NCBI RefSeq assembly: GCF_000420485.1 | Contig: NZ_ATVA01000011.1 | Coordinates: 1-64,000, forward strand | Reading direction: 5' to 3' | Source: Paucidesulfovibrio longus DSM 6739 | Lineage (GTDB): Bacteria > Desulfobacterota > Desulfovibrionia > Desulfovibrionales > Desulfovibrionaceae | Length of the DNA stretch: 64,000 nt | In this document: positions 1-64,000 of the stretch, one piece after another | Layout: the number at the start of each line of letters is the position of its first letter | How positions within the stretch are numbered: the first letter of the stretch is position 1 | Notes under the pieces: generated by a model | Told to the model about the DNA's origin: nothing | What the model saw: only the letters and a program-made list of their open reading frames with translations | Databases searched by the model: none | Position numbers and translations under genes: made by a program

Positions 1-1
1 C

Positions 2-289
2 ACACGGAAGCTCCGGGAGGCCGGAGCACGCATCTCCATGGATGGCCGAGGCCGCTGGATGGACAACGTTATGATCGAGCGTCTCTGGCGCTCCTTGAAG
101 TATGAATGCGTGTATCTGCGGGAGATCGAGACGGGCAGCGAGCTTCGCCGCACCCTGGCCTGGTGGATTGATTTCTACAACAACCGGCGTCCGCACAAGA
201 CCTTTGACGGCAGAAAGCCGATGGAGATATATCAGCAATTCAAGCCAGAGGGGGTACCTCCTCTGGCTTGCCCGAAAAAGGCGGCATAG
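2..289 (+). CDS. IS3-family transposase OrfB, C-terminal part (5' end outside window)
   Basis: C-terminal end of a DDE (rve-type) integrase core of the IS3 family. The frame is open from the window edge, so the gene is cut there and not necessarily broken. The segment DNVMIERLWRSLKYE holds the third catalytic acid (the E of MIERLW, near 77-79). It is followed by the family-typical W-I-D-F-Y-N-N-R-R-P-H stretch and D-G-R-K-P-M. The stop is at 287-289. A hairpin (CAAGCCAGAG / CTCTGGCTTG, 241-270) overlaps the 3' end of the gene. Ten bases downstream begins a 52-base sequence that recurs inverted at 544-594 and may be the element's right end. The IS marks the edge of an AT-rich accessory region. 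Family assignment is secure; whether the element is active cannot be judged. Confidence 0.85.
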   Translation, partial: TRKLREAGARISMDGRGRWMDNVMIERLWRSLKYECVYLREIETGSELRRTLAWWIDFYNNRRPHKTFDGRKPMEIYQQFKPEGVPPLACPKKAA

Positions 290-298
290 CCCATGAAT

Positions 299-594
299 CT
301 GTCCACCTTAGTTTTGCCGCTGACTGGTCCGAAGAAGTGAACCCACTTCTATGTTCCGTCTTCTCCAGGGGCAGGATGTGTTTCTGCCGGACACTGTGGT
401 GAATGCCGCGTATTTCTCCGAGGATGTCCAAGATTATCACAAGAAGAAATCAAAAGCGAAGGCTTGTTGGCACGCTCGCCTGCGCTGACGCAGACCCTGA
501 GCGCGCAAAGGAGCGGAGCTGCGGCGTGCCCTGTTGCCAGGAGAGAAGTGGTTCACTTCTTCGGATCAGCAGACGGCAAAACTAAGGTGGACAG
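299..594. repeat. Pair of ~50-bp inverted repeats (IS ends or MITE-like unit)
   Basis: Bases 299-350 and 544-594 are inverted copies of each other, with about five mismatches and one indel. The outer ends read CTGTCCACCTTAGTTTTGCC and its complement. The 193 bases between them carry no convincing gene. Because the left arm begins 10 bases after the transposase stop, it may be the IS right end (a CA dinucleotide at 344-345) and the right arm the left end of a second, truncated copy. Alternatively the 296-bp unit is a non-autonomous element. No target-site duplication is evident just outside 299 and 594. Confidence 0.7.
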
Positions 595-764
595 TTTTAC
601 GGGCTACGCCCCTATTGGGGGCAAGTTAGAGGGGGTGCCCCTGTACATACAAGCAGTGAATGGACAACGCCTCCGACGAAGAGCTACGGCTTATTCATCG
701 CATTGTTCATGATGTTACGGACTGACCTATCTATGCTGATTGGCTGCCCCCTCAGGATTAGAAG
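595..764. other. Non-coding spacer after the inverted repeats
   Basis: No supported gene here. Together with the repeat pair it makes a gene-free stretch of about 475 bases between the transposase end and the 1224-aa gene. It contains a GC-rich patch (602-645) resembling the sequence around the transposase stop, and then AT-rich DNA. It probably consists of insertion-sequence debris. Confidence 0.5.
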
Positions 765-3700
765 TTAGCCCTTATGTCTCTGCCCAATCTGGTTGAAGCT
801 TACAAACATGCTCGCATCATGATTCGTTGAGCTGATGAACTGCATTGGGACAATTGTGTTTGTAACGACCAAAGGGGTTAGCTTCATATCGCTGGCTTTA
901 ATACCTACTTTTTCAGCAAGTTTATCCCTTTTTTTATTCAGCCACTCAAAGCGTTCAATGTGTTTGCCAAGTAGGTCTTTTCCTTCTCCTTCAGCAACCC
1001 CTTTAAACTTATTGAGTTGCTCAGATATTTCACTAAGCGTCTTGGCTTGCTGAAGCCTTTTGCATTCAATGATGAAGACTTCGTTAGAGCTACCATTCCA
1101 CGCAATCACATCCACGTCACTTTTGTGAAACTCACCGTCCTCTTTTGTTGCCCCTAATTCGGTCATTAGGAGTCCCTGTCTAGTCTTAAAACCAATGTTC
1201 TTGTATGCCGACTCAACTTCTTTCTCAAACTTCATCCCCAATTCATGCGCAATATGTCCAATCCAAGATTTCATTGATTGAGTGTCAAAGTAAGAAGTGT
1301 CGAAAGAGCCGCATGAGGCGAAGTAGAATATATACTTCAAGCTTTCATCCAAATGGCCTGGTGAGATTATGAATTCACCATCTTTAGACTGGAGAACTGG
1401 GCGGGAAACGAAAGACCAACGCCTCTTGAACTTCCAAGGCCACCAATCGGCACCTTTAAATCCTAGAGCGTCCTGGTCCCAAGACGGTCTTTTAGGTAGG
1501 GTCAACTTGTCCAAAAACTTCTCAATGCTTGCTTGAGGGCATTCAGAGGGAGAGAGTATACTATGAACCTCCTCCCTGCTCAGTATAAGTATGGGTTGTT
1601 CATTCTCAAGCGCATACTCGTAAATAAGGTTCGCTAGTTCAAAGCCTTTGAAGATATCAACCCCGTATTCGCTAGTGACTCCTTCGGTGAATTTCTTATC
1701 AAAAAGATCGTCCGTCTTTTCCGCAGATTCAGCTATCTTAAATATGCGGTTGTAGTCCTCATCGGAATCAGCAAATTGAACATCAAAAAAGTCAGTAATG
1801 TATGGTGAGATTACCTTTTCAAAGAAAGTCCTGTCGAGATCCAGCCAGCCATTAGCTAGAGGGGTGATCCAGCTTTCCGCATATTCGCTTCGAACTGCAT
1901 CACTGTGGGAAGCGAGAAGGTAAAGAGTCCAAATCAGAGCTATTAAATCGGAAAACTCAGCGACTCCAAAGGGGCTTTCGCCTTTCTCTGGTGAATTACA
2001 GTAAGCCATCTCAATAAGTATACGCGTTGCCAGCGAAGTCTCATCAAGCTTGCTTCGCTCTTTGGCTATGACACCTTTAACTTCGGCATAATCATGTAAT
2101 GATTTGAGTGCAGGAACAGTTCGTTTCCAGATAGTTTTGTCGTGAGCTATAGCTTCAATATTTGAAAGGCAAAACTCAATGATATCCAAACGCGAGTGTT
2201 TCACAAGGATATCACTAATCAGGTTCCACAGGTGATCAACTTTCTGACTAAGGAATTTGTTCGCATGAGCTCTCTTAGTTATTTTCCCTTTGGCGAAATC
2301 TTCCGGAGTACACACTTTCGCATTTGCCCACGCTACGTCCCATTGGTGATTAGTGATGGGCTTAGATGGAATGTGCTGTGAGGCAATTAAGTCCCTATAG
2401 CTGTTAGCAGGGAAGACGTGGACAAAACGACTGTAGGGGCTGGAAAAGGCTCTCTCAATGATTGAGTCTATAGTTTCGGTGTCCAAGTGATCTTTGAAGG
2501 CTACTCCCAATATCTTATGTAAAAGAGTTTTCTCTGCGCTGTTGGTTTGGGAGTGGGATTCTTTGACGAAGACATCGTCAAAATAAACGTAGGTTATTTC
2601 AGATATCGTCTTGACAACCTCATCAAGTCCACACTCTGGCAGCGTATCAATATTGATTCCATCCCAACCATCGAACACAGGGAACTTAAGGATTAGGCTC
2701 AAATCGATAGGCTCAGGTAAGTGAAGATCAACATAGGGCAGAAGGATCATGAGCCAGTTACAAATCATCTCCCATAGTCTGTAGGCGAAATCGAATTGTA
2801 TGTTGTCTCCTTCAAATGGCGCGACCTCTACCCATACCTGAACCTTGGAGCTTGAGGTGAGGGATAGGATGATTTTGCGTTTGACTAAGTCATAGCTCAC
2901 ACTATTTTGAGCAACATTGCTTTGGGAGAAGTAGGGATTCTGTTGGTGGTTTTTTAATCTCAAGTATTTATGAAAGCGAGAGTTATAATAGCATCTGTGC
3001 CGTATCTTGGTTTTCAATCCCTTTCTGAAATTAAGTAGGTAGTCAGATTGAATCGAGATCATTGAATTCTGCATCGTGTTGAATTGACCTAGTGGGGCAT
3101 ACAAACTATATTCGTGATCTCTCCAGAACGCATAAAGTAAGGCGTCAGTGTCGAGGTAAGAGAAGGTTACATTCCTCTTATGAAGCTCCTCTCTTTGTCG
3201 CGCAATTCCGAACAGGCTTGGAAGGAAGTCTATGGCGTCATGCATCATAAGCTCTAAGTCTCCAATATTAACATGCATGATATCCCAAAGATCAAACTTC
3301 TCGTCCCACCCAATAGCGAGTGATTCTCCAAGGCCACCAAAGAATATTATTGAAATTCCCTTCTTGAAATCAGGGAAGTTGCTTGTAAACTTCGCGCACT
3401 GTTCAATGTAGGCAATGAACTTTTGGCCAATTTCCTTGCCGTCAATTCCCTCATTGTAGTTTATGGAGGTAAAGACCTCATCGCTTGGGAAATACTGTAT
3501 GAAGTGGTAGTAATCCCCTTCAGAATTTGCATAGAATCGATCATGGATATTGCCCAAAAGACCTAATTCTCTCTTCACAAAATCTAATTCGATTACATGC
3601 TCATTCAGGCAGGAGACAAGACTAGTGATAGACTTGAATTGAACCATTTTGAGATTGTGTGTGAAGACATGCAATTCGTCTTCAGCGGCAAACATCTTAA

Positions 3701-4439
3701 TTACATATCTTCGAATTGAATGAAAAAGTACGGTTGGAAGGAATAGGACGAGCTTCCCTTTAGATGAGATAATGGGCTTTTCATTAATGACAGACTCCAT
3801 GAACTCGCTGTCATAAATGTCTGAAAGTTCTTCTTTGGAAACGATAAAAGGACTCAACTCCTCAACGGTAATGCCAAGCTGAGTTAAGTCTTTTTTTGAA
3901 AAGGTAACATGTTTAGACCACTCCAGTATTTCCCGAGGAGTAGTGACAATATCCTTTTTGCAGTTGGATTCACCTGTCGTATACAGGTCTAGGTTTGCTC
4001 GTCTGATTGAAGCATCAAGAAGTGACAGTAGGGCATAGATGCTCTTTTTAGCACTATCGTATTTTTGGGGAGTGCTCCTGAAAATATCTATGATGTTTTG
4101 GACGTAGTAGGTAGCCGAGGTCAGGAGGCCGCTTAGAAAATAGAGATTACCTTCCTCAGTTATGAGATTATCAACGAAGACATCTTCCTGTGGGTCTTCT
4201 TGCCCCTTCCAAAAATAATCAAGGCGATTGTTTAGTAAGTCTGTCAGGCTTGCTATTTTATAGGGGCGTTTGCCCTTTGCAGCATATGCAGAGATGTAAG
4301 CTAGCAACTCAAGGCGGTAGCCGTTTTCCGTATGCTTAGGGTTTAAGAGCATTCCTCCTATCGCAGTCGCAATGCTATCGAATGAATACTTGCCGAGCCT
4401 CTGAGATACTTCCGTGGTGTTGTCTAACTCGCGGTTCAT
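765..4439 (-). CDS. Large 1224-aa protein of unknown function with C-terminal PD-(D/E)XK nuclease-like motif
   Basis: I do not recognise the long N-terminal part (about residues 1-1050). It has no Walker motif, no obvious membrane span and no repeat, and is leucine-, isoleucine- and phenylalanine-rich as in an alpha-helical protein. Near the C-terminus, D1108-V-D1110-V-I-A-W, then V-F-I-I-E1125-C-K1127, matches the D...E-x-K core of PD-(D/E)XK endonuclease folds. An upstream stretch (FEKEVESAYKNIGF) is typical of the first helix of such domains. The gene is clearly lower in GC than the housekeeping genes further on, so it was probably acquired. A 123-base gap separates it from the small gene upstream on the same strand. 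No good Shine-Dalgarno precedes the ATG. A role in defence against foreign DNA is an inference from nuclease motif, island and IS context. It could also be a restriction-like or DNA-repair protein. Confidence 0.75.
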   Translation of the reverse strand: MNRELDNTTEVSQRLGKYSFDSIATAIGGMLLNPKHTENGYRLELLAYISAYAAKGKRPYKIASLTDLLNNRLDYFWKGQEDPQEDVFVDNLITEEGNLYFLSGLLTSATYYVQNIIDIFRSTPQKYDSAKKSIYALLSLLDASIRRANLDLYTTGESNCKKDIVTTPREILEWSKHVTFSKKDLTQLGITVEELSPFIVSKEELSDIYDSEFMESVINEKPIISSKGKLVLFLPTVLFHSIRRYVIKMFAAEDELHVFTHNLKMVQFKSITSLVSCLNEHVIELDFVKRELGLLGNIHDRFYANSEGDYYHFIQYFPSDEVFTSINYNEGIDGKEIGQKFIAYIEQCAKFTSNFPDFKKGISIIFFGGLGESLAIGWDEKFDLWDIMHVNIGDLELMMHDAIDFLPSLFGIARQREELHKRNVTFSYLDTDALLYAFWRDHEYSLYAPLGQFNTMQNSMISIQSDYLLNFRKGLKTKIRHRCYYNSRFHKYLRLKNHQQNPYFSQSNVAQNSVSYDLVKRKIILSLTSSSKVQVWVEVAPFEGDNIQFDFAYRLWEMICNWLMILLPYVDLHLPEPIDLSLILKFPVFDGWDGINIDTLPECGLDEVVKTISEITYVYFDDVFVKESHSQTNSAEKTLLHKILGVAFKDHLDTETIDSIIERAFSSPYSRFVHVFPANSYRDLIASQHIPSKPITNHQWDVAWANAKVCTPEDFAKGKITKRAHANKFLSQKVDHLWNLISDILVKHSRLDIIEFCLSNIEAIAHDKTIWKRTVPALKSLHDYAEVKGVIAKERSKLDETSLATRILIEMAYCNSPEKGESPFGVAEFSDLIALIWTLYLLASHSDAVRSEYAESWITPLANGWLDLDRTFFEKVISPYITDFFDVQFADSDEDYNRIFKIAESAEKTDDLFDKKFTEGVTSEYGVDIFKGFELANLIYEYALENEQPILILSREEVHSILSPSECPQASIEKFLDKLTLPKRPSWDQDALGFKGADWWPWKFKRRWSFVSRPVLQSKDGEFIISPGHLDESLKYIFYFASCGSFDTSYFDTQSMKSWIGHIAHELGMKFEKEVESAYKNIGFKTRQGLLMTELGATKEDGEFHKSDVDVIAWNGSSNEVFIIECKRLQQAKTLSEISEQLNKFKGVAEGEGKDLLGKHIERFEWLNKKRDKLAEKVGIKASDMKLTPLVVTNTIVPMQFISSTNHDASMFVSFNQIGQRHKG

Positions 4440-4562
4440 ATCGTTTTCAGAGGGGGTTACGTGTGTGTTGTGAGGAGGCTAAAGGCACAGTCTTTCGGTT
4501 ATTAGAGCGATTTGGTCTTGAGAGTCGTTTTAATGAGATGGACCGGAGGATGTGTGTTCTAG

Positions 4563-4985
4563 CTATACCGCTCCAACACGTCCTAATGCATCATAGATAA
4601 ATGGGCGCATTCGGATGTAATCTGAAAATTTGTGTTCGTCAGAGTAATCATATTCATAACCATTGCCGTCATTGCGGGTTCTGATTATTTCTTGTGCCCA
4701 GTCGTTGGATTCTGAACCAATCACAAAGAATTCGATTCCATCATCATGGAAGGCATCAATGTGAATCTCGACAATGAAACCAGCTTTGGAAGGGGAGATT
4801 TCAGTCAAGGCGCTTTCAACTCCAAATAGATGTTCGCCAGCTTCGTTTTCGTCCCCTTCGTGTATGAAGCCAACAAAAACGTCGCCATTGTATGTGTGCC
4901 CATGACCTAATTCTACCGAAAAAACGGTTTCATCCTCCGTGGTATTCTCTTCAAAAAGTTGGTCTAAGCGCTCAAAAAGTGACAT
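4563..4985 (-). CDS. Small acidic hypothetical protein (140 aa) upstream of the 1224-aa gene
   Basis: The start at 4985 is chosen because AAGGAGGGGG lies just upstream of that ATG; an in-frame ATG ten codons earlier lacks this. The protein is strongly acidic (runs such as EENTTEDETVF, HEGDENEAGEH and YEYDYSDEHKFSDY), has no signal peptide or membrane span, and looks globular. I recognise no family. It has the low GC of the neighbouring 1224-aa gene and precedes it on the same strand, so the two may form one transcription unit. A small acidic partner of a nuclease could be an inhibitor, immunity factor or DNA mimic, but that is only a guess from charge and position. Confidence 0.65.
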   Translation of the reverse strand: MSLFERLDQLFEENTTEDETVFSVELGHGHTYNGDVFVGFIHEGDENEAGEHLFGVESALTEISPSKAGFIVEIHIDAFHDDGIEFFVIGSESNDWAQEIIRTRNDGNGYEYDYSDEHKFSDYIRMRPFIYDALGRVGAV

Positions 4986-5212
4986 CTTGCCCCCTCCTTC
5001 TTGTTTTGGATACAATATTTGATGGTTTGTTTTGCGTCAAGGGGGGGGCTCCGAGAAGCGGAATGAAATGTTCTTTTTAGGGTTGGCTTTTCTAGTGAAA
5101 GAGAGCGGGCAAGCCTATGAAGAAAGGGGGGGAGATAGTCGAATATCCCGTTTCCACATACCACTTCCCGCATTTTGATGGACAAATTATGGACAGCTTC
5201 CAGAAAATGAAA
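4986..5212. other. Non-coding island edge
   Basis: No supported gene. AT-rich DNA with a run of nine G at about 5041-5049. It contains the upstream region of the 140-aa gene and runs into the hairpin and tRNA-like repeat that end the island. The whole gap between the 140-aa gene and parE is 390 bases. Confidence 0.5.
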
Positions 5213-5247
5213 AAGTGGCTTACGGCAAAAAATGCTGTAAGCCACTT
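5213..5247. terminator. Strong hairpin next to the partial tRNA repeat
   Basis: AAGTGGCTTACGGCA pairs with TGCTGTAAGCCACTT (15 bp, one G-T pair) across an AAAAA loop. It sits 7 bases before the tRNA-Thr-like repeat, in the same relative place as the hairpin that follows the intact tRNA. There is no long T-run, so termination is only likely; it could also be part of an attachment-site region. Confidence 0.55.
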
Positions 5248-5253
5248 AAATCA

Positions 5254-5285
5254 TTCTGGAGCCAGGAATGAGACTTGAACTCACG
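5254..5285 (-). repeat. Copy of the tRNA-Thr 3' end (putative attachment site)
   Basis: 32 bases matching 6152-6183 at 31 positions (one T/C difference at 5276). The matched part covers the CCA end, the acceptor 3' strand and the T arm of tRNA-Thr. Duplication of a tRNA 3' end is the usual signature of tyrosine-integrase insertion. The AT-rich DNA to the left and the toxin-antitoxin pair to the right fit one or two former integrations. No integrase gene is visible in the window. Confidence 0.75.
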
Positions 5286-5375
5286 CTCTTACTGGTTATA
5301 TTTACAGGAAATCATGCTTTTCTCATGTTGGCCGGCGTTACCTGGCATGCCGTCGCGATTCGGCAAAGCTCAGGA

Positions 5376-5675
5376 CTATTCGAGGTGACTGCGAACATCC
5401 ATCCGGGCGTGCAACACGCCAATAATGTTGATGGCGTCTTCTTTCTTGTCGAGCGTGTAGAAGATGACATGCTTGCCGGATGGAAGGGAGCGGTAGCCCG
5501 TCGCGATTTCGGGGCGGTGGATGCCGAGCAGGGGATTCTCGGTCAGCCGTTCGAAAGCGGTTTTGATCTCGCGCAGGTAGGCGTCCGCCTGATCCTCGCT
5601 CCACTGGGCTGCCGTGTATTCCCAGATGCCGAGCAGATGCGCCTTGGCAGCCGCCGTGATGCGGACATCAGCCAT
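5376..5675 (-). CDS. parE: ParE-family toxin of a type II toxin-antitoxin system
   Basis: The 99-aa protein has the ParE/RelE-fold pattern: an N-terminal helix region (ITAAAKAHLLGIWEY), then FERLTENPLLGIHRPEI, YRSLPSGKHVIFYTLDK and a final IIGVLHARMD. Family members block DNA gyrase (ParE) or cleave mRNA (RelE); the sequence alone favours ParE. The ATG at 5675 gives the usual length; the longer open frame upstream overlaps the antitoxin and is not needed. It follows the antitoxin gene on the minus strand with an 8-base overlap, so the two are translationally coupled. The pair lies between the partial and the intact copy of the tRNA-Thr 3' end, which suggests it arrived with, or stabilises, a mobile element. 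Confidence 0.88.
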   Translation of the reverse strand: MADVRITAAAKAHLLGIWEYTAAQWSEDQADAYLREIKTAFERLTENPLLGIHRPEIATGYRSLPSGKHVIFYTLDKKEDAINIIGVLHARMDVRSHLE

Positions 5676-5925
5676 TCCGGCGCTGCCTGGCCTCGGCGAT
5701 GATGTCTTCCATGCTCTCCGCGACGAATTCGCCGCGATCGGCCTGTTCGGCCCCCAGGCGCAGTTCACACCGGAGCGCGTCCAGCTTCATCTGGCGGACC
5801 AGTTCCTCGTGCGTCTCCATGAACCGGAGCGCCTCCCGGACAACCTCGCTCGCGTTGTTGTAGAGGCCGCTTTCCACCTTTTCCCGGATGCTCTTTTCCA
5901 GGGTCGGAGTCAGGGATATGTGCAT
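5668..5925 (-). CDS. parD: ParD-family antitoxin (CopG-like)
   Basis: An 85-aa antitoxin. The N-terminal MHISLTPTLEKSIREKVESG begins a ribbon-helix-helix DNA-binding domain, followed by YNNASEVVREALRFMETHEE, the typical ParD helix. The C-terminal part, rich in E and R, would wrap the toxin. AAGGAGG precedes the ATG at 5925. A good promoter with an internal palindrome lies directly upstream, as expected for autorepression by the antitoxin or the complex. It is the first gene of the pair, and parE overlaps its end. Confidence 0.88.
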   Translation of the reverse strand: MHISLTPTLEKSIREKVESGLYNNASEVVREALRFMETHEELVRQMKLDALRCELRLGAEQADRGEFVAESMEDIIAEARQRRNG

Positions 5926-5948
5926 GCTTCCCTCCTTGCGTTGAGTGC

Positions 5949-5977
5949 AGAATACAAAGATTGACAATCCTTGTAAA
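5949..5977 (-). promoter_or_regulatory. parDE promoter with palindromic operator
   Basis: On the minus strand TTTACA (5972-5977) and TATTCT (5949-5954) are spaced by 17 bases. Between them lies the perfect palindrome GATTGACAATC (5959-5969), well placed for repression by the ParD ribbon-helix-helix domain. The ATG follows about 25 bases downstream. Confidence 0.6.
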
Positions 5978-6067
5978 CAGATTGAACGACTCATGCTGGG
6001 GGGCGATATTTCGAGGGGTGAACCGGCCAGGACCGTTCTCAAGTTGCCTGAAACTGTCCGCAAAGTC

Positions 6068-6088
6068 TGCGTACAGTTTGCGTACAGT
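6068..6088. repeat. Short direct repeat TGCGTACAGT x2
   Basis: TGCGTACAGT occurs at 6068-6077 and 6079-6088, an 11-base period. It lies between parD and the tRNA-Thr gene, where arm-type recombinase sites of an integrated element could lie. The function is unknown and the repeat could be chance. Confidence 0.35.
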
Positions 6089-6107
6089 CGGTGTTTTCTG
6101 CCCAAAC

Positions 6108-6153
6108 GAAGAATCCCCGCAATGCGATAACACACTGCGGGGACTTCTTTTTT
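6108..6153. terminator. Hairpin with T-tract beside tRNA-Thr
   Basis: GAAGAATCCCCGCA pairs with TGCGGGGACTTC and is followed on the plus strand by TTTTTTT. It is immediately 3' of the minus-strand tRNA-Thr gene. The strongest T-run faces the plus direction, but the stem itself could serve both strands. Confidence 0.6.
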
Positions 6154-6154
6154 C

Positions 6155-6230
6155 TGGAGCCAGGAATGAGACTCGAACTCACGACCTGCTGATTACGAAT
6201 CAGCTGCTCTACCAACTGAGCTATCCTGGC
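6155..6230 (-). tRNA. tRNA-Thr (anticodon CGT)
   Basis: The 76-nt cloverleaf reads 5' GCCAGGATAGCTCAG... with acceptor pair GCCAGGA/TCCTGGC, anticodon stem GCTGA/TCAGC around loop TTCGTAA, T arm with GTTCGAGTC, discriminator T and an encoded CCA. Anticodon CGT reads ACG. Its 3' end is repeated at 5254-5285, which marks it as an integration site. Confidence 0.95.
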
Positions 6231-6357
6231 GTTTGCGGAAGGTTCTTTTATAGGATGTCTGCGCCGTAGGTCAAGTGGGAATTGCCGCCGGGAGGATGGA
6301 AAGCGGGCGGCGGGCAGGGTGAGGGGCGAGGTGGGCGGCCATGTTTCGGCCTCCGCG

Positions 6358-9111
6358 CTAGCTGCCTTCGGCTTCGCGGAGCAGGGCGGCAGACTCCTCC
6401 TTCAGCTTGTCGAGCAGTTCCGCGCAGCGGGACTCCGCCCCGGCCAGGGCCGCCTGTTCCAGGGCCAGGGAGAGCTCGTGGCATTTCTCGGCCCCGATGC
6501 TCTTGGCGCTGCTTTTCATGGTGTGGGCGTGGCGTCGCAGGCTTTCCATGTCTCCGGTTTCCAGCGCCTCTTTCGCCAGCTTCAGGCGCACCACGGATTC
6601 TTCCAAGGCCGCAGCGAGAATCATGTCATAGGTCGCGTCGTCGATGCCCAGGCGCTGCATGGCTGCCATGCGGTCGATGAGCGGGATCGCGCCCACCGGG
6701 ATCGACGGCTTCGCGGGTTCCGGGGAAGCGGTCGTCTTTGGGGAGGCGTTCGCCGGTTGAGCCTGTCCGTCCGGAGCGGATTCTTCGACCATGTCCTTGG
6801 CCTCCTCACGCTTGCGCAGGGGGGCGAAGCGTCGCAGGAGCACCGCCAGGTCGGCCATGCGTACCGGCTTGGTCAGGAAGTCGTCCATCCCTGCCCGGAA
6901 GCAGCGATGTTTGACCTCGTCCGTCGTGTGTGCTGTCAGGGCCACGATGGGTATCGTGGAGTCCACGCCGTTCAGCCCGGCGCGGATCTGCTTTGTGGCC
7001 TCCAACCCGTCCATTCCGGGCATCTCAACGTCCATGAGCACGAGGTCGAAGTCCCCGGATTTCAGCAGTTCCAGAGCCTGCGTCCCTTCGGTGGCCACCT
7101 GCCATTCATATCCGAGCTTGTTCAGGTGCAGGGTGACCACTTTGATGTTCACGGGGTTGTCTTCAACCACCAGCACCCTGATTCGCTGCGCTGCCGCGCT
7201 GTGCAGGGTGCGCATGTGCAGTTTTTCCGGCATGAGTGCCCGGCCGGGATCGCCCAGCTTGAAGCTGGCCGTGAAGAAGAATTCGCTGCCTCTGCCCGGC
7301 GCGCTGTCCAGCCAGATGCGCCCCTGCATGAGGTCCACGAGGCGGCTGCATATGGACAGCCCCAGTCCCGTGCCGCGCGGAATGAGATCGACGGGTGCTT
7401 CGCCATGCCGAAAGCTTTCAAAGATGGATTCCTGGAGATGCTCAGGAATGCCGGGGCCCGTGTCGCGGACGGAAAAGAGCACGAAAACCTGGGAATCCCC
7501 CTCTTCGCTCTGCTGCGGGCCGGGACTCGCCTGGAGGGACACTTCGCCTTTCTGCGTGAATTTGACCGCGTTGCCGCAGAGGTTGAAGAGCACCTGTCGC
7601 AGCCGGCCGGGGTCGCCGCGCAGAAAACGCGGCGTGTTCGGGTCGATGTGCAGTTGCAGAAGAAGTCCCTTGGCCTCGGTTTGCAGCCTCAAGGCGTTGA
7701 TCACGGACCGGAGCACGGTGTGAAGGTCGAAGTCGCTGATGGACAGTTCCAGGCGATTGGACTCGGCCAGGGAGAAGTCGAGAATGTCGTTGAAGACGTT
7801 GAGCAGGTGTTCCGCGGAGTCGAGCACGGTTTCCAGGGCATCGCGCTGGCCAGGGGCGAGATCGCCCTGGAGCACGATTTCCGTCAGCCCATTGATGGCA
7901 TTGAGCGGGGTGCGGATTTCATGGCTCATGTTGGCCAGGAAGTCGCTCTTGGCCTTGTTGGCGCGTTCGGCTTCGTTCTTTGCTGTTTCCAGCTCGGAGG
8001 TGCGCGAGCGGACCTGGTTTTCCAGGCCGAGCTGGTACTGGCGCAGTTTTGCGGAGGATTCCTGGAGCTTTTCCGCCGTGCGGTTCACGGAGGCGGCAAG
8101 CTGGGCGATCTCGTCGGAACCGCGCACTTCGATGCGTGCGGAAAAATCCCCCTGGCCGAGCTTCTGGAGCGCATCCGTGAACCGGGCGAGCCAGCGTTTG
8201 AGCACGCGGCTGAAAAGCAGGCTCAGCAGCAGCACGCTCAACAGGGACAGGGTTCCGGCCAGGAGGAGGCTGCGCTGCACGCCCGCCACTGCCGCGTACG
8301 CCTGGTCGCTGTTCTGAAGCAGCACCACGCGCCAGCCCGTGTGCACGTCGTTGGCCTGCTCTCCGTCCACGTCGGAAAAGGCGCCGACGAGCAAGGCCGG
8401 TCCATCTTCCGTGAGCAGGGTGCCGTTGCCCTGCTTCTGCAGTCGGTCGCGCAGTTCGCCTTGGGCCAGGGGATGCAGGAGCTGATTGGAATCGTTGGAA
8501 GCGACGACCACGCTGGACGAATCCACGATCATGGCCCAACCTTCGGGGCCGAGGTCCACGTCGTGGACAACGTCCCAGACGGGCGTCATGCTCAGGTGGC
8601 CGACCACGACGCCGATGATGCGGCCGGTGACCGGATTGACCAGCGGAGCCGACGCGGTCATGACCACGTCGAAGGGGTAGAGCATGGCGTGCGCGCCGTA
8701 GAAGCCGCTCTTGCCGAGCATGGCGTGCTTGAACCAGAGCGTCTCGGCCCAGCTGCCGCGGAAGGAGTTGCTGATGGAGGCGCGCACGCGTCCAGCCTTG
8801 TCGAGGACGGTGATATCCTTGAGTATGGGATGGAAGCGATTGGTCTTGAGCAGCTCCTGGCGCACGGATTCCCCGTCGACTTCCAGGGACGTCAGGACTG
8901 GACTGCGCGCGAGCAGATTCAGGCTGCGCACCCCTTCGTTGACCGTGCGCTGCACGTCCTTCCCGACCTGCGCGCTGAGCGCGAGCAGCGAACGGTTCGT
9001 GCTTTCCCGCATGGATTCTTCCAGGTGGAAGAAGGTGTGGCCGACCATGGTCAAAAGGGGCACGAGTCCCATGAGCAGCAGGAGCAGGCCGATTTTGAGG
9101 TGCAGGCGCAT
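6358..9111 (-). CDS. Hybrid sensor histidine kinase (dCache-HAMP-HisKA-HATPase-REC-Hpt)
   Basis: 917 aa. Membrane spans near 6-22 and 283-303 flank a periplasmic Cache-type domain (about 30-280). Then follow HAMP (about 304-355), a coiled coil and HisKA with [11 protein letters not shown] (H397). Next come an HATPase with G-T-G-L-G-L-S, a receiver ([13 protein letters not shown]...[13 protein letters not shown]) and a C-terminal Hpt domain with the phospho-accepting H863 ([16 protein letters not shown]). The chain His-Asp-His is therefore internal, and a separate output regulator is expected elsewhere. The gene begins 3 bases after the stop of a polyamine-type periplasmic binding lipoprotein, which is the obvious candidate to present ligand to the Cache domain. 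No ABC transporter genes are present. Confidence 0.93.
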
Positions 9112-9114
9112 CGT

Positions 9115-10185
9115 CTACTTCGCCGTCCGCAGTTCCGCCCAGGCGGCGAGCCGTTCGCGCATGGATTCAGGGGAGATGGGCTCGACGTGTTCGCAGCGGT
9201 TCTGCACCTCGCGCGGCGGAAACACCTCGGGCGCATTGCGGATTTCTGCCGGGAGCAGGTCGATGGCCGGGAGATTGACCGGCTGATACCAGAGATATTC
9301 GGCGTTGCGGGCCATGACCGATGGGTCGTGCAGGTAATTGATGAAGCGCTGGGCAGCGTCCGGATGGGGGGCGTTCCGGGGAACCACGAGGCAGTCCACC
9401 CAAATGCTCGCGCCCTCCACAGGCACGAAATAGCGCAGCGCGGGATTGCTTTCCACGGCGGCCATGGCGTCGCCGTTGTACAGTTGCGCGGCCCAAAGCT
9501 CGCCGGAGGCCATTTTGGAGACTATGGTAACGGGATCGTAGTATCCGGCCAGCAGGGGCCGCTGGGCCAGCAGCCTGTCCCTCATCGCCTCGATCTGTTC
9601 CGGATCTTCGGTATTGATGCTGTACCCCAGGGACTTGAAGCCCGCGTTGATCACGTCCATGCTGTTGTCCAGCATGGCGATGCGCCCCTTGTACGCGGGG
9701 TTCCAGAGTACGTCCCAGCTGTTCGCGTCGTCGGGAACATGCTCCGAGTTCACGATGACCCCGCCTGTTCCGAGCATGTAGGGAGCCGCTACGATTTCGT
9801 CGCCGTGGGGCGCGAAGAAATAGGGGTGGGCCTTGGCGTTGGCCAGATTGGGAATCAGGACGGGATCGAGCTCCTGCAGCAGCTTGGCCTGTTGAAGCTC
9901 CAGCACGATGTTGTCGCTGACGACCACGAGGTCCACGCCGGAAAGGCCCGATTGCAGCGCGGCCAGGATGTCGTCCTCGTCCTTGTAGGTGTAGAGATTG
10001 ATTTTGATGCCCGTTGTCTTTTCGAATTCCGTGATCAATTCCAGGAGGATGTAGTCTTCCCAGTTGTAGAAGTTCAGGGTCGCGGAATCGGGTGCGGGCG
10101 TGGCAGGGCGGTCCTGTTCCGAGCAGGACACGAGCAGGAACGCGGCGAGCAGGATTGAAAAGATCCTGCGAGTGTGAATGCGCAT
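9115..10185 (-). CDS. Periplasmic polyamine-type (PotD-like) substrate-binding lipoprotein
   Basis: 356 aa. The start at 10185 is supported by a G-rich ribosome site and gives a lipoprotein signal with lipobox LLVSC near residues 17-21. The mature part has the spermidine/putrescine-binding signature: LNFYNWEDYI near the N-terminus, then TGIKINLYTYKDEDDILAALQ, VVSDNIVLEL, APYMLGTGGV, and WVDCLVVPRNAPHPDAAQRFINYL. Relatives bind polyamines or similar cations for an ABC importer. Here no permease or ATPase is near. Instead the gene is followed after 3 bases by a hybrid kinase, so it probably works as a sensory accessory. The ligand is not proven; aromatic residues for polyamine binding seem present, but other amines are possible. 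Confidence 0.88.
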   Translation of the reverse strand: MRIHTRRIFSILLAAFLLVSCSEQDRPATPAPDSATLNFYNWEDYILLELITEFEKTTGIKINLYTYKDEDDILAALQSGLSGVDLVVVSDNIVLELQQAKLLQELDPVLIPNLANAKAHPYFFAPHGDEIVAAPYMLGTGGVIVNSEHVPDDANSWDVLWNPAYKGRIAMLDNSMDVINAGFKSLGYSINTEDPEQIEAMRDRLLAQRPLLAGYYDPVTIVSKMASGELWAAQLYNGDAMAAVESNPALRYFVPVEGASIWVDCLVVPRNAPHPDAAQRFINYLHDPSVMARNAEYLWYQPVNLPAIDLLPAEIRNAPEVFPPREVQNRCEHVEPISPESMRERLAAWAELRTAK

Positions 10186-10354
10186 CTTCCCCCCCCGAAG
10201 ATTGGTGCGGATTCCAACGGAACGAAATCGAAGCCTTACGGGCGTGCGTGATGGCAGGCCGCGCTCTGCAGGTTGTCGACAGTGTCCGCGCTTGTCATGG
10301 ATAGCCGATCTCCGGACAAGCCGCAACGCGCAAGGGAGGGTAGGGGGCGTTCGG

Positions 10355-12355
10355 TCAGTCCGCGCAGGCTTGCCCGGACTCAGTTTCGCGGGTTTGCGAC
10401 GTTTTTGCGGACTGGGCCAGCACCTTGGGCAGCCGGACCGTGAAGCGCGACCCCTTGCCCGGCTCGGATTCCACGACGATGGAGCCGCCGTGCTGTTCCA
10501 CGATCTGGTTGGACATGAACAGCCCCAGCCCCGTGCCGCGGTCGCCCTTGGAGGAGAAGAACAGGGTGAAGAGCTTGTTGCGGGTTTCCTGGTCCATGCC
10601 CATGCCGTTGTCCTCGATGCCGAAGAGCACGTCGTCCCCGCGTTCCGAGAGATGGAAGCGGATGACGTGGTCCTTGGCGGAGCCGGCTTCGCCCTTGGCG
10701 CCGCTCTTGTCCATGAGGCAGGCGTCCACGGCGTTTTCCAGGAGGTTGACCAGCGCGGAGCTGACGATGCCGGGATCGACCTCGAACTCGCCCAGGTCCG
10801 GGGCGAAGTCTCGAATGAAGGAAATGCCGTTGTCCTGGGCCTTGGCCTCGGCGATGTCCGCGACCTGGTTCGCGAATTCCAGGGCGTCCACCCGTTCCCA
10901 GCGCAGGTCGCGCTTCTTGGCGTAGTAGAGGATGTCGAGGACCATGGCGCGGATGCGGCCGACCATCTGCCGGACCACCTTCCAGCCCGCCTGGACCTGC
11001 TTCTCGTTGCCCTTCTTGAATCCGGAGTCCACGCGGTAGATGCCGCCGTCCAGCGCTGTCAGCAGCCCCTTGACCCCGTGGGAAACGGTGCCGAGGAGCA
11101 GGCCGAGGTTGGTCAGGTGGTCCTGGAGCCGCCGGATCTGGGTGATGTCCGTGGACAGCTCCATGACCTGCTCGACCCTGCCTGCCGCGTCGAGGATAGG
11201 CGCGGTCTGGACGAGCACGTTGAAGCGTTCGCCCGCAAGGGTGGTGACGATTTCCTCGGACTCGTGGGTTTCGCCGTCCGCGAAGGTCTTGGCCACGGGG
11301 CAGTCGCGGCAGGGCTCGCTGCGTCCCTTGAACACGGCGTGGCAGAGTTCGCCGGGGTCGCCTCCGAAGTCCTGCAGGAAGCGGCGGTTGGCCTCCACGA
11401 GCTTGAAGTCGCGGTCCTGCACCGTGATGTAGCAGGGCACGGCGTCGAAGAGCTGGCGGTAGCGCTCGCGCGACTGGCGCAGCTCCTCCTGGAGTCGGTT
11501 GACCTCCTGCACGTCCACGGAAATTTCCAGCACCAGCTCCACGTCCGCGTCCTCGCCCACGCCCTTGATGGGCGCCGTGTGCACGATGACGGGGATGTCC
11601 GAGCCGTCGCGGCCCGTGAGGATTTCCCGGCTGCGCTGGCCCTTGCCCGTGCGGAAGGTCTTGCCCACAGGGCATTCCTCGTCGTCGGGCTTGCGGTCGC
11701 AGTAGGCGTCCCAGCTGTTCGCGCCCACGAAGTCGCCCAGGCGGTCGCGGTAGTGCTGGTTGATGGCGATGATCTCGAGGTAGGCGTTGTGCACGGACAC
11801 GAAGCAGGGCAGCTCGTTGAAGATGGACTCGCCCGCGTCCACGTCCGTGGTCAGCTGGCCCATGGCCTCGGTGAGTCCTTCGAGCACCTGGCGGGTGGCC
11901 AGCCTGCGTTCGGCGTGGAGCAGCTTGGCGGACTTCTCGGCCACGAGCCGTTCCAGGTTCTCCGTGTGCTCGCGGAGCTGGCGGCGCATGGCGATGCGGT
12001 CTTCGGCGCGCTTGAGGGCCACTTCCAGGGCGTCGTGGTTGATGGGCTTGGTGATGAAGTCCGTGGCGTCGAGCTTGAGGCTGGCGATGGCCAGGTTCAT
12101 GTCGCCGTGCCCGGTGATCATGATCACTTCCGTTTCCGGCTCGATGGCCTTGATGGCCTGGAGCAGCTCCAGCCCATCCATGCCCGGCATCTTGATGTCC
12201 GTGAGCACGATGGGCGCGCGCAAGGCCTGGAAGCGTTCCAGGGCTTCTTCCGCGTTCGAGGCGGTGTGGACCTCGTAGCCGATGTCCGTGAGCGAGATGC
12301 CCAGAACGCGGCGCAGGCCGTCCTCGTCGTCAACCAGAAGAAGCTTCTTGTCCAT
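10355..12355 (-). CDS. REC-PAS-PAS-histidine kinase (last gene of the Hmc-linked regulatory set)
   Basis: 666 aa, soluble. An N-terminal receiver (LLLVDDEDG, phospho-site D53 in LTDIKMPGMDG) is followed by a coiled linker, two PAS domains and a kinase core. The H-box is unusual, VSHGVKGLLTALDGG near residue 420. The ATPase has N-box LLENAVDAC and the glycine motif GDRGTGLGLFMSN. Both PAS domains carry a cysteine motif (EECPVGKTF and PCRDCPVAKTF), also found in the haem kinase at 23217-25535, which may bind metal or sense redox state. The gene lies downstream of two single receivers and a Usp gene behind hmcF. A strong hairpin without T-run separates it from the receiver gene. It has no DNA-binding domain, so output must go through protein partners. 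Confidence 0.9.
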   Translation of the reverse strand: MDKKLLLVDDEDGLRRVLGISLTDIGYEVHTASNAEEALERFQALRAPIVLTDIKMPGMDGLELLQAIKAIEPETEVIMITGHGDMNLAIASLKLDATDFITKPINHDALEVALKRAEDRIAMRRQLREHTENLERLVAEKSAKLLHAERRLATRQVLEGLTEAMGQLTTDVDAGESIFNELPCFVSVHNAYLEIIAINQHYRDRLGDFVGANSWDAYCDRKPDDEECPVGKTFRTGKGQRSREILTGRDGSDIPVIVHTAPIKGVGEDADVELVLEISVDVQEVNRLQEELRQSRERYRQLFDAVPCYITVQDRDFKLVEANRRFLQDFGGDPGELCHAVFKGRSEPCRDCPVAKTFADGETHESEEIVTTLAGERFNVLVQTAPILDAAGRVEQVMELSTDITQIRRLQDHLTNLGLLLGTVSHGVKGLLTALDGGIYRVDSGFKKGNEKQVQAGWKVVRQMVGRIRAMVLDILYYAKKRDLRWERVDALEFANQVADIAEAKAQDNGISFIRDFAPDLGEFEVDPGIVSSALVNLLENAVDACLMDKSGAKGEAGSAKDHVIRFHLSERGDDVLFGIEDNGMGMDQETRNKLFTLFFSSKGDRGTGLGLFMSNQIVEQHGGSIVVESEPGKGSRFTVRLPKVLAQSAKTSQTRETESGQACAD

Positions 12356-12394
12356 GCTGCTGATGTGCCCGATTTTGCGCGTAAGGTGAGACGG

Positions 12395-12430
12395 GGGTAC
12401 CGTTCCTGAAAATGCAGAGGAACGGTACCC
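12395..12430. other. Perfect hairpin between receiver and kinase genes
   Basis: GGGTACCGTTCCT and AGGAACGGTACCC form a 13-bp perfect stem with a 10-base loop in the 107-base gap. There is no T-run on either side, so it is not a clear terminator. It may process or stabilise the mRNA between the two regulatory genes. Confidence 0.55.
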
Positions 12431-12462
12431 TCCTGAAAATATTGCCTGTTTTCTAGCCGCTC

Positions 12463-12816
12463 TTAGCCGATGGCGTCCTGCACGATCTTCAGCACCTGAT
12501 CGGGATCAAAGGGCTTGTTCACGGTGGCCACGGCCTTGCGAATGGCCAGGTGGATGCCGGAAAGTCCGCTGATGACGATGACGGGGGTGTCCATGAGCTC
12601 GGGATCCTGGTTGAACTTGCGGTAGAACCGAGGCCCCCACTCGTCGGGCATCTCCAGGTCCAGGGTCACCAGGTCGGGCTTCTCGTCCTTCATGACCACC
12701 AGGGCCTCCACGCCGTCGCTGGCGGAACAGGTCTCGTAGCCGTTGTCCTCGAAAAGGGTGACAAGATAGTCCACGATGTTCTGATCGTCGTCGACGACCA
12801 TGATCTTCTTGCTCAT
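12463..12816 (-). CDS. Single-domain response regulator (receiver only)
   Basis: 117 aa. The ATG at 12816 is preferred over an ATG four codons upstream because GGAGG lies 6 bases before it. This is a CheY/DivK-type receiver: acidic pair VVDDDQN, phospho-site D53 in LVTLDLEMP, T/S position in VIVISGLSG and the conserved K in ATVNKPFDPDQ. It has no output domain. It stands between another receiver gene and a REC-PAS-kinase gene, so it may shuttle phosphate in a relay or bind a partner directly. Its nearest known analogue by position is Rrf1 of the D. vulgaris hmc operon, but orthology is not shown here. Confidence 0.9.
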   Translation of the reverse strand: MSKKIMVVDDDQNIVDYLVTLFEDNGYETCSASDGVEALVVMKDEKPDLVTLDLEMPDEWGPRFYRKFNQDPELMDTPVIVISGLSGIHLAIRKAVATVNKPFDPDQVLKIVQDAIG

Positions 12817-12865
12817 CGGAGCCTCCATGGGATGTTCGTGTATATGTCGTTCCGAATGTCTCCGG

Positions 12866-13276
12866 TCAGGACGTTCCCCTGCCGCCGATCAATTCGGCGG
12901 CGAGCCGGAGCAGACGGTTGGGATTCGGTGGTTTTTCTTCGTAGGCCGCCGGTTCCGGGAGGGTCAGCCCCCGTCCCGCGGCCACGGTTCTGAGGGAATG
13001 CAGGAAGGTTCTCGCCTCCACGGCCGACACGACGATCACGGGCGTCGCGTTCAGTTCGGGGTCGGACTGAAGCCCCTGGTACATGGTCACCCCGCCTTCG
13101 CCGGGCATCATCAGGTCCAGGGTGATCAGGTCGGGACGCTCCTTGCGCGCGGCCTCCAGGCCCTTGTCCCCGTTCGGGGCGCAGACGACTTCGTATCCGG
13201 CCGTCTTGAAGGCGGTGCTCAGGAACACGCGCAGGTGCAGTTCGTCATCGACGACGAGAACCTTCCCTCGGGTCAT
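12866..13276 (-). CDS. Single-domain response regulator (receiver only)
   Basis: 136 aa. Receiver with VLVVDDELHLRVFL, phospho-site D54 in LITLDLMMPGEGG and VIVVSAVEAR. The expected lysine region reads YEEKPPNPNRLLRLAAELI, followed by a short tail. The ATG at 13276 is 15 bases after the Usp stop. No DNA-binding domain follows. Two receivers in a row beside one kinase suggest competing or sequential phosphate acceptors. It may be the counterpart of Rrf1 from the D. vulgaris hmc operon; that is positional inference only. Confidence 0.88.
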   Translation of the reverse strand: MTRGKVLVVDDELHLRVFLSTAFKTAGYEVVCAPNGDKGLEAARKERPDLITLDLMMPGEGGVTMYQGLQSDPELNATPVIVVSAVEARTFLHSLRTVAAGRGLTLPEPAAYEEKPPNPNRLLRLAAELIGGRGTS

Positions 13277-13291
13277 GCATTCTCCGGGCGG

Positions 13292-14221
13292 CTAGTCGGC
13301 CACCTTGTCCGGATGGTTGACGCTGGCCACGGGGCAGGGAGCGCGGAGGACCACTTCCTCCACGGTGCTGCCGAACTCGGCCTCGTCCGGATTGGAGTAT
13401 TCGCGGGCGTGGTGGGCCATGACGATGAGGTCGGCCTGCTTGGCCCGCGCGTACTTCAGAATCTCGACATAGGGGGTGCCTTCCCAGATGGCCACTTCGT
13501 AGTTGTCGAAGCCGTCCATTTTGCTCAGGTACCTTTCCTTGATCTTCTGTTCGGCTTCCTTGACGCGCTGCTCGATCTCGCCCTGGGTCGGCGCCTTGCC
13601 GCCCGCGTAGGACGCGGAGAGATCGTAGGCGTGGAAGATGTAGAGCCTTGCTCCCACGGCCTCGGCGGACTTCATGGCGTACATGAAGGCGGAGTCGGAA
13701 GCCTTGGAGAAGTCCGTGGCCACCACGATGTTGGAGAAGAGCTTCCAGCAGGTGGTGCAGGGGCGCGAGATGATCGCCACGGGGCAGCGGGCGCGCTTGG
13801 CCACCTTGCGCAGGGTCTCGCCTGCCACGCCGCGGTAGCGGGTGGAGCTGACGTCCTCGGCGCGGGTGTTGGAGCCCATGATGATCAGATCGGCGTCCTC
13901 GGCGCGGGCCTGGCGCAGGATCTCGCGGTAGGGCACGCCCACGCCGGTCTCGATGCGCACGTTGACCTGGTCGGAAAGCTCCTCGTAGTAGGACTTGATC
14001 TCTTCCTTGACCAGGGCCACGTAGTTCTCGTCGTACATCTCCTCCAGCTCGCCGGTCTTCACGTCCGTGACCTGGGTGGAAAAGCCGCGGGTGGGCACGC
14101 CGAGCACGTGGAAGACCACGAGTTCGGCGTCGTATTTCATCGCCATGTCGAAGGCGACCTTGGCTGCGTTGTCGCAGGCGGGAGAGGCCGTCGTGGCGAA
14201 AAGGATCTTCTTGTAGTACAT
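13292..14221 (-). CDS. Tandem universal stress protein (two UspA domains)
   Basis: 309 aa. The ATG at 14221 follows GGGAGGT; a TTG four codons upstream is less likely. Two Usp folds in tandem: the first (about 1-150) starts MYYKKILFATTASPACDN and contains IIMGSNTRAEDVSSTRYRGVAGETL, resembling the ATP-binding G-x2-G-x9-G pattern. The second (about 155-309) starts FSNIVVATDFSKASDSAFMYAM and ends VMAHHAREYS...GSTVEEVVLRAPCPV. Usp proteins bind nucleotides and help in energy or redox stress. It starts 1 base after the stop of the 178-aa unknown gene and precedes two receivers, so it belongs to the regulatory tail of the Hmc locus. Confidence 0.93.
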   Translation of the reverse strand: MYYKKILFATTASPACDNAAKVAFDMAMKYDAELVVFHVLGVPTRGFSTQVTDVKTGELEEMYDENYVALVKEEIKSYYEELSDQVNVRIETGVGVPYREILRQARAEDADLIIMGSNTRAEDVSSTRYRGVAGETLRKVAKRARCPVAIISRPCTTCWKLFSNIVVATDFSKASDSAFMYAMKSAEAVGARLYIFHAYDLSASYAGGKAPTQGEIEQRVKEAEQKIKERYLSKMDGFDNYEVAIWEGTPYVEILKYARAKQADLIVMAHHAREYSNPDEAEFGSTVEEVVLRAPCPVASVNHPDKVAD

Positions 14222-14222
14222 G

Positions 14223-14759
14223 CTACCTCCCAATTTTGCATTGCATGGGGGTTCCGTGGAAGCCCAGCTCCCAGGTGACGCCCTCGATGAACTCGAACAG
14301 GCTGTACACTGTCTCGAACTCGAAGCTGTCGACCTTGTCTCCGAGGACCACGTGCCGCAGCGGCCCCAGGCTCAGGGGCACGTCCAGCAGGTCTTCGAGC
14401 TGGATGAACCGGATTTCGGAGCGGCCTTCCGGGCCGACGCCCATGAGGGAGGTGTAGATCTCCATCCTGGGCTTGCCGGGAAAACCGATCATCTCCACGG
14501 TCCGGAACAGTTCCAGCCGGTCCGTACCCGGCGACGTGCAGCCGCTTGCGGCGGCTTTTACGGCCCGCTCGAGCAGGGTCGGAAAAAAGGCGTTCAGCTC
14601 CTGGAGCACGGGATAGCGCTCCGCCATGCGGAAGAAACTGCGCAGGGAGTAGCCGTCGGCCAGCGTCACCGCGGCGTTGAGGTGCCGCAGCGGGGTGGTT
14701 TCGACGGTCTTGCCGCCTTCGAGGAGCGCGCCGTCCGCGCGGAGTACGATGGCGTTCAT
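14223..14759 (-). CDS. Hypothetical protein of the Hmc regulatory tail (178 aa)
   Basis: I do not recognise the family. The protein is soluble, with no signal peptide. It shows segments such as VETTPLRHLNAAVTLADGYSL, a cysteine in AASGCTSPGTD, LEDLLDVPLSLGPLRHVVLG and a C-terminal TWELGFHGTP. It lies between hmcF, from which a terminator separates it, and the Usp gene, which it touches. As I recall, D. vulgaris has a hypothetical gene in the same position between a Usp gene and its tmc genes, which would suggest a conserved partner of Hmc/Tmc-type complexes. That comparison is from memory and unchecked. Confidence 0.75.
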   Translation of the reverse strand: MNAIVLRADGALLEGGKTVETTPLRHLNAAVTLADGYSLRSFFRMAERYPVLQELNAFFPTLLERAVKAAASGCTSPGTDRLELFRTVEMIGFPGKPRMEIYTSLMGVGPEGRSEIRFIQLEDLLDVPLSLGPLRHVVLGDKVDSFEFETVYSLFEFIEGVTWELGFHGTPMQCKIGR

Positions 14760-14785
14760 TTTCCCTACCGATACAGTTCTCTTCG

Positions 14786-14816
14786 AAAAAAGGCCAGAGG
14801 TGTAGAACCCCTGGCC
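14786..14816 (-). terminator. Rho-independent terminator after hmcF
   Basis: On the minus strand GGCCAGGGG and CCTCTGGCC form a stem with a short loop, followed by TTTTTT (14786-14791 as A on the plus strand). It lies between the hmcF stop and the 178-aa gene. It should limit read-through from hmc into the regulatory genes. Confidence 0.8.
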
Positions 14817-14823
14817 GGTCTTT

Positions 14824-16224
14824 CTACTCGTCCGCAGGCTTGAGATGGTCGGGAATGATGGCCATCTCGATGAGCAAGGGCTTCAGGAAGCTCCACTTGA
14901 TGCCGATTTCGTACTCTTCCTCAAGGTCGCGGATGGCGTCCCAGCAGTTGTGGCAGGGGGCGATGACCAGCTCGGCGCCTGTGGCCAGGATCTGGTCGCG
15001 CTTGCACTTGAGCGCCACGTTGCGCTGCGGGCGATACTTGCCCACGCCGTTGAATCCGCCGCCGCCGCCGCAGCAGTAGTTGTGCTCGCGGTTGGGGGTC
15101 ATCTCGACGAAGTAGCCGGGCTCCACCAGGTAGTCCATGATCTCGCGCACCTTGTCGGCCATGCCGTGGTTGCGGATGTAGTTGCAGGAATCCTGGTAGG
15201 TGGTCTTGACCTTGATGCGCTTGGCAGGGTCGATCTTGAGCTTGCCCGTGGTCAGGATCTCGTGGACCCATTCCGTGTAGTGGATGTAGGGCGCGGGCGG
15301 GTTTCCGTCCTTGCGTCCGGCCCAGTAGGGGCCTTCCACCACGGTGGCGCGGTGGGCGTGGCCGCACTCGGTGCCGATGACGCGCTTGGGACGCAGCCGC
15401 TCGATGGCGGCGTAGACCGTTTCCACCTGGAGCTTGCAGGCTTCCCAGTCGCCCGCGAACATGGACAGGCTGGTCTGCTCCCAGCCGGTGCTGGGCACGG
15501 TCCAGTTCTCGCCGGTGATGTGGAAGAGGATGGCCGCCTCGGCCAGGTCTTCCGGGTAGTGCTTGGGCTCGCGGGCGTTGCAGGTGTACATGATGTCCGC
15601 GTCTTCCTTGTCGACGGGGATCTCGATGCCCGGCCATTCGTCCTCGGTTTCCTCGGCCATCCACTCGCAGGTTTCGACCCAGTCTTCGCTGGTCACGTCC
15701 ATCTGGGCGCGGTAGATGCGGTGCATGCCGGAGCCGATCTTCAGCTCCCACGGCACGAAGCCCTGGGAGTTGAGCAGGCCGCGCAGGTAGCCGAACATGA
15801 CGCCCATGTCGATGCCGTAGGGGCAGAAGCTGCCGCAGCGGTTGCAGCAGGTGCACTTGGACCAGGCCGTGTCCATGCAGTAGCGCATGAACTCGTTGTC
15901 CACGGGGAGGTTCTTCTCGGCCCGGCGGACCATCTCGCCCAGGGTGGACTGGATCTTGTACGAGGGCACCTGCTTCGGGTCGCGCTTGTTCACGTTGTAC
16001 AGGAAGCAGGAGTCCGCGCAGAGGCCGCAGTGGGCGCACATGTCCAGCCAGGTCCGGGTCCGGGACTTGAGCGTGTTCTTGAACGAGGCTTTGAGCTTAT
16101 CCATGTCCACTTCGAGGGACTTCATTTCCTCGTAGTAGACCTTGCCGCCCTTGTCCGCCAGGAGAGCGTCGAGCTCCTCCTTGGTGTTGATGGGCTTTTT
16201 ATTGCAGAGGGTACCTTCAGGCAT
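14824..16224 (-). CDS. hmcF: HmcF, cytoplasmic iron-sulfur subunit of the Hmc complex (HdrD-like)
   Basis: 466 aa, soluble. Two [4Fe-4S] ferredoxin motifs, [11 protein letters not shown] and [14 protein letters not shown], are followed by CCG-type cysteine motifs (CGHAH region, CCGGGGGF and CHNCWD) as in heterodisulfide reductase subunit D. In Hmc it sits on the cytoplasmic side and hands electrons from the membrane subunits to a cytoplasmic acceptor, thought to be linked to the thiol/disulfide pool or sulfate reduction. It is the last structural gene of hmcABCDEF, starts 22 bases after the hmcE stop, and is followed by a terminator. TmcB in the same window is its paralogue. Confidence 0.95.
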
Positions 16225-16246
16225 GATTCATTGCTCCTCTACCGCC

Positions 16247-16924
16247 CTACCAGGCGAAGTTCTTCTTCTTGCCGCCACGCTTGATGCCGAAGTCCATGCC
16301 GAGCTGGGCCCGGGACAGGAAGAATCCGACGACGTGGTAGAGCTTGGTGAAGGGGATGGCCACCAGCATGATTTCGCCGCAGACGATGTGGGCCAGGAGC
16401 CAGAACTGGTAGTTCTCGGCCTGGTGCACGGCGAGGTAGCCGGTCACGAACGGCGCCACGGTGATCAGCAGCAGGACGTAGTCATACAGGGTGGTGATGA
16501 TGCGCACCTCGGGCAGGGCGATGCGCCGGACGGCGATCAGCGCGGCGGCGGCGAGCATCAGCAGGGTCAGGAAGTCGGCCACGGGCATGGGCATGCTCGG
16601 CCACCAGCCGATGCCGAGCCCCTCGCGCAGCAGCACGACGTGCCCGGCCAGGAACAGGGGCACGGCCACCAGTCCCACGTGGAAGCAGAAGAACATGATC
16701 GTGAAGCCGGGCTTGGCGCGCCAGCCGTGGTTGCCGAAGGGCACCAGCCAGAACAGGATGGAGCGCAGGGCGCCCTTCATGCCGTAGGTCGGGTAGGCGG
16801 TGTAGGCCACCCGGTCGAGCTGCCAGCTCAACCCCTTGAAGTACCACACCACCCTGAAGATCAGGCCGCCCAGGCAGATCAGCACGGAGGCCCAGAGCAG
16901 TGGTCCGGTCAGCAGTTCATACAT
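16247..16924 (-). CDS. hmcE: HmcE, membrane cytochrome b-like subunit of the Hmc complex
   Basis: 225 aa with about five hydrophobic spans (first MYELLTGPLLWASVLICLGGLIFRVV) and conserved histidines in the membrane segments, as in NarI/HdrE-like cytochrome b subunits. It resembles TmcC at 36712-37374: both have a WYFKG or YNKF loop near the first span, a G-x-x-x-x-F-W-L-V-P-F segment and end with a basic GGVRKAKDW or RGGKKKNFAW type tail. It passes electrons across the membrane from the periplasmic haems to HmcF. It lies between hmcD (27-base gap) and hmcF in the standard order. Confidence 0.92.
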   Translation of the reverse strand: MYELLTGPLLWASVLICLGGLIFRVVWYFKGLSWQLDRVAYTAYPTYGMKGALRSILFWLVPFGNHGWRAKPGFTIMFFCFHVGLVAVPLFLAGHVVLLREGLGIGWWPSMPMPVADFLTLLMLAAAALIAVRRIALPEVRIITTLYDYVLLLITVAPFVTGYLAVHQAENYQFWLLAHIVCGEIMLVAIPFTKLYHVVGFFLSRAQLGMDFGIKRGGKKKNFAW

Positions 16925-16951
16925 ATCGAAACTCCTTGCAGGTCTGCCCGC

Positions 16952-17101
16952 TTATCTGACGTTCTTGTGGTTTTCCGGATCGCGGGCGACCAGGAAGCGC
17001 CACCAGCCGACGAAGCCCGCCAGGGCCAGTCCCATGAGGATGTAGACCGAGCCCTTGGTATGGGTCAGGAAGTCCTGAAGCGTGTAAAATGCGTGATCCA
17101 T
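16952..17101 (-). CDS. hmcD: HmcD, small membrane subunit of the Hmc complex
   Basis: 49 aa, read directly between hmcC and hmcE: starts MDHAFYTLQDFLTHTKGS and has one span, VYILMGLALAGFVGWWRFLV, then a polar tail ending in ENHKNVR. The ATG at 17101 is preceded by GGAGG. It is the tiny single-span subunit expected at this place in every hmc operon. Its role is probably structural. The start is 10 bases from the hmcC stop. Confidence 0.9.
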   Translation of the reverse strand: MDHAFYTLQDFLTHTKGSVYILMGLALAGFVGWWRFLVARDPENHKNVR

Positions 17102-17111
17102 GGCGGCCCTC

Positions 17112-18275
17112 CTAGTGTTCGTCCTTGTATTCCGGATGCGTGTAGAAAATGGGCATCCGGGTGGTGATGAAGCGGAAGGTCAGGATCAGCAGCGTGACGA
17201 TGAACGCGGAGATCCAGATTTCCTGCCAGCTGGGGAAGTACCGCTCGACGGCGGGAAGCTGCCAGTTGAAGGCGACCATGGAGACGTTGAAGCGGTTGAC
17301 CACGATGCCGAGGACGGCCAGGAGCGCGGTCCACTTGCACAGGGCCAGGTTCCGCTCGCGCGCGCCGATGGCGTAGAGCAGGCAGGGCAGCGCCACGAAA
17401 ACGCCCATTTCGACCATGAACCAGCTGCCCATGGGGGTCGCCAGGTACTTCCAGTTGTTGTCCGCGGCGATGCCGAAGACCTTGATGAAGAAGTAGCCGA
17501 GCAGCACCCAGGAGGCGGCGCGGGCAAAGCTGAACACGAAGTTGTCGTGCTCGGACAGGTAGTGGTCGTCCATCTTGTGGTGCAGCCAGCGGTGGGAGAG
17601 CGAACCCTCGAAGATGACCATGGACAGGCCGGCCACCGTGCTGGAGACGAAGAAGAACACCGGCAGGTAGCCCGAATACCACAGCGGATGCAGCTTGCTG
17701 GGGGCGATCAGGTAGAGCGCGCCGAGCGAGCTCTGGTGCATGGTGGAGAGCACCACGCCCATGATGGTCAGGGCGATGGTGGCGCTGTGCAGCAGGTTGC
17801 GCAGCTTCTTGAAGCCCAGCCACTCCAGGGCGGCCGGGGAAAACTCCAGGAAGAGCACCGAGAGGTACAGGAACACGCACAGGCCGATCTCGAAGAGGAC
17901 CGAGGTCGGGCCGGACTGCACGAACAGCGGGAAGGGCAGACGCAGCGGACGGCCCACGTCGAAGTGCAGGGCGAAGACCACGAAGGCGTAGCCCAGGAAC
18001 GCGGTCAGAATCGCGGGGCGCACCGCGCCGTGGTACTTCTTCAGGCCGAAGAGGTACACGGCCGAGGAGGTCACGTAGCCGCCGGCGGCCAGGGCCACGC
18101 CGCAGAGCAGGTCGAAGCCGATCCAGAGGCCCCAGGGGTTGTTGTCGTCAAGGTTGGTCACGGCGGCCAGACCTCCGGTGAAACGCATCACCGTCAGGTA
18201 CAGGCCCACGGAACAGATCACGAAGGCGATCACGTTGAACGGCGTGATCAGGCTCTGTTTGGTTTCGGTGCTCAT
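17112..18275 (-). CDS. hmcC: HmcC, NrfD-like integral membrane subunit
   Basis: 387 aa with about ten membrane spans, in the NrfD/PsrC family. It starts with ITPFNVIAFVICSVGLYLTVMRF and has the family-typical acidic and glycine-rich segments near the second and third spans (NNPWGLWIGFDLLCGVALAAGGYV). NrfD proteins bind quinones and pass electrons (and perhaps protons) to or from FeS partners. Here the partner is HmcB. The ATG shares one base with the hmcB stop (TAATG), indicating coupled translation. It has no haem-ligating motif. Confidence 0.95.
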   Translation of the reverse strand: MSTETKQSLITPFNVIAFVICSVGLYLTVMRFTGGLAAVTNLDDNNPWGLWIGFDLLCGVALAAGGYVTSSAVYLFGLKKYHGAVRPAILTAFLGYAFVVFALHFDVGRPLRLPFPLFVQSGPTSVLFEIGLCVFLYLSVLFLEFSPAALEWLGFKKLRNLLHSATIALTIMGVVLSTMHQSSLGALYLIAPSKLHPLWYSGYLPVFFFVSSTVAGLSMVIFEGSLSHRWLHHKMDDHYLSEHDNFVFSFARAASWVLLGYFFIKVFGIAADNNWKYLATPMGSWFMVEMGVFVALPCLLYAIGARERNLALCKWTALLAVLGIVVNRFNVSMVAFNWQLPAVERYFPSWQEIWISAFIVTLLILTFRFITTRMPIFYTHPEYKDEH

Positions 18276-19360
18276 TAGGCCTCCCCGTCCTTGTCCTCGG
18301 CCTGCTCGGCCTCGGCGGCCTTCTTGGCCTCTTCAAGGGCTTTCTTCACTTCACGCTCCACGGTGGCCTCCTTGTCCTTGGCCGCCTTGTCCTGGGCCTG
18401 CTTCATGGCGGCCTGGTGCTTGGCCTCGGCCTCGGCGAGCGCGTTCTCGACGGCCTGCTTCTTGGCGGAGTCGGCGTCCTTGGCGTTGAGCTTGCTCATG
18501 CCGTAGACGCCCGTCAGCAGCACGGGCCAGAGGCCCACGACCATGGCCACGCCCGCCAGGGCGCCCTTGGTCATTTCCGGGGCGGGCTTGACGCCGAGAT
18601 CGGTGCGCATGCCCAGTTCCTCGAAGGGAACGCCGGAGATGTACAGCCAGTTGGTGCCGCCCATTTCCGTCTCGCCGTAGATGGCGTCCACGTACTTGCC
18701 GGGGTTCTTGGCCATGCGCTCGCGGGCGATCTTGATCAGCTCGTCGCGCTTGCCGTAGACCAGGGCCTCCTTGGGACAGCCCTCGACGCAGCCGGGCACG
18801 GTGCGCTCGCCCGCGGCGATGTGCGGGTGGCACATGTGGCACTTGCGCACTTCCGGGGTGATGGGGTCGTCGTAGGTGTACGCCGGGATGTTGAACGGGC
18901 AGGCCATCATGCAATAGCGGCAGCCCACGCACACGCTGGCGTCGTAGGTCACGGAGCCGTCGGGGTTCTTCTTGAAGGCGCGCACGAAGCAGGCCGAGGC
19001 GCAGGCGGGTTCCTGGCAGTGGTTGCACTGGGTCTTCAGGAAGACCGGCAGGTTCGAGCCTTCGGGCTGGAACTTGTTGACCACGGTGAAGGTCTCGGCG
19101 TGGGGGCGGCGTTTTTCCTCGAGGACGGAGAGGTCGTCGAAGGGCGTATCGGGCTTGGCCAGGTTGTTGACCTTGTTGCAGGCGGCCTCGCACTGGCGGC
19201 AGCCGATGCAGCGGGTGGCGTCGAACAGCACGCCCTTGGCATCGGGGTAGCCGTCGAAATGCGCCGCCTCGGCGGGCGTGGCGGTGACGCCTGTCCCGAC
19301 GGCCGCGCTCGCGACCGTGGCGCCCATGAGCCCGAGGAAGGTTCTGCGTTTCATACTCAT
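18275..19360 (-). CDS. hmcB: HmcB, periplasmic membrane-anchored ferredoxin-like subunit
   Basis: 361 aa. The N-terminus [13 protein letters not shown] is a twin-arginine signal ending in ATPAEA. Four cysteine clusters for [4Fe-4S] centres follow: [37 protein letters not shown] and CHMC...CVEGCPKEA. Near residue 270-285 ([18 protein letters not shown]) is a membrane span. The last 70 residues are a charged Ala/Lys/Glu-rich segment likely to form a coiled coil on the inner side. It links the HmcA haems to HmcC. It overlaps hmcC by one base. Confidence 0.95.
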
Positions 19361-19391
19361 GCTCCTCTATCGTTCTCCAGCCGAAGCGCGG

Positions 19392-21077
19392 CTAGTCGGT
19401 TTTCTTGTCGTGGCAGACAACGCAGGAGGTGGCGGACTGTTCCTGGCCGTTCTTCTCCAGGACCGTCATGCCCATGCTCTTGTGGCAGCCCATGCACTGG
19501 CCGTGGTAGGCGGCCTTGAGGCCGGGACGGTCGGGATTGACCGGGTCAAAGGGCTTGGCGTGGCAGCTCGCGCACTTGGGCGGAGTGGCCGAGAGCGGGC
19601 TGTTGTGGTGGCAGCCCTGGCAGACCAGCTTGTCGCCTTCGTGGAAGGCCTGGGCCAGTCCGTCCTTCTCCATGCCCTTGGTCAGAGCGAGCACGATCTT
19701 GCGGTGCGGGAACGCTGCTTCGGCGTACTGCTTGGAGATGCCGTCGATCTTCACCGTCTCGGGGATGTCTTCCACGGCCCAGGCGGTGCGGCCGGCCTTG
19801 TCGGTCTGGAGCATCATGGCGGCCACGGAAGCCTTGGCCTCGGGGGCCATCTTGCCGTCAGCGGGCAGGGTCGCGCCCTCGGGCAGCTTCTTGTGGCAGG
19901 AGGCGCAGGTGGAGTCGGCGGGACGAGCGCCCGTGTTCATCTGCGCGTGGCAGCCGGCGCACTGGGGCTTTTCCTGCTCCTGGCGGTGGCAGCCGATGCA
20001 GCTGCGCCCGGAGTCGGGCTGGTGCATGGCCTGGTCCAGGGTCACGAAATCGCCTTTCTTGTCGCCGGTCACGGTGTGGCAGGTGCCGCAGGCCGTGGTT
20101 TCCTTGTGGTGGCAGGCGCGGCAGGTGTCGTTGCGCTTCTCGTGGGCGAGGTGGTCGAAGGCCACCGGAGGCATGGCGGTCTTCAGCGCATCGGGCTGGG
20201 CGTCCTTGGCCGGGGTCGGGAAGAGCAGGGCGGTGTCGGGCTGCTTCATGGGCAGTCGCGGCAGTTCCCCGCCGACCTTCTGCAGGGCTTCGGCGTCGTG
20301 CTTGGCCGTTTCGGCCTGGCCCTCGGCGGAGTGGCAGCCGGCGCAGGTCAGGGGTCCGGTCTCCTTCTTGGCCTCGGCGAGCTCGCGGTGGCAGGACACA
20401 CACGCGGCGTGGGCGGCTTCGGAAAGAGCCCTGACCTTGACGCCGTCCACTTCCGTGGGCTTGGCTTCATGGCAGGAGCGGCAGGTGGATTCCTTGCCCT
20501 TCTCGTACTTGGTTTCCTTGGCGGCGGCGTCGTAGACGTGGTGGCAGGCGCCGCAGTTCTGCTCGTCGCCCTTCACGGCGATGAGCTTGGAATCCCAGTG
20601 GCGGAAGTGCAGGACGTTGTCGAAACCGGCGGTCACGCGGGCGGCGGGCTCGGGCTTGGCGTCGTGGCAGCGGCGGCATTCGCCGTCCACGGGGCCGGTC
20701 TTCTCGCCCTTGGCGCGCAGATCCGCGTGGCAGGAAAAACAGTTGTCGTGGTAAGTGTTCTTGACGGTCTCGAAGTCGCTGTCCTCGAAGCGCATGTACT
20801 TCGTGGACATCTTGCCGTCCTTGACCTTGTGACAGGTGTCACAGCTCTTGCCGTTCTTGGCCAGAGCTTCGGTGTGCCGGTCGTGATAGAAGGTCACGGC
20901 CGGGAGTTCGAGCCCCCCCAGGGCTCCCAGTGCGTCGATCCTGACCATGTCCGTGCGCGCCTGTTCGGCGTCCGGGCCTGTCTGCTCGGTCGCTCCGGCC
21001 ACCACGCAGACGCCGGTGAGCGCGACCAACAGGATCAGGAATCCAGCACAGTGCAGAAAAGTTTTCCGTTTCTCCAT
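19392..21077 (-). CDS. hmcA: HmcA, 16-haem high-molecular-mass cytochrome c
   Basis: 561 aa. A signal peptide (FLHCAGFLILLVALTGVCVVAGA) is followed by 16 CxxCH haem sites, from CDTCH and CFSCH to CMGCH and CVVCH, spread along the whole chain with many upstream histidines as sixth ligands. This matches HmcA of Desulfovibrio, a periplasmic cytochrome built from c3-like units. It receives electrons from periplasmic hydrogenase via type I c3 and passes them to HmcB-F. It is the first gene of the operon, and hmcB starts 31 bases after its stop. Upstream is the 1-kb region with repeats, presumably holding the promoter. Confidence 0.97.
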   Translation of the reverse strand: MEKRKTFLHCAGFLILLVALTGVCVVAGATEQTGPDAEQARTDMVRIDALGALGGLELPAVTFYHDRHTEALAKNGKSCDTCHKVKDGKMSTKYMRFEDSDFETVKNTYHDNCFSCHADLRAKGEKTGPVDGECRRCHDAKPEPAARVTAGFDNVLHFRHWDSKLIAVKGDEQNCGACHHVYDAAAKETKYEKGKESTCRSCHEAKPTEVDGVKVRALSEAAHAACVSCHRELAEAKKETGPLTCAGCHSAEGQAETAKHDAEALQKVGGELPRLPMKQPDTALLFPTPAKDAQPDALKTAMPPVAFDHLAHEKRNDTCRACHHKETTACGTCHTVTGDKKGDFVTLDQAMHQPDSGRSCIGCHRQEQEKPQCAGCHAQMNTGARPADSTCASCHKKLPEGATLPADGKMAPEAKASVAAMMLQTDKAGRTAWAVEDIPETVKIDGISKQYAEAAFPHRKIVLALTKGMEKDGLAQAFHEGDKLVCQGCHHNSPLSATPPKCASCHAKPFDPVNPDRPGLKAAYHGQCMGCHKSMGMTVLEKNGQEQSATSCVVCHDKKTD

Positions 21078-21307
21078 AGTCCCAGTCCCTCAGGTTGTTT
21101 CAACAAACAAACCCTCTGAGCTTTCTTAAAAGTAAGAAATATCAGATGGTTGATCGTGAAGTTCGGCCTTTCGGCCATGCTCCCGCCTTGCGCGGAAATA
21201 ATTCCTCCGCGAGCGGTATAGAATTATTTCATACCAGTCAAGTAGGAAAGAGATTGCGAGGCCGGAAAACGGCCCAGGTTACGCTGTAAATACCCTGAAT
21301 CCATCAC
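21078..21307. promoter_or_regulatory. hmc upstream region
   Basis: AT-rich leader before hmcA on the minus strand. TTGTTTCAACAA (21095-21106), a near-perfect palindrome, lies about 20 bases from the hmcA start, next to the ribosome site, and could be an operator for a repressor such as the nearby Rrf2 protein. No unambiguous -35/-10 pair was found. No gene is supported. Confidence 0.4.
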
Positions 21308-21392
21308 GATTCAAAAGACAGCTCTTTGTGAAAGAGCGAACAAGCGCAGGTTCGTAACCTAATCGGTCGGAAATCTGCTGTCTTTTAGAATC
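21308..21392. ncRNA. Structured element, possible small RNA or cruciform
   Basis: GATTCAAAAGACAGC (21308-21322) pairs with GCTGTCTTTTAGAATC (21377-21392), 15 bp with one bulged base. Inside are two further hairpins: CTCTTT-GTG-AAAGAG (21322-21336) and AGGTT-CGT-AACCT (21348-21360). The arrangement is a multibranch fold about 85 bases long. There is no protein-coding support. It may be an RNA, a leader structure on the hmc side, or a mobile-element end. Strand is unknown. Confidence 0.45.
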
Positions 21393-21545
21393 ATGGTGTC
21401 GGAGAATCGATTTCTCCAAAAACCGTTGATGGCCGCGAGAATTAAGACGAATTCGGATTGTCGGCTTTGCATGGCGAAATCTTGCCCTGAGGGACCGGGG
21501 AATGCGGTTCGGAATCGGCCGGAAGCAGAGGGGGAAATGGGGGGG

Positions 21546-22000
21546 GACAGAACTGGAATGATTCGGTTGAGGGCGTGCGCGGGGCGCGGCGGAATTTCTC
21601 GGCGCTCGCTCCAGGCGGAACCGCTGCGCTGGGTTCCGCAGGGACCGCCCGCCTGCGAAATCCCCTCCGCGCCTCCGCTGCGTCGGAGATCGGGCGAAGG
21701 GACGGGAAAAGGAGGGAAGAAGGCAGGGAGAACCATCAATGCGGCGATGCGGGGATGGAGTGTGACAGAACTGGAATGAGTCGGTTGAGGGCGTGCGCGG
21801 GGCGCGTCGGAATTTCTCGGCGCTCGCTCCAGGCGGAACCGCTGCGCTGGGTTCCGCAGGGACCGCCCGCCTGCGAAATCCCCTCCGGGCCTCCGCTGCG
21901 TCGGAGATCAAGCGAGGGGACGGGAAAAGGAGGGAAGAAGGCAGGGAGAACCAGCGATGCGACGTTGCGGGGATGGGGTGTGACGGAACAGGAATGAGTC
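21546..22000. repeat. 218-bp tandem repeat, two full copies and a partial third
   Basis: Copies start at 21546, 21764 and 21982 with the phrase GACAGAACTGGAATGA (GACGGAACAGGAATGA in the third) and have a constant period of 218. The first two are almost identical; the third stops after about 20 bases. Each unit holds the inverted repeat CGGAACC...GGTTCCG. Open frames through it on both strands are read-through of repetitive GC-rich DNA and not genes. Confidence 0.9.
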
Positions 22001-22077
22001 GGCAGCTTCGTGGGGAAGGGACTGAGGGGATAAGGCCGGGAAGAGTTTTCGCTCTTGCCTTCGCTCCGGTTTGGGGT

Positions 22078-23220
22078 CTAGGCCGGGAGCGCGAGCCGGA
22101 AGCGCGCGCCCTTTCCCGGATTGTTTTCCAGGGCGACGTCGCCGCCGTGCTGCTCGGCGATCTTGCGCACGGTCATCAGCCCGATGCCGGTGCCCGAAGG
22201 CTTGGTGGTGCGAAACGCCGCGAACGCGTTCTGGACCGCGTCCGGGGAGAGGCCGCCGCAGGTGTCCTCGACCACGTACTCGATGCGCTCGTGGGCGTTG
22301 CCTGATGCGGGCAGGCGCTCGGTGCGCAGGGAGATTTCGCCGGAGCCTCGCGCCTCGCGGGCGTCCAGGGCGTTGGCCAGCAGGTTGAGCAAGGCCCGTT
22401 CCACGGCGTCGGGGTCGATGTTCGCGTGCTCCGGTCCGGCGGCGGGGGCGAAGCGCAGGGGCGAGCCGAGCGCCTCGGCGCGGTCGCGCAGCGCCTCGAC
22501 GGCGGCGCGGGCTGGCTCGTCCGGGTCGCAGGCGCGGGGAGCCATGCGCGCGAAACGGGCATAGTTGAGCAGATCCAGGGAGAGGTTGCGGATTTTCTCC
22601 ACATTGCCGCGCACCATGTCCCAGCCCTGGTGCAGATATTCGCGCTCGTCCAGCTCGATGCCCTTGCCGAGCACGAAGAGTCCGCCTTCCAGGCCGGAAG
22701 CCACGTTCTTGATGGCGTGGGAGAGGTCCGTCACGGTCTGGCCCACGGCGGCCATGCGCTCGGCGTCGAGCAGTTCGCGGGTTTTGCGTTCGACGAGCTC
22801 TTCCAGATGTTCGGTATGTTCGCGCAGCTCCGCGCGCAGGGCGATGCGCTCGAACGCGCGATCCAGGGCCACCTCCAGGGCGTCCTCGCTCACGGGCTTG
22901 GTCAGGAAGTCGGCGGCGAGACGGCGCAGGCTCTTGACGGCCAGGTCCATGTCGCCGTGTCCGGTGACCATGACGACCTCCACGTCCGGATCGCGCCGCT
23001 TCAGCTCCGCGAGCAGCTCCAGGCCGTCCATGCCGGGCATCTTGATGTCCGTGACGACCACGGGCGGCGCGTGCTCCTCGAAAAGCGCGAGAGCCTCCTC
23101 GGCGTCGGAGGCGGCGTACACGTCGTAGCCCTGGTCGCGCAGGGTCAGGCCGACCACGGTTCGGATGCCTGCCTCGTCGTCCACGAGCAGCACGCGGGGA
23201 TCCCTTGGGCGCACGTTCAC
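22078..23220 (-). CDS. REC-histidine kinase (soluble hybrid)
   Basis: 380 aa from a GTG at 23220 that overlaps the stop of the upstream kinase (GTGA); a GTG two codons later is also possible. Receiver with VLLVDDEAG and phospho-site D58 (VVVTDIKMPGMDG), a coiled linker, then a kinase core with H-box LSHAIKNVASGLEGG and ATPase motifs LLANALDAR and GTGIGLMTVRKI. The same build (receiver first, then kinase) and a similar H-box setting occur in the kinase at 10355-12355. Translational coupling to the haem-sensing membrane kinase suggests it takes phosphate from that protein. It has no DNA-binding domain. Confidence 0.9.
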   Translation of the reverse strand: MNVRPRDPRVLLVDDEAGIRTVVGLTLRDQGYDVYAASDAEEALALFEEHAPPVVVTDIKMPGMDGLELLAELKRRDPDVEVVMVTGHGDMDLAVKSLRRLAADFLTKPVSEDALEVALDRAFERIALRAELREHTEHLEELVERKTRELLDAERMAAVGQTVTDLSHAIKNVASGLEGGLFVLGKGIELDEREYLHQGWDMVRGNVEKIRNLSLDLLNYARFARMAPRACDPDEPARAAVEALRDRAEALGSPLRFAPAAGPEHANIDPDAVERALLNLLANALDAREARGSGEISLRTERLPASGNAHERIEYVVEDTCGGLSPDAVQNAFAAFRTTKPSGTGIGLMTVRKIAEQHGGDVALENNPGKGARFRLALPA

Positions 23221-25535
23221 TCGTTCACCGTGCTTCCGGCTTGGCCGAGGTCGGGTTCCTGCGGGTCGGGCAGGGGAAAGCTGAGCAGGAAAACCGCGCC
23301 CCAGTCCTTGCGCGCGGCCACGCGGATGTCGCCGCCGCAATCCTTGAGAATGCCGTAGCTGATGGACAGGCCCAGGCCCGTGCCCTTGCCGACCTTCTTG
23401 GTGGTGAAGAACGGCTCGAAAATGCGTTCGGCAATGGCCTTGGGAATGCCCGGTCCGGTGTCGGCCACCTCGACCACGGCCCGGCCGCGCTCCGTGCGCG
23501 AGGAAAGCGCGATGCGCTTGGAACCCTTGACGCGCTCCAGCTTGTCCCACTTCTCCTCTATGGCGTCGCGGGCGTTGATGAGCAGGTTGATGAAGACCTG
23601 CTCCAACCGCCCGGAATCGCCCTGGATCAGGGGCAGGTTTTCGTCAAGATCCCAATCCACCTCGATTTCCCGCAGCTTGAGCTGCTGGGAGAAGATTTCA
23701 AAGGCCCGCCGGAGCACGCGGTTCACGTCCACGGGCTCCAGGGTCATTTCCGGCTTGCGGCCGAATTCGCGCATGTGGTTGATGATCTTGGCCGCACGGT
23801 CCACGTGGCTGTTGATCTCCTCGGCCATGGTGAAGAGGATGTCCTCGCGGATGGGTTCCTGCTTGCGGATCTTGTTCATGAAGAAGCTGGACGCGGTCTT
23901 GATCACGGACAGGGGCTGGTTCAGCTCGTGGGCCACGCCCGTGGCCATCTCGCCCAGCGTGGCCATCTTGCTGGCCTGGATGAGCTGCTGTTCGGTTTCC
24001 AGGCGCTTGGTGATGTCCGACGTGGTCACGAGGAGCACCCGGCGGCCGAGGTAGTCGGACGGCGAAACGCGGATGAAGACATAGAGCGGCAGGGCGTCCG
24101 GGTCGCCGACGCGCTGCCGCGCCTGGGGGATGACCTGGGCGGCGCGGATCTTCTCCGCGTACATCTCCCTGTCTTCTTCGAGGAAAAGGTCGGCGAAGGA
24201 CATGGCCAGGGCCTTTTCCCTCGCAATGCCGTAGACGGCGTGCACGGCCTCGTTGCAGTCGAGGATTTCCAGGGTTTCCGGGTCGAGCACGAAGACCGGG
24301 TTGGGAATGGTGTTGAAAATGGCCCGATACTTCTCCTCGGAGCGTTCCAGCTGTTCGGCCAGTTCCTTGCGCGGGGTGATGTCGAGGCACATTTCCATGG
24401 CGGCCACGATTTCGCCGTCGTTGTCGCGGATGGGCGACGTGGTCACGATCCAGTGGCTGCGGGAGCCGTCGCGGCTGTAGCCGTTTTCCTCGCTGACGTG
24501 GGACTTCCCGTCGGCGAAGGTGCGGGCCACGGGGCAGTCCTCGCAGGGGGCGCTGAGTCCCTTGTAGGCTTCGAAGCAGTGCTGGCCTGGTTCTGGCGCG
24601 AACTTGTCAGCGAATTCTTGGTTGTAGCTGAGCAGGCGGAAGTCCCGGTCCTGCACGGTGATGATGCAGGGCACCAGCTCGAAGAGGTTCTGGTATTCCT
24701 CCTTCTGGCGCACCAGCTCGGCGTGCTTGGCCTGGATCTGGCGGCCCATGCGGTCGATGGAGGTGGCCAGCTCGCCGACCTCGTCGTCCTGGGACACGGT
24801 CAGGCGCGGCAGTTCCTGTCCCTTGGCGATGCGCCTGGTCAGTTCCATGAGCTTGGTCACGGGCTGCTTCACGAAGGCGCGCAGGAAGAAGTACATGGCC
24901 AGGAAGGTCAGGACGAAGATGGTCACGGCCAGAAGGAAGGAGCGCTGGGAAAAACCGGCGATCTTGCGGTCCGTGCTCTCCAGAGAGAAGGTCACGTCCA
25001 GCAGGCCGAGCACTTGCTTGTCTTCGGGGTGGAAGTGGCAGGGACCGGGCGAGCAGCCCGGTTCGTTGTAGACCGGGGTCATCACGGCCAGGGCGCGGTG
25101 GCCGCCCAGCTCCACGACCCGGCTGCGCGCGTGCACGTCCACGTCCACCAGGGGCGGGTCCGTGCGGTGGCAGACGGCGCAGCCCTCGTCGTCCACGGGG
25201 ATGGTCCTGTCGATTTCGTCGGTGCGGCTGGAAAATTTGATTTCCCCGCGCTTGTTCAGCACGCGGATGTGCTCGATGTCCGTCTGGCGGGCCGTGTCGT
25301 TGATGATGTTCTGGATGTCGTCGCGGGCGTTGATCATCATGGCGTAGCGGCAGCCGAGCCGGATGGTGTCCGAGAGGCGGCTGGCGCTGTCGAGCACGTG
25401 CTCCATGCTGTCGTTGGTCTGGTAGCGGATGACCAGGAACGCGCCCACGGCCATGCTCAGGAGCAATACGAGCCCGGCGGTGAAGACCACTTTGGTGAAG
25501 AGGCTGTGGCGGAAGAATCTGAACAGTCTGCGCAA
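23217..25535 (-). CDS. Membrane sensor kinase with periplasmic c-type haem motifs
   Basis: 772 aa. Spans at about 15-36 and 200-219 flank a periplasmic domain containing CAVCH (C119-H123), a c-type haem site, and CSPGPCH (C161-H167), a CX4CH variant also known to bind haem. Then follow HAMP (about 220-275), a PAS with the cysteine motif [11 protein letters not shown], a second PAS ([16 protein letters not shown]), HisKA with [12 protein letters not shown] and an ATPase with [14 protein letters not shown] covalently bound haem in a periplasmic sensor suits detection of redox state, oxygen or NO in the compartment where HmcA works. Its stop overlaps the start of the REC-kinase, and it is divergent from the Rrf2 gene. 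Confidence 0.92.
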
Positions 25536-25756
25536 GGGAATCTACCTCCGGGCGCGTCGTCCCCGTGGGGTGCTGCCTGAGCGGATCATTCCCAAGAGTA
25601 TCAGAGACGTGCCGAATGCAAAAGGTGTTTTCCACCGTGCAAGGAGGAAAAGATGATGGGATTGCTTCCAATCACGGGAGGTCTTTGGTATGGAAAGCCG
25701 GGGATTGTGAGGGATACGCGCATACGGCGGTCCACAATGTTGCGCACGGAGGAGTG

Positions 25757-26200
25757 ATGAAGCTGACGACGAGAAGCCGCTACGGTACGCGCATGGTCTT
25801 GGACATCGCCCAGCACGCTGACGAAGGCCCGGTCCGCATCGGAGACATTGCCAAGCGTCAGAAGGTTTCGGTCAAGTATCTGGAAAAACTTATTCGGGAG
25901 CTGCGTGACGCCGGACTGGTCACCAGCCGCAGGGGGCCCAAGGGCGGCCACGTGCTCGGCAGAGCCGCGGAGGACATCTCCGTGGGCGAGGTGGTGCGCG
26001 TGCTCGAAGGCAATCGCCATCTGGTGTACTGCGTGCGCGGCAAGGAAAAGTGCGAACGCAGCGAGGACTGCCTGACCCGCAAGCTCTGGCGCATCGCCAG
26101 CGAGGCCATGTTCGAAAAGCTGGACTCCATCAGCTTCGCGGATCTCGTCAACGATCAGGCCAACTGCCTGGCCGGAAGGGGCATCGGCCAGAATTCCTGA
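25757..26200 (+). CDS. Rrf2-family transcriptional repressor
   Basis: 147 aa. GGAGGAG before the ATG at 25757 fixes the start. A winged helix (MKLTTRSRYGTRMVLDIAQH...VSVKYLEKLIRELRDAGLVTSRRGPKGG) is followed by the cysteine triad C92-x6-C99-x5-C105, which in IscR/NsrR/RsrR-type members ligates an FeS cluster. The family was named after Rrf2 next to hmc in D. vulgaris, where it represses hmc. Here the gene is separated from hmcA by two kinase genes and runs divergently. It is a good candidate for the same job, possibly with redox control through the cluster. Confidence 0.93.
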   Translation: MKLTTRSRYGTRMVLDIAQHADEGPVRIGDIAKRQKVSVKYLEKLIRELRDAGLVTSRRGPKGGHVLGRAAEDISVGEVVRVLEGNRHLVYCVRGKEKCERSEDCLTRKLWRIASEAMFEKLDSISFADLVNDQANCLAGRGIGQNS

Positions 26201-26226
26201 AAAAGACCCCGACCGGGGCGAAAGAG

Positions 26227-26265
26227 AACGGCGCGGTCCCGCAACGCATGCGGAGCCGCGCCGTT
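26227..26265. terminator. Hairpin between convergent rrf2-like and 113-aa genes
   Basis: AACGGCGCGG and CCGCGCCGTT make a 10-bp GC-rich stem with an inner partial stem. It lies between convergent genes and probably terminates both, though neither side has a long T-run. Confidence 0.55.
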
Positions 26266-26292
26266 TCGCGCGTATGGTCTTGCGGCTTGCGT

Positions 26293-26634
26293 TCAGCCTT
26301 CCAGGCGCTCCAGGAAGACCTGCAAGCTGCCGTGATTGGTGCGTACGGCCAACTCTTTGACTTCGCTCAGGTCGATGGGCAGCTCAAAGGTGATCCTGCG
26401 GATTCCTTCGCCGGAATAGCCGTCCAGCACGCTGGCTTTGCCGTCCAGCCCCGGATTGGTCACGGCCATTTCCACGTGGAGGTTGTTGCCGCTGCGGCGG
26501 TAGTTTCCCTTCCAGATTCCGCCGCCCGTGTCCATGCCGGAGATCGCGCCGTCGTTCAGGCGGACCGTGGCTGTCCGGCTGCCGAACTGGCCCTTGTAGG
26601 CAATCTGATACGTTCCTTGAAAGTTTGCCGCCAT
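26293..26634 (-). CDS. Hypothetical small beta-rich protein (113 aa)
   Basis: Starts MAANFQGTYQIAYKGQ and continues with alternating short strands, glycine turns (DTGGGIWKGNYRRSGNNL) and an LDGYSGEGI motif. The pattern G-x-Y...G-x-I-x-G-x-D-x-x...Y/W-x-G-x-Y recalls GrlR-like small beta-barrel proteins. That resemblance is weak. No signal peptide and no cysteine. It lies alone between the Rrf2 gene (convergent) and the hydantoinase gene (same strand, 92 bases upstream). Function unknown. Confidence 0.65.
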   Translation of the reverse strand: MAANFQGTYQIAYKGQFGSRTATVRLNDGAISGMDTGGGIWKGNYRRSGNNLHVEMAVTNPGLDGKASVLDGYSGEGIRRITFELPIDLSEVKELAVRTNHGSLQVFLERLEG

Positions 26635-26726
26635 GCCGCCTCTCGGATGGTTTTCAGACTCATTTGCGGAAAGGTACGGCAGAAAGACCCCTGTCGCAAC
26701 ACCGGAAGAGTATTATTTCTGCAACT

Positions 26727-28706
26727 TCATGAAACGAACAGCAGCAGGTTGCCGCAGGCGTCCACCTCCGCCCGCGCCCAGGGCGGAACCGCGACGGTGG
26801 AGCTGTATTCCACGACCAGGGCCGGGCCGGCAAAGGCGTTGCCGGGCAGCAACTGGTCGCGGTCCAGGACCGGCGTCTCGTGCTCCCGCCCTTCGAACAC
26901 GGCTTGGACGAATCCCTTGCGCGCGGCGGCGGCCACTTTTGGCGGGCCTTCCCGGCGCGGGGCGGGCGGGGCGACTGCGGCCGGACCCACGGCGCGCAGG
27001 CGCAGGGTCACGACCTGCACGGCCCGGCCCGTCATGCGGTGGCCGTAGGCGCGTTCGTGCAGCTCCGCGAACGTCTCCGCAGGGGCGCGATCCGGTTCCA
27101 GAGGCGTTGTCAGTTCGAAGGATTGTCCGGCGTAGCGCATGTCCAGGGCGCGTTCCAGGCGCACCTGCCCGGCCTGGAAGCCTTCCAGGGCCATCTCGTC
27201 CAGGGCGCGCGCCTCCAGCGGGGCAAAGGCGCGCTCCAGCGCGGCAGGAGCAAGGTCCGCGGCGTCGTGCATGACCGTGAGCGAATAGTCCTTGACCACG
27301 TCCGCCATGAGCATGCCCAGGGCCGAAAGCAGGCCGGGATTGTTCGGCACGAGCACGCGGGGCACGCCCAGCAGGCGCGCCAGGGACGAGCAGTGCAGCC
27401 CTCCGGCGCCGCCGAACGAAAGCAGGGTGAACTCGCCGGGGTCGAAGCCCCGCTCCACGGAGATGACCCGCAGGGCGCGCTCCATGTTCGAGTCCGCCAC
27501 CTGGAGGATGCCTTCGGCCAGGGCTGTTGGCGCGAGTCCGGCCTCCCGGGCCATGCGTTCCACGGCCCGGCGCGTTCGCTCCGCATCCAGGCGCATGCGC
27601 CCGCCGAGAAAATGTTCGGCGGAAAGCCGTCCGAGAAAGAGATTCGCGTCCGTGACAGTGACGCGCCCGCCCTTGCCGTAGCAGACCGGGCCGGGATCGG
27701 CGCCCGCGGACTGCGGCCCCACCACAAGGGAGCCGCCCGCGTCCAGGGAGGCGATGGAGCCGCCCCCCGCGCCCACGGTGTGGATGTCGATCATGGGCGT
27801 GCGCACCGGGTAGCCGGAGAGCGTCGTGCCGGTCGCCAGGGGCAGGCCGTTGTCGAGCAGGGCCACGTCCGTGGAGGTGCCGCCCATGTCGAAGGTCATG
27901 AGCCGGTCGAACCCGGCGGCGCGGCCCACTGCCAGCGCCCCGACCACCCCGCCCGCCGGGCCGGAAAGCACCGTGCGCACGGGCTCCTCGGCGGCCGTGG
28001 CAGCGGAGATTGTCCCGCCGTTGGACTGCATGATCCGCAGCCCCGCAGGCACGGCGGCGCGAAGATTGGCGAGATAGCGGTTCATTCTGGGGGCGACGTA
28101 GGCGTTGATCGTGGTCGTGGCCGTGCGCTCGTATTCGCGGAACTCGGCCAGGACGCGGTGGGAAAGGGACAGGGTCGCGCCGGGGCAGGTCTCCCGCAGG
28201 ATTTCGGCCATGCGAAGCTCATGGGCGGGGGCGAGAAAGGAAAAGAGCAGGCAGACGGCAACGGATTCGGCTCCGCTCTCGCGCACGGCTTCGGCAGCGC
28301 GGCGCGCGGCGTCGTCGTCAAAGGGTTCGACTTCTTCTCCCGTGGAGGCGACGCGGCCCGGAATCCCGAAACGAAGATGTTCCGGCACGATGCCGGGAGA
28401 GCGGCGGTAGTGCAGGTCGTAGAGGTCGGTGCGGTTCTGCCTGCCGATGAGCAGCACGTCCTCGAAGCCCGCATTGGTGACCAGGGCCGTGACCGCGCCC
28501 TTGCGCTCCAGCACGGCATTGGTGGCCACGGTGGAGCCGTGGACCACGTCCGCGTCTAGCCCGGCGTCCAGCGCGTCCAGCCCCGCAAGGATGGCCTCGG
28601 CCGGGTCGTGGGGCGTGGAAAGCAGCTTGTGCACCCGGATTTTTCCGTTTTCGAGCAGGATGAGGTCGGTGAAGGTGCCGCCCGTGTCCGCGCCGACAAT
28701 GGCCAC
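26727..28706 (-). CDS. hyuA: Hydantoinase/oxoprolinase subunit A (HyuA family)
   Basis: 659 aa, the full length of the A subunit. The N-terminal domain has the ASKHA-type phosphate site GADTGGTFTDLILLENG and HGSTVATNAVLERKGA. The second has MQSNGGTISAATAAEEPVRTVLSGPAGGVVGA, FDMGGTSTDVALL and HTVGAGGGSIASLD. Family members use ATP to open 5-oxoproline, N-methylhydantoin or acetone-type substrates and normally need a B subunit (HyuB). None is next to it here, so either B lies elsewhere or the enzyme acts alone. The divergent neighbour makes 5-oxoproline in characterised relatives, which favours 5-oxoproline as substrate. That is an inference. Confidence 0.9.
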   Translation of the reverse strand: MAIVGADTGGTFTDLILLENGKIRVHKLLSTPHDPAEAILAGLDALDAGLDADVVHGSTVATNAVLERKGAVTALVTNAGFEDVLLIGRQNRTDLYDLHYRRSPGIVPEHLRFGIPGRVASTGEEVEPFDDDAARRAAEAVRESGAESVAVCLLFSFLAPAHELRMAEILRETCPGATLSLSHRVLAEFREYERTATTTINAYVAPRMNRYLANLRAAVPAGLRIMQSNGGTISAATAAEEPVRTVLSGPAGGVVGALAVGRAAGFDRLMTFDMGGTSTDVALLDNGLPLATGTTLSGYPVRTPMIDIHTVGAGGGSIASLDAGGSLVVGPQSAGADPGPVCYGKGGRVTVTDANLFLGRLSAEHFLGGRMRLDAERTRRAVERMAREAGLAPTALAEGILQVADSNMERALRVISVERGFDPGEFTLLSFGGAGGLHCSSLARLLGVPRVLVPNNPGLLSALGMLMADVVKDYSLTVMHDAADLAPAALERAFAPLEARALDEMALEGFQAGQVRLERALDMRYAGQSFELTTPLEPDRAPAETFAELHERAYGHRMTGRAVQVVTLRLRAVGPAAVAPPAPRREGPPKVAAAARKGFVQAVFEGREHETPVLDRDQLLPGNAFAGPALVVEYSSTVAVPPWARAEVDACGNLLLFVS

Positions 28707-28774
28707 GCTTTTCTCCTTCCATGCTTTGGGATAAAACGGGGAGGGGCTCCGCAGCGATGGAGCCGGGAGATTCC

Positions 28775-29137
28775 ATGTATCCGAAAACGGTGGTCTTCGT
28801 CTACGGCACGCTCAAGCGGGGGCTGCGCAACCATTGCTTTCTCGAAGGCGCGGCATATCTCGGAAGGGGCCGGACCTGCGGCCGTTTCGCCCTGCATCCG
28901 GGGCCGGGATATCCGTTCGCCTCGCGCACGCTGCGGCTCTATCCGATCCAGGGCGAGGTCTACGAAGTGGATTTTCCGATTCTGGAAAAGCTGGATCGCC
29001 TGGAGGAGCATCCGCGCGAATACCGTCGCGAGTTGCTGGCCGTGGAACTGGAACGGGGCGGAGTCGTCCAGGCCTGGACCTATCTGCATCCGGGACCGTT
29101 CCTCGGCACCCTGGACCGGGGCGAGTGGAACGGCTGA
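28775..29137 (+). CDS. Gamma-glutamylcyclotransferase-like protein (AIG2/GGCT fold)
   Basis: 120 aa from the ATG at 28775, which has GGGAGA upstream. The substrate loop VFVYGTLKRGLRNH is the hallmark of the fold. The likely catalytic glutamate is in ILEKLDRLEEHPREYRRELL. Characterised members release 5-oxoproline from gamma-glutamyl amino acids or amines; several bacterial ones remain untested. It is divergent from the hydantoinase/oxoprolinase gene with a 68-base gap, so the pair may share a control region and a pathway. Confidence 0.85.
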   Translation: MYPKTVVFVYGTLKRGLRNHCFLEGAAYLGRGRTCGRFALHPGPGYPFASRTLRLYPIQGEVYEVDFPILEKLDRLEEHPREYRRELLAVELERGGVVQAWTYLHPGPFLGTLDRGEWNG

Positions 29138-29230
29138 ATCCCCGCAAGCCGGAATCGGCGGGACCATCCGCAGCGAAAACGAGAAAATCTCTCAAGATAC
29201 CTAAAGATTTTCGATAGAAGAGCCGATATC

Positions 29231-30520
29231 ATGGGCATGGCGCTACCCATCACCCAACTTGGCTCCCTTTCCGCCTCGGCGGCGGTTTCCGCGCGCCCGG
29301 GCGCGGCGGCGCGGCAGGCCGGAAATGCAGGCGCTGAGAGCAACCCGGTAAAGGATTTGCTCAACGGCGCCTCGAGTTCCAAGAAACCGACGCTGCACGT
29401 CCGGAACACGGAGCAGCCGACGCTGACCCGCATTCATGTTTCCCGCGTATTCACCCGCGCAGCGTTGCGCGAGGCCTTCGACAACGCCGTGGGCGAAGCC
29501 ATGTCCGTGTTCTATGGGCTGGGCGACGACGGAAAAATGGAATCCCGGCTGCTCTCCGGCGACGATTCGGAACAGTTCTTCAGCATGGATTCACCGGAGC
29601 AGGTCAAGCTGATGGAGAAGGTTCAGTCCGCATTGGACGACGAGCGCTTCGACGACGCAAAAAAACTGCTGACCGGTTCCATCGACCTCTTCAACAAAGA
29701 CAATGCCGAGCGCTTCAAGGGGCTTGCGGAACAGGCGGGCAAGGCGTTCGAGGCGAGCCTCAAGCACAGTCTCGGACATGTGCGCATGAATTTCGGCGGC
29801 GACTTCACGGCCATGATGACCCGAAGCGCCGAGGAAGGGGGCAAGCTGGTGGAAGAAGCCCTGCGCGGAGCGCTGCTCGGCGGGGGCGATGGACTCGGCG
29901 CGTTGACCCAGGCGACCGTGGAAGGCGTGGACGCGCTGCTCTCGGACGATCGCAGGGGCTCTTGTACGACCGAGGGGCGGGCCGCCCTGCTGCGGGCCGG
30001 CGCCACAAGCAAGGAACCCGATACCGCGCTTGCCGGAGCCGGGCAGGACACGAAGGACGACGAGCCGGAAGTGACGGGAAATCTTTTGGCTGACGTCGCT
30101 TCCCTCGTGAAGCACGGCACTCTTTGGGATTCGGATACCATGACGGCCCTCAAGGATTCCGCCGATGAGATGGCGGCCCATGCCGAGTCCATGCTCAAGG
30201 ACGGCATCGGGGTGCACAGCCTGCGCATCGAGTTCGACATGTGGCTGGAGTCTCCGCAAAAAAAGGAAGACGGGAAGCAGGGCCTGGATTCGCTTCTGCC
30301 GGATGTCGCGGACATGGCCGCTGAAGAGGAATCTGCGGTGATCGCAGAGGCGCAGGAAGCCGATCCGAGCCTGGGCGCGCTGGCGGGCGCGCGGGTACTT
30401 TTCGTGACTGCGGAGGCGGACGCCTTCGGCAGCGAAGCCTACAACGCCGCTTCCTCAAGATACGGCAGCTTCGGCTCCGCCTCCGCCCTTTCCGGGCTGT
30501 TGCGCGACATGCGCATATGA
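29231..30520 (+). CDS. Hypothetical protein (429 aa)
   Basis: I do not recognise it. The first 60 residues are of low complexity (Ala/Ser-rich, with VSARPGAAARQAG). Next comes a helical, acidic region (about 75-330) with FTRAALREAFDNAVGEAM, LLTGSIDLFNKDNAERFKGL and HGTLWDSDTMTALKDSADEMAAHAESML. The Ser/Ala-rich tail ends in SGLLRDMRI. There is no signal peptide or membrane span. The layout (disordered N-terminus, helical core) is reminiscent of flagellum- or secretion-related hypothetical proteins, but no motif proves it. AGAAGAG upstream serves the ATG at 29231. The next gene, a lipoprotein, is 118 bases downstream. Confidence 0.75.
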   Translation: MGMALPITQLGSLSASAAVSARPGAAARQAGNAGAESNPVKDLLNGASSSKKPTLHVRNTEQPTLTRIHVSRVFTRAALREAFDNAVGEAMSVFYGLGDDGKMESRLLSGDDSEQFFSMDSPEQVKLMEKVQSALDDERFDDAKKLLTGSIDLFNKDNAERFKGLAEQAGKAFEASLKHSLGHVRMNFGGDFTAMMTRSAEEGGKLVEEALRGALLGGGDGLGALTQATVEGVDALLSDDRRGSCTTEGRAALLRAGATSKEPDTALAGAGQDTKDDEPEVTGNLLADVASLVKHGTLWDSDTMTALKDSADEMAAHAESMLKDGIGVHSLRIEFDMWLESPQKKEDGKQGLDSLLPDVADMAAEEESAVIAEAQEADPSLGALAGARVLFVTAEADAFGSEAYNAASSRYGSFGSASALSGLLRDMRI

Positions 30521-30638
30521 TCGCCTCCGCCGTCAGGCCTCCTGGTCTGGCGGTTCCCGGAGCGCCCCTCTGTCCGCTGCTTCGCCGTTCCCGCCGCTTC
30601 GGCTTGATTTCCTCGCAGTTCCGGGAGTATGAAGGGAC

Positions 30639-31634
30639 ATGCGCCTCCCTGCAAACTTCCTCGCAAGCATCGTCGTGTTGTTCGCCCTGCTGATCGCGCA
30701 GGGATGCGGCCCTTCTGCACGAATGGACGCTCTGCGTCCCGCCGCCGTGCCCTTGCCGGGCGTGCGCGCCCTGGCCGTGGCCGACTTCGTCGGTCCTTAC
30801 GGCGAGGAAGCCAGGCGGTGTTTCCGGGAGCGGCTCGCGGAATCGCAGCGGTTTTCCCTCGCGCCGGGAACGGAAGGCTCTTCGCCGGGGGTGGCCGTGG
30901 TCCGTGCGGAGGTCTCCAGCGGCCTGCATGATCGGCGCGGCGAAGAGAACCAAAATTTCCACGACACGATTTCCCGCGTCGTCACCGAACGGGACGGACA
31001 GGGCAACGTGATCCGCACGTACACCGAAGAGGTTCCCGTGCGCCGCGTGCGGCGTTTCGTCTACGTGGACCGCTCGGCCCGCGTGGAAGCGCGGCTGCGC
31101 GTGGAGTCCGGAAGCAGGCTGCTGGCCGAGGAGAGCGAATCCGAGAGCCTGGAGCGCCGCTACGGCGGGGTGGATTGCGACGACAAGGATTCCGACCGCT
31201 ACGACGACTGCCTGCCCCTGCGACAAATGCCCCGAGAGTGCGAGGTGCTGTCCGAGCTGGCCTGCTCCGTGGGAGCGGAACTGGCGCGGCGCATTCTGCC
31301 CGAAGCATACACCGTCCACGTCTCCCTGGACGAGGACGGGGGCGATCTGGTGCGCCGGGGCGCGGAACTGGCCGACGACGATTCCTGGGCCGCGGCAGCG
31401 GCGCTGTGGCGTCAGGCTCTGGCCGCGAACCCCGGCAACGCTCCGGCCCTGTACAATCTCGGAGTGGAGCAGGAGCGGCGCGGAGCAGCGGACAACCTTC
31501 GCCAGGCGCAATCATATTATAATAGAGCCTTTGACCTCGACCCCAAGCGTCTCTATGCCGAGGGCATGGAGCGCATCGCAGGGCGCATTCGGGACGCGGA
31601 AGAGCTGGCCCGTCGGCTGGAGGGCGTGCGGTGA
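30639..31634 (+). CDS. Lipoprotein with C-terminal TPR-like repeats
   Basis: 331 aa. The signal LASIVVLFALLIAQGCG has a lipobox (AQGC) at about residues 20-23. Aspartate is not at +2 (Gly instead), so outer-membrane sorting is likely if usual rules apply. The middle contains VRALAVADFVGPYGEEARRCFRERLAESQRF and VRAEVSSGLHDRR, as in lipoproteins that modulate cell-envelope functions. The C-terminal part (about 245-320) has one to two TPR units, AAAALWRQALAANPGNAPALYNLGVE and AQSYYNRAFDLDP. The exact role is unknown. Confidence 0.8.
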   Translation: MRLPANFLASIVVLFALLIAQGCGPSARMDALRPAAVPLPGVRALAVADFVGPYGEEARRCFRERLAESQRFSLAPGTEGSSPGVAVVRAEVSSGLHDRRGEENQNFHDTISRVVTERDGQGNVIRTYTEEVPVRRVRRFVYVDRSARVEARLRVESGSRLLAEESESESLERRYGGVDCDDKDSDRYDDCLPLRQMPRECEVLSELACSVGAELARRILPEAYTVHVSLDEDGGDLVRRGAELADDDSWAAAAALWRQALAANPGNAPALYNLGVEQERRGAADNLRQAQSYYNRAFDLDPKRLYAEGMERIAGRIRDAEELARRLEGVR

Positions 31635-31751
31635 GCCGCTGCCCGAAGAATGCGTGAAACCGCGCGCAGGCGCAGGTCCGCAGCGGGATGACGCCGTTGC
31701 CCACAACCAAGACGATATTTTGAACAGTGATGAACAATGATGATTAATAAG

Positions 31752-31784
31752 CTTGGCAGAAGGCGGAAAGAGCCGTTTGCCAAG
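31752..31784. promoter_or_regulatory. Inverted repeat upstream of the acyl-CoA synthetase gene
   Basis: CTTGGCA (31752-31758) and TGCCAAG (31778-31784) are 7-base inverted halves about 60 bases before the GTG start. They may be an operator. No convincing promoter motif was found beside them. Confidence 0.35.
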
Positions 31785-31845
31785 TGCGTGCGCCCGGCCG
31801 AGGCCGGGGCGCGTTCCGCGCTCCGGCGCGGCGCAAGGAGGTAGC

Positions 31846-33969
31846 GTGGCCCAACAGAATGCGGACCGGAAGCCGGACCTGCACCCCTTTTTCCACCCCC
31901 AGACCGTGGCCGTGGTCGGCGCGTCCGCGTCGCCGGGCAAAGTCGGCCACACGGTCCTGACCAACATGATCGGCGCGGGGTTCAAGGGCAGGCTCATTCC
32001 CGTGAACCCCAAGGGCGGGGAGATCGAGGGACTGCCCGTGGCCGCGACCATCGCCGAGCTGCCCCGGGGGCTCGACCTGGCCGTGGTGGCCGTTCCGCGC
32101 CGGTTCGTGGTCGATTCGCTGCGGGAGCTGGGTGCCTTGGGCGCCCGCTCGGCCATCGTGATCACCGCCGGGTTCAAGGAGGTCGGCAAGGAGGGCTGGT
32201 ATCTGGAACAGGAGATCCGCGAGGTCTGCGCCGAACACGGCATGGCCCTGCTCGGTCCGAACTGCCTGGGCATGATCAACGCTTCCGCCGGGGTCAACGC
32301 CTCGTTCGCCGCGGGCCAGCCGAATCCCGGCAGCATCGCGTTCTTTTCCCAGTCCGGCGCGCTCTGCGTGGCCATCCTGGACTGGGCCGTGGGCGCGAAC
32401 ATCGGGTTTTCCAAGTTCGTCAGTCTGGGCAACAAGGCCCTGCTGGACGAGGCGGACATGCTCGAATATCTCGCGCAGGACACGGAAACCAAGGTCATCC
32501 TCGGCTACATCGAGAACGTGGAGCACGGCGAGGCGTTTTTGCGCAGCGCCGAGGCGGTCTGTCGCCAAAAGCCCGTGCTGATGATCAAGTCCGGCACCAC
32601 GGCGGCCGGAGCCAAGGCGGCCAGCTCCCACACCGGAGCCATCGCCGGGTCGGACCAGGCCTACGAGGCCGCCTTCAGGAAATGCGGCATCATCCGCGTG
32701 CAGGACGTGGAAACCCTTTTCAATCTCGCCCAGGCCTTTTCCGCGCAGCCCCTGCCGCATGGGCCGAACCTAGCCATCGTCACCAACGCGGGCGGTCCCG
32801 GCATCCTGGCCGCGGACGACTGCGCCCGCTTCGGCCTGAACATGGCCCGGCCCGAACAGCGCACCGTGGAGCGGCTTCAGGCCTTCCTGCCGCCCTATGC
32901 GGGCTTCTACAACCCCTTCGACATCATCGGCGACGCGGACGCCGCGCGGTTCCGCAAGGCCCTGGAGATCGTCATCGACGATCCCATGACCCATTCCCTG
33001 CTCGTGATTCTCACGCCCACGCCCCAGGCGGACGTGGAGGCCACGGCGCGGGCCGTGGTGGAGGTCGGCCGCAGGCGCACGGACAAGCCTGTGTTCTGCT
33101 GCTTCATGGGCATGAAGGGAGTGCATGCCGGGAAACGGATTCTGGACAGCGCGGGCGTGCCCTGCTTCGAGTTTCCGGAGCCTGCCGTGCAGAGCATCAA
33201 GGCCATGTACGATCATTTCCTGCGCAGCAGGCGGGGCCTTCCAGAACCTTTTTCCATGGAGCGGGACCGGGAGCGGGCCGCCAGGGTCGTGGCCGAGGCC
33301 AGGGCCAAGGGAACGCTGGAGATCGTGGAATTCCAGGCCCAGGAATTTCTGGCCGCCTACGGCCTGCCCACGCCGCCCACGAAGCTGGCCCGCAGCTCGG
33401 ACGAGGCCGTGGCCGCCGCCGAGGCCATGGGCTGGCCCGTGGTGCTCAAGATCGCCTCGCCGGACATCTCCCACAAATCCGACGTGGGCGGGGTCGCGGT
33501 CAACGTGCGCAACGCCGAAGAGGTGCGCCGGACCTTCTGGGACATCACCTCCCGCGCGGCCAAGCTGCGCCCGGAAGCCTACGTGGTCGGCTGCCTCGTG
33601 CAGCGCATGGCCCCTCCCGGAGTCAAGGAGGTCATCGTGGGCTTCAAGCGCGACGAGCAGTTCGGCCCGCTGATCATGTTCGGCCTGGGCGGCATCTACG
33701 TGGAAGTGCTCAAGGACATCGCCTTCCGGCTGGCACCGCTTTCGGCGCGGGACGCCTTCGAGATCGTGCGCGAGATCAAGTCCTACATGCTGCTCAAGGG
33801 CGTGCGCGGAGAGCAGCCCGTGAACTTCGAGGCCCTGGAGAGGATCATTCTGACCATCTCCCAGGTGGCCGTGGATTTCCCGGAAATCCTGGAGGCCGAG
33901 TTCAACCCCGTGCTTGTGGATCACGACACGGCCATCGTGGCCGACGTGCGCATGACCTTGCATTCTTGA
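31846..33969 (+). CDS. ADP-forming acyl-CoA (acetyl-CoA) synthetase, fused alpha-beta
   Basis: 707 aa. GTG at 31846 with AAGGAGG just before is preferred to an ATG at 31753 that has no ribosome site. Order: CoA-binding Rossmann domain (VAVVGASASPGKVGHTVL), succinyl-CoA-ligase-like domain with LLGPNCLGMIN, FFSQSGALC and the phospho-histidine segment SSHTGAIAGSDQ. The ATP-grasp domain follows (YGLPTPPTKLARS, VLKIASPDISHKSDVGGVAVNV, FGLGGIYVEVLKDI). It makes ATP from acyl-CoA, ADP and phosphate or runs in reverse. In a sulfate reducer it may serve acetate release or uptake. The next gene, a phosphotransacetylase-N-like protein, is 45 bases away on the same strand. Confidence 0.93.
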   Translation: MAQQNADRKPDLHPFFHPQTVAVVGASASPGKVGHTVLTNMIGAGFKGRLIPVNPKGGEIEGLPVAATIAELPRGLDLAVVAVPRRFVVDSLRELGALGARSAIVITAGFKEVGKEGWYLEQEIREVCAEHGMALLGPNCLGMINASAGVNASFAAGQPNPGSIAFFSQSGALCVAILDWAVGANIGFSKFVSLGNKALLDEADMLEYLAQDTETKVILGYIENVEHGEAFLRSAEAVCRQKPVLMIKSGTTAAGAKAASSHTGAIAGSDQAYEAAFRKCGIIRVQDVETLFNLAQAFSAQPLPHGPNLAIVTNAGGPGILAADDCARFGLNMARPEQRTVERLQAFLPPYAGFYNPFDIIGDADAARFRKALEIVIDDPMTHSLLVILTPTPQADVEATARAVVEVGRRRTDKPVFCCFMGMKGVHAGKRILDSAGVPCFEFPEPAVQSIKAMYDHFLRSRRGLPEPFSMERDRERAARVVAEARAKGTLEIVEFQAQEFLAAYGLPTPPTKLARSSDEAVAAAEAMGWPVVLKIASPDISHKSDVGGVAVNVRNAEEVRRTFWDITSRAAKLRPEAYVVGCLVQRMAPPGVKEVIVGFKRDEQFGPLIMFGLGGIYVEVLKDIAFRLAPLSARDAFEIVREIKSYMLLKGVRGEQPVNFEALERIILTISQVAVDFPEILEAEFNPVLVDHDTAIVADVRMTLHS

Positions 33970-34014
33970 GGTCTTTGGGGAATAGTCGCAGCGCTTGAAG
34001 CAGGAGGAATCGCA

Positions 34015-35079
34015 ATGGTCGGCATCTACATAGGCTCCACGGCCGGATATTCCGGAAAGAATCTCGTGGCCGTGGCCCTGGGCCTGCGGCTGCAGAAGGA
34101 CGGCCTCAAGGTCGGCTACATGAAGCCCGTGGGCGCCGTGCCCCATCGCGAAGGCGACAAGGTCGGCGACGAGGACGCCTTCTTCATGCTCGACGTGCTC
34201 GGCCTGGACGCGGATCCCGCCCTGGTCACGCCCGTGCTCGTGACCCGCGACTTCAAGGTCAAGGCGTTCACCGAGGGGGTGGGCGACCTCATGGGCGAGA
34301 TCAAGAGCGCCTACGAAAAGCTCTCCGAGGGCATGGACGTGATGATCGTGGCCGGGTCCGGAGCCTACATGGACTCCGGAGCCTACTGCGGCGTGGAGGG
34401 GGTGCGCGTGGCCCGCGAGCTGGGCCTGAAGACTCTGCTCATCGACCGCTTCTTCGGCGAACTGCGCTACGACTCGCTTTTGCGCTCGCGCAAGCGCCTG
34501 GGCGACGACCTTGCGGGCGTGGTCTTCAACGACGTTCCCGAAGGCTACCGCGCCGAGGTGGACGAGCTGATCGTTCCCTTCCTGGAACGGCAGGGCCTGG
34601 ACGTGTTCGGCGTGATCCCCTCGGATCCGGTCATGGGCGCCATCAAGGTCTCGGACCTGGCGGCCCGCCTTTCCGGCAAGGTGGTTTCCGCCCACGGCCG
34701 CGCCGACCGCGTGGTGGAGAACTTCCTCATCGGCACCATGCAGGTCGAGAATTTCATGACCCACTTCCGGCGGCACAAGAATTCCGCCATCATCGTGGGC
34801 GGCGACCGCGCCGACGTGCAGCTCGTGGCCCTGGAAGGGGCCTGCCCCTGCCTGATCCTCACGGGAAACCTCTATCCCAACGACATCATCATGACCCGGT
34901 CCGAAGTGCTGGAAACGCCGATCATCATGGTCCGCGACGACACCTACACCGTGGCCAAGAAAATGGAAGCCATCCTTTCCAGCCACAAGCTGCGGGACAC
35001 CATCAAGGTCACCCACGGAACGCAGCTCGTGGGCTCGTCCCTGGACTTCCCCCGGCTGCGCGCCAAGCTCGGCATCTAG
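34015..35079 (+). CDS. DRTGG-domain protein (BioD-like P-loop region, as N-terminus of phosphotransacetylase)
   Basis: 354 aa. GGAGGAAT precedes the ATG. The N-terminal part (about 1-210) is a dethiobiotin-synthetase-like NTPase fold with IYIGSTAGYSGKNLVAVALG, a degenerate P-loop (SGKN), and MKPVGAVPHREGDKVGDEDAFFM. The C-terminal part (about 215-320) is a DRTGG domain, with the DRTGG region reading GGDRADVQLVALEG. In many Pta enzymes these two domains precede the catalytic one; here that domain is missing. The gene probably regulates or assists the neighbouring acyl-CoA synthetase, as both appear co-transcribed. It is followed by a good terminator. Confidence 0.88.
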   Translation: MVGIYIGSTAGYSGKNLVAVALGLRLQKDGLKVGYMKPVGAVPHREGDKVGDEDAFFMLDVLGLDADPALVTPVLVTRDFKVKAFTEGVGDLMGEIKSAYEKLSEGMDVMIVAGSGAYMDSGAYCGVEGVRVARELGLKTLLIDRFFGELRYDSLLRSRKRLGDDLAGVVFNDVPEGYRAEVDELIVPFLERQGLDVFGVIPSDPVMGAIKVSDLAARLSGKVVSAHGRADRVVENFLIGTMQVENFMTHFRRHKNSAIIVGGDRADVQLVALEGACPCLILTGNLYPNDIIMTRSEVLETPIIMVRDDTYTVAKKMEAILSSHKLRDTIKVTHGTQLVGSSLDFPRLRAKLGI

Positions 35080-35107
35080 CGCGAGCCTCTGCGTTCGTCC
35101 TGCATGA

Positions 35108-35137
35108 GGCGGTTCCCGGATCGGGGACCGCCTTTTT
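35108..35137 (+). terminator. Rho-independent terminator after the acyl-CoA synthetase operon
   Basis: GGCGGTTCCC pairs with GGGGACCGCC across a short loop and is followed by TTTTT. It lies 28 bases after the stop of the DRTGG gene. Confidence 0.9.
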
Positions 35138-35442
35138 GCGTTTCGGGCCGCAAGCCCCGGCAGAAGATGCGGCTGCCAATGATCGGAATGTCGTTGAAAT
35201 AATCAAGGAACCTCTTCAGTAGGAAAATCGGATTCTTGTGGTTTTATTTCCGACCTAAAGCGTAGGGATTAGTAAATTTCCTTTGAAAAACTGGTTCCCT
35301 CATCGCTTTTTTTCGTGTAAACGTCTTGGGAATTTTAGCACAAAAGTCTTCGGCGTGTCCGCGCCGGGGAATTGCGCTGAGCGTGATGGGACGGCGACGC
35401 CGTCCGCGTCGATCAACGGCACATCGTATCTGGAGGCATACC
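35138..35442 (+). promoter_or_regulatory. tmc upstream region
   Basis: 305 bases without a gene. The first part is AT-rich and probably holds the tmc promoter, but no clear -35/-10 or sigma-54 pair was found. Close to the tmcD start is a palindrome (GGACGGCGACGCCGTCC, 35388-35405 region) that could fold in the leader. Confidence 0.4.
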
Positions 35443-36696
35443 ATGCAGGACAGAAGTGGTTGGGATTGGGATCCCGGGAAACGGGCCGTACTGGATACGG
35501 CCGTGTGTTCCGAAGGGGTCCGTTGGATGGAGGAGTTGCACGTCAGTCCTGACGGCGAAACCGCTGCGGCCATCTGCTGCACGGACGACGCCGAGTTCGG
35601 GATTTGCGTCAACGGCGACTTCGGCGAGGATCGGTACGAAAAGGCCATCTGCCCCAAGTTCTCCCCCGACGGACAGTATACGGTCATGGTTTCCCAGGAC
35701 ATGGAGTGGTATCTCTCCGTGGACGGCGAGCTCTGGCCCGAAGGGTACGGATTTCTTTGGAATACCCTGTTCCGTGACGGAAACGTCGCGGTCTCCGTAC
35801 AGCAGGACATGCAGTACGGCATGTGCGTGAACGGCGAGCTCTGGGAAAACCTCTACGACAACGCCAACAACTTCGCCCTGGCGCCCGACGGCAAGACCTC
35901 GGCGGCCGCCGTGCAGGTCATTTCCCTGGGACAGGCGGAGGTCTTCAAGTTCCAATCCGGCATTTTCTCGCTGGCCGTGAACAGCGAACCCTGGGACGAG
36001 ATCTTCGTCAACGTCTACACCCCGGTCTTCAGCGACGACAGCGCCAGCGTGGCCTGCCAGGTGCGCCGCAGCCTCTACGACTACACCATCGCAGTGGACG
36101 GCAAGGTCTGGAACAAGAATTACAATTGCGTTTGGGAACCGGTCTTCAAGCCCGGCACCAAGGACGTTTTCGCCCCGGTCCGCATCGCGGGCAAGTGGGG
36201 CATGGCCTGCAACGCCCAGCTCGCATGGCCGAACAAGTGGACCCAGCTCTGGCAGCCCCAGTTCTCCAAGGACGGCAAAAACCTCTACGCCATCGGCGCG
36301 AACGGCTTCGGCAAGTTCACCGTGGTCAAGAACAACGCCCCCTGGGCCGTGGACTTCCCGGTGATCACGGACCTCGTGCTCTGTCCCTGCGGCGAGGGCG
36401 CGGCGGCCATCGCCAAGAAGACGAACGGCCAGTACACCATGGTCGTCAACGGCAAGGCCTGGGAAGGCGATTACGACATGATCTTCCCGGCGGTCTTCAG
36501 CCCGGACGGCGAGAAGGTCGGCTGCGTGGCCGAGAAGAACGGCAAGTACAGCATCCTCGTCAACGGCAAGCCCTGCGGCGAGTCCTACGACCGGGCCTTC
36601 ACGCCCGCGTTCAGCCCGGACTCGACCAAGGTGCTGGTCAAGGGTGTCTCCGGAACCGAGTACAGCCGCAGCGTCCTCGACGCCACCGGCTTTTAA
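35443..36696 (+). CDS. tmcD: TmcD, tryptophan-rich beta-propeller-like subunit of the Tmc complex
   Basis: 417 aa from the ATG at 35443 with TGGAGG upstream. There is no signal peptide, so it is cytoplasmic. About nine repeats of 40-50 residues have the pattern F-S-P-D-G-x-x-V-x...V-N-G-K-x-W-x-x-x-Y/F (for example VDGELWPEGY, VNGELWENLY, VDGKVWNKNY, VNGKAWEGDY). They should form WD40-like propeller blades. It has 16 Trp residues. TmcD is the Trp-rich subunit of unknown function of the transmembrane complex of sulfate reducers. It is the first gene of tmcDCBA here, and tmcC starts 15 bases later. Confidence 0.88.
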   Translation: MQDRSGWDWDPGKRAVLDTAVCSEGVRWMEELHVSPDGETAAAICCTDDAEFGICVNGDFGEDRYEKAICPKFSPDGQYTVMVSQDMEWYLSVDGELWPEGYGFLWNTLFRDGNVAVSVQQDMQYGMCVNGELWENLYDNANNFALAPDGKTSAAAVQVISLGQAEVFKFQSGIFSLAVNSEPWDEIFVNVYTPVFSDDSASVACQVRRSLYDYTIAVDGKVWNKNYNCVWEPVFKPGTKDVFAPVRIAGKWGMACNAQLAWPNKWTQLWQPQFSKDGKNLYAIGANGFGKFTVVKNNAPWAVDFPVITDLVLCPCGEGAAAIAKKTNGQYTMVVNGKAWEGDYDMIFPAVFSPDGEKVGCVAEKNGKYSILVNGKPCGESYDRAFTPAFSPDSTKVLVKGVSGTEYSRSVLDATGF

Positions 36697-36711
36697 CCCA
36701 AGGGGGAAACC

Positions 36712-37374
36712 ATGCACGATATCTACAATTTCGTCGTCGGCCCCCTGGCGTGGTTCGGCTGGGGCGTCTTCATCCTCGGCTCGATCTTCAAACTCGTCTA
36801 CGCCTACAACAAATTCGTCACCAAGGACGGCACTTCCGCTCCCTACATGAGCTGGAAGTACGGCCTGCGCTCCATCGGAGCCTGGCTGGTGCCCTTTAAC
36901 GCCCTGGGTTGGAGAAACAACCCCCTGGTCACGGTCGTCACCTTCGTGTTCCACATCTGCCTGATCCTGGTGCCCGTCTTCCTGAGCGCGCACGCGGTGC
37001 TCTGGCAGCAGTTCTTCGGAGTGGAGTTCTTCTGGACCCTGCCGGACAACGTGGCCGACTACATGACCCTGGCCGTCATCGCGGCCTGCGTGTTCTTCGC
37101 CGTGCGGCGCCTGGCCTATCCGCGGGTCAGGTTCGTGACCGAGGCCAAGGACTGGTGGGTGCTCCTGCTGGTGGTCAGCCCGTTCATCACGGGGTTCCTG
37201 GCCTACCATCAGGTCTTCCAGTACCAGATCATGATCGTGCTGCATGTGATCACCGGCCTGGCCTGGCTGGCGCTCATCCCGTTCTCCCGTCTTGCGCACA
37301 TGCTCTTCATCCTCTTCTCCAGGGCCTACATCGGCTCCGAGTTCGGTGGCGTGCGCAAGGCCAAGGACTGGTAA
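36712..37374 (+). CDS. tmcC: TmcC, membrane cytochrome b-like subunit
   Basis: 220 aa with about five spans (first FVVGPLAWFGWGVFILGSIFKLVYAY) and several membrane histidines (FHICLILVPVFLSAHAVLW, LAYHQVFQYQIMIVLHVITG) fit to bind haem b. It is paralogous to HmcE and ends in the same style (EFGGVRKAKDW). Family: NarI-like membrane subunit of HdrDE/Tmc/Hmc complexes. It passes electrons between TmcA on the outside and TmcB on the inside. AGGGGGAAACC precedes the ATG. Confidence 0.94.
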   Translation: MHDIYNFVVGPLAWFGWGVFILGSIFKLVYAYNKFVTKDGTSAPYMSWKYGLRSIGAWLVPFNALGWRNNPLVTVVTFVFHICLILVPVFLSAHAVLWQQFFGVEFFWTLPDNVADYMTLAVIAACVFFAVRRLAYPRVRFVTEAKDWWVLLLVVSPFITGFLAYHQVFQYQIMIVLHVITGLAWLALIPFSRLAHMLFILFSRAYIGSEFGGVRKAKDW

Positions 37375-37399
37375 ACCGGGCCTAAGGAGGGTTATCCCA

Positions 37400-38737
37400 G
37401 TGAAAGAAATCAAGTTCGACAGAAAAATCGACGACGCGGGGTTGCGCGAGGGAATCGCCAAGCTGACCCCTGAGAAGATACAGGAAACGTTCCTGCAATT
37501 CATCGAGGGCGAGACCGGAGCCAAGCTCAAGGTCTACTCCGAAACCTGCGTGCGTTGCGGCATGTGTTCCGAGGCCTGCCACTACTTCATGTCCCACGAC
37601 GGCGACCCCAGCTATTCGCCCGTGGGCAAGGTCACCCAGACCATGGGCGTCCTGCTGAAGAAAAAGGGCCTCGTCGATCCGGAGTTCATCTACAAATGCG
37701 CCCAGATCGCCTACACCGAGTGCAACCTTTGCCGTCGCTGCATCCATTATTGCCCGCTCGGCATCGACACCGGCTACATCATGTCCATGGTGCGCCGCTT
37801 CTGCCATAAGCTCGGCGTGACGCCCCTGTACATCCAGGACACCGCCCATTCCCACTCCGCGACCTTCAACCAGATGTGGGTCAAGGACGACGAATGGCCG
37901 GACGCCCTGCTCTGGCAGGAGGAGGAAGCCCGCGACGAGTTCCCGAATCTGCGCGTGCCCCTGGACGTGGAAGGCGCGGACTACATGTATTCGGTCATCG
38001 CGCCGGAACCCAAGTTCCGCACCCAGCTGATCTACCAGGCCGCGGCCATCCTGCATGAGTCCGGCGTGAACTGGACCATGCCGAGCCTGCCCGGCTGGGA
38101 CAACTCGGACATGGCCATGTTCACCGGCGACTTCGAGATGATGGGCCGGCTCAAGCGCGCCCACTTCGAGTGCGCCCAGAAGCTCAAGGTCAAGAAGATC
38201 GTCATGGGCGAATGCGGCCACGCGTTCCGCTCGGTCTACGACATGGGCAACCGCTGGTGCGGCTGGGACAACTACCCGGTCGAGGTCGTGCACTCCATCG
38301 AGTTCTTCGCCTACCTGCTGCGCAGCGGCAAGATCAAGATGGCCACCAAGTTCGAAGGCCCCGTGACCATTCACGATCCCTGCAACGTGATTCGCGGTCG
38401 CGGTCTGATGGACGAGCTGCGCTACGTGACCAGCGAGATCGCCACCGAGGTCATCGAGATGACCCCCAACCGCGAGCACAACTACTGCTGCTGCGCGGGC
38501 GGCGGCGTGATCAACTGCGGGCCTCCGTTCAAGAACGTCCGCATCAAGGGCAACAAGATCAAGGCCGAACAGCTCAAGCGGATGAAGGATCAGGGCGTGA
38601 ACACGATCATCTCGCCGTGCCACAACTGCCACGGCGGCCTGGAAGACATCATCCATGCCTACGATCTGCACATGGAACTCAAGTTCCTGGGCGACATCAT
38701 CTACGCGCACATGGAAAAGACCAAGGCCGTGGAGTAA
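37400..38737 (+). CDS. tmcB: TmcB, cytoplasmic iron-sulfur subunit of the Tmc complex (HdrD-like)
   Basis: 445 aa from GTG at 37400; AAGGAGG lies 9 bases before. Two [4Fe-4S] motifs, CVRCGMCSEACHYF and CNLCRRCIHYCPLG, and a CCG-type site (CCCAGGGVINCG with CHNC near the C-terminus; CGHAF earlier) identify it as the HdrD/HmcF-like subunit. It takes electrons from TmcC for a cytoplasmic acceptor, probably on the sulfate-reduction path. It is the counterpart of HmcF at 14824-16224. tmcA follows after 12 bases. Confidence 0.95.
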   Translation: MKEIKFDRKIDDAGLREGIAKLTPEKIQETFLQFIEGETGAKLKVYSETCVRCGMCSEACHYFMSHDGDPSYSPVGKVTQTMGVLLKKKGLVDPEFIYKCAQIAYTECNLCRRCIHYCPLGIDTGYIMSMVRRFCHKLGVTPLYIQDTAHSHSATFNQMWVKDDEWPDALLWQEEEARDEFPNLRVPLDVEGADYMYSVIAPEPKFRTQLIYQAAAILHESGVNWTMPSLPGWDNSDMAMFTGDFEMMGRLKRAHFECAQKLKVKKIVMGECGHAFRSVYDMGNRWCGWDNYPVEVVHSIEFFAYLLRSGKIKMATKFEGPVTIHDPCNVIRGRGLMDELRYVTSEIATEVIEMTPNREHNYCCCAGGGVINCGPPFKNVRIKGNKIKAEQLKRMKDQGVNTIISPCHNCHGGLEDIIHAYDLHMELKFLGDIIYAHMEKTKAVE

Positions 38738-38749
38738 GGAGGAACAGCC

Positions 38750-39169
38750 ATGAAAAAACTGTATATCAGCATCGCCCTCGCGGCCCTGGCCTCGTTGCTC
38801 TGCTTCCTGCCCGCGGTGGCCCAGGACGACGTGATGACCATCGGCGGCGAAGACTATGGGTTCGTCATGCCTGAGCGCGCCCCGGTGAGCTTCACCCATA
38901 CCGCGCACATGGATCTGGAAATGGTCAACGGCGAGTGCCTGCCCTGCCACCACAGCGGTGTCGAGGACGGCAAGTTCGTCGAGGGCGATCCGGCCCCGTG
39001 CAAGGACTGCCATGCGGAAAAAGACGGCGAGGTCAACCTGGCCGCCGCCTACCACACGCAGTGCATCGGCTGCCACAATGAGGCCAAGAAAGGCCCCATC
39101 ACCTGCGGCGAGTGCCATGTCCAGAAGGACTTCTTCGGCATCCCGCTGAGCGGCGGCGCGGAACAATAG
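38750..39169 (+). CDS. tmcA: TmcA, type II tetrahaem cytochrome c3
   Basis: 139 aa with a signal peptide (LYISIALAALASLLCFLPAVAQ) and four CxxCH sites: C63-H67 (CLPCH), C84-H88 (CKDCH), C105-H109 (CIGCH) and C119-H123 (CGECH), with additional histidines (FTHTAHMD, CHHS, YHTQ) as distal ligands. This is the periplasmic acidic cytochrome c3 that takes electrons from hydrogenase or type I c3 and feeds TmcCBD. GGAGGAACAGCC precedes the ATG. Last gene of the operon, followed by hairpins. Confidence 0.96.
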   Translation: MKKLYISIALAALASLLCFLPAVAQDDVMTIGGEDYGFVMPERAPVSFTHTAHMDLEMVNGECLPCHHSGVEDGKFVEGDPAPCKDCHAEKDGEVNLAAAYHTQCIGCHNEAKKGPITCGECHVQKDFFGIPLSGGAEQ

Positions 39170-39229
39170 CGCGAATCCGGAGCGGGGCGAGCCCCATCCC
39201 CCGCTCCGATCCAACCGCGAAAACGGTCA

Positions 39230-39276
39230 GAGGCCGCCTTTCCCGATGCGTTGCGGGAAGGGCGGCCTCTCCTTTT
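39230..39276 (+). terminator. Terminator of the tmc operon
   Basis: AGGCCGCCTTTCCCG pairs with CGGGAAGGGCGGCCT, followed by CTCCTTTT. A smaller hairpin (GGAGCGGGG / CCCCGCTCC, 39179-39207) precedes it, just after tmcA. Confidence 0.85.
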
Positions 39277-39289
39277 GCCGCGGAGGCGA

Positions 39290-39321
39290 AAAAAAGCCCG
39301 CACGCCGTGAGACGTGCGGGC
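39290..39321 (-). terminator. Terminator of the GlsB-like gene
   Basis: On the minus strand GCCCGCACG and CGTGCGGGC form a stem followed by seven T. It lies 24 bases beyond the stop of the small membrane protein gene. Confidence 0.88.
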
Positions 39322-39344
39322 TTCGTCATCAGGGAGTGATGAAG

Positions 39345-39584
39345 CTAGCGCTTGACCAGTCCGAGCAGGAAGAGCAGGACCACGGCGCCGACCGTGGCCG
39401 TGATCAGCGAGCCGATCAATCCGCTGCCGTGAAAGCCGAGCAGGCCGAACAAAAATCCGCCGACCACAGCGCCGATGACGCCGATGATCAGGTTGCCGAC
39501 CAGTCCGAAGCCGCGTCCTTTCATGATCTGTCCGGCCAGGAAGCCGGCGAGCAGTCCGATGAGCAGATACCAGATGATTCCCAC
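39345..39584 (-). CDS. GlsB/YeaQ/YmgE-family small membrane protein
   Basis: 79 aa: IIWYLLIGLLAGFLAGQIMKGRGFGLVGNLIIGVIGAVVGGFL with three short hydrophobic, glycine-rich spans and a basic end (GLVKR). This is the pattern of the transglycosylase-associated/stress-response membrane family. No enzyme activity is proven; the old name is misleading. Monocistronic, between convergent tmc and the hslU end, with its own terminator and a GGAGG ribosome site. Confidence 0.9.
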   Translation of the reverse strand: MGIIWYLLIGLLAGFLAGQIMKGRGFGLVGNLIIGVIGAVVGGFLFGLLGFHGSGLIGSLITATVGAVVLLFLLGLVKR

Positions 39585-39629
39585 GGAGACCTCCTTTTTT
39601 GGCGCTCCCCGGAACCGGGGAACCCTATC

Positions 39630-41003
39630 CTAAAGGATGTACCTGGAAAGGTCGCGATCTTCAACCACGTCGGCCAGGCGGCAGCGCACGTATTCGCGGT
39701 CGACGACGACCTTGCTGCCGGACTTGTCCGGAGCCTCGAAGGAAAGCTCGGAAAGCAGCTTTTCCATGATCGTGTACAGCCTGCGCGCTCCGATGTTCTC
39801 GGTGTCCTCGTTGATTTTCTCGGCGATGGCGGCCATCTCTTCCAGAGCCTCGCGCGTGAAGTCCAGCGCGACCCCCTCGGTGCCGAGAAGGGCTTTGTAC
39901 TGCACGGTCAGGGCGTTTCTGGGCTCGGTGAGGATGCGGTAGAACTCGTCCTTGCCCAGGGCCTGGAGTTCCTCCCGGAGCGGGAAGCGGCCCTGAAGTT
40001 CGGGAATCAGGTCCGAGGGCTTGGCGAAATGGAAAGCGCCGGCCGCGATGAAGAGGATGTGATCGGTCTTGACCATGCCGTATTTCGTGTTGACCACGCA
40101 GCCTTCGACCACGGGGAGCAGGTCGCGCTGCACGCCCTCGCGGGAGACGTCCACGCCGCCGCCGTGCTCCTGGCGCGAGGCGACCTTGTCCAGCTCATCC
40201 AGGAAGAGGATGCCAGTCTGCTCCACGCGTTCGCGCGCCTGCTCGATGACCTTGTCCATGTCGATGAGCTTGTCGGATTCCTCCTGGATGAGCACCTCGT
40301 AGGCGTCCTTGACCTTCATCTTGCGGCGTTTCTTCTTGTTCGGGAAGAGTCGGCCCAGGGCGTCCTGCATCTGCATGCCCATGTCCTCCATGCCGGGGAT
40401 GGCCATGATGCTCACGCCGGGGTCGGCCTGGCTGGAGACTTCCAGTTCCACTTCCTTGTCGTCGAGCAGGCCGTCGCGCCACATCTTGCGGAATTTCTCG
40501 CGCGTGCCCTCGTCCTTGCCGGGCAGGGGCGCGGCATCCCCTTCAGCCGGGGACATGTAGAACCCGGCACCCGCGGTCTTGGGCCGCGAACCGGGCAGGA
40601 GCAGATCCAGGAGCCGGTCTTCGGCGGCCTTTTCGGCCTTGATGCGCACGCGCTCGATCTCCTCCTTGCGGACCATGGTCACGCCGATCTCCATGAGGTC
40701 GCGGATCATGGATTCCACGTCGCGGCCCACGTAGCCCACTTCGGTGAACTTGGTGGCCTCGACCTTGAAGAAGGGGCAGCCCGTCAGGTTGGCGAGGCGG
40801 CGGGCCACCTCGGTCTTGCCGACGCCGGTGGGGCCCATGAGGATGATGTTCTTGGGCGCGATTTCGTCGCGCAGTTCCGGCTCGATCTGCTGCCTGCGCC
40901 AGCGGTTGCGCATGGCGATGGCCACAATGCGCTTGGCCGCGTCCTGTCCGATGATGTATTTGTCCAGTTCCGAGACGATCTCGCGCGGGGTCAGGTTGCT
41001 CAT
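39630..41003 (-). CDS. hslU: HslU, ATPase of the HslUV protease
   Basis: 457 aa AAA+ unfoldase. Walker [16 protein letters not shown] (residues about 55-69), pore loop [10 protein letters not shown], an I-domain insertion (about 110-245), Walker [13 protein letters not shown] and a C-terminal segment ending RDLSRYIL, which docks into HslV. It starts with [25 protein letters not shown], the typical N-terminus. Its ATG overlaps the hslV stop by three bases, so the two are co-translated. It degrades misfolded and regulatory proteins with HslV. Confidence 0.97.
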
Positions 41004-41545
41004 GATGCTTTCTCTTGGGTCTGGATGATGATGTTGTCGTTGGTGAAGACGCAGATTTCCGAGGCGATGCGCATGGCCTTTTCCGCGATCTCGCGGGCCG
41101 GGAGCTGCGTTTCGCGGGCCAGGGCGCGGGCCGCGGCCAGGGCGTAGGGTCCGCCCGAACCGATGGCGGCGAGCCCGTCGTCCGGCTCGATCACGTCGCC
41201 CGTGCCGCTGATGATGAGGATGTTCTCGGCGTCGGCGGCCAGGAGCATGGCTTCCAGGCGGCGCAGATACTTGTCCGTGCGCCAGTCTTTGGCCAGCTCC
41301 ACCGCGGCGCGCACAAGATTGCCGGAAAAGCTTTCCAATTTCTTCTCGAACCGCTCGAAGAGGGTGAAGGCGTCAGCGGTCGCTCCGGCAAACCCCACGG
41401 TGACGCGGTCCTTGTAGATGGTGCGGACCTTGCGTGCGCCGTGCTTCATGACGATGTTCTGGCCGAAGGTGACCTGGCCGTCTCCGGCCACGGCGGTGCC
41501 GTGCTCGTCCTTGACCGCCAGGATGGTCGTTCCTCTGATTTCCAT
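41000..41545 (-). CDS. hslV: HslV, threonine protease of HslUV
   Basis: 181 aa from the ATG at 41545, with AAGGAG upstream; a TTG 12 codons earlier lacks one. [12 protein letters not shown] shows a four- to five-residue propeptide before the double Thr (T6-T7), of which the first mature Thr is the nucleophile. GDGQVTFGQ and the [14 protein letters not shown] segment near residue 125 are typical. The short propeptide (as in Bacillus ClpQ) means it needs processing, unlike the enterobacterial form. It overlaps hslU. Confidence 0.96.
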
Positions 41546-41614
41546 GTGCTCTCCTTGGGGGCGGTGAGTCGTTCGTGTCAAATGGTCACGGAGCCATGAA
41601 CGTCGGGTCAGGGC

Positions 41615-42163
41615 TCAAAACGTGGATTCGGCGGCGCGAAGCCAGACAGCCAGGGCCTTTTCGCCGCGCAGGACCATGCGCGCCTCGCGCACGAGGCCCT
41701 GGCCCAGGCCGGAGCGGAGCGCGCAGAGAGCCACGGGGGCGGCAAGCTCCACGGGATACCCGTAGGCGCCGCAGGACAGGGCGGGGAAGGCCAGAGATCG
41801 GATGCCGTTCTGGTCGGCGATGCGAAGACAGGCGAGATAGGCGCTGCGCAGCAGCTCGGCCTCATTCTCGTGGCCGCCGCGCCAGATGGGACCGACAGCG
41901 TGGATGACGTGCCCGAAGGGCAGGTCGAAGCCCGGCGTGAGCACGGCTTCGCCCGCCTGGAGTGGACCGTTCTCGCGGACATGCTCCAGCCCGGCCCGGA
42001 GCAGCCGCGGCCCGGCGGCGCGCTGGATGGCACCGTCCACACCGCCGCCGCCCGCGAGGCGGGAATTGGCCGCGTTGACGATGGCCTCGGCATCGACCTG
42101 CAAAAGGTCGTTGTTTTCGAGTTGGAGTGTGTTTCCGGAAAAAGTCCAGGTCCGCATGGGCAT
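41615..42163 (-). CDS. Macro-domain protein (ADP-ribose / O-acetyl-ADP-ribose hydrolase type)
   Basis: 182 aa, one macro domain. IVNAANSRLAGGGGVDGAIQRAAG is the classical ADP-ribose-binding and catalytic loop. It is followed by LPFGHVIHAVGPIW, LRIADQNGIRSLAFPALSCGAYGYPVELAA and an extra C-terminal helix. Relatives deacetylate O-acetyl-ADP-ribose or remove ADP-ribose from proteins. It lies alone upstream of hslV on the same strand, separated by 69 bases. The alternative ATG two codons later cannot be excluded. Confidence 0.93.
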   Translation of the reverse strand: MPMRTWTFSGNTLQLENNDLLQVDAEAIVNAANSRLAGGGGVDGAIQRAAGPRLLRAGLEHVRENGPLQAGEAVLTPGFDLPFGHVIHAVGPIWRGGHENEAELLRSAYLACLRIADQNGIRSLAFPALSCGAYGYPVELAAPVALCALRSGLGQGLVREARMVLRGEKALAVWLRAAESTF

Positions 42164-42220
42164 TGATCTAATGCCGAATCGCGGCTTGGCAAGGGGCCGG
42201 GCTTTGAGAAATACCCAGGC

Positions 42221-42730
42221 TCAGAAGGTGATGTTCACCCCGAAATGCGTGGTGATGCCGCCTTCGTCCTGGTTGTAGCCGTTGCCGAAGGGGGAGAGGC
42301 TGGGGGCGTCCTCGTCGCCGGGCAGGCCGTAGGAAAAGCCCATGTAGGCGTTCCACGGGCTGACCCTGGCGGGCTGTCCGGGCTTGGCGGCATCGAAGCT
42401 GAGGATCTTGAAACCAACGAACACATTGGCCACGCTGGAAGTCGCGCTCAGCAGGGAGGCAGGCATCTCGTTGTTGCCCTGTTCCGCAATGAGGGAAAAC
42501 ATTTGGCTTTGAACCGTGAAGTCGCCGAGAATCTCGGAAAGGCTGTCGCGCAGAAAGGAACTGCCTTCCTCGGTGGATTCCCCCTCAGCCGGACTTGGAG
42601 CATCCATGGAGTAGGCGTCCTGCGCGCCGCTTCCGCCGGCCATGTCCAGGTGCAGACCCTGGCCTGCCAGGGCAGGAAGGCAGAAGCCGAGCTGGGCGAG
42701 CAAGGCGATCAGGATCAAAAGGCGCTGCAT
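42221..42730 (-). CDS. Secreted/envelope hypothetical protein (169 aa)
   Basis: A signal peptide (LLILIALLAQLGFCLPALAG) precedes an acidic linker (PSPAEGESTEEGSS) and a segment predicted as helices and strands. The C-terminus GGITTHFGVNITF ends in phenylalanine with alternating hydrophobic residues, as in outer-membrane barrel ends. No family recognised. It is upstream of the macro-domain gene on the same strand, and the terminator and OmpW-like gene lie beyond its start. Confidence 0.7.
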   Translation of the reverse strand: MQRLLILIALLAQLGFCLPALAGQGLHLDMAGGSGAQDAYSMDAPSPAEGESTEEGSSFLRDSLSEILGDFTVQSQMFSLIAEQGNNEMPASLLSATSSVANVFVGFKILSFDAAKPGQPARVSPWNAYMGFSYGLPGDEDAPSLSPFGNGYNQDEGGITTHFGVNITF

Positions 42731-42822
42731 GGCGTTGCTCCGTTGAGGTTCAGTATTTGAATTTCAATAATACGCCCGCAGAATGGGAAAGGCAAGAGGC
42801 CGAGAATCGCGGCGGAGAGGAA

Positions 42823-42856
42823 CCAAAAGGGCTCCGCCGAAGCGGAGCCCTTTTGG
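42823..42856 (-). terminator. Terminator after the outer-membrane protein gene
   Basis: CCAAAAGGGCTCCGC pairs perfectly with GCGGAGCCCTTTTGG around a four-base loop. The stem's own T-rich half gives a U-tract on either strand. It follows the stop of the 42876-43586 gene. Confidence 0.88.
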
Positions 42857-42875
42857 GATTTATCCGGAATTCCGG

Positions 42876-43586
42876 CTAGAAGGTGAAGCGGACGCCGAGG
42901 ATCGTGTCGAACGAACTCAGGTCGTCCATGCCCCAGGTGTACTTCCCTTCGCTGGAGTTCTCGCTGTAGTCGACATCGCCCAGGTGCACGTAGCGGGCGT
43001 TGAAGTCGAGCACGCAGTAATCGGTGATGTCGTAGGCGACTCCGGCACCGACCTGCCAGGCGAAGTTGGTTTCGGTGAAGCTGTTGTCTTCAGGAGCGTT
43101 GCGCCAGTTGCTGCTGAAGTCCAGGTCCGCGCTGATGAAGGCCATGCCCAGTCCGGCGCCGACATAGGGGGTCCAGGCCGACCCTGTGTCGAAGTCGTAG
43201 TAGGCGTTGAGCATCAGGGTCTGGATGTTGTCGATGGACCCGGATACCGTGGCGGTGCTGCCGCCGGAAGTGGCGTTCTGGGCGTCGAAGTCGTGGTCGC
43301 TGCCGTAATAGGTGTATTCCAGCTCCGTGCGCATATCCACGCCCATGCCGGACCAGTCGTAGCCCACGGCCACCGCGCCGAGCCAGCCGTCGTCGGAGTC
43401 CCAGTTGCCCGTGGTCGCGTTGTTGGCGGTGTTGGCCTGGGGGCCGGTGAGGTCGTTGCCGTCGCCGCCCGCAAAGGAATAGCCGCCCTTGATGGCGAAG
43501 GTGTAACCGCCGTTGTCGCCGGCAAAGGCGAGCCCCGCACAGAAGGTCAGTCCCACAACCAGAATCGAAACGATCAGTTTTTTCAT
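42876..43586 (-). CDS. Outer-membrane beta-barrel protein (opacity/OmpW-like)
   Basis: 236 aa from the ATG at 43586, with GAGGGAGG just upstream. A signal peptide (KKLIVSILVVGLTFCAGLAFA) precedes an eight-stranded-like barrel with alternating aromatic and small residues: YTFAIKGGYSFAGGDGND, WLGAVAVGYDWSGMGVDMRTELEYTYYGSD, LMLNAYYDFDTGSAWTPYVGAGLGMAFIS. The C-terminal FDTILGVRFTF ends in Phe, the BAM recognition signal. It resembles OmpA-like opacity porins. Function (adhesion or small pore) unknown. A strong terminator follows. Confidence 0.88.
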   Translation of the reverse strand: MKKLIVSILVVGLTFCAGLAFAGDNGGYTFAIKGGYSFAGGDGNDLTGPQANTANNATTGNWDSDDGWLGAVAVGYDWSGMGVDMRTELEYTYYGSDHDFDAQNATSGGSTATVSGSIDNIQTLMLNAYYDFDTGSAWTPYVGAGLGMAFISADLDFSSNWRNAPEDNSFTETNFAWQVGAGVAYDITDYCVLDFNARYVHLGDVDYSENSSEGKYTWGMDDLSSFDTILGVRFTF

Positions 43587-43715
43587 TTTCCCTCCCTCTC
43601 GGAATGCACGACACAAAGTTGTACGAACCTTACCTGAAGAAAAAGAAAAAAACAACATTTGGAAGAAATATCGCGTATCAGGATTGATTCAAAAATCCAA
43701 GGAGGTTGCGAGTGA

Positions 43716-45536
43716 CTACTCCCCCTCGTCGCTGCGGACTTCGCGAATGGCGTCGGCGTATGCCTTGAATACGGACTCGCGGTCGATGAGGCCGAGGATG
43801 GTGTTGGTGTCGTCCGGAGCGACCACGGGAATCTGGTCGTAGTCCGTGTCCACGAACTTGAGCAGGGCGGTGTAGAGGTCGTAGTCGGGCCGCAGGTAGG
43901 CGCGCTTGCCCGCGAGGTCGCGGACCACGAGCAGGTCGAAGAGGGTGCGCTCGAAGAGCACGCGCCGGGCGTTGGACAGCGAGAGCAGGCCGGTGAACTC
44001 GCCTGCCGTGTTGCGCACGGGAAAGACGAGCTGGTTGGTGTTGGCGATGATGTCCGTAAGCGCCTTGAGGGTCGTGCATTCCTCCAGCGTGACCACGAGT
44101 CGCGGCTTGTAGTGGGCCTCGACCTTGAGTTCCTCGAGGATGTTGATGGTCGCGTCCATGACGTGGGCCGGGGAATCGAACTTGTTGTCCACCTGGTTTT
44201 CGTAGAGCGAGAACTTGTGGCCGAGCACGATGCACAGGGCCGAGGCGAGCATCAGCGGGGCGAGCAGGCCGTAGCCCTGGGTCAGTTCCGTGACCATGAT
44301 CAGCGGGCCGATGGGCGCGTTGGCCACGCCGGCGAAGAAGGCCGCCATGCCCACGAGCACGTACCCTCCGGGCTCCCGCGCGATCTGCGGGTAGTAGTGG
44401 TGGGCCGCCTGGCCCACGAGCCCGCCGGTCATGCCGCCGACGAACAGGGCCGGGGCGAACATGCCGCCGCTCATGCCGGAGCCGATGGTCACGGAGGTGG
44501 CGATGGTCTTGCCGATGAGGATGGCCAGCATCATGCCGATGGTCATCTGGCCCATGATAGCGCCTTCGAGCCAGCCGTACCCGCCGGAGAGGAGCTGCGG
44601 ATAGTACATGCCCATCAGGCCCATGAGCAGGCCGCCCACGGTGGTGGCCCACATCAGGCCGACTTTTTCCTGGAGCTTGCGGAAGACGGAATACTTCACG
44701 AAATAAAAGGTCCGCACGTAGAGCCAGCCCGTGAGCGCGCAGGCCACGGCGAGAACGGCGTAGAAGATCAGTTCGCGGGCGTCGCGGAAACTGAAGTGCG
44801 GTATCCCGAAGATGGGCTCGGTGCCGTAGAAGAGCGTGAACAGGCTGTAGGCCACCACGGAGGAAAGCACCGCGGGCAGCACGGCTTCGGCTTCGAAGTC
44901 CTCGCGGTAGATGACCTCCACGGCGGTGAGCGCGCCGCCCAGCGGGGCGCGGAAGATGGCCCCCAGGCCTCCGGCCGCGCCGGCCAGCAGCAGAATGCGC
45001 CGCTCCTTGACCGTCAGCTTGAGACGCTGGGCCAGCCAGCAGCCGATGCCCGCGCAGATTTGCGAGATCGGTCCTTCCCGGCCCGCGCTGCCGCCCGACA
45101 TGATCGTTCCCACGGAGGTCAGGCCCTTGATCATCCAGGCGCGGGGCTTGAGTATGCCGCCCTGGACGTGGAACGCCTTGATCATGGCGTCGGTGCCGTC
45201 CGTGCCGCTGTCCACGCTTTCCGGGATGTAGCGCGTGATCAGCCAGCCCGTGACCAGGGCCACGAGGGTGGTTGTCACGGGAATGACCCAGAGCCGGAGC
45301 GGACCGGCCTCGCCGTGGAAGATCTCCTCCCCGGCGGGAGCGGGCAGGGTCAGGCCCGCCAGCTTGTGCTGGATGACGAACTTGCCGAATTCCACCGCGC
45401 CGAAAAAGGCCACGGCCGCAAGGCCGGAGAAAACGCCGACGACCACGCCGAGCAGCAGCCAGCGCACCGAGCTGACATGACGATAGGTGCGCAGAAAATC
45501 ACGCCAGGGCCGAAGCAGGGCAAAAAGCAAATTCAC
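43716..45536 (-). CDS. ClC-family chloride channel/antiporter with CBS domains
   Basis: 606 aa with 10-12 membrane segments and the ClC signatures GGSAGREGPISQI (the gating glutamate is present), GSGMSGGMFAPALFVGGMTG and GVANAPIGPLIM. The C-terminal 150 residues form two CBS domains (CTTLKALTDIIANTNQLVFPV and DYDLYTALLKFVDTDYDQIPVVAPDDTNTILGLIDRESVF), which bind nucleotides in relatives. It starts with GTG overlapping the ribF stop by three bases. Whether it is a channel or a Cl-/H+ exchanger cannot be told from the sequence. Confidence 0.94.
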   Translation of the reverse strand: MNLLFALLRPWRDFLRTYRHVSSVRWLLLGVVVGVFSGLAAVAFFGAVEFGKFVIQHKLAGLTLPAPAGEEIFHGEAGPLRLWVIPVTTTLVALVTGWLITRYIPESVDSGTDGTDAMIKAFHVQGGILKPRAWMIKGLTSVGTIMSGGSAGREGPISQICAGIGCWLAQRLKLTVKERRILLLAGAAGGLGAIFRAPLGGALTAVEVIYREDFEAEAVLPAVLSSVVAYSLFTLFYGTEPIFGIPHFSFRDARELIFYAVLAVACALTGWLYVRTFYFVKYSVFRKLQEKVGLMWATTVGGLLMGLMGMYYPQLLSGGYGWLEGAIMGQMTIGMMLAILIGKTIATSVTIGSGMSGGMFAPALFVGGMTGGLVGQAAHHYYPQIAREPGGYVLVGMAAFFAGVANAPIGPLIMVTELTQGYGLLAPLMLASALCIVLGHKFSLYENQVDNKFDSPAHVMDATINILEELKVEAHYKPRLVVTLEECTTLKALTDIIANTNQLVFPVRNTAGEFTGLLSLSNARRVLFERTLFDLLVVRDLAGKRAYLRPDYDLYTALLKFVDTDYDQIPVVAPDDTNTILGLIDRESVFKAYADAIREVRSDEGE

Positions 45537-46549
45537 GCGTTGTTCTCCGCGGGATCTTCGGGCGCTTGGCCCCGGTTGTGCGCGCTGCCGGGGCAGGTGG
45601 CGGGAAGGGCGGGCTGGGCTTCGGGCGCGGAGAGAATCGCGCGGGCCAGATGTACGTCCTCGGCGATGCGGGCCTTGAGTTCGTCCAGGCCGGAGAATTT
45701 GCGCTCGTCGCGGAGGCGCTGCACGAAGTGCACGCGGATGCGGCGACCGTAGATGTCCCCTTTGAAATCGAGAATATGGGCTTCCACGGACACGGCGTCG
45801 TTGCCGAAGGTGGGATTGGTGCCGATGTTGGCCACGGCGGGCAGGAAATGGCCGTCCAGCTCCACCCAGATGGCGTAGACCCCGCGTTTGGGTACGAGCT
45901 CGTCCACGAGTTTCAGGTTGGCTGTGGGGAATCCCAGCAGCTTTCCGCCCCGGTCCATGCCGTGGACCACCTCTCCGGCGACCTGATAGAAGCGCGAGAG
46001 CAGGGGCCGCGCCTCCCAGACCTCGCCCGCCTGGACCAGGTCGCGGATGCGCGTGGAACTGACCACGGCCCCTTCGCAGGTCACGGGATCGAGCCGGAAG
46101 ACGTCGAAGCCGTATTTCCTGCCCAGGGCGCTGAGCGTGGCGAAGTCGCCGCTGCGCCCCTTGCCCATGTGGTAGTCGTAGCCGATGACCAGCTCGCGCA
46201 CGTTCAGGCCGTCCACGAGGTAGGTCTTGACGAACTCCTCGGGGCTGAGGGCGGCCAGTTCGCGGGTGAAGTGGATGACCAGGGTCGCGTTGGGGCCCTG
46301 GCTTTCGATGAGTTCGAGCTTCTGGTCCGTGAGGGTGATGAAGGGCGGGGTCTGCGCTCCGACGAGCACGCGCATGGGGTGCGGGTCGAACGTGACCACG
46401 ACGCTGATCGCGCCTCGGGCTTTCGCCTTGGCGCAGGTCATGCCGATGAGCTTCTGGTGGCCGAGATGGACGCCGTCAAAGTTGCCGATGGTCACCACGG
46501 ATTCGGCAACAGCGTCCCGGAGGTCATTAATGGATTTTGCGACGATCAT
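45533..46549 (-). CDS. ribF: RibF, bifunctional riboflavin kinase/FAD synthetase
   Basis: 338 aa; start at 46549 gives MIVAKSINDLRDAVAESVVTIGNFDGVHLGHQKLI, the nucleotidyltransferase motif. FAD-synthetase residues follow (TFDPHPMRVL, VIGYDYHMGKGRSGD, SSTRIRDLVQAGEV). The C-terminal riboflavin kinase domain has DRGGKLLGFPTANL and PTFGNDAVSVEAHILDF. It makes FMN and FAD from riboflavin. Its stop overlaps the start of the ClC gene. The last 30 residues (SAPEAQPALPATCPGS) are a Pro/Ala-rich extension of unclear value. Confidence 0.96.
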   Translation of the reverse strand: MIVAKSINDLRDAVAESVVTIGNFDGVHLGHQKLIGMTCAKAKARGAISVVVTFDPHPMRVLVGAQTPPFITLTDQKLELIESQGPNATLVIHFTRELAALSPEEFVKTYLVDGLNVRELVIGYDYHMGKGRSGDFATLSALGRKYGFDVFRLDPVTCEGAVVSSTRIRDLVQAGEVWEARPLLSRFYQVAGEVVHGMDRGGKLLGFPTANLKLVDELVPKRGVYAIWVELDGHFLPAVANIGTNPTFGNDAVSVEAHILDFKGDIYGRRIRVHFVQRLRDERKFSGLDELKARIAEDVHLARAILSAPEAQPALPATCPGSAHNRGQAPEDPAENNA

Positions 46550-46612
46550 CGCCCTGATTCCGTACCGGAAAGGTTGCAAAGGCGGATTGAGTACAACATT
46601 TCGGGATGGGCA

Positions 46613-48049
46613 TCAACCCTTGGACCCGCTGCCCGTCTGATCCGGGCCGCGCCCGTGCATCAGGTCGTCGAGTTCCTTCAGTTCCGCCTTCTGGTCCGGC
46701 GTGCGCGCCTGGGAGGCGGCTTTGTCGTAGTGGAACCGGGCCTGCTTCTCGTCCCTGGCGTAGAACGCGGAGTACGCGAGATGCAGATGGGCGTGGAAGA
46801 GGTCGCCGGATTCGCCCAGCAGCCTGCCGAGGTGGTAATGCACTTCGGAATCCTTGGGCACCTGCTTGAGCACGCGTTCCATGCTGGAAATGGCCTGGGG
46901 ATATTTCTTCTGCTCGCCGAGCAGGCGGGCGTTGTAGAACAGGGTCAGCGGGTCTTCCGGATTGCGGATCAGGGCCTGCTGGAGCAGGGTCGTGGCCTTC
47001 TCGAAATTGCCCTGCGAGAAGAAGAAGCCGCCTGCCTCCCGCAGAACCAGCGGGTCGCCGCCGCCGCAGGACAGGGCCTTGTCGAATGCCTGGGCCGCTT
47101 CGGCCTGCTTCTTGACCCGCGCCAGGACCATGCCCTCGGACATGTAGTCCAGGCAGCTGAATTCCGTGGGCTTCTTGCTGGAAAAATACGCCAGGCTGGA
47201 GGTCGAGTCGGAGAGATTGCCGCGCACGAGGGCCTGCACGCGCAGGAAACGGTCGTTGTCCGCACGCTGGGCCATGAGCTTGGCGGGCAGCTCCTTGACG
47301 CGGGTGTGCAGGTAGTCGATGCGCTCGCTGAGGGCGGGGTGCGTCGAGAGGTACGAGGGCAGGCTGCTGCTGGTGGCCGCGCCCCAGCGCTTGTCGAGCA
47401 TGATCTTGAAGACTTCGGCCATGGCTGCGGGATTGTAGCCCGCATTCACGAGGTAGTTCATGCCCACGTGGTCGGCCTCGACCTCGTTGGCCTTGGTGTA
47501 GACGAGAAAGGCCGTGGCCGCGCCCGCCTGGGAGGTGACCATCAGGGCCTGGCCCAGTTCGCGGGAGTTGTCGCCCCCGCCCGAGCCGAGAAACGCGCCC
47601 GCGATGAGCCCGACGTAGGCACCGAGGCTGGCCAGCTCCATGTCCTCCATGCGCTTGGCGACATGCCGCTGCGATACGTGCGCCATTTCGTGGCAGAGCA
47701 CGGCCGCAAGCTCGTCCTCGGTCTCGAGGTTGAGCAGAAGGCCCGTGAGCACGTACACGTAGCCGCCGGGCACGGCAAAGGCGTTCATGGAGCCGTTGCG
47801 GATCACGGTCGTGGTCACGCGGAAGGGCTGCGGCGGCATGGCCGCCACCACCCGCTCGACGACGCTCTTGACGTAGTCGTTGATCATGGGATCTTCGACC
47901 AGCGGCATCATCTTGGTGATTTTTTCGTGGAACTCGCGTCCCATCTCGGCTTCGTCCGAGATCGTGACCTCGGTAAAGAGCGCGAGGGCCGGAGTGGCCA
48001 GGGAGAGCCAGAGCAACAGGCCGGCGGTCGCCAGGGCGATGGATTTCAC
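46613..48049 (-). CDS. Periplasmic M48 metalloprotease with TPR tail (BepA/YfgC-like)
   Basis: 478 aa from a GTG at 48049, chosen because it starts a signal peptide (KSIALATAGLLLWLSLATPALA); the open frame reaches further upstream. The zinc site is AVLCHEMAHVSQRHVAKRME, with a third ligand expected in TKANEVEADHVGMNYL. The C-terminal half has TPR repeats (AAQAFDKALSCGGGDPLVLREAGGFF, KATTLLQQALIRNPEDPLTLFYNARLL, AISSMERVLKQVPKDSEVHYHLGRLL). BepA-type proteins guard outer-membrane assembly by degrading stuck barrels. It lies between ribF and the rho terminator. Confidence 0.92.
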   Translation of the reverse strand: MKSIALATAGLLLWLSLATPALALFTEVTISDEAEMGREFHEKITKMMPLVEDPMINDYVKSVVERVVAAMPPQPFRVTTTVIRNGSMNAFAVPGGYVYVLTGLLLNLETEDELAAVLCHEMAHVSQRHVAKRMEDMELASLGAYVGLIAGAFLGSGGGDNSRELGQALMVTSQAGAATAFLVYTKANEVEADHVGMNYLVNAGYNPAAMAEVFKIMLDKRWGAATSSSLPSYLSTHPALSERIDYLHTRVKELPAKLMAQRADNDRFLRVQALVRGNLSDSTSSLAYFSSKKPTEFSCLDYMSEGMVLARVKKQAEAAQAFDKALSCGGGDPLVLREAGGFFFSQGNFEKATTLLQQALIRNPEDPLTLFYNARLLGEQKKYPQAISSMERVLKQVPKDSEVHYHLGRLLGESGDLFHAHLHLAYSAFYARDEKQARFHYDKAASQARTPDQKAELKELDDLMHGRGPDQTGSGSKG

Positions 48050-48200
48050 AGCGAAAGGCTCCGGGGTTTGGTTGAAGTCATTGATCAAGGTAGTTCTTCC
48101 GGCGGCGGGGGTCAATGCCGTCCGCGCCTGGCGTCGAACTCGGCGCGCAGCGTCGCGTCCCCTCTCTCCTTGATGCCAGGCGATCCGCATCGCGGCAGGC

Positions 48201-48231
48201 AAAAAAAAAGGGGGAACGCGCTGCGTCCCCC
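48201..48231 (-). terminator. Rho-independent terminator after rho
   Basis: On the minus strand a GGGGGACGC...GCGTTCCCC stem is followed by nine T (48201-48209 as A). It lies 24 bases beyond the rho stop. Confidence 0.88.
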
Positions 48232-48255
48232 CGTGGTCTTTCTCGTGCGGGAAAG

Positions 48256-49536
48256 CTATTTGTTCATCATGTCCAGGAATTCGCGGTTGTTCTTGGTGCC
48301 CTTCATGCGATCCACGATGAACTCCATGGAGTCGATGGGGTTCATGGGCGCGAGGAGCTTGCGCAGAATCCAGACGCGGTTGAGCACGGCTTCGGGCAGA
48401 AGCAGCTCTTCCTTGCGGGTGCCGGAGCGGTTCAGGTCGATGGCCGGGAAGACGCGCTTTTCGGAAAGGTGGCGGTCCAGGTAGATGTCCAGGTTGCCGG
48501 TGCCCTTGAATTCTTCGAAGATGACTTCGTCCATGCGCGAGCCGGTGTCGATGAGCGCGGTGGCGATGATGGTCAGGCTGCCGCCTTCCTCGATGTTGCG
48601 TGCGGCGCCGAAGAAGCGCTTGGGCCGCTGCATGGCGTTGGCGTCCAGGCCGCCGGAGAGCACGCGGCCGGAAGAGGGGGTCACGGCGTTGTAGGCGCGG
48701 CCAAGACGGGTGATGGAGTCGAGCAGGATGACCACGTCGCGCTTGCGTTCAACGAGGCGCTTGGCCTTCTCGATGACCATTTCCGTGACCTGGACGTGGC
48801 GCTGCGGCGGTTCGTCGAAGGTGGAGCTGACCACCTCGGCATTGACCGTGCGTTCCATGTCCGTGACCTCTTCCGGGCGCTCGTCGATGAGCAGCACGAT
48901 GAGGTAGACGTCCGGATTGTTGGCGTTGATCGAGTTGGCGATGGACTGGAGCATCATGGTTTTGCCCGTGCGGGGCGGGGCCACGATCAGGCCGCGCTGC
49001 CCCTTGCCGATGGGCGCGAGCAGGTCGATGATCCGGGAGGTGTAGTTGTCGCCTCCGTTTTCCATCTTCAGGATTTCGTTGGGATAAAGCGGGGTCAGGT
49101 TGTCGAAGAGAACGAGATTTTTGGAGTTTTCAGGCGGCTCCATGCCGATGTCGCTGACGCGAAGCAGGGCGAAGTAGCGCTCTCCCTCCTTGGGGGGCCG
49201 AATTTGTCCGGAGATGACGTCGCCCTTGCGCAGGCCGAATCGGCGGATCTGCGACGGGGAGATGTAGATGTCGTCCGGGCCCGGCATGTAGCTGTACATG
49301 GGGGAGCGCAGGAAGCCGAAGCCGTCCGGCAGAACCTCGAGAACCCCTTCGCCGAAGATCTGCCCGTTGCGCGCCGCGCATTGTTGCAGGATGCCGAAGA
49401 TGAGCTCTTGCTTGCGCATGCCGGAGGGGTTTTCCACCTGAAAACTGATGGCTAGGTCCATCAGCTCCTGCATGCTCTTTTGCTTGAGGTCCGTGAGATT
49501 GATTTTTTCTGGTTGTGAGTTTTTGTCTCGGCCCAT
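48256..49536 (-). CDS. rho: Rho, transcription termination factor
   Basis: 426 aa. The N-terminal helix-extended RNA-binding part ([20 protein letters not shown]) and OSB fold ([26 protein letters not shown]) are followed by the RecA-like ATPase: Walker [39 protein letters not shown]-loop [21 protein letters not shown] and the R-loop region. It ends [12 protein letters not shown]. No inserts. The ATG has no obvious ribosome site. It is preceded by a 310-base leader typical of an autoregulated rho and lies downstream of carD. Confidence 0.97.
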
Positions 49537-49846
49537 AACTTTGATGAGGTTAGAGGTTCGGGAGGCGTGGATTGTGCTTTGCGTGAGTCGTTCTTCTCGC
49601 GCCGGAGATCATGCTGAAATCGCGGGCACGAATATCTACAATCCCCTCGGAGGGGAGACATGCTGTGACGGAGTGCGCTTGCATGGAGCAATTATGGACG
49701 GTGTACGCTGCGGGCGCAGCGTTGTTCCGTTCGCTTTCCTGTACGTTGGCTGAGGGCTAGTTTATCGGTTGAACCCGGCAGGGTCGGGAACTTGATTGAA
49801 GCGTTTCCATCGGACTACCCGAAAGGAAGACTGTTGACAAGGCCCG
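49537..49846 (-). promoter_or_regulatory. rho leader region
   Basis: 310 bases between carD and rho with no gene. It contains the GC-rich palindrome CCCCTCGGAGGGG (49643-49656 region) and a C-rich, G-poor stretch on the transcribed minus strand, compatible with Rho-dependent autoregulation of rho. TTGTCA near 49833 could be a -35 element but no clear -10 pairs with it. Confidence 0.4.
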
Positions 49847-50371
49847 CTAATTGGTTTTCTCGACATTTTCCGCGTCCACGAGCACATCGGCGAACATCTC
49901 CTCGATCTCCACGCGGACCTCTTCCTGGTCGCGGCTGAGGGCGAAGGCCAGCTCCATGGAAACGAGGCTCATGGCCTGCTCCAGGAGGCGTCTTTCGCCG
50001 AAGGAGAGTTCCTTGTCGTTGCCGATGAGGAAGAGTTCCTTGAGCACGTAGGCCACGTCTCCGAGATCGCCGGACTTGAGCTTCTCGGAATATTCCCTGT
50101 AGCGCCGGTTCCAGTTCTGCCCGGTGTACCCGGTGAAGTCGGAGCGGTCCTTGAGGGACTCGAAGATGCTTCGTCCGGTCTGGATGTCGCAGACCGAGCG
50201 CAGGCCAACGTTCTTGGCGTTGGTCACGGGAACCATGAGCGTGACGTTGTTGCTCAGGATGCGGACGATGTAGAACTCGGCGGTAGCGCCGCCGATTTCC
50301 TGGCTTTCGATCCGCTCCACCCTGCCCACGCCCTGGGAAGGGTAGACGACCAGTTCGTTGATATGGAACAC
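49847..50371 (-). CDS. carD: CarD/CdnL-family RNA polymerase-binding regulator
   Basis: 174 aa. The N-terminal RNAP-interacting domain has FHINELVVYPSQGVGRVERIESQEIGG and YIVRILSNNVTLMVPVTNAKNVGLR. A helical C-terminal domain (about 70-174) has RREYSEKLKSGDLGDVAYVLKELFLIGNDKELSFGERRLLEQAMSL, which in relatives binds the upstream edge of the transcription bubble. CarD-type proteins stabilise open complexes at rRNA and other promoters. It is not DNA-sequence specific. Its ATG is 147 bases from the pth stop. Confidence 0.93.
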   Translation of the reverse strand: MFHINELVVYPSQGVGRVERIESQEIGGATAEFYIVRILSNNVTLMVPVTNAKNVGLRSVCDIQTGRSIFESLKDRSDFTGYTGQNWNRRYREYSEKLKSGDLGDVAYVLKELFLIGNDKELSFGERRLLEQAMSLVSMELAFALSRDQEEVRVEIEEMFADVLVDAENVEKTN

Positions 50372-50518
50372 GAGATTTCGACTCCTTGGAACCGTGCAGA
50401 AACGTGGCGACAGCTTTTATGATACGCTAAAATGGACGGGGAGTCCATGCCCGGCGGACCGTTGAATTCGCCGATACGGGAGCGGCGTCGGAGTCCGCGG
50501 ACGAGGAGGGGAGGCCGT

Positions 50519-51166
50519 TCAGGCGTCCTCGCCCGGAGTCGGTTCTTGCGATGATCGCTCGGCCTGCTCGGGCAGCGGCAGGGAGTGCAGGTGCTGGACG
50601 GCGAAGCGCGCTCCCTTGCGGGCGTAGAGGTCAAGACCCTTGACGGCTGCCTCGGTCATGGCGGCGACGAGTTTCATGTCGCTTTCCGGGAAGTTCTCCA
50701 GCACCCAGTCGCGCACCTCCCAGGATGCGGCAGGCCGCCCGACTCCGAGGCGCATGCGCCAGAAGTTCGCCGCGCCCAGATGCTCGACGATGGATTCCAG
50801 GCCGCGATGTCCGTTGGTGCTGCCGCCCTGGCGGAACTTGATCCTGCCCAGGGGCAGGTCCAGCTCGTCGTGCAGCACCACCACCCGTTCCGGCGGCAGG
50901 GCGTGCTGTCCCGCGACCTTGCTCACGGCCTTGCCGCTGAGGTTCATGTAGGTCATGGGCTTGAGCAGCAGGTGGGGCGCGCCGGCCAGATGCAGGGACC
51001 AGAGGTGCAGGTCCGGGGTTTCCGCGAGCTTTTCCAGGCGCATGCTCTTGCGCTGCGCGCCGAGTTCCAGCAGCTTGTCTGCAACGAAAAAGCCGAAATT
51101 ATGCCGTGTGGCGGCATATTCGGGACCGGGATTGCCCAGGCAGGCGATCAGGGCCTTATATTCCAT
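50519..51166 (-). CDS. pth: Pth, peptidyl-tRNA hydrolase
   Basis: 215 aa from the ATG at 51166 (MEYKALIACLGNPGPEYAATRHNFGF). The catalytic His is in RHNFGF and further conserved segments are LKPMTYMNLSGKAV, VVLHDELDLPLGRIKFRQGGSTNGHRGLESI and a basic C-terminal helix. It frees tRNA from stalled peptidyl-tRNA. It follows rplY with a terminator-like hairpin in between. Confidence 0.97.
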   Translation of the reverse strand: MEYKALIACLGNPGPEYAATRHNFGFFVADKLLELGAQRKSMRLEKLAETPDLHLWSLHLAGAPHLLLKPMTYMNLSGKAVSKVAGQHALPPERVVVLHDELDLPLGRIKFRQGGSTNGHRGLESIVEHLGAANFWRMRLGVGRPAASWEVRDWVLENFPESDMKLVAAMTEAAVKGLDLYARKGARFAVQHLHSLPLPEQAERSSQEPTPGEDA

Positions 51167-51206
51167 GCCGGGTATCTCCGTTGCGTACGCGATGGGCAAG
51201 GCAAAA

Positions 51207-51236
51207 GGCCCCGGACGGTTCTTTCCGTCCGGGGCC
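51207..51236 (-). terminator. Terminator between rplY and pth
   Basis: GGCCCCGGACGG pairs with CCGTCCGGGGCC; on the minus strand TTTTG follows. It lies 27 bases after the rplY stop, so it probably ends prs-rplY transcripts in part. Confidence 0.8.
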
Positions 51237-51262
51237 GGCAAATCCGGGGGCGGAAAAGGCTG

Positions 51263-51868
51263 CTATTCAGCTTCCTCTTCGTCTTCTTCGTCCTCGCCGT
51301 CGGAGATGGGCACCACGCCCAGAACGGCGAAGTTCTCATCGAACACGGCGGAGACGCCTTCGGGCAGCTGAATCTCTTCGACATAGACGTGGTCGTTGAC
51401 GTCCATCTCGGTGATGTCGATTTCAATGTGCTCGGGAATGTCGAGCGGCTTGCAGATGACCTCGATGTGGTCGCGGAACATCTCCAGCTTGCCGCCGAGC
51501 TTGAGGCCCTTGGCGGTGCCCACGGTGGTCACGTTGACGTTGACCTTGATGTCCTTGTCCAGGTCCACGCCGAAGAAGTCCACGTGGGTCAGCACGGGGC
51601 GGACGGGGTCGTGCTTGAGGCGCCAGATCAGGGCGGGCAGGGTTTCGGCCTTGCCGCCGCGGTCGATGATCAGGTGGAAGACCTGGGCGCCGCCGACCTT
51701 CTCGTAGACCTTGCGCAGGGGCACTTCGGCGACCTGAACCATGATGTTGGCGCCGTGCTGATCGTAGTACACGCCGGGGACGATGCCCTGCATGCGCAGA
51801 CGGCGGTTCGGGCCTTTGCCCGTGGCGGTGCGCTCGTTGACGGTCAGCTTGAGAATGTCTTTAGCCAT
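51263..51868 (-). CDS. rplY: Ribosomal protein L25/Ctc (long form)
   Basis: 201 aa. The N-terminal L25 domain has TVNERTATGKGPNRRLRMQGIVPGVYYDQHG and the C-terminal TL5-like domain has VLTHVDFFGVDLDKDIKVNVNV and LDIPEHIEIDITEMDVNDHVYVEEI. The very acidic tail (EDEEDEEE) is common in this family. It binds 5S rRNA. AAGGAGCAAAC precedes the ATG. It follows prs, the usual gene order. Confidence 0.96.
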   Translation of the reverse strand: MAKDILKLTVNERTATGKGPNRRLRMQGIVPGVYYDQHGANIMVQVAEVPLRKVYEKVGGAQVFHLIIDRGGKAETLPALIWRLKHDPVRPVLTHVDFFGVDLDKDIKVNVNVTTVGTAKGLKLGGKLEMFRDHIEVICKPLDIPEHIEIDITEMDVNDHVYVEEIQLPEGVSAVFDENFAVLGVVPISDGEDEEDEEEAE

Positions 51869-51920
51869 GAGTTTGCTCCTTGTTTGCCCTGGCCGCCACC
51901 CATTGACGGACGGGCGTGTG

Positions 51921-52868
51921 TTAGACGAAAAGCACGCTTACCGAGCTTTCCGTATGGATGTTGTTGATGGCCTTGGCCAGCAGGCTGGCCACGGAGAGAA
52001 CTTCGATCTTGGAACAGGCCTTGGCCTCGGCGCGCAGCGGAATCGTGTCGGTGACGAGCACCTTGGTGAACACGGATTCCTCGATGCGCTGGATGGCCGG
52101 GCCGGAAAGCACGGGGTGCGTGGCGCAGGCCACGACCTGCTTGGCTCCGTGGTCCATGAGCACGTTGGCTCCGGCGCACATGGTTCCGGCGGTGTCGATC
52201 ATGTCGTCGATGATGATGGCGACCTTGTCCTTGACGTCGCCGATGACGTGCATGGCCTGGGCCTGGTTGGGCTTGTCGCGGCGCTTGTCGATGATGGCCA
52301 GCCCCGCGCCGAGATGCTTGGCGAAGGCGCGGGCGCGTTCCACGCCGCCGGCGTCCGGGGAAATGATCACGGGCTCGTCGTCGATCTTCTTGAGATAGTC
52401 GAGGAGCACGGGCGCGGCGTAGAGGTTGTCCACCGGGCAGTTGAAGAAGCCCTGGATCTGCCCGGCGTGCAGGTCGATGGTCACGATGCGGTTCATGCCC
52501 GCCGTGGTGAGGAAGTCGGCCACGAGCTTCGCGCTGATGGGCGCGCGCGGCGCGACCTTGCGGTCCTGCCGGGCGTAGCCGTAGTAGGGCACCACCGCGG
52601 TGACGCGGTTGGCGCTGGCGCGCTTGAGCGCATCGAGGATGATGCACAGCTCCATGAGGTGAAAGTTCACCGGCGTGCAGGTCGGCTGGATGACGAAGAC
52701 GTCGTCGCCGCGCACGTTGTCGCCGATTTCGATGCGGATCTCCCCGTCGCTGAACTGCTCGCGCAGCATCGGGCAGAGACGGGTTCCGAGATGTTCGCAA
52801 ATGTCTTCGGCCAGCTTGCTGTTGGCCGAACCGGAAATGATCTTCAATTCACCCTGCATCGGGGACAT
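51921..52868 (-). CDS. prs: Prs, ribose-phosphate pyrophosphokinase
   Basis: 315 aa from the ATG at 52868 ([23 protein letters not shown]), with AGGGG upstream; open frame beyond this crosses the tRNA-Gln gene and is not real. Motifs: [48 protein letters not shown] and the PRPP loop [16 protein letters not shown]. It makes PRPP for nucleotides, His and Trp. It is followed by rplY, as in many bacteria, and preceded by tRNA-Gln. Confidence 0.97.
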
Positions 52869-52891
52869 GGCATCAACCCCTGGATAGGTTA

Positions 52892-52967
52892 TGGCTGGGG
52901 TGGTAGGACTCGAACCCACGGATGACGGGACCAAAACCCGTTGCCTTACCAGCTTGGCTACACCCCA
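52892..52967 (-). tRNA. tRNA-Gln (anticodon TTG)
   Basis: 76 nt with acceptor stem TGGGGTG/CACCCCA, discriminator G, encoded CCA, anticodon stem ACGGG/CCCGT around TTTTGGT and a T arm with GTTCGAGTC. It begins 3 bases after the ispE stop and ends 23 bases before prs, so it may be processed from an ispE-tRNA-prs transcript. Confidence 0.95.
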
Positions 52968-52970
52968 GGA

Positions 52971-53831
52971 TCAGTACGTATGGATATAGAACGGAATACC
53001 TTCCGCTTCAAGGAGAGACGCCGAATCGTCAACAGTTCCCCGCTGGCGGTAGAGGGCGAAAATCCCGGCTCCGCTTCCGCTCATGGCCGCACCCGCAGCG
53101 CCTGCGGCCAGCAGACTTTCCTTGATCTGCCGAAGCTGCGGAAATGCACGGAAGACGATGTCTTCAAAGTCGTTGTGCAAGACCGGACCAGATTCGGAAC
53201 CCGGACTTTTATTATCCAAATACGGGGTTGTCAAGGCTTGCGGGGCGGGGTTTCGCCGATCCCATTCCGCATAGGCCCAGGCCGTGTTCACGTGGACGGG
53301 CGGACAGGCCAGAAGCAGCGTGAATCCGGATAGATCCACGTCCGCGGGGGTGAGCCGCTCGCCGATGCCAGCGGCCCTGGCCGCGGGGGCGTCGATGAGG
53401 AAGAAGGGCACGTCCGCGCCGAGGGAGGCGCCCAGTTCGATCAGTGCCTCGCGGCCGAGCGCGCGGCTTCCCGCAAGGGAGTTCAGGTGGCGGAGCATGG
53501 CGCCCGCGTCGGAACTGCCGCCGCCCAGGCCCATGCCTTGGGGAATGCGCTTTTCCACGGCCACGTGCAGGCCGGGGCGGAAGCCCGTGGACTGGGCGTA
53601 GGCGTCCCAGGCCTTTCGGATGATGTTCTTCTCCGGAGCGAGGCCGGGGATGTCGCAGTCCAGAACCAGCCCGGCCTTCTCGTCCAGGGGGGAGACGGAG
53701 AGGATGTCGGCTGGGGCGTGCAGTTTCAGGAAAAGGGTGTCCAGCTCATGGAAGCCGTCGGCTCGGACGCCCTCGATGTGCAGGTTCAGATTGATCTTGG
53801 CCGGGGCCGTGAGCCGGGTCGGAAGGAGCAT
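52971..53831 (-). CDS. ispE: IspE, 4-diphosphocytidyl-2-C-methyl-D-erythritol kinase
   Basis: 286 aa GHMP kinase of the non-mevalonate isoprenoid pathway. Motif 1 APAKINLNLHIEGVRADGFHELDTLF, ATP loop PQGMGLGGGSSDAGAMLRHLNSL, and the C-terminal AAMSGSGAGIFALY. The catalytic Asp is in FFLIDAPAARAAGIGE or near the standard position. The start has AAGGAGCATG; the leading MLLPTRL fits the family. It stops next to tRNA-Gln. Confidence 0.96.
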   Translation of the reverse strand: MLLPTRLTAPAKINLNLHIEGVRADGFHELDTLFLKLHAPADILSVSPLDEKAGLVLDCDIPGLAPEKNIIRKAWDAYAQSTGFRPGLHVAVEKRIPQGMGLGGGSSDAGAMLRHLNSLAGSRALGREALIELGASLGADVPFFLIDAPAARAAGIGERLTPADVDLSGFTLLLACPPVHVNTAWAYAEWDRRNPAPQALTTPYLDNKSPGSESGPVLHNDFEDIVFRAFPQLRQIKESLLAAGAAGAAMSGSGAGIFALYRQRGTVDDSASLLEAEGIPFYIHTY

Positions 53832-53860
53832 GTCGCTTTCGTTGGCTGCGGTTCATGAAA

Positions 53861-53884
53861 ACGGGGGGCCTTGCGGCCCCCCGT
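53861..53884 (-). terminator. Terminator of the DegP-type protease gene
   Basis: ACGGGGGGCC pairs with GGCCCCCCGT around TTGC, just after the protease stop. On the minus strand the sequence TTTTCATG follows. Confidence 0.75.
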
Positions 53885-53894
53885 GCTGGTCGGT

Positions 53895-55346
53895 CTATTC
53901 GCTCGCCACCGGGACGGTGACGAAGAAGTTGCGGGTTCCGCGCCGCACGAGCAGCAGGGCCGGACGGTTGCCGGAAGACTCCACGGCCTTGAGGAATTCG
54001 TCCACGCTGTTCACGGGGGTCTGGTTGACCTCGAGGATCACGTCGCCGCGGGAAAGGCCCTGGGTCGCCGCCGGGGAACCGGGCTGCACGTTGGTCACGA
54101 GCAGGCCGCGCGTCTTCTCCATGCCGAGCTGCTTGGCCTCGGCTTCCTGAAGGGGACGCAGGAACACGCCGAGCTTGGTTGCGGGCTCGACCTGGGATTC
54201 GGGCTGGCCGTTCTGGGCCTTGGCCATGTTGTCCGCGCGCTCTTCCAGGGTCACGGTCACGGTCTTGGACTCGCCCTTGCGCAGCAGGCCCACCTCGGTC
54301 TTGTCGCCGGGCAGCATGCCCGCGATGACGCGCGCGAGCGCATGCATGTCGGCCACGTCGTGCCCGTCCACGGAAACGATCACGTCGCCGGGCTTGATGC
54401 CGGCCTTGTCCGCGGGGTTGCCCGCGAAGACATCGGCCACGAGCACTCCCTTGGCCTCGTCGAGACCGAGCGCCTTGGCCATGTCGTCGTCCACGTCCTG
54501 CATCTGGATGCCGAGCCAGCCGCGGTGCACGGTTTCACCCTTCTTGAGCTGGGCGATGACCTTCTGGGCCATGTTGCTCGGAATGGCGAAGCCCAGGCCC
54601 TGGCCGGAGGGGATGATGGCGGAGTTGATGCCCACGACCCTGCCGCTGGTGTCCAGCAGCGGACCGCCGGAGTTGCCGGGGTTGATGCTGGCGTCGGTCT
54701 GCAGGAAGTTGTCGAAGGGGCCGGCGCCGATGACGCGGCCCGTGGCCGAGATGATGCCCGCGGTCACGGTGTTGCTCAGGCCGAAGGGGTTGCCGATGGC
54801 CAGGGCCCACTGGCCCACGCGGACCTTGTCCGAGTCGGCGAATTCAAGCGTGGGCAGATCCTTGGCCTCGATCTTGACCAGGGCGATGTCCGTTTCCGGG
54901 TCCGCGCCCACGACCTTGGCGTCGTATTCCTTGCCGCTTTGCAGCTTCACCGAGATGGTGTCCGCGCCTTCGACCACGTGGTTGTTGGTCACGATGAAGC
55001 CGTCGGTGCTGATGATGAAGCCGGAGCCGAGGGAGCTCTGCTCGCGCGGCTGCTGCCGGAAGGGGGCGGGCATGCGCGGGTCGTTGAAGAATTGCTCGAA
55101 GAACTCGTCCAGGGGGGTGCGCTGGCCCTGTGGGCCGAAGCGGAAGGCTTGTCCTCCCTGCACGGTTTTGGTGATGGAGACGTTGACCACCGCCTTTCCG
55201 GCCTTTTCGGCCAGGTTGGCGAAGTCGGGCAGGGCGGCCTGCGAGCCGGCCTCGGACAGGAAGGGGAAGCCTGCCTGGGCCTGCATCGGGACAGCCAATG
55301 CCAGGAAAAGGACGAGGATCGAAAATGACTTTTTGAATGAAAACAT
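53895..55346 (-). CDS. DegP/HtrA-family periplasmic serine protease
   Basis: 483 aa from the ATG at 55346, which has AAGGAGATCCC before it. Signal peptide (FSILVLFLALAVPMQAQA). Trypsin-like domain with catalytic His in IVTNNHVVEGADTIS, Asp in DPETDIALVKIEAK and Ser in INPGNSGGPLLDTSG. Two PDZ domains follow (GWLGIQMQDVDDDMAKALGL and LGVFLRPLQEAEAKQLGMEKTRGLLV). It degrades and refolds envelope proteins. It could be DegP, DegQ or DegS-like; a full signal and two PDZ domains favour DegP/Q. It is divergent from tRNA-Arg. Confidence 0.95.
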   Translation of the reverse strand: MFSFKKSFSILVLFLALAVPMQAQAGFPFLSEAGSQAALPDFANLAEKAGKAVVNVSITKTVQGGQAFRFGPQGQRTPLDEFFEQFFNDPRMPAPFRQQPREQSSLGSGFIISTDGFIVTNNHVVEGADTISVKLQSGKEYDAKVVGADPETDIALVKIEAKDLPTLEFADSDKVRVGQWALAIGNPFGLSNTVTAGIISATGRVIGAGPFDNFLQTDASINPGNSGGPLLDTSGRVVGINSAIIPSGQGLGFAIPSNMAQKVIAQLKKGETVHRGWLGIQMQDVDDDMAKALGLDEAKGVLVADVFAGNPADKAGIKPGDVIVSVDGHDVADMHALARVIAGMLPGDKTEVGLLRKGESKTVTVTLEERADNMAKAQNGQPESQVEPATKLGVFLRPLQEAEAKQLGMEKTRGLLVTNVQPGSPAATQGLSRGDVILEVNQTPVNSVDEFLKAVESSGNRPALLLVRRGTRNFFVTVPVASE

Positions 55347-55576
55347 GGGATCTCCTTCGTTTCCGCGTACGTGGGGATGACGAAGCGTGGCGGGAACAAA
55401 GAGGAGTATAAAACGTTTCCGAGGGATGTAAATAGGAAGGGCCGGAAAAATCCCTTCCGCGCGGGGGGGGCGGCGGGCCGGGCAGCCGCGCGGGCGGCGG
55501 CTTGCGGGCCGATCGGCAGGATTTTCCTTGAACCTCGCGCGCGAATGACGTACGTTGCACGTCCCGCAATCGCGGA

Positions 55577-55653
55577 GCCCCCGTAGCTCAGATGGATAGA
55601 GCGACCGCCTCCTAAGCGGTAGGCCGTGCGTTCGAATCGCGCCGGGGGCACCA
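55577..55653 (+). tRNA. tRNA-Arg (anticodon CCT)
   Basis: 77 nt: acceptor GCCCCCG/CGGGGGC, D arm GCTCAGATGGATAGAGC, anticodon stem ACCGC/GCGGT around CTCCTAA, T arm GTGCGTTCGAATCGCGC, discriminator A and an encoded CCA. Anticodon CCT reads AGG. A strong terminator follows. Confidence 0.95.
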
Positions 55654-55664
55654 TCCGGAAAGAA

Positions 55665-55701
55665 AGAGGCCTGCAAGGAAACTTGCAGGCCTCTCTTTTT
55701 T
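55665..55701 (+). terminator. Terminator after tRNA-Arg
   Basis: AGAGGCCTGCAAG pairs perfectly with CTTGCAGGCCTCT around GAAA, followed by CTTTTTT. A second hairpin (GGGCCCGCAC / GTGCGGGCCC, 55729-55753) lies further on, toward the tdh end. Confidence 0.92.
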
Positions 55702-55856
55702 GTCCGGGGAGAATGGCGGATACGACAAGGGCCCGCACACCATGTGCGGGCCCGGTCCGTGTCCGGGCGTCGTTCACTCGCCCGCGTCAGGAGGAGTCGA
55801 TGTTCGAAGTCCGTTGCGCGGTATTTCTCCCATCTTCCTGAACTATTTTGTAAATC

Positions 55857-56921
55857 TTATTCCAGGTTCTCCCAGTCCAGCACGACCTTGCCGCTCTGGC
55901 CGGAGCGCATGACCTCGAAGCCCTCGGCGAAGCGCGAGGCCGGGAAGCGGTGGGTGATGGCCTCGCTCACGTCGAGTCCGCTCTGGAGCATGGTGGCCAT
56001 CTTGTACCAGGTCTCGAACATCTCGCGGCCGTAGATGCCCTTGAGCTTGAGGCCCTTGAAGACCACCTGGTTCCAGTCGATGGCCGTCTCCTCGGGCAGG
56101 ATGCCGAGCAGGGCGACCTTGCCGCCGTAGTTCATGCCCGCGAGCATCTGGCGGAAAGCCGAAGGATTGCCGGACATTTCCAGGCCCACGTCGAAGCCCT
56201 CGACCATGCCCAGTTCGGCCATGACCTGCTTGAGGTTCTCGCGGGTGACGTTCACGGCGCGTGTCGCGCCCAGGCGCTGGGCCAGTCCGAGGCGGTAGTC
56301 GTTCACGTCGGTGATGACCACGTGGCGCGCGCCCGCGTAGCGGGCGATGGCCGCGGCCATCATGCCGATGGGGCCGGCTCCGGTGATGAGCACGTCCTCG
56401 CCCACGAGGTCGAAGGAGAGGGCCGTGTGCGTGGCGTTGCCCAGGGGGTCGAGAATCGCGCCGAGCTCGTCGGTGACGGCCGAAGGCAGCTTGAAGACGT
56501 TGGAGGCCGGAACGCTGACGTACTCGGCGAAGCAGCCGGGACGGTTCACGCCCACGCCCACGGTGTTGCGGCAGAGGTGGCGCTTGCCCGCGCGGCAGTT
56601 GCGGCAGTGTCCGCAGGTGACGTGGCCCTCGGCGGAAACGCGGTCGCCTTTGTTCAGTCCGCGCACCTCGCCGCCCACGCTCACGATTTCGCCGGAAAAC
56701 TCGTGGCCCACGGCCATGGGCACGGGAATGGTCTGCTGCGCCCACTTGTCCCAGTTGAAGATGTGCACGTCCGTGCCGCAGATGGCGGTCTTGCGGACCT
56801 TGATGAGCACGTCGTTGTGCCCGCATTCGGGCACGGGAATCTCTTCCAGCCAGATGCCGGGCTCGGGCCGGCTCTTGACCAGGGCTTTCATGGTCGCGGG
56901 GAGGGAAATGTTCTCGCTCAC
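55857..56921 (-). CDS. tdh: Tdh, L-threonine 3-dehydrogenase
   Basis: 354 aa. The GTG at 56921 has AAGGAAG in front; the downstream ATG ([12 protein letters not shown]) has no ribosome site. Zinc-dependent MDR dehydrogenase: catalytic-zinc residues in [16 protein letters not shown] and [12 protein letters not shown], a structural zinc loop [18 protein letters not shown] fold with [20 protein letters not shown]. It oxidises threonine to 2-amino-3-oxobutyrate, which Kbl then cleaves. It follows kbl after 29 bases, the classical kbl-tdh operon. Confidence 0.96.
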
Positions 56922-56950
56922 GTTTGGTCTTCCTTGGGTTGCGCTGCGAA

Positions 56951-58141
56951 TCAGCCGATGACGCCCATATCCCGGCCGACCTTGACGAAGGCGGCCACGG
57001 CCGTGCGGACCTGCTCCAGGCTGTGTCCGGCGCTCATCTGCGTGCGGATGCGGGCCTTGCCCTGCGGCACCACCGGGAAGCTGAAGCCGATGACGTAGAC
57101 GCCTTCGTCCAGCAGCCGGGCGGCCATTTCCTGGGCCACGCGCGCGTCGCCGAGCATGACCGGAATGATCGGGTGCTCGCCGGGCACGAGATCGAACCCG
57201 GCTTCGGTCATGCCCGCGCGGAACGCGGCGCTGTTTTCGCGCAGCCGTTCGCGCAGGTCCGCCAGTCCCTCGATCATGTCCAGAGCCTCGATGGAGGCCG
57301 CCGCGATGGACGGGCAGAGCGTGTTGGAAAACAGATAGGGTCGGGAGCGCTGGCGCAGCCATTCGACGATTTCCCCGCGGCCCGAAGTGTAGCCGCCGGA
57401 AGCGCCGCCCAGGGCCTTGCCCAGGGTGCCGGTGAGGATGTCCACGCGGCCCATGACCCCGCAGTGCTCGTGGCTGCCCTTGCCGTTTTCGCCCAGAAAG
57501 CCCGTGGCGTGGGAATCGTCCACCATGGTCAGAGCGCCGTACTTCTCGGCCAGGTCGCAGATGCTTTTCAGGTCGGCCACGATGCCGTCCATGGAGAACA
57601 CGCCGTCCGTGACGATGAGCTTGTGGCGGCAGTCCGAGGCGGCCTGGAGCTGGGCTTCCAGGTCGGCCATGTCGTTGTTGGCGTAGCGCAGACGCCGGGC
57701 CTTGCAGAGCCGGACGCCGTCGATGATGGAGGCGTGGTTGAGCGCGTCGGAGATGACCGCGTCCTCGGGGCCGAGCAGCGTCTCGAAGAGGCCGCCGTTG
57801 GCGTCGAAGCAGGAGCCGTAGAGGATGGTGTCCTCGGTGCCGAGGAATTCGGTGAGCCGCTCTTCCAGGCGCTTGTGCACGGCCTGGGTGCCGCAGATGA
57901 AGCGCACCGAGGCCATGCCGTAGCCGCAGTCGTCCAGGGCGGCCTTGGCCGCGCTCACGAGACGCGGATGGTTGGCCAGGCCGAGATAATTGTTGGCGCA
58001 AAAGTTGAGAACCCGCGTGCCGTCGGCAAGGGCGATGCTCGCCTGCTGGGGCGAATGGATGACCCTTTCGGCCTTGTAGTGGCCGGTTTCCCGCAATTCA
58101 CGCGTCTGATCCGCCAACATGGCGAGCAAAGGATGCTGCAT
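56951..58141 (-). CDS. kbl: Kbl, 2-amino-3-ketobutyrate coenzyme A ligase
   Basis: 396 aa; ATG at 58141 with AGGAG before it. PLP enzyme of the alpha-oxoamine synthase family: [52 protein letters not shown] and the PLP lysine in [18 protein letters not shown]. It converts 2-amino-3-oxobutyrate and CoA to glycine and acetyl-CoA. First gene of kbl-tdh, divergent from the Lrp gene with which it shares a palindromic control region. Confidence 0.97.
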
Positions 58142-58194
58142 CGTAATTTCTCCTGGACAGGCATTGTGCTCGATCGAGAGGGAAACCGACATTA

Positions 58195-58229
58195 TTTTTC
58201 TTGTCAAGAAAAAAAACTATGGATAAATT
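58195..58229 (+). promoter_or_regulatory. Palindrome and promoter between kbl and the Lrp gene
   Basis: TTTTTCTTG-T-CAAGAAAAA (58195-58213) is a perfect 19-base palindrome. It overlaps a plus-strand promoter TTGTCA (58201-58206), 17-base spacer and TAAATT (58224-58229) that would drive the Lrp gene. On the minus strand TTGACA (58202-58207) faces kbl, though without a clear -10. It is a good candidate operator for autoregulated Lrp control of both genes. Confidence 0.6.
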
Positions 58230-58318
58230 GCTCGTATCGCATCCAAGATGGGGCGGAAACAGACGCGGCGCGTTTGCGGGAGAATGATCTTCGGCGCGTA
58301 CGCGTTCGAGGGAGCAAA

Positions 58319-58789
58319 ATGGAAAAACCGCTGAACCTGGATCATATCGACAGGGCGATCATCGAGGAATTGCAGCGCGACGGCCGCGCCTCCTACAAGA
58401 GCATCGCCCGCAAGCTCGGCGTGTCGGACGGCACGGTCCGCCTGCGCACCGAGCGGATGATGGAATGCGGCTACCTGCGCATCTCCGCGTCGGTGAACCC
58501 GCTCTACTTCGAAAACACGCTCACCGCGGTCATCGGCATCAACCTGGAAAAGAAGGTGGACCGCGACATCATGGACCGCGTGTCCCGGTGCAGCGGCGTG
58601 CAGTCCGTGATTAACGTCACGGGCCGCTACGATCTCATGGTCGAGCTGTCCGTGTCCTCGCGCTCCAACCTCAAGCGCTTTCTCGTGGACGACCTTCAAG
58701 CCCTGGGCGGGGTGGTTTCCACCGAAACCTATCTCTACCTCGAAGCGATCAACAAGTGGGTGGAGCACAGGGAGCGGACCGGGGACTGA
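58319..58789 (+). CDS. Lrp/AsnC-family transcriptional regulator
   Basis: 156 aa. Helix-turn-helix LDHIDRAIIEELQRDGRASYKSIARKLGVSDGTVRLRTERM and a RAM ligand-binding domain (TAVIGINLEKKVDRDIMDRVSRCSGVQSVINVTGRYDLMVEL...). GGGAGC precedes the ATG at 58319. It is divergent from kbl-tdh; in E. coli Lrp controls the same two genes, so it probably senses leucine, threonine, glycine or a related amino acid and tunes threonine breakdown. Ligand not known. Confidence 0.93.
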   Translation: MEKPLNLDHIDRAIIEELQRDGRASYKSIARKLGVSDGTVRLRTERMMECGYLRISASVNPLYFENTLTAVIGINLEKKVDRDIMDRVSRCSGVQSVINVTGRYDLMVELSVSSRSNLKRFLVDDLQALGGVVSTETYLYLEAINKWVEHRERTGD

Positions 58790-58959
58790 TCCGGTTTCGG
58801 CCTTTCCGTCCGCTTCGTTCGGCTTGCGCCCCGTTTCGATCAAGGATTTCGACCGTCTTTGCTCCGGCGCGATCGCGTCGGAAGCGAACCGCTCTGCCCG
58901 GCCCGTTTCAGGGCGGCGACGGAGCTTTACGCAGGCCCGGCTCCGGGCTACACCAGACC

Positions 58960-60879
58960 ATGCACTACACCAAGACCTGCTGTACACGGCACTGCGGCAA
59001 CGGCTGCGCCCTGCTGGCGGCCTACGACGGCCAGCGCCTGCACGTCAAGGGCGACCCCGACCATCCGGCCACGCGCGGCCTGGTCTGCGGCAAGACCGCG
59101 CGCTTCGGCGAGCGCCTGCACGCGGCGGACAGGATCACCCGGCCCCTGCTGCGCGAGGGCGGGAACCTGCGGGAAATCTCCTGGGATGCGGCCCTGGATC
59201 TCGCCGCGCAGCGCATCCAGGCGTTGCGGGCCGTTCCCGAACGCATGCTGCACGTGTTCTACGTGGCTTCCTACGGCGTGCTCTTCCGCGCGTCCTCCTA
59301 TCTTTTCGGGCGGCTCGGAGCGGCGGCCACTTCGGGGGATTATTGCCTGGATGCGGGCATCGAGGCTCAAATCCTGGATTTCGGGGTGCTCACCGAGCCG
59401 GAACTGGACGATCTGGCCTTGTCCCGGCGCATCGTCAACTGGGGGCGCAATCTCGATGCCGAGGGCATGTTCGCGGGGCGCTGCGTGCGGGAGGCCCGCA
59501 GGCGCGGCGCCTCCGTGCTGGCCGTCACCCCCGGCGACCCCGGCTACGAGTCCTTTGCCGACCGCATCGTGACCATCCGGCCGGGCATGGACCGCTTCCT
59601 GGCTCTGGCCGTGCTGCGCATCCTGGAACGGCGCGGCGCGCTTTCGCAGGACGCGCTCCGGGCCGTTTCCGGGTTCGGCTGCTTTCAGAAGGTGCTGCAC
59701 GCCCATTCCCAGGAGGAGCTGCTCGCGGCCTGCGGCGTGGCCGCGGCGGACGCGCAAGCCCTGGCCGAGGCGTATGCCGACGGCCCCTGCGCGTCGATTC
59801 TGGGCCGGGGGGCGCAGCGCTATCGCTTCGGCGGGGAGAACGTGCGCTTCATAGACGCCCTGGCCCTGCTTTCCGGGAACATGGGCCTGCCCGGCGGCGG
59901 GACGTATTTCAGCTCCGGCGACCGGGGGCACATCGATTATTCCTGGTTCAAGCGGCCCGAAGCGCCGCCTCGCACGCTGCCCGTGCACGACCTGGGCCGG
60001 GCTCTGGAAAGGGCGGAAGCTCAGGGCGAACCCGTGGAGCTGGTCTGGATCGAGGGCACCAACGCCGTCAGCCAGGCGCCGGATAGCGCGCGGCTCGCCG
60101 GGGCGCTGCGAAAACCCTTTGTCGTGGCGGTGGAGGCGTTCATGAACGACACCGCGGAAATCGCGGACCTGATCCTGCCTCCCGCGCTGATGCTGGAATG
60201 GGAGGACGTGACGCGCTGCTCTTCCCATGGCTGGGTGCATCATTCCGCCAAGGTGCTCGAGCCGCCGGAGGGCTGCCTTTCCAATTTCGAAATATCCCGG
60301 CAGGTGGCCCGGCGTCTGACCCCGCCCCTGGAATTTCCGACTGCCGAGGAGGTCATGGAAGGCGCTCTGGACGCGCCCAACCTGAAGACCTCCTTGGCGG
60401 AGCTGCGCGAACGGACCTGGCTTCCCTCGCCGCCGAGGCCGACGCCCTTTGCGGGCCTGCGTTTCGGCCATGCGGACGGCAAGGCCCGGCTGCCCGAAAC
60501 CCTGCATGACGAGCCCGCGCCTCCGACGGGATATCCCCTGCGGCTCCTGACCCTCGTGAACAAGGCGCACCTGCTGTCGCAGATACCGGAGTCCGTGCAG
60601 CGCGAGCGCCCCTGCCTGGTGCGCATATCCCCGGACAGCCCTTCCCTGTCCGGGCTGGACATGGATCGGCCCGTGCGGCTGGTCACGGAGCAGGGGAGCC
60701 TGCCCGTGCAGTTGGAGCTGCTGCCGGGCCTGCACCCGGAGGCGGTTCTGGCCGAGCGCGGCGGCTGGATGAAATGCGGACGGGGAATCAACGCGCTGAT
60801 CGGGCCGCACGAAGCCGACCTCGCCGGGCAGTGCGCGTATTATGCGCAGTTCTGCCGCCTGGAGAATTCTCCGGGCTAG
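58960..60879 (+). CDS. Molybdopterin oxidoreductase (DMSO-reductase family), orphan catalytic subunit
   Basis: 639 aa from the ATG at 58960; the ribosome site is poor, and the GC-rich frame continues upstream without a better start. A [4Fe-4S] motif C8-x3-C12-x3-C16-x26-C43 (CTRHCGNGC...LVCGKT) is followed by molybdopterin-binding domains: LREISWDAALDLAAQRI, WGRNLDAEGMFAGR, LLSGNMGLPGGGTYF, WIEGTNAVSQAPDS and VVAVEAFMNDTAEIADLILPPALMLEWEDVTR. No Tat or Sec signal, so it is cytoplasmic. No FeS or membrane partner gene is next to it. The substrate cannot be inferred; the family includes formate, arsenate, polysulfide and nitrate enzymes. A terminator pair separates it from the EAL gene. Confidence 0.88.
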   Translation: MHYTKTCCTRHCGNGCALLAAYDGQRLHVKGDPDHPATRGLVCGKTARFGERLHAADRITRPLLREGGNLREISWDAALDLAAQRIQALRAVPERMLHVFYVASYGVLFRASSYLFGRLGAAATSGDYCLDAGIEAQILDFGVLTEPELDDLALSRRIVNWGRNLDAEGMFAGRCVREARRRGASVLAVTPGDPGYESFADRIVTIRPGMDRFLALAVLRILERRGALSQDALRAVSGFGCFQKVLHAHSQEELLAACGVAAADAQALAEAYADGPCASILGRGAQRYRFGGENVRFIDALALLSGNMGLPGGGTYFSSGDRGHIDYSWFKRPEAPPRTLPVHDLGRALERAEAQGEPVELVWIEGTNAVSQAPDSARLAGALRKPFVVAVEAFMNDTAEIADLILPPALMLEWEDVTRCSSHGWVHHSAKVLEPPEGCLSNFEISRQVARRLTPPLEFPTAEEVMEGALDAPNLKTSLAELRERTWLPSPPRPTPFAGLRFGHADGKARLPETLHDEPAPPTGYPLRLLTLVNKAHLLSQIPESVQRERPCLVRISPDSPSLSGLDMDRPVRLVTEQGSLPVQLELLPGLHPEAVLAERGGWMKCGRGINALIGPHEADLAGQCAYYAQFCRLENSPG

Positions 60880-60897
60880 CGCCGCCATCCGCAAACG

Positions 60898-60940
60898 GGA
60901 AAACCGCCCCGCACATCTCGTCGTGTGCGGGGCGGTTTCG
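60898..60940. terminator. Bidirectional terminator between convergent genes
   Basis: GAAAACCGCCCCGCACA and its complement TGTGCGGGGCGGTTTC form a long stem with A/T-rich ends on both sides. It lies 20 bases after the oxidoreductase stop and 28 before the EAL-gene stop. Confidence 0.85.
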
Positions 60941-60967
60941 CGTTGGGAGGGTTGCGTGCCGGGCGGG

Positions 60968-62209
60968 CTATTCCCCGGCCAGGTCCACGCAAAGGATGCG
61001 CGCTTCGCCGGAGTCGTCCACGAAGACCGTGGAGATCGTGATGCAGCGGTTGCCGGAGGCCAGCGAGAGGTACGGCTCGGTGGTGAAGCGGCTCAGGCCG
61101 GAGCGCAGCGGCAGGAAGTATTCCTTGCAGGAGTGGTCCGTGCCGCGCACGGCCGGTTCGTAGAGCATGCGGCGGCTCTTTTGCAGCCGATCCGGGCGGC
61201 AGAGCGTGTCGGAAATCTGCGTTCCGTGCATGTCCAGGACGTAGAGGCATTCGATCTGCGGATCATCCTCCATGCAGGCGATCAGCCGCTGCTCCAGCGT
61301 GCGCTCCAGCGAGTCCGGCCCGGAACCCCTGGCCAGTTGCGCGCAGATGCGCTCCACCAGGGTGTGGAAGTGCGAGTGCCGGATTTTTTCCGCATTGTAG
61401 CGCTGGATGCTGCTGCGCTTGTGCAGGTCGGCCACCTGGGTCAGGGCCGACACCGCGTCGGGCCAGCCGCCCGTGTCCGGCGCGGGCCTGCCGAAATGAT
61501 AGCCCTGAAAGACGTCCACCCCGCATTCCAGGAGGGTCAGCGCTTCCTCCACGCGCTCCACGCCCTCGCCGAGCACGAGGCAGCCCGTGCGCGAAGCCAG
61601 GCGCACGAAGCTCTTGACCACTTCCTGCTTGTGGAAGTGGCGGTCGATGCGGCTGATCAGGGAACGGTCCAGCTTGATCATGTCCGGCTGGAGCAGGGGG
61701 ATGCGGTCGAGGTTGGAGTGTCCGGCCCCGAAGTCGTCCAGGGCGATGACGAAGCCGCGGCGCTTGTAGTCCAGCACGAATTCCATGAGCGCGAGAGCGC
61801 TTCCCGCCTGGGATTCGATGATCTCGATGGCCACGTTTTCCGGGGGAATGCCCGCCTCGCTGACCTGCCTGTCCAGCACGCGCGAATGCACGCTGGTGGA
61901 ATCGATGACCGAGGCGTCCACGTTGATGGCGAGCACCAGGCCGGGATTGCGGTCGTAGAGGGGACGGAAGGCGGCCAGGGCTTCCTGGCGGCAGCGGCGG
62001 TCCAGCTCGAGCCGCAGGCCGGGGTTTTGCGCCGCCGCGAAAAGATCGCCGGGGGGGATGGGCTTGCCCGTGGCGGAATCCGTGGCCCGGCAAAGCGCCT
62101 CCACTCCGAAGACCGAACCCCGTCGCAGGGAGACCAGAGGCTGGAAGTGGATTTCGATGCCGTCGGAGTCGAGCACTCCGCGAACCAGCTCGGCGTCGAG
62201 GCAGAACAT
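60968..62209 (-). CDS. EAL-domain cyclic-di-GMP phosphodiesterase with C-terminal sensor-like region
   Basis: 413 aa. N-terminal EAL domain (about 1-245): IHFQPLVSLRRGSVFGVEALCR (the EAL signature), AINVDASV, NVAIEIIES, FVIALDDFGAGHSNL and KLDRSLISRID. The metal- and base-site residues E, N, E, DD, K appear present, so it should be active. The C-terminal part (about 265-413) resembles a PAS or Cache-like sensor (VLDMHGTQISDTL...ITISTVFVDDSGEARI). No membrane span. It probably lowers c-di-GMP in response to a small signal. A terminator for glnK separates it from the upstream PII gene. Confidence 0.9.
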   Translation of the reverse strand: MFCLDAELVRGVLDSDGIEIHFQPLVSLRRGSVFGVEALCRATDSATGKPIPPGDLFAAAQNPGLRLELDRRCRQEALAAFRPLYDRNPGLVLAINVDASVIDSTSVHSRVLDRQVSEAGIPPENVAIEIIESQAGSALALMEFVLDYKRRGFVIALDDFGAGHSNLDRIPLLQPDMIKLDRSLISRIDRHFHKQEVVKSFVRLASRTGCLVLGEGVERVEEALTLLECGVDVFQGYHFGRPAPDTGGWPDAVSALTQVADLHKRSSIQRYNAEKIRHSHFHTLVERICAQLARGSGPDSLERTLEQRLIACMEDDPQIECLYVLDMHGTQISDTLCRPDRLQKSRRMLYEPAVRGTDHSCKEYFLPLRSGLSRFTTEPYLSLASGNRCITISTVFVDDSGEARILCVDLAGE

Positions 62210-62240
62210 GGCGGCTCCTGGAGGGGCTGGGTGTGGAATG

Positions 62241-62273
62241 AAAAAGGCCGGGACGAAAAGTCCGTCCCGGCCT
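62241..62273 (-). terminator. Terminator after glnK
   Basis: On the minus strand AGGCCGGGACG pairs with CGTCCCGGCCT and is followed by TTTTT. It lies 20 bases beyond the glnK stop. Confidence 0.85.
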
Positions 62274-62293
62274 CTGGTTGCACTTTCTCTCCG

Positions 62294-62629
62294 CTAGGCC
62301 AGGATGTTTTCCTCGCCGGTGCGGATGCGCACGGCCTTGGCCACGTCCAGGACGAAGACCACGCCGTCGCCTTCCTTGCCGGTCTGCGCGGATTCGCGGA
62401 TCACGGCCACGGCCACGTCGGCCTTGTCGCTGGGCAGGCCCAGCTCGATGCGGACTTTCTTGAGCAGATTCACTTCCATGACCACGCCGCGGTAGGTTTC
62501 GGTGAATCCCTTCTGACGACCGGACCCCAGGATGTTGGTCACGGAGATGGAGTAGAACCCCTCGGCGTAGAGCGCCTGCTTGACCAGGCTCAGCTGTTCG
62601 GGGCGGATATAGGCGATTACGAGCTTCAT
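62294..62629 (-). CDS. glnK: PII signal-transduction protein (GlnK-like)
   Basis: 111 aa. PII fold: MKLVIAYIRPEQLSLVKQAL, T-loop GSGRQKGFTETYRGVVMEVNLLKK, B-loop AQTGKEGDGVVFV and C-loop AVRIRTGEEN. At T-loop position 51, where enteric PII has the uridylylated Tyr, this protein has Met (YRGVVM versus YRGAEY), so control is probably by 2-oxoglutarate/ATP binding and not by uridylylation. It lies downstream of amt with 40 bases between; such PII proteins plug the ammonium channel when nitrogen is plentiful. AAGGAGG precedes the ATG. Confidence 0.95.
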   Translation of the reverse strand: MKLVIAYIRPEQLSLVKQALYAEGFYSISVTNILGSGRQKGFTETYRGVVMEVNLLKKVRIELGLPSDKADVAVAVIRESAQTGKEGDGVVFVLDVAKAVRIRTGEENILA

Positions 62630-62669
62630 TATTGATGTCCTCCTTGTTGGCTTCGTTAGTCTGCGCCGT

Positions 62670-64000
62670 TTACTCGACCGTGAAGACCTGGAAGCCGTTG
62701 TAGGCCTCGGAGCCGTGCTCGGAGATATCCAGACCCTTGCGTTCTTCCTCGGGGCTGACGCGCACTCCGAAGATGGCCTTGACGATGGAGAAGGTCAGGT
62801 AGCCCATGCCGAAGGCCCAGACGAAGAAGGCGGCCACGCCCACGGCCTGCACGCCGAGCTGGGCCGCGCCGCCGCCGTAGAAGAGGCCGCCGTCCACGTT
62901 GAACAGACCGCAGGCCAGGGTGCCCCAGGCGCCGCAGACGCCGTGCACGGACACCGCGCCGACCGGGTCGTCGATCTTGAGAACCTTGTCGATGAAGTCG
63001 ACGGACAGGACGACCAGCACGCCGGCGATCAGGCCGATGACGATGGACGCGGCCGGGGTTACCGTGGCGCAGGGCGCGGTGATGCCCACCAGGCCCGCCA
63101 GGGCGCCGTTCATGCTCATGGACATGTCGGGCTTGCCGTAGCGCAGCCAGGAGAAGATCAGGGCCGCAAGGGAGCCGCCGCAGCCGGCCAGGGAAGTGTT
63201 CATGGCGATCAGGCCGATGGAGCTGTCCGCGGTGGTGGTGGAGCCGGGGTTGAAGCCGAACCAGCCGAACCAGAGGATGAACACGCCGAGCGCGGCCAGG
63301 GGAATGTTGTGGCCGGGAATGGCGCGGGCCTTGCCGTCCTCGCTGTACTTGCCCAGACGGGGACCGACCACGATGGCGCCGGCCAGAGCGACCCAGCCGC
63401 CCACGGAGTGGACCACGGAGGAGCCGGCGAAGTCGCAGAAGGCCACGGAGAAGGTGGACTCAAGCCAGCCCGCGTCGCCGAAGAGGCTGCCCCAGGCCCA
63501 GTGGCCGGAGATGGGGTAGATCAGGCCGGTGACGATGCAGGAAACGATGATGTAGGAGCCGAACTTGGTGCGCTCGGCGATGCCGCCCGAAACGATGGTG
63601 GCCGAGGTGGCCGCGAACACGGACTGGAAGAACCAGAAGGTGTAGGCCCAGGGCAGGTCGGCCTCTTCCACGCCGCCGAGGGCGAAGTGCGAGAAGCCGA
63701 CGTACTCGGAGCCCAGGCCGAACATCAGGCCGAAGCCGAAGAGATAGAAGATGATCTGCCCGGCGCCGAAGTCCAGGAAGTTCTTCATCATGATGTTGCC
63801 GGCGCTTTTGGCGCGGGTGAAGCCGCACTCGACGCACGCGAATCCGGCCTGCATGAACATGACCAGGATGGCCGCGATGAGCGTCCAAAGAATGTTGGCG
63901 TTGTCCTGAGTGAGCATTTCAGGGGCGGCGTCCTGCGCCATGGCGAGGGACGGGATCAGGGTCAGGGCCAGGGCGATGGCCCCTGTGGCGAGTCCGGACG
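62670..64000 (-). CDS. amt: Ammonium transporter Amt, 5' end cut by window edge
   Basis: At least 443 aa. The ATG at 63941 is not the true start: upstream codons to the window edge read in frame SGLATGAIALALTLIPSLA and then MAQDAAPEM, that is a signal peptide cut before QDA, so the gene begins outside the window. Eleven spans. Conserved pieces include the N-terminal FMQAGFACVECGFTRAKSAGNIMMKNFLD, the filter region FFQSVFAATSATIVSGGIAERT, HSVGGWVALAGAIVVGPR and the VHGVCGAWGTLACGLF region with pore His residues. It takes up ammonia and is regulated by the downstream PII protein. Confidence 0.95.
   Translation of the reverse strand, partial: SGLATGAIALALTLIPSLAMAQDAAPEMLTQDNANILWTLIAAILVMFMQAGFACVECGFTRAKSAGNIMMKNFLDFGAGQIIFYLFGFGLMFGLGSEYVGFSHFALGGVEEADLPWAYTFWFFQSVFAATSATIVSGGIAERTKFGSYIIVSCIVTGLIYPISGHWAWGSLFGDAGWLESTFSVAFCDFAGSSVVHSVGGWVALAGAIVVGPRLGKYSEDGKARAIPGHNIPLAALGVFILWFGWFGFNPGSTTTADSSIGLIAMNTSLAGCGGSLAALIFSWLRYGKPDMSMSMNGALAGLVGITAPCATVTPAASIVIGLIAGVLVVLSVDFIDKVLKIDDPVGAVSVHGVCGAWGTLACGLFNVDGGLFYGGGAAQLGVQAVGVAAFFVWAFGMGYLTFSIVKAIFGVRVSPEEERKGLDISEHGSEAYNGFQVFTVE

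Follow-up and report, generated by a model that had tools for sequence, protein, structure and literature searches.

A divergent homologue of the anti-phage protein Upx, with a predicted C-terminal PD-(D/E)XK nuclease, on a probable mobile island of Paucidesulfovibrio longus

The window under study, a stretch of 64,000 nucleotides from Paucidesulfovibrio longus DSM 6739 (contig NZ_ATVA01000011.1, positions 1 to 64,000), carries near its left end two open reading frames, upx and the gene of a small acidic protein, which point leftward on the same strand and are separated by 123 nt (Table 1). The GC content of positions 765–4985 is 0.426, versus 0.644 for positions 6236–64000 of the 64-kb window, where stretches of 4221 bases sampled every 200 bases never fall below 0.609. 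The sequence-only reading that preceded this work had described an AT-rich stretch with this gene order, lying between an IS end and a duplicated tRNA 3' end, and all of this was borne out: the unit has 42.6% GC within 64% GC DNA, the IS end reaches to about base 350 and on the other side there is a copy of the 3' end of tRNA-Thr. A ParD/ParE pair, which that description did not include, is located between the tRNA-end repeat and the tRNA-Thr gene.

Table 1. Features in and around the upx locus (positions within the window).
Feature	Position	Strand	Basis or remark
IS 3' end, multi-copy; rve integrase-core ORF 2-289	1..350	+	contig starts inside IS
Inverted diverged copy of IS end, 84% identity	544..641	-	sequence comparison
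upx homologue, 1224 aa	765..4439	-	ORF, profile, structure matches
Predicted PD-(D/E)XK nuclease domain, C-terminal, residues about 1067-1224	768..1241	-	AlphaFold model, structure comparison
Catalytic core D1108-x-D1110 ... E1125-C-K1127	1059..1118	-	alignment columns
Region like restriction-endonuclease folds, residues about 256-477; possibly second, degenerate nuclease-like domain	3009..3674	-	structure comparison, near background
Small acidic protein, 140 aa, orphan	4563..4985	-	ORF
Promoter-like site TTGACG-17-TATTGT, upstream of small gene	5012..5040	-	consensus match
tRNA-Thr 3' end copy, att-like	5254..5285		repeat search
ParE-type toxin ORF, between two tRNA-end copies	5376..5768	-	PF05016 E 1.2e-20
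ParD-type antitoxin ORF, match in residues 80-137	5668..6135	-	PF03693 E 1.1e-06
tRNA-Thr (CGT), probable integration site	6155..6230	-	tRNA gene detection

The repeated tRNA-Thr 3' end is 97% identical over 32 nt, and a 28-nt pattern taken from the tRNA-Thr end, allowing up to three mismatches, occurs at only two places in the genome. In a congener the same tRNA-Thr is occupied by another island, some 8.3 kb long, whose dxs-side flank is found on another contig of the host genome; no tRNA gene or tRNA-end copy was seen near that flank in the 16 kb read. The earlier proposal that the unit is mobile agrees with the GC content, the tRNA-end copy, the IS and the congener's island, although no integrase was seen beside the upx unit; upx probably sits on a mobile island beside a tRNA gene. 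Such linkage is not general for Upx, a tRNA gene being present in 10 of the 58 loci scanned.

Profile matches and the predicted structure place the product of the large gene in the Upx family of bacterial anti-phage nucleases, which has been described before and of which it is a distant member. Indeed, the PADLOC Upx profile aligns with residues 8–1204 (E 5.6e-119), the NCBIfam Upx model NF042954 with residues 9–1202 (E 2.1e-135, 452.5 bits), and a phmmer search against the PDB retrieves 9wuf_A over residues 17–1180 (E 3.6e-71). Since the NF042954 score is far below the equivalog cut-off of 1900 bits, we have filed the protein as a divergent Upx homologue and not as an equivalog; this cut-off is nevertheless a narrow one, because only two of seven other homologues exceed it and the remaining five also score below it (1845, 1538, 830, 638 and 174 bits). 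The window protein is further set apart from other Upx by an identity of about 18–25% and by its position in a quick tree, rooted for drawing only and with the place of the root unsure, as a long isolated branch outside a clade of 64 rows. The assignment to a defence-type system made from the sequence alone thus holds, both by sequence and by fold, while the statement that there is no recognised N-terminal domain stands only in so far as no Pfam model matches: the Upx models extend over the N-terminal part, and the protein belongs to a described family. A marginal match to the GapS1 anti-phage family (NF047931) at residues 185–254 (E 0.0011, 17.9 bits) is far under the 320-bit cut-off of that model and may be chance. 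We found no mention of Upx in the main text of PMC13367071, and upxY of PMC11300592 is unrelated to Upx.

The AlphaFold model of residues 25–1224 (pLDDT 86.5) matches PDB entry 9WUF, 'Cryo-EM structure of Upx', with a Foldseek E of 5.8e-59 and a TM of 0.78, and structure comparison gives a Z of 36.2 over 1131 residues; the two are collinear over nearly their full length and share their overall fold. Upx also has in common with the window protein the C-terminal D-x-D...E-C-K core. The presence of such a core near the C-terminus, as well as the nuclease-like character of the protein, had been proposed before and both are upheld: the predicted C-terminal fold is of the PD-(D/E)XK type and no variation occurs at D1108, D1110, E1125 or K1127 across the 46 aligned sequences (alignment A3, for which 45 of the 69 full-length homologues were picked by eye to drop close repeats). 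These columns are better evidence for the core than a regular-expression search, which detects the motif in 79 of 95 ORFs, because the ORFs that it misses include fragments as well as cores of different spacing. For the last 160 residues, structure comparison gives Z 8.3 with both Cdn1 and a Pyrococcus repair endonuclease, and Z 7.9 with a Holliday-junction resolvase and with Card1; this fold is shared with Card1, Cdn1/Can2 and other PD-(D/E)XK defence nucleases, but the matches listed are limited to the nuclease domain, and the nuclease-domain chain of Shedu gives a Foldseek E of 2.0 only.

Within the N-terminal part, residues about 256–477 of the protein possibly form a second, degenerate restriction-endonuclease-like domain, as suggested by matches to Nt.BspD6I (Z 9.1, model 232–453) and EcoT38I (Z 7.2, model 238–380); R.BspD6I2 scores 8.1 across model residues 86–413. 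We take this as a lead, the scores being near the stated background of the tool. An active-site pattern searched for in this part was present in 0 of 71 sequences, but it was too strict and also missed a D...E-A-K that visual inspection picks out in the Bosea homologue, which leaves this count with little weight.

The similarity of the C-terminal domain, taken alone, to archaeal Hjc/Hje and EndoMS folds could suggest a housekeeping or repair nuclease, akin to Holliday-junction resolvases, instead of a defence protein. This is extremely unlikely, however, as the sole near-full-length match is Upx, the GC content is foreign and the gene is sporadically spread, occurring in 1 of 394 other genomes of the phylum, 1 of 246 other genomes of the family and neither of the two congeners. 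Genome contigs searched with the single 1224-aa protein gave no Upx match, and E. coli genomes searched with the DNA of the Salmonella homologue returned nothing. Also, the contig begins inside an IS and between the tRNA-end copies only ParD and ParE were identified, with no integrase, as might be expected if upx were a decaying remnant stranded between the IS and an integration scar and devoid of current function. Such decay is highly improbable in view of the intact frame of 1224 codons, the invariant core residues and the comparison with an equally long, 86% identical copy in a genome of another genus (G555). Of 1225 codon positions, counting the stop, 1058 are identical between the two genes, and dN/dS is about 0.10, each of five segments falling between 0.075 and 0.121; this codon comparison shows upx to be under purifying selection. 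The DNA homology of window positions 1–7000 to G555 is confined to 771–4439, apart from one chance 20-nt match, and in G555 it ends at the upx start codon, with a HEPN-domain gene upstream. At the level of DNA, the close pair is thus shown to be the same gene in different flanks, which points to exchange of upx by itself, as one gene; vertical descent with replacement of the flanks may also account for this pair. In G555 a tRNA-Pro gene lies nearby, and 19 kb of sequence there held no second copy of its end.

A distinct question is posed by the small acidic gene, which the sequence-only reading had joined to the large one in a two-gene unit, as an inhibitor or specificity partner. Its product has 140 residues from the ATG, or 150 from a TTG at 5015, and is very acidic (pI 4.26, charge about −23); codon likeness is highest in the gene's own frame, with a GGAGG ahead of the ATG; the promoter-like site upstream may be chance, 16 such sites being found in the region against 8.6 expected. 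These properties, together with the shared strand and the short gap, are what one would expect if a DNA-mimic inhibitor or specificity partner restrained the Upx nuclease in this lineage only, and residues 88–118 bear a weak likeness to AcrIIA4, an acidic DNA-mimicking anti-CRISPR. This local resemblance of 31 residues, including an NDGN turn, was obtained with PHROG 28625 (E 0.0073), which, going by its length and the matched positions, may be the AcrIIA4 family; in the PDB search, however, it is within chance (E 0.17), the small protein is longer than AcrIIA4, and the host genome gave no match to Cas9 (TIGR01865), in a search where 0 of 14 control genomes passed the model cut-off and there was no strong positive control. 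A Cas9 in the host is, moreover, no strict requirement for an AcrIIA4 relative. The small protein has no match in Pfam, PADLOC or NCBIfam, none in plasmids (E up to 0.1) or phages (E up to 5) and none confirmed in viral contigs. Marginal matches (per-genome E 0.005–0.009) occur in 3 of 394 other genomes of the phylum, 2 of 246 of the family and 2 of 347 of the class, the last being the same two as in the overlapping family sample, and number roughly what chance gives at the cut-off used. A single-sequence structure model was useless (pLDDT 33.6). The congener's island also encodes a small acidic protein, but the two are not similar.

What speaks against such a pairing is the neighbourhood of other Upx genes. 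No relative of the small protein was detected at any of the 64 loci (from 88 with any Upx match) that have an ORF of at least 1180 aa and more than 600 bases upstream, nor in the 94 records searched, nor by tblastn; the small gene being absent beside most homologues had been named beforehand as an outcome that would refute the idea. At identities of about 18–25% this search could overlook a partner that has diverged strongly, but hardly one beside the G555 copy, where no relative was detected either and the HEPN-domain protein stands in its place; it is this pair that corrects the two-gene idea. Upx is listed as a single-gene system, and in fact no conserved partner emerged around the 71 other proteins with 1180 aa or more that entered the neighbour and tree counts: among the 14 clusters listed, the largest found only upstream and on the same strand occurs at 3 of 71 loci. 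A restraining partner of Upx in this lineage is therefore unlikely, and we consider it quite unlikely that the small protein is a lineage-specific DNA mimic inhibiting Upx or another nuclease, with Upx lineages swapping the upstream modulator (acidic here, HEPN in G555) around an unchanged nuclease. The small acidic gene looks like an unrelated passenger and not a partner, and we infer that its product is an orphan acidic protein carried separately on the island.

The window thus probably encodes, as judged from sequence and models, a divergent Upx of about 1,220 residues, predicted to act against phages without a partner and ending in a PD-(D/E)XK nuclease, beside an acidic passenger gene. 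The N-terminal part of about 1,040 residues, perhaps with the second degenerate domain, would sense an infection cue or bind nucleic acid and thereby license the nuclease to cut DNA, most likely that of the phage, while the small acidic gene would play no needed part. Both the sensing and the substrate are inferred here; literature searches returned no paper on the mechanism of Upx, although its structure has been solved. The window protein extends the Upx family to a divergent branch, which helps to separate essential from lineage-specific residues. Around Upx genes more generally, the largest shared neighbour clusters within 3 kb are tyrosine recombinases (9 of 71 loci) and serine recombinases (5 of 71), labelled by Pfam on one exemplar of each cluster; before counting, we excluded rows L001, L002 and L009, which represent the window itself, either L003 or L035 (identical ORF coordinates and score), and L092 (score and length as L075).

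The 1224-aa protein is a new, divergent member of the known defence family Upx. Pfam returned no match to it, the PADLOC search gave Upx at E 5.6e-119, and the NCBIfam search gave the same family at E 2.1e-135, with a score of 452 bits that falls below the 1900 bits set as the naming cut-off. A sequence search of solved structures (E up to 1) produced a single match, 9wuf_A (E 3.6e-71, residues 17-1180), apparently the same protein as the partial homologue from a Salmonella plasmid (L006), as judged by eye from the readable parts of the printed alignment. An AlphaFold model of residues 25-1224, built with 45 homologues as input (pLDDT 86.5), matches 9WUF, 'Cryo-EM structure of Upx', with E 5.8e-59 and TM 0.78, and a structural comparison of the two gives Z 36.2 across 1131 residues. 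Residues 185-254 (window 3678-3887) also gave a marginal match to the anti-phage family GapS1 (E 0.0011, far under its cut-off), as did a Spirosoma homologue (L088) elsewhere in the protein.

At the C-terminus, D1108, D1110, E1125 and K1127 are unchanged in 46/46 aligned sequences, and the model around this catalytic core predicts the order helix-strand-strand-strand-helix-strand, which is that expected for this nuclease superfamily. The next structural match after 9WUF, the uncharacterised protein AF1548 (Z 9.8), covers the last 160 residues only, and to this same part are confined the likenesses to Cdn1 and a Pyrococcus repair endonuclease (both Z 8.3), to a Holliday-junction resolvase and Card1 (both Z 7.9), and many further matches down to Z 6. 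Nearer the N-terminus, the nicking endonuclease Nt.BspD6I aligns over 169 residues with model 232-453, protein 256-477 (Z 9.1), the R.BspD6I small subunit covers model 86-413 (Z 8.1) and EcoT38I matches model 238-380 (Z 7.2); since these values lie close to the Z of 7-8 typical of the tool's best hits when there is no clear match, a second, degenerate restriction-endonuclease-like domain (window 3009-3674) is a possible feature of Upx and is taken as a lead.

The sequence-only reading had joined this protein with its small acidic neighbour in a two-gene defence unit, the latter as a possible inhibitor or specificity partner. We take the small ORF as a real gene: the codon likeness of its frame to upx is 0.196 versus at most 0.016 in the five other frames, GGAGG precedes its ATG, and a promoter-like site, of a kind common in the region, lies about 26 bases before it. 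Residues 88-118 (window 4632-4724) bear a weak local resemblance to AcrIIA4, NDGN turn included, and the host genome gave no Cas9 match. The pairing itself is not supported. When every ORF of 40 aa or more in 94 records was compared with it by a sensitive protein search, only the window's own copies matched, with two other ORFs at E 6.6 and 7.9, and a translated search gave nothing below E 4.9; no relative was found at any of 64 testable loci (among 88 with a Upx match, those with a full-length ORF and more than 600 bases upstream).

A single-sequence search can overlook a very diverged partner. A better test is offered by G555, a genome of another genus of the same family, in which 1058 of 1225 codon positions of upx, stop included, are identical to those of the window. 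There, the best small-protein match within the 19-kb stretch reaches only E 0.40. The window's acidic gene remains an orphan. DNA homology between the two loci spans window 771-4439 only, and upx keeps different company in this pair: in G555 a HEPN-domain protein (PF18730, E 3.7e-11) and then tRNA-Pro lie upstream, and the downstream gene has an OLD-like TOPRIM match barely under cut-off (E 0.00031) and a weak GajA match (E 4.1e-06). This stretch yielded no repeat of the tRNA-Pro end that would point to an island at that tRNA. The dN/dS of 0.10 and the equal lengths indicate that Upx is maintained by selection.

The layout and composition described from the sequence were confirmed (see table), the GC content being 0.426 in the unit versus 0.644 right of the tRNA; the window is the start of one of the 19 contigs of a 3.7-Mb genome.

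Features of the Upx locus in the window and of its counterpart in G555
Feature	Position	Strand	Remarks
Multi-copy insertion sequence (IS)	ends near 350		contig begins inside
Inverted, diverged copy of IS end	544-641
upx homologue	765-4439	leftward	1224 aa
Small gene	4563-4985	leftward	140 aa
Copy of tRNA-Thr 3' end	5254-5285
ParD/ParE toxin-antitoxin pair	within 5286-6151		between both tRNA-Thr end copies
tRNA-Thr	6155-6230
Upx with its flanking genes in G555	L129:4601-10907		flanked by HEPN-domain gene and gene with weak OLD-like TOPRIM match, near tRNA-Pro

A perfect 11-bp hairpin seen by eye (5213-5247) adjoins the tRNA-end copy and may be a terminator. The tRNA-Thr locus is probably an island site. 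In a congener (G407, region L114, C1:308000-327000) the corresponding tRNA adjoins the counterpart of the large gene found next to it in the window (66% identical at the DNA level; a sensor kinase by eye). The stretch inserted there differs from the window's and is about 8.3 kb long; at its end, 58 bp match the tRNA end of the window with 86% identity. It encodes a tyrosine integrase, a C-5 cytosine methylase, a UvrD helicase with a PD-(D/E)XK domain, a resolvase and small uncharacterised proteins. Many PADLOC models recognise the helicase and the methylase. Between the window's two tRNA-end copies we identified ParD/ParE only and no integrase, and the unit is therefore likely to be a single layer among several islands that were stacked or partly deleted.

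The analysis establishes the Upx fold, the intact nuclease core and purifying selection. Regarding its action, the large N-terminal region of Upx most likely recognises an infection cue or a nucleic-acid feature, which would free the C-terminal nuclease to act on DNA. Our literature search found no paper on the mechanism. A table in PMC10855318 files Upx under nucleic-acid-degrading systems, citing Gao et al. 2020, PMC12629846 assigns it to an island hotspot of Pseudomonas, and PMC12824646 reports it from an ICE/IME in Vibrio europaeus; these settings agree with that of the window.

The family is sparsely distributed: among genome contigs, 85 Upx loci were confirmed by scanning (80 kept), viral contigs contained 4, plasmids 6 in 72,556 records and phages 0 in 50,697, and a homologue was present in 1/394 other genomes sampled from the window's phylum and 1/246 from its family. 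In a quick tree of 72 proteins with an arbitrary root, the window protein forms a long branch, of unsure placement, outside a 64-row clade. Linkage to tRNA is a minority trait across the family (10 of 58 scanned loci). In four loci of related Rhodobacteraceae/Roseobacteraceae (L061, L062, L063, L065) an uncharacterised protein recurs downstream of upx, no more than 3 kb away and in the same orientation, and in the first three the next ORF begins 8 bases past upx.
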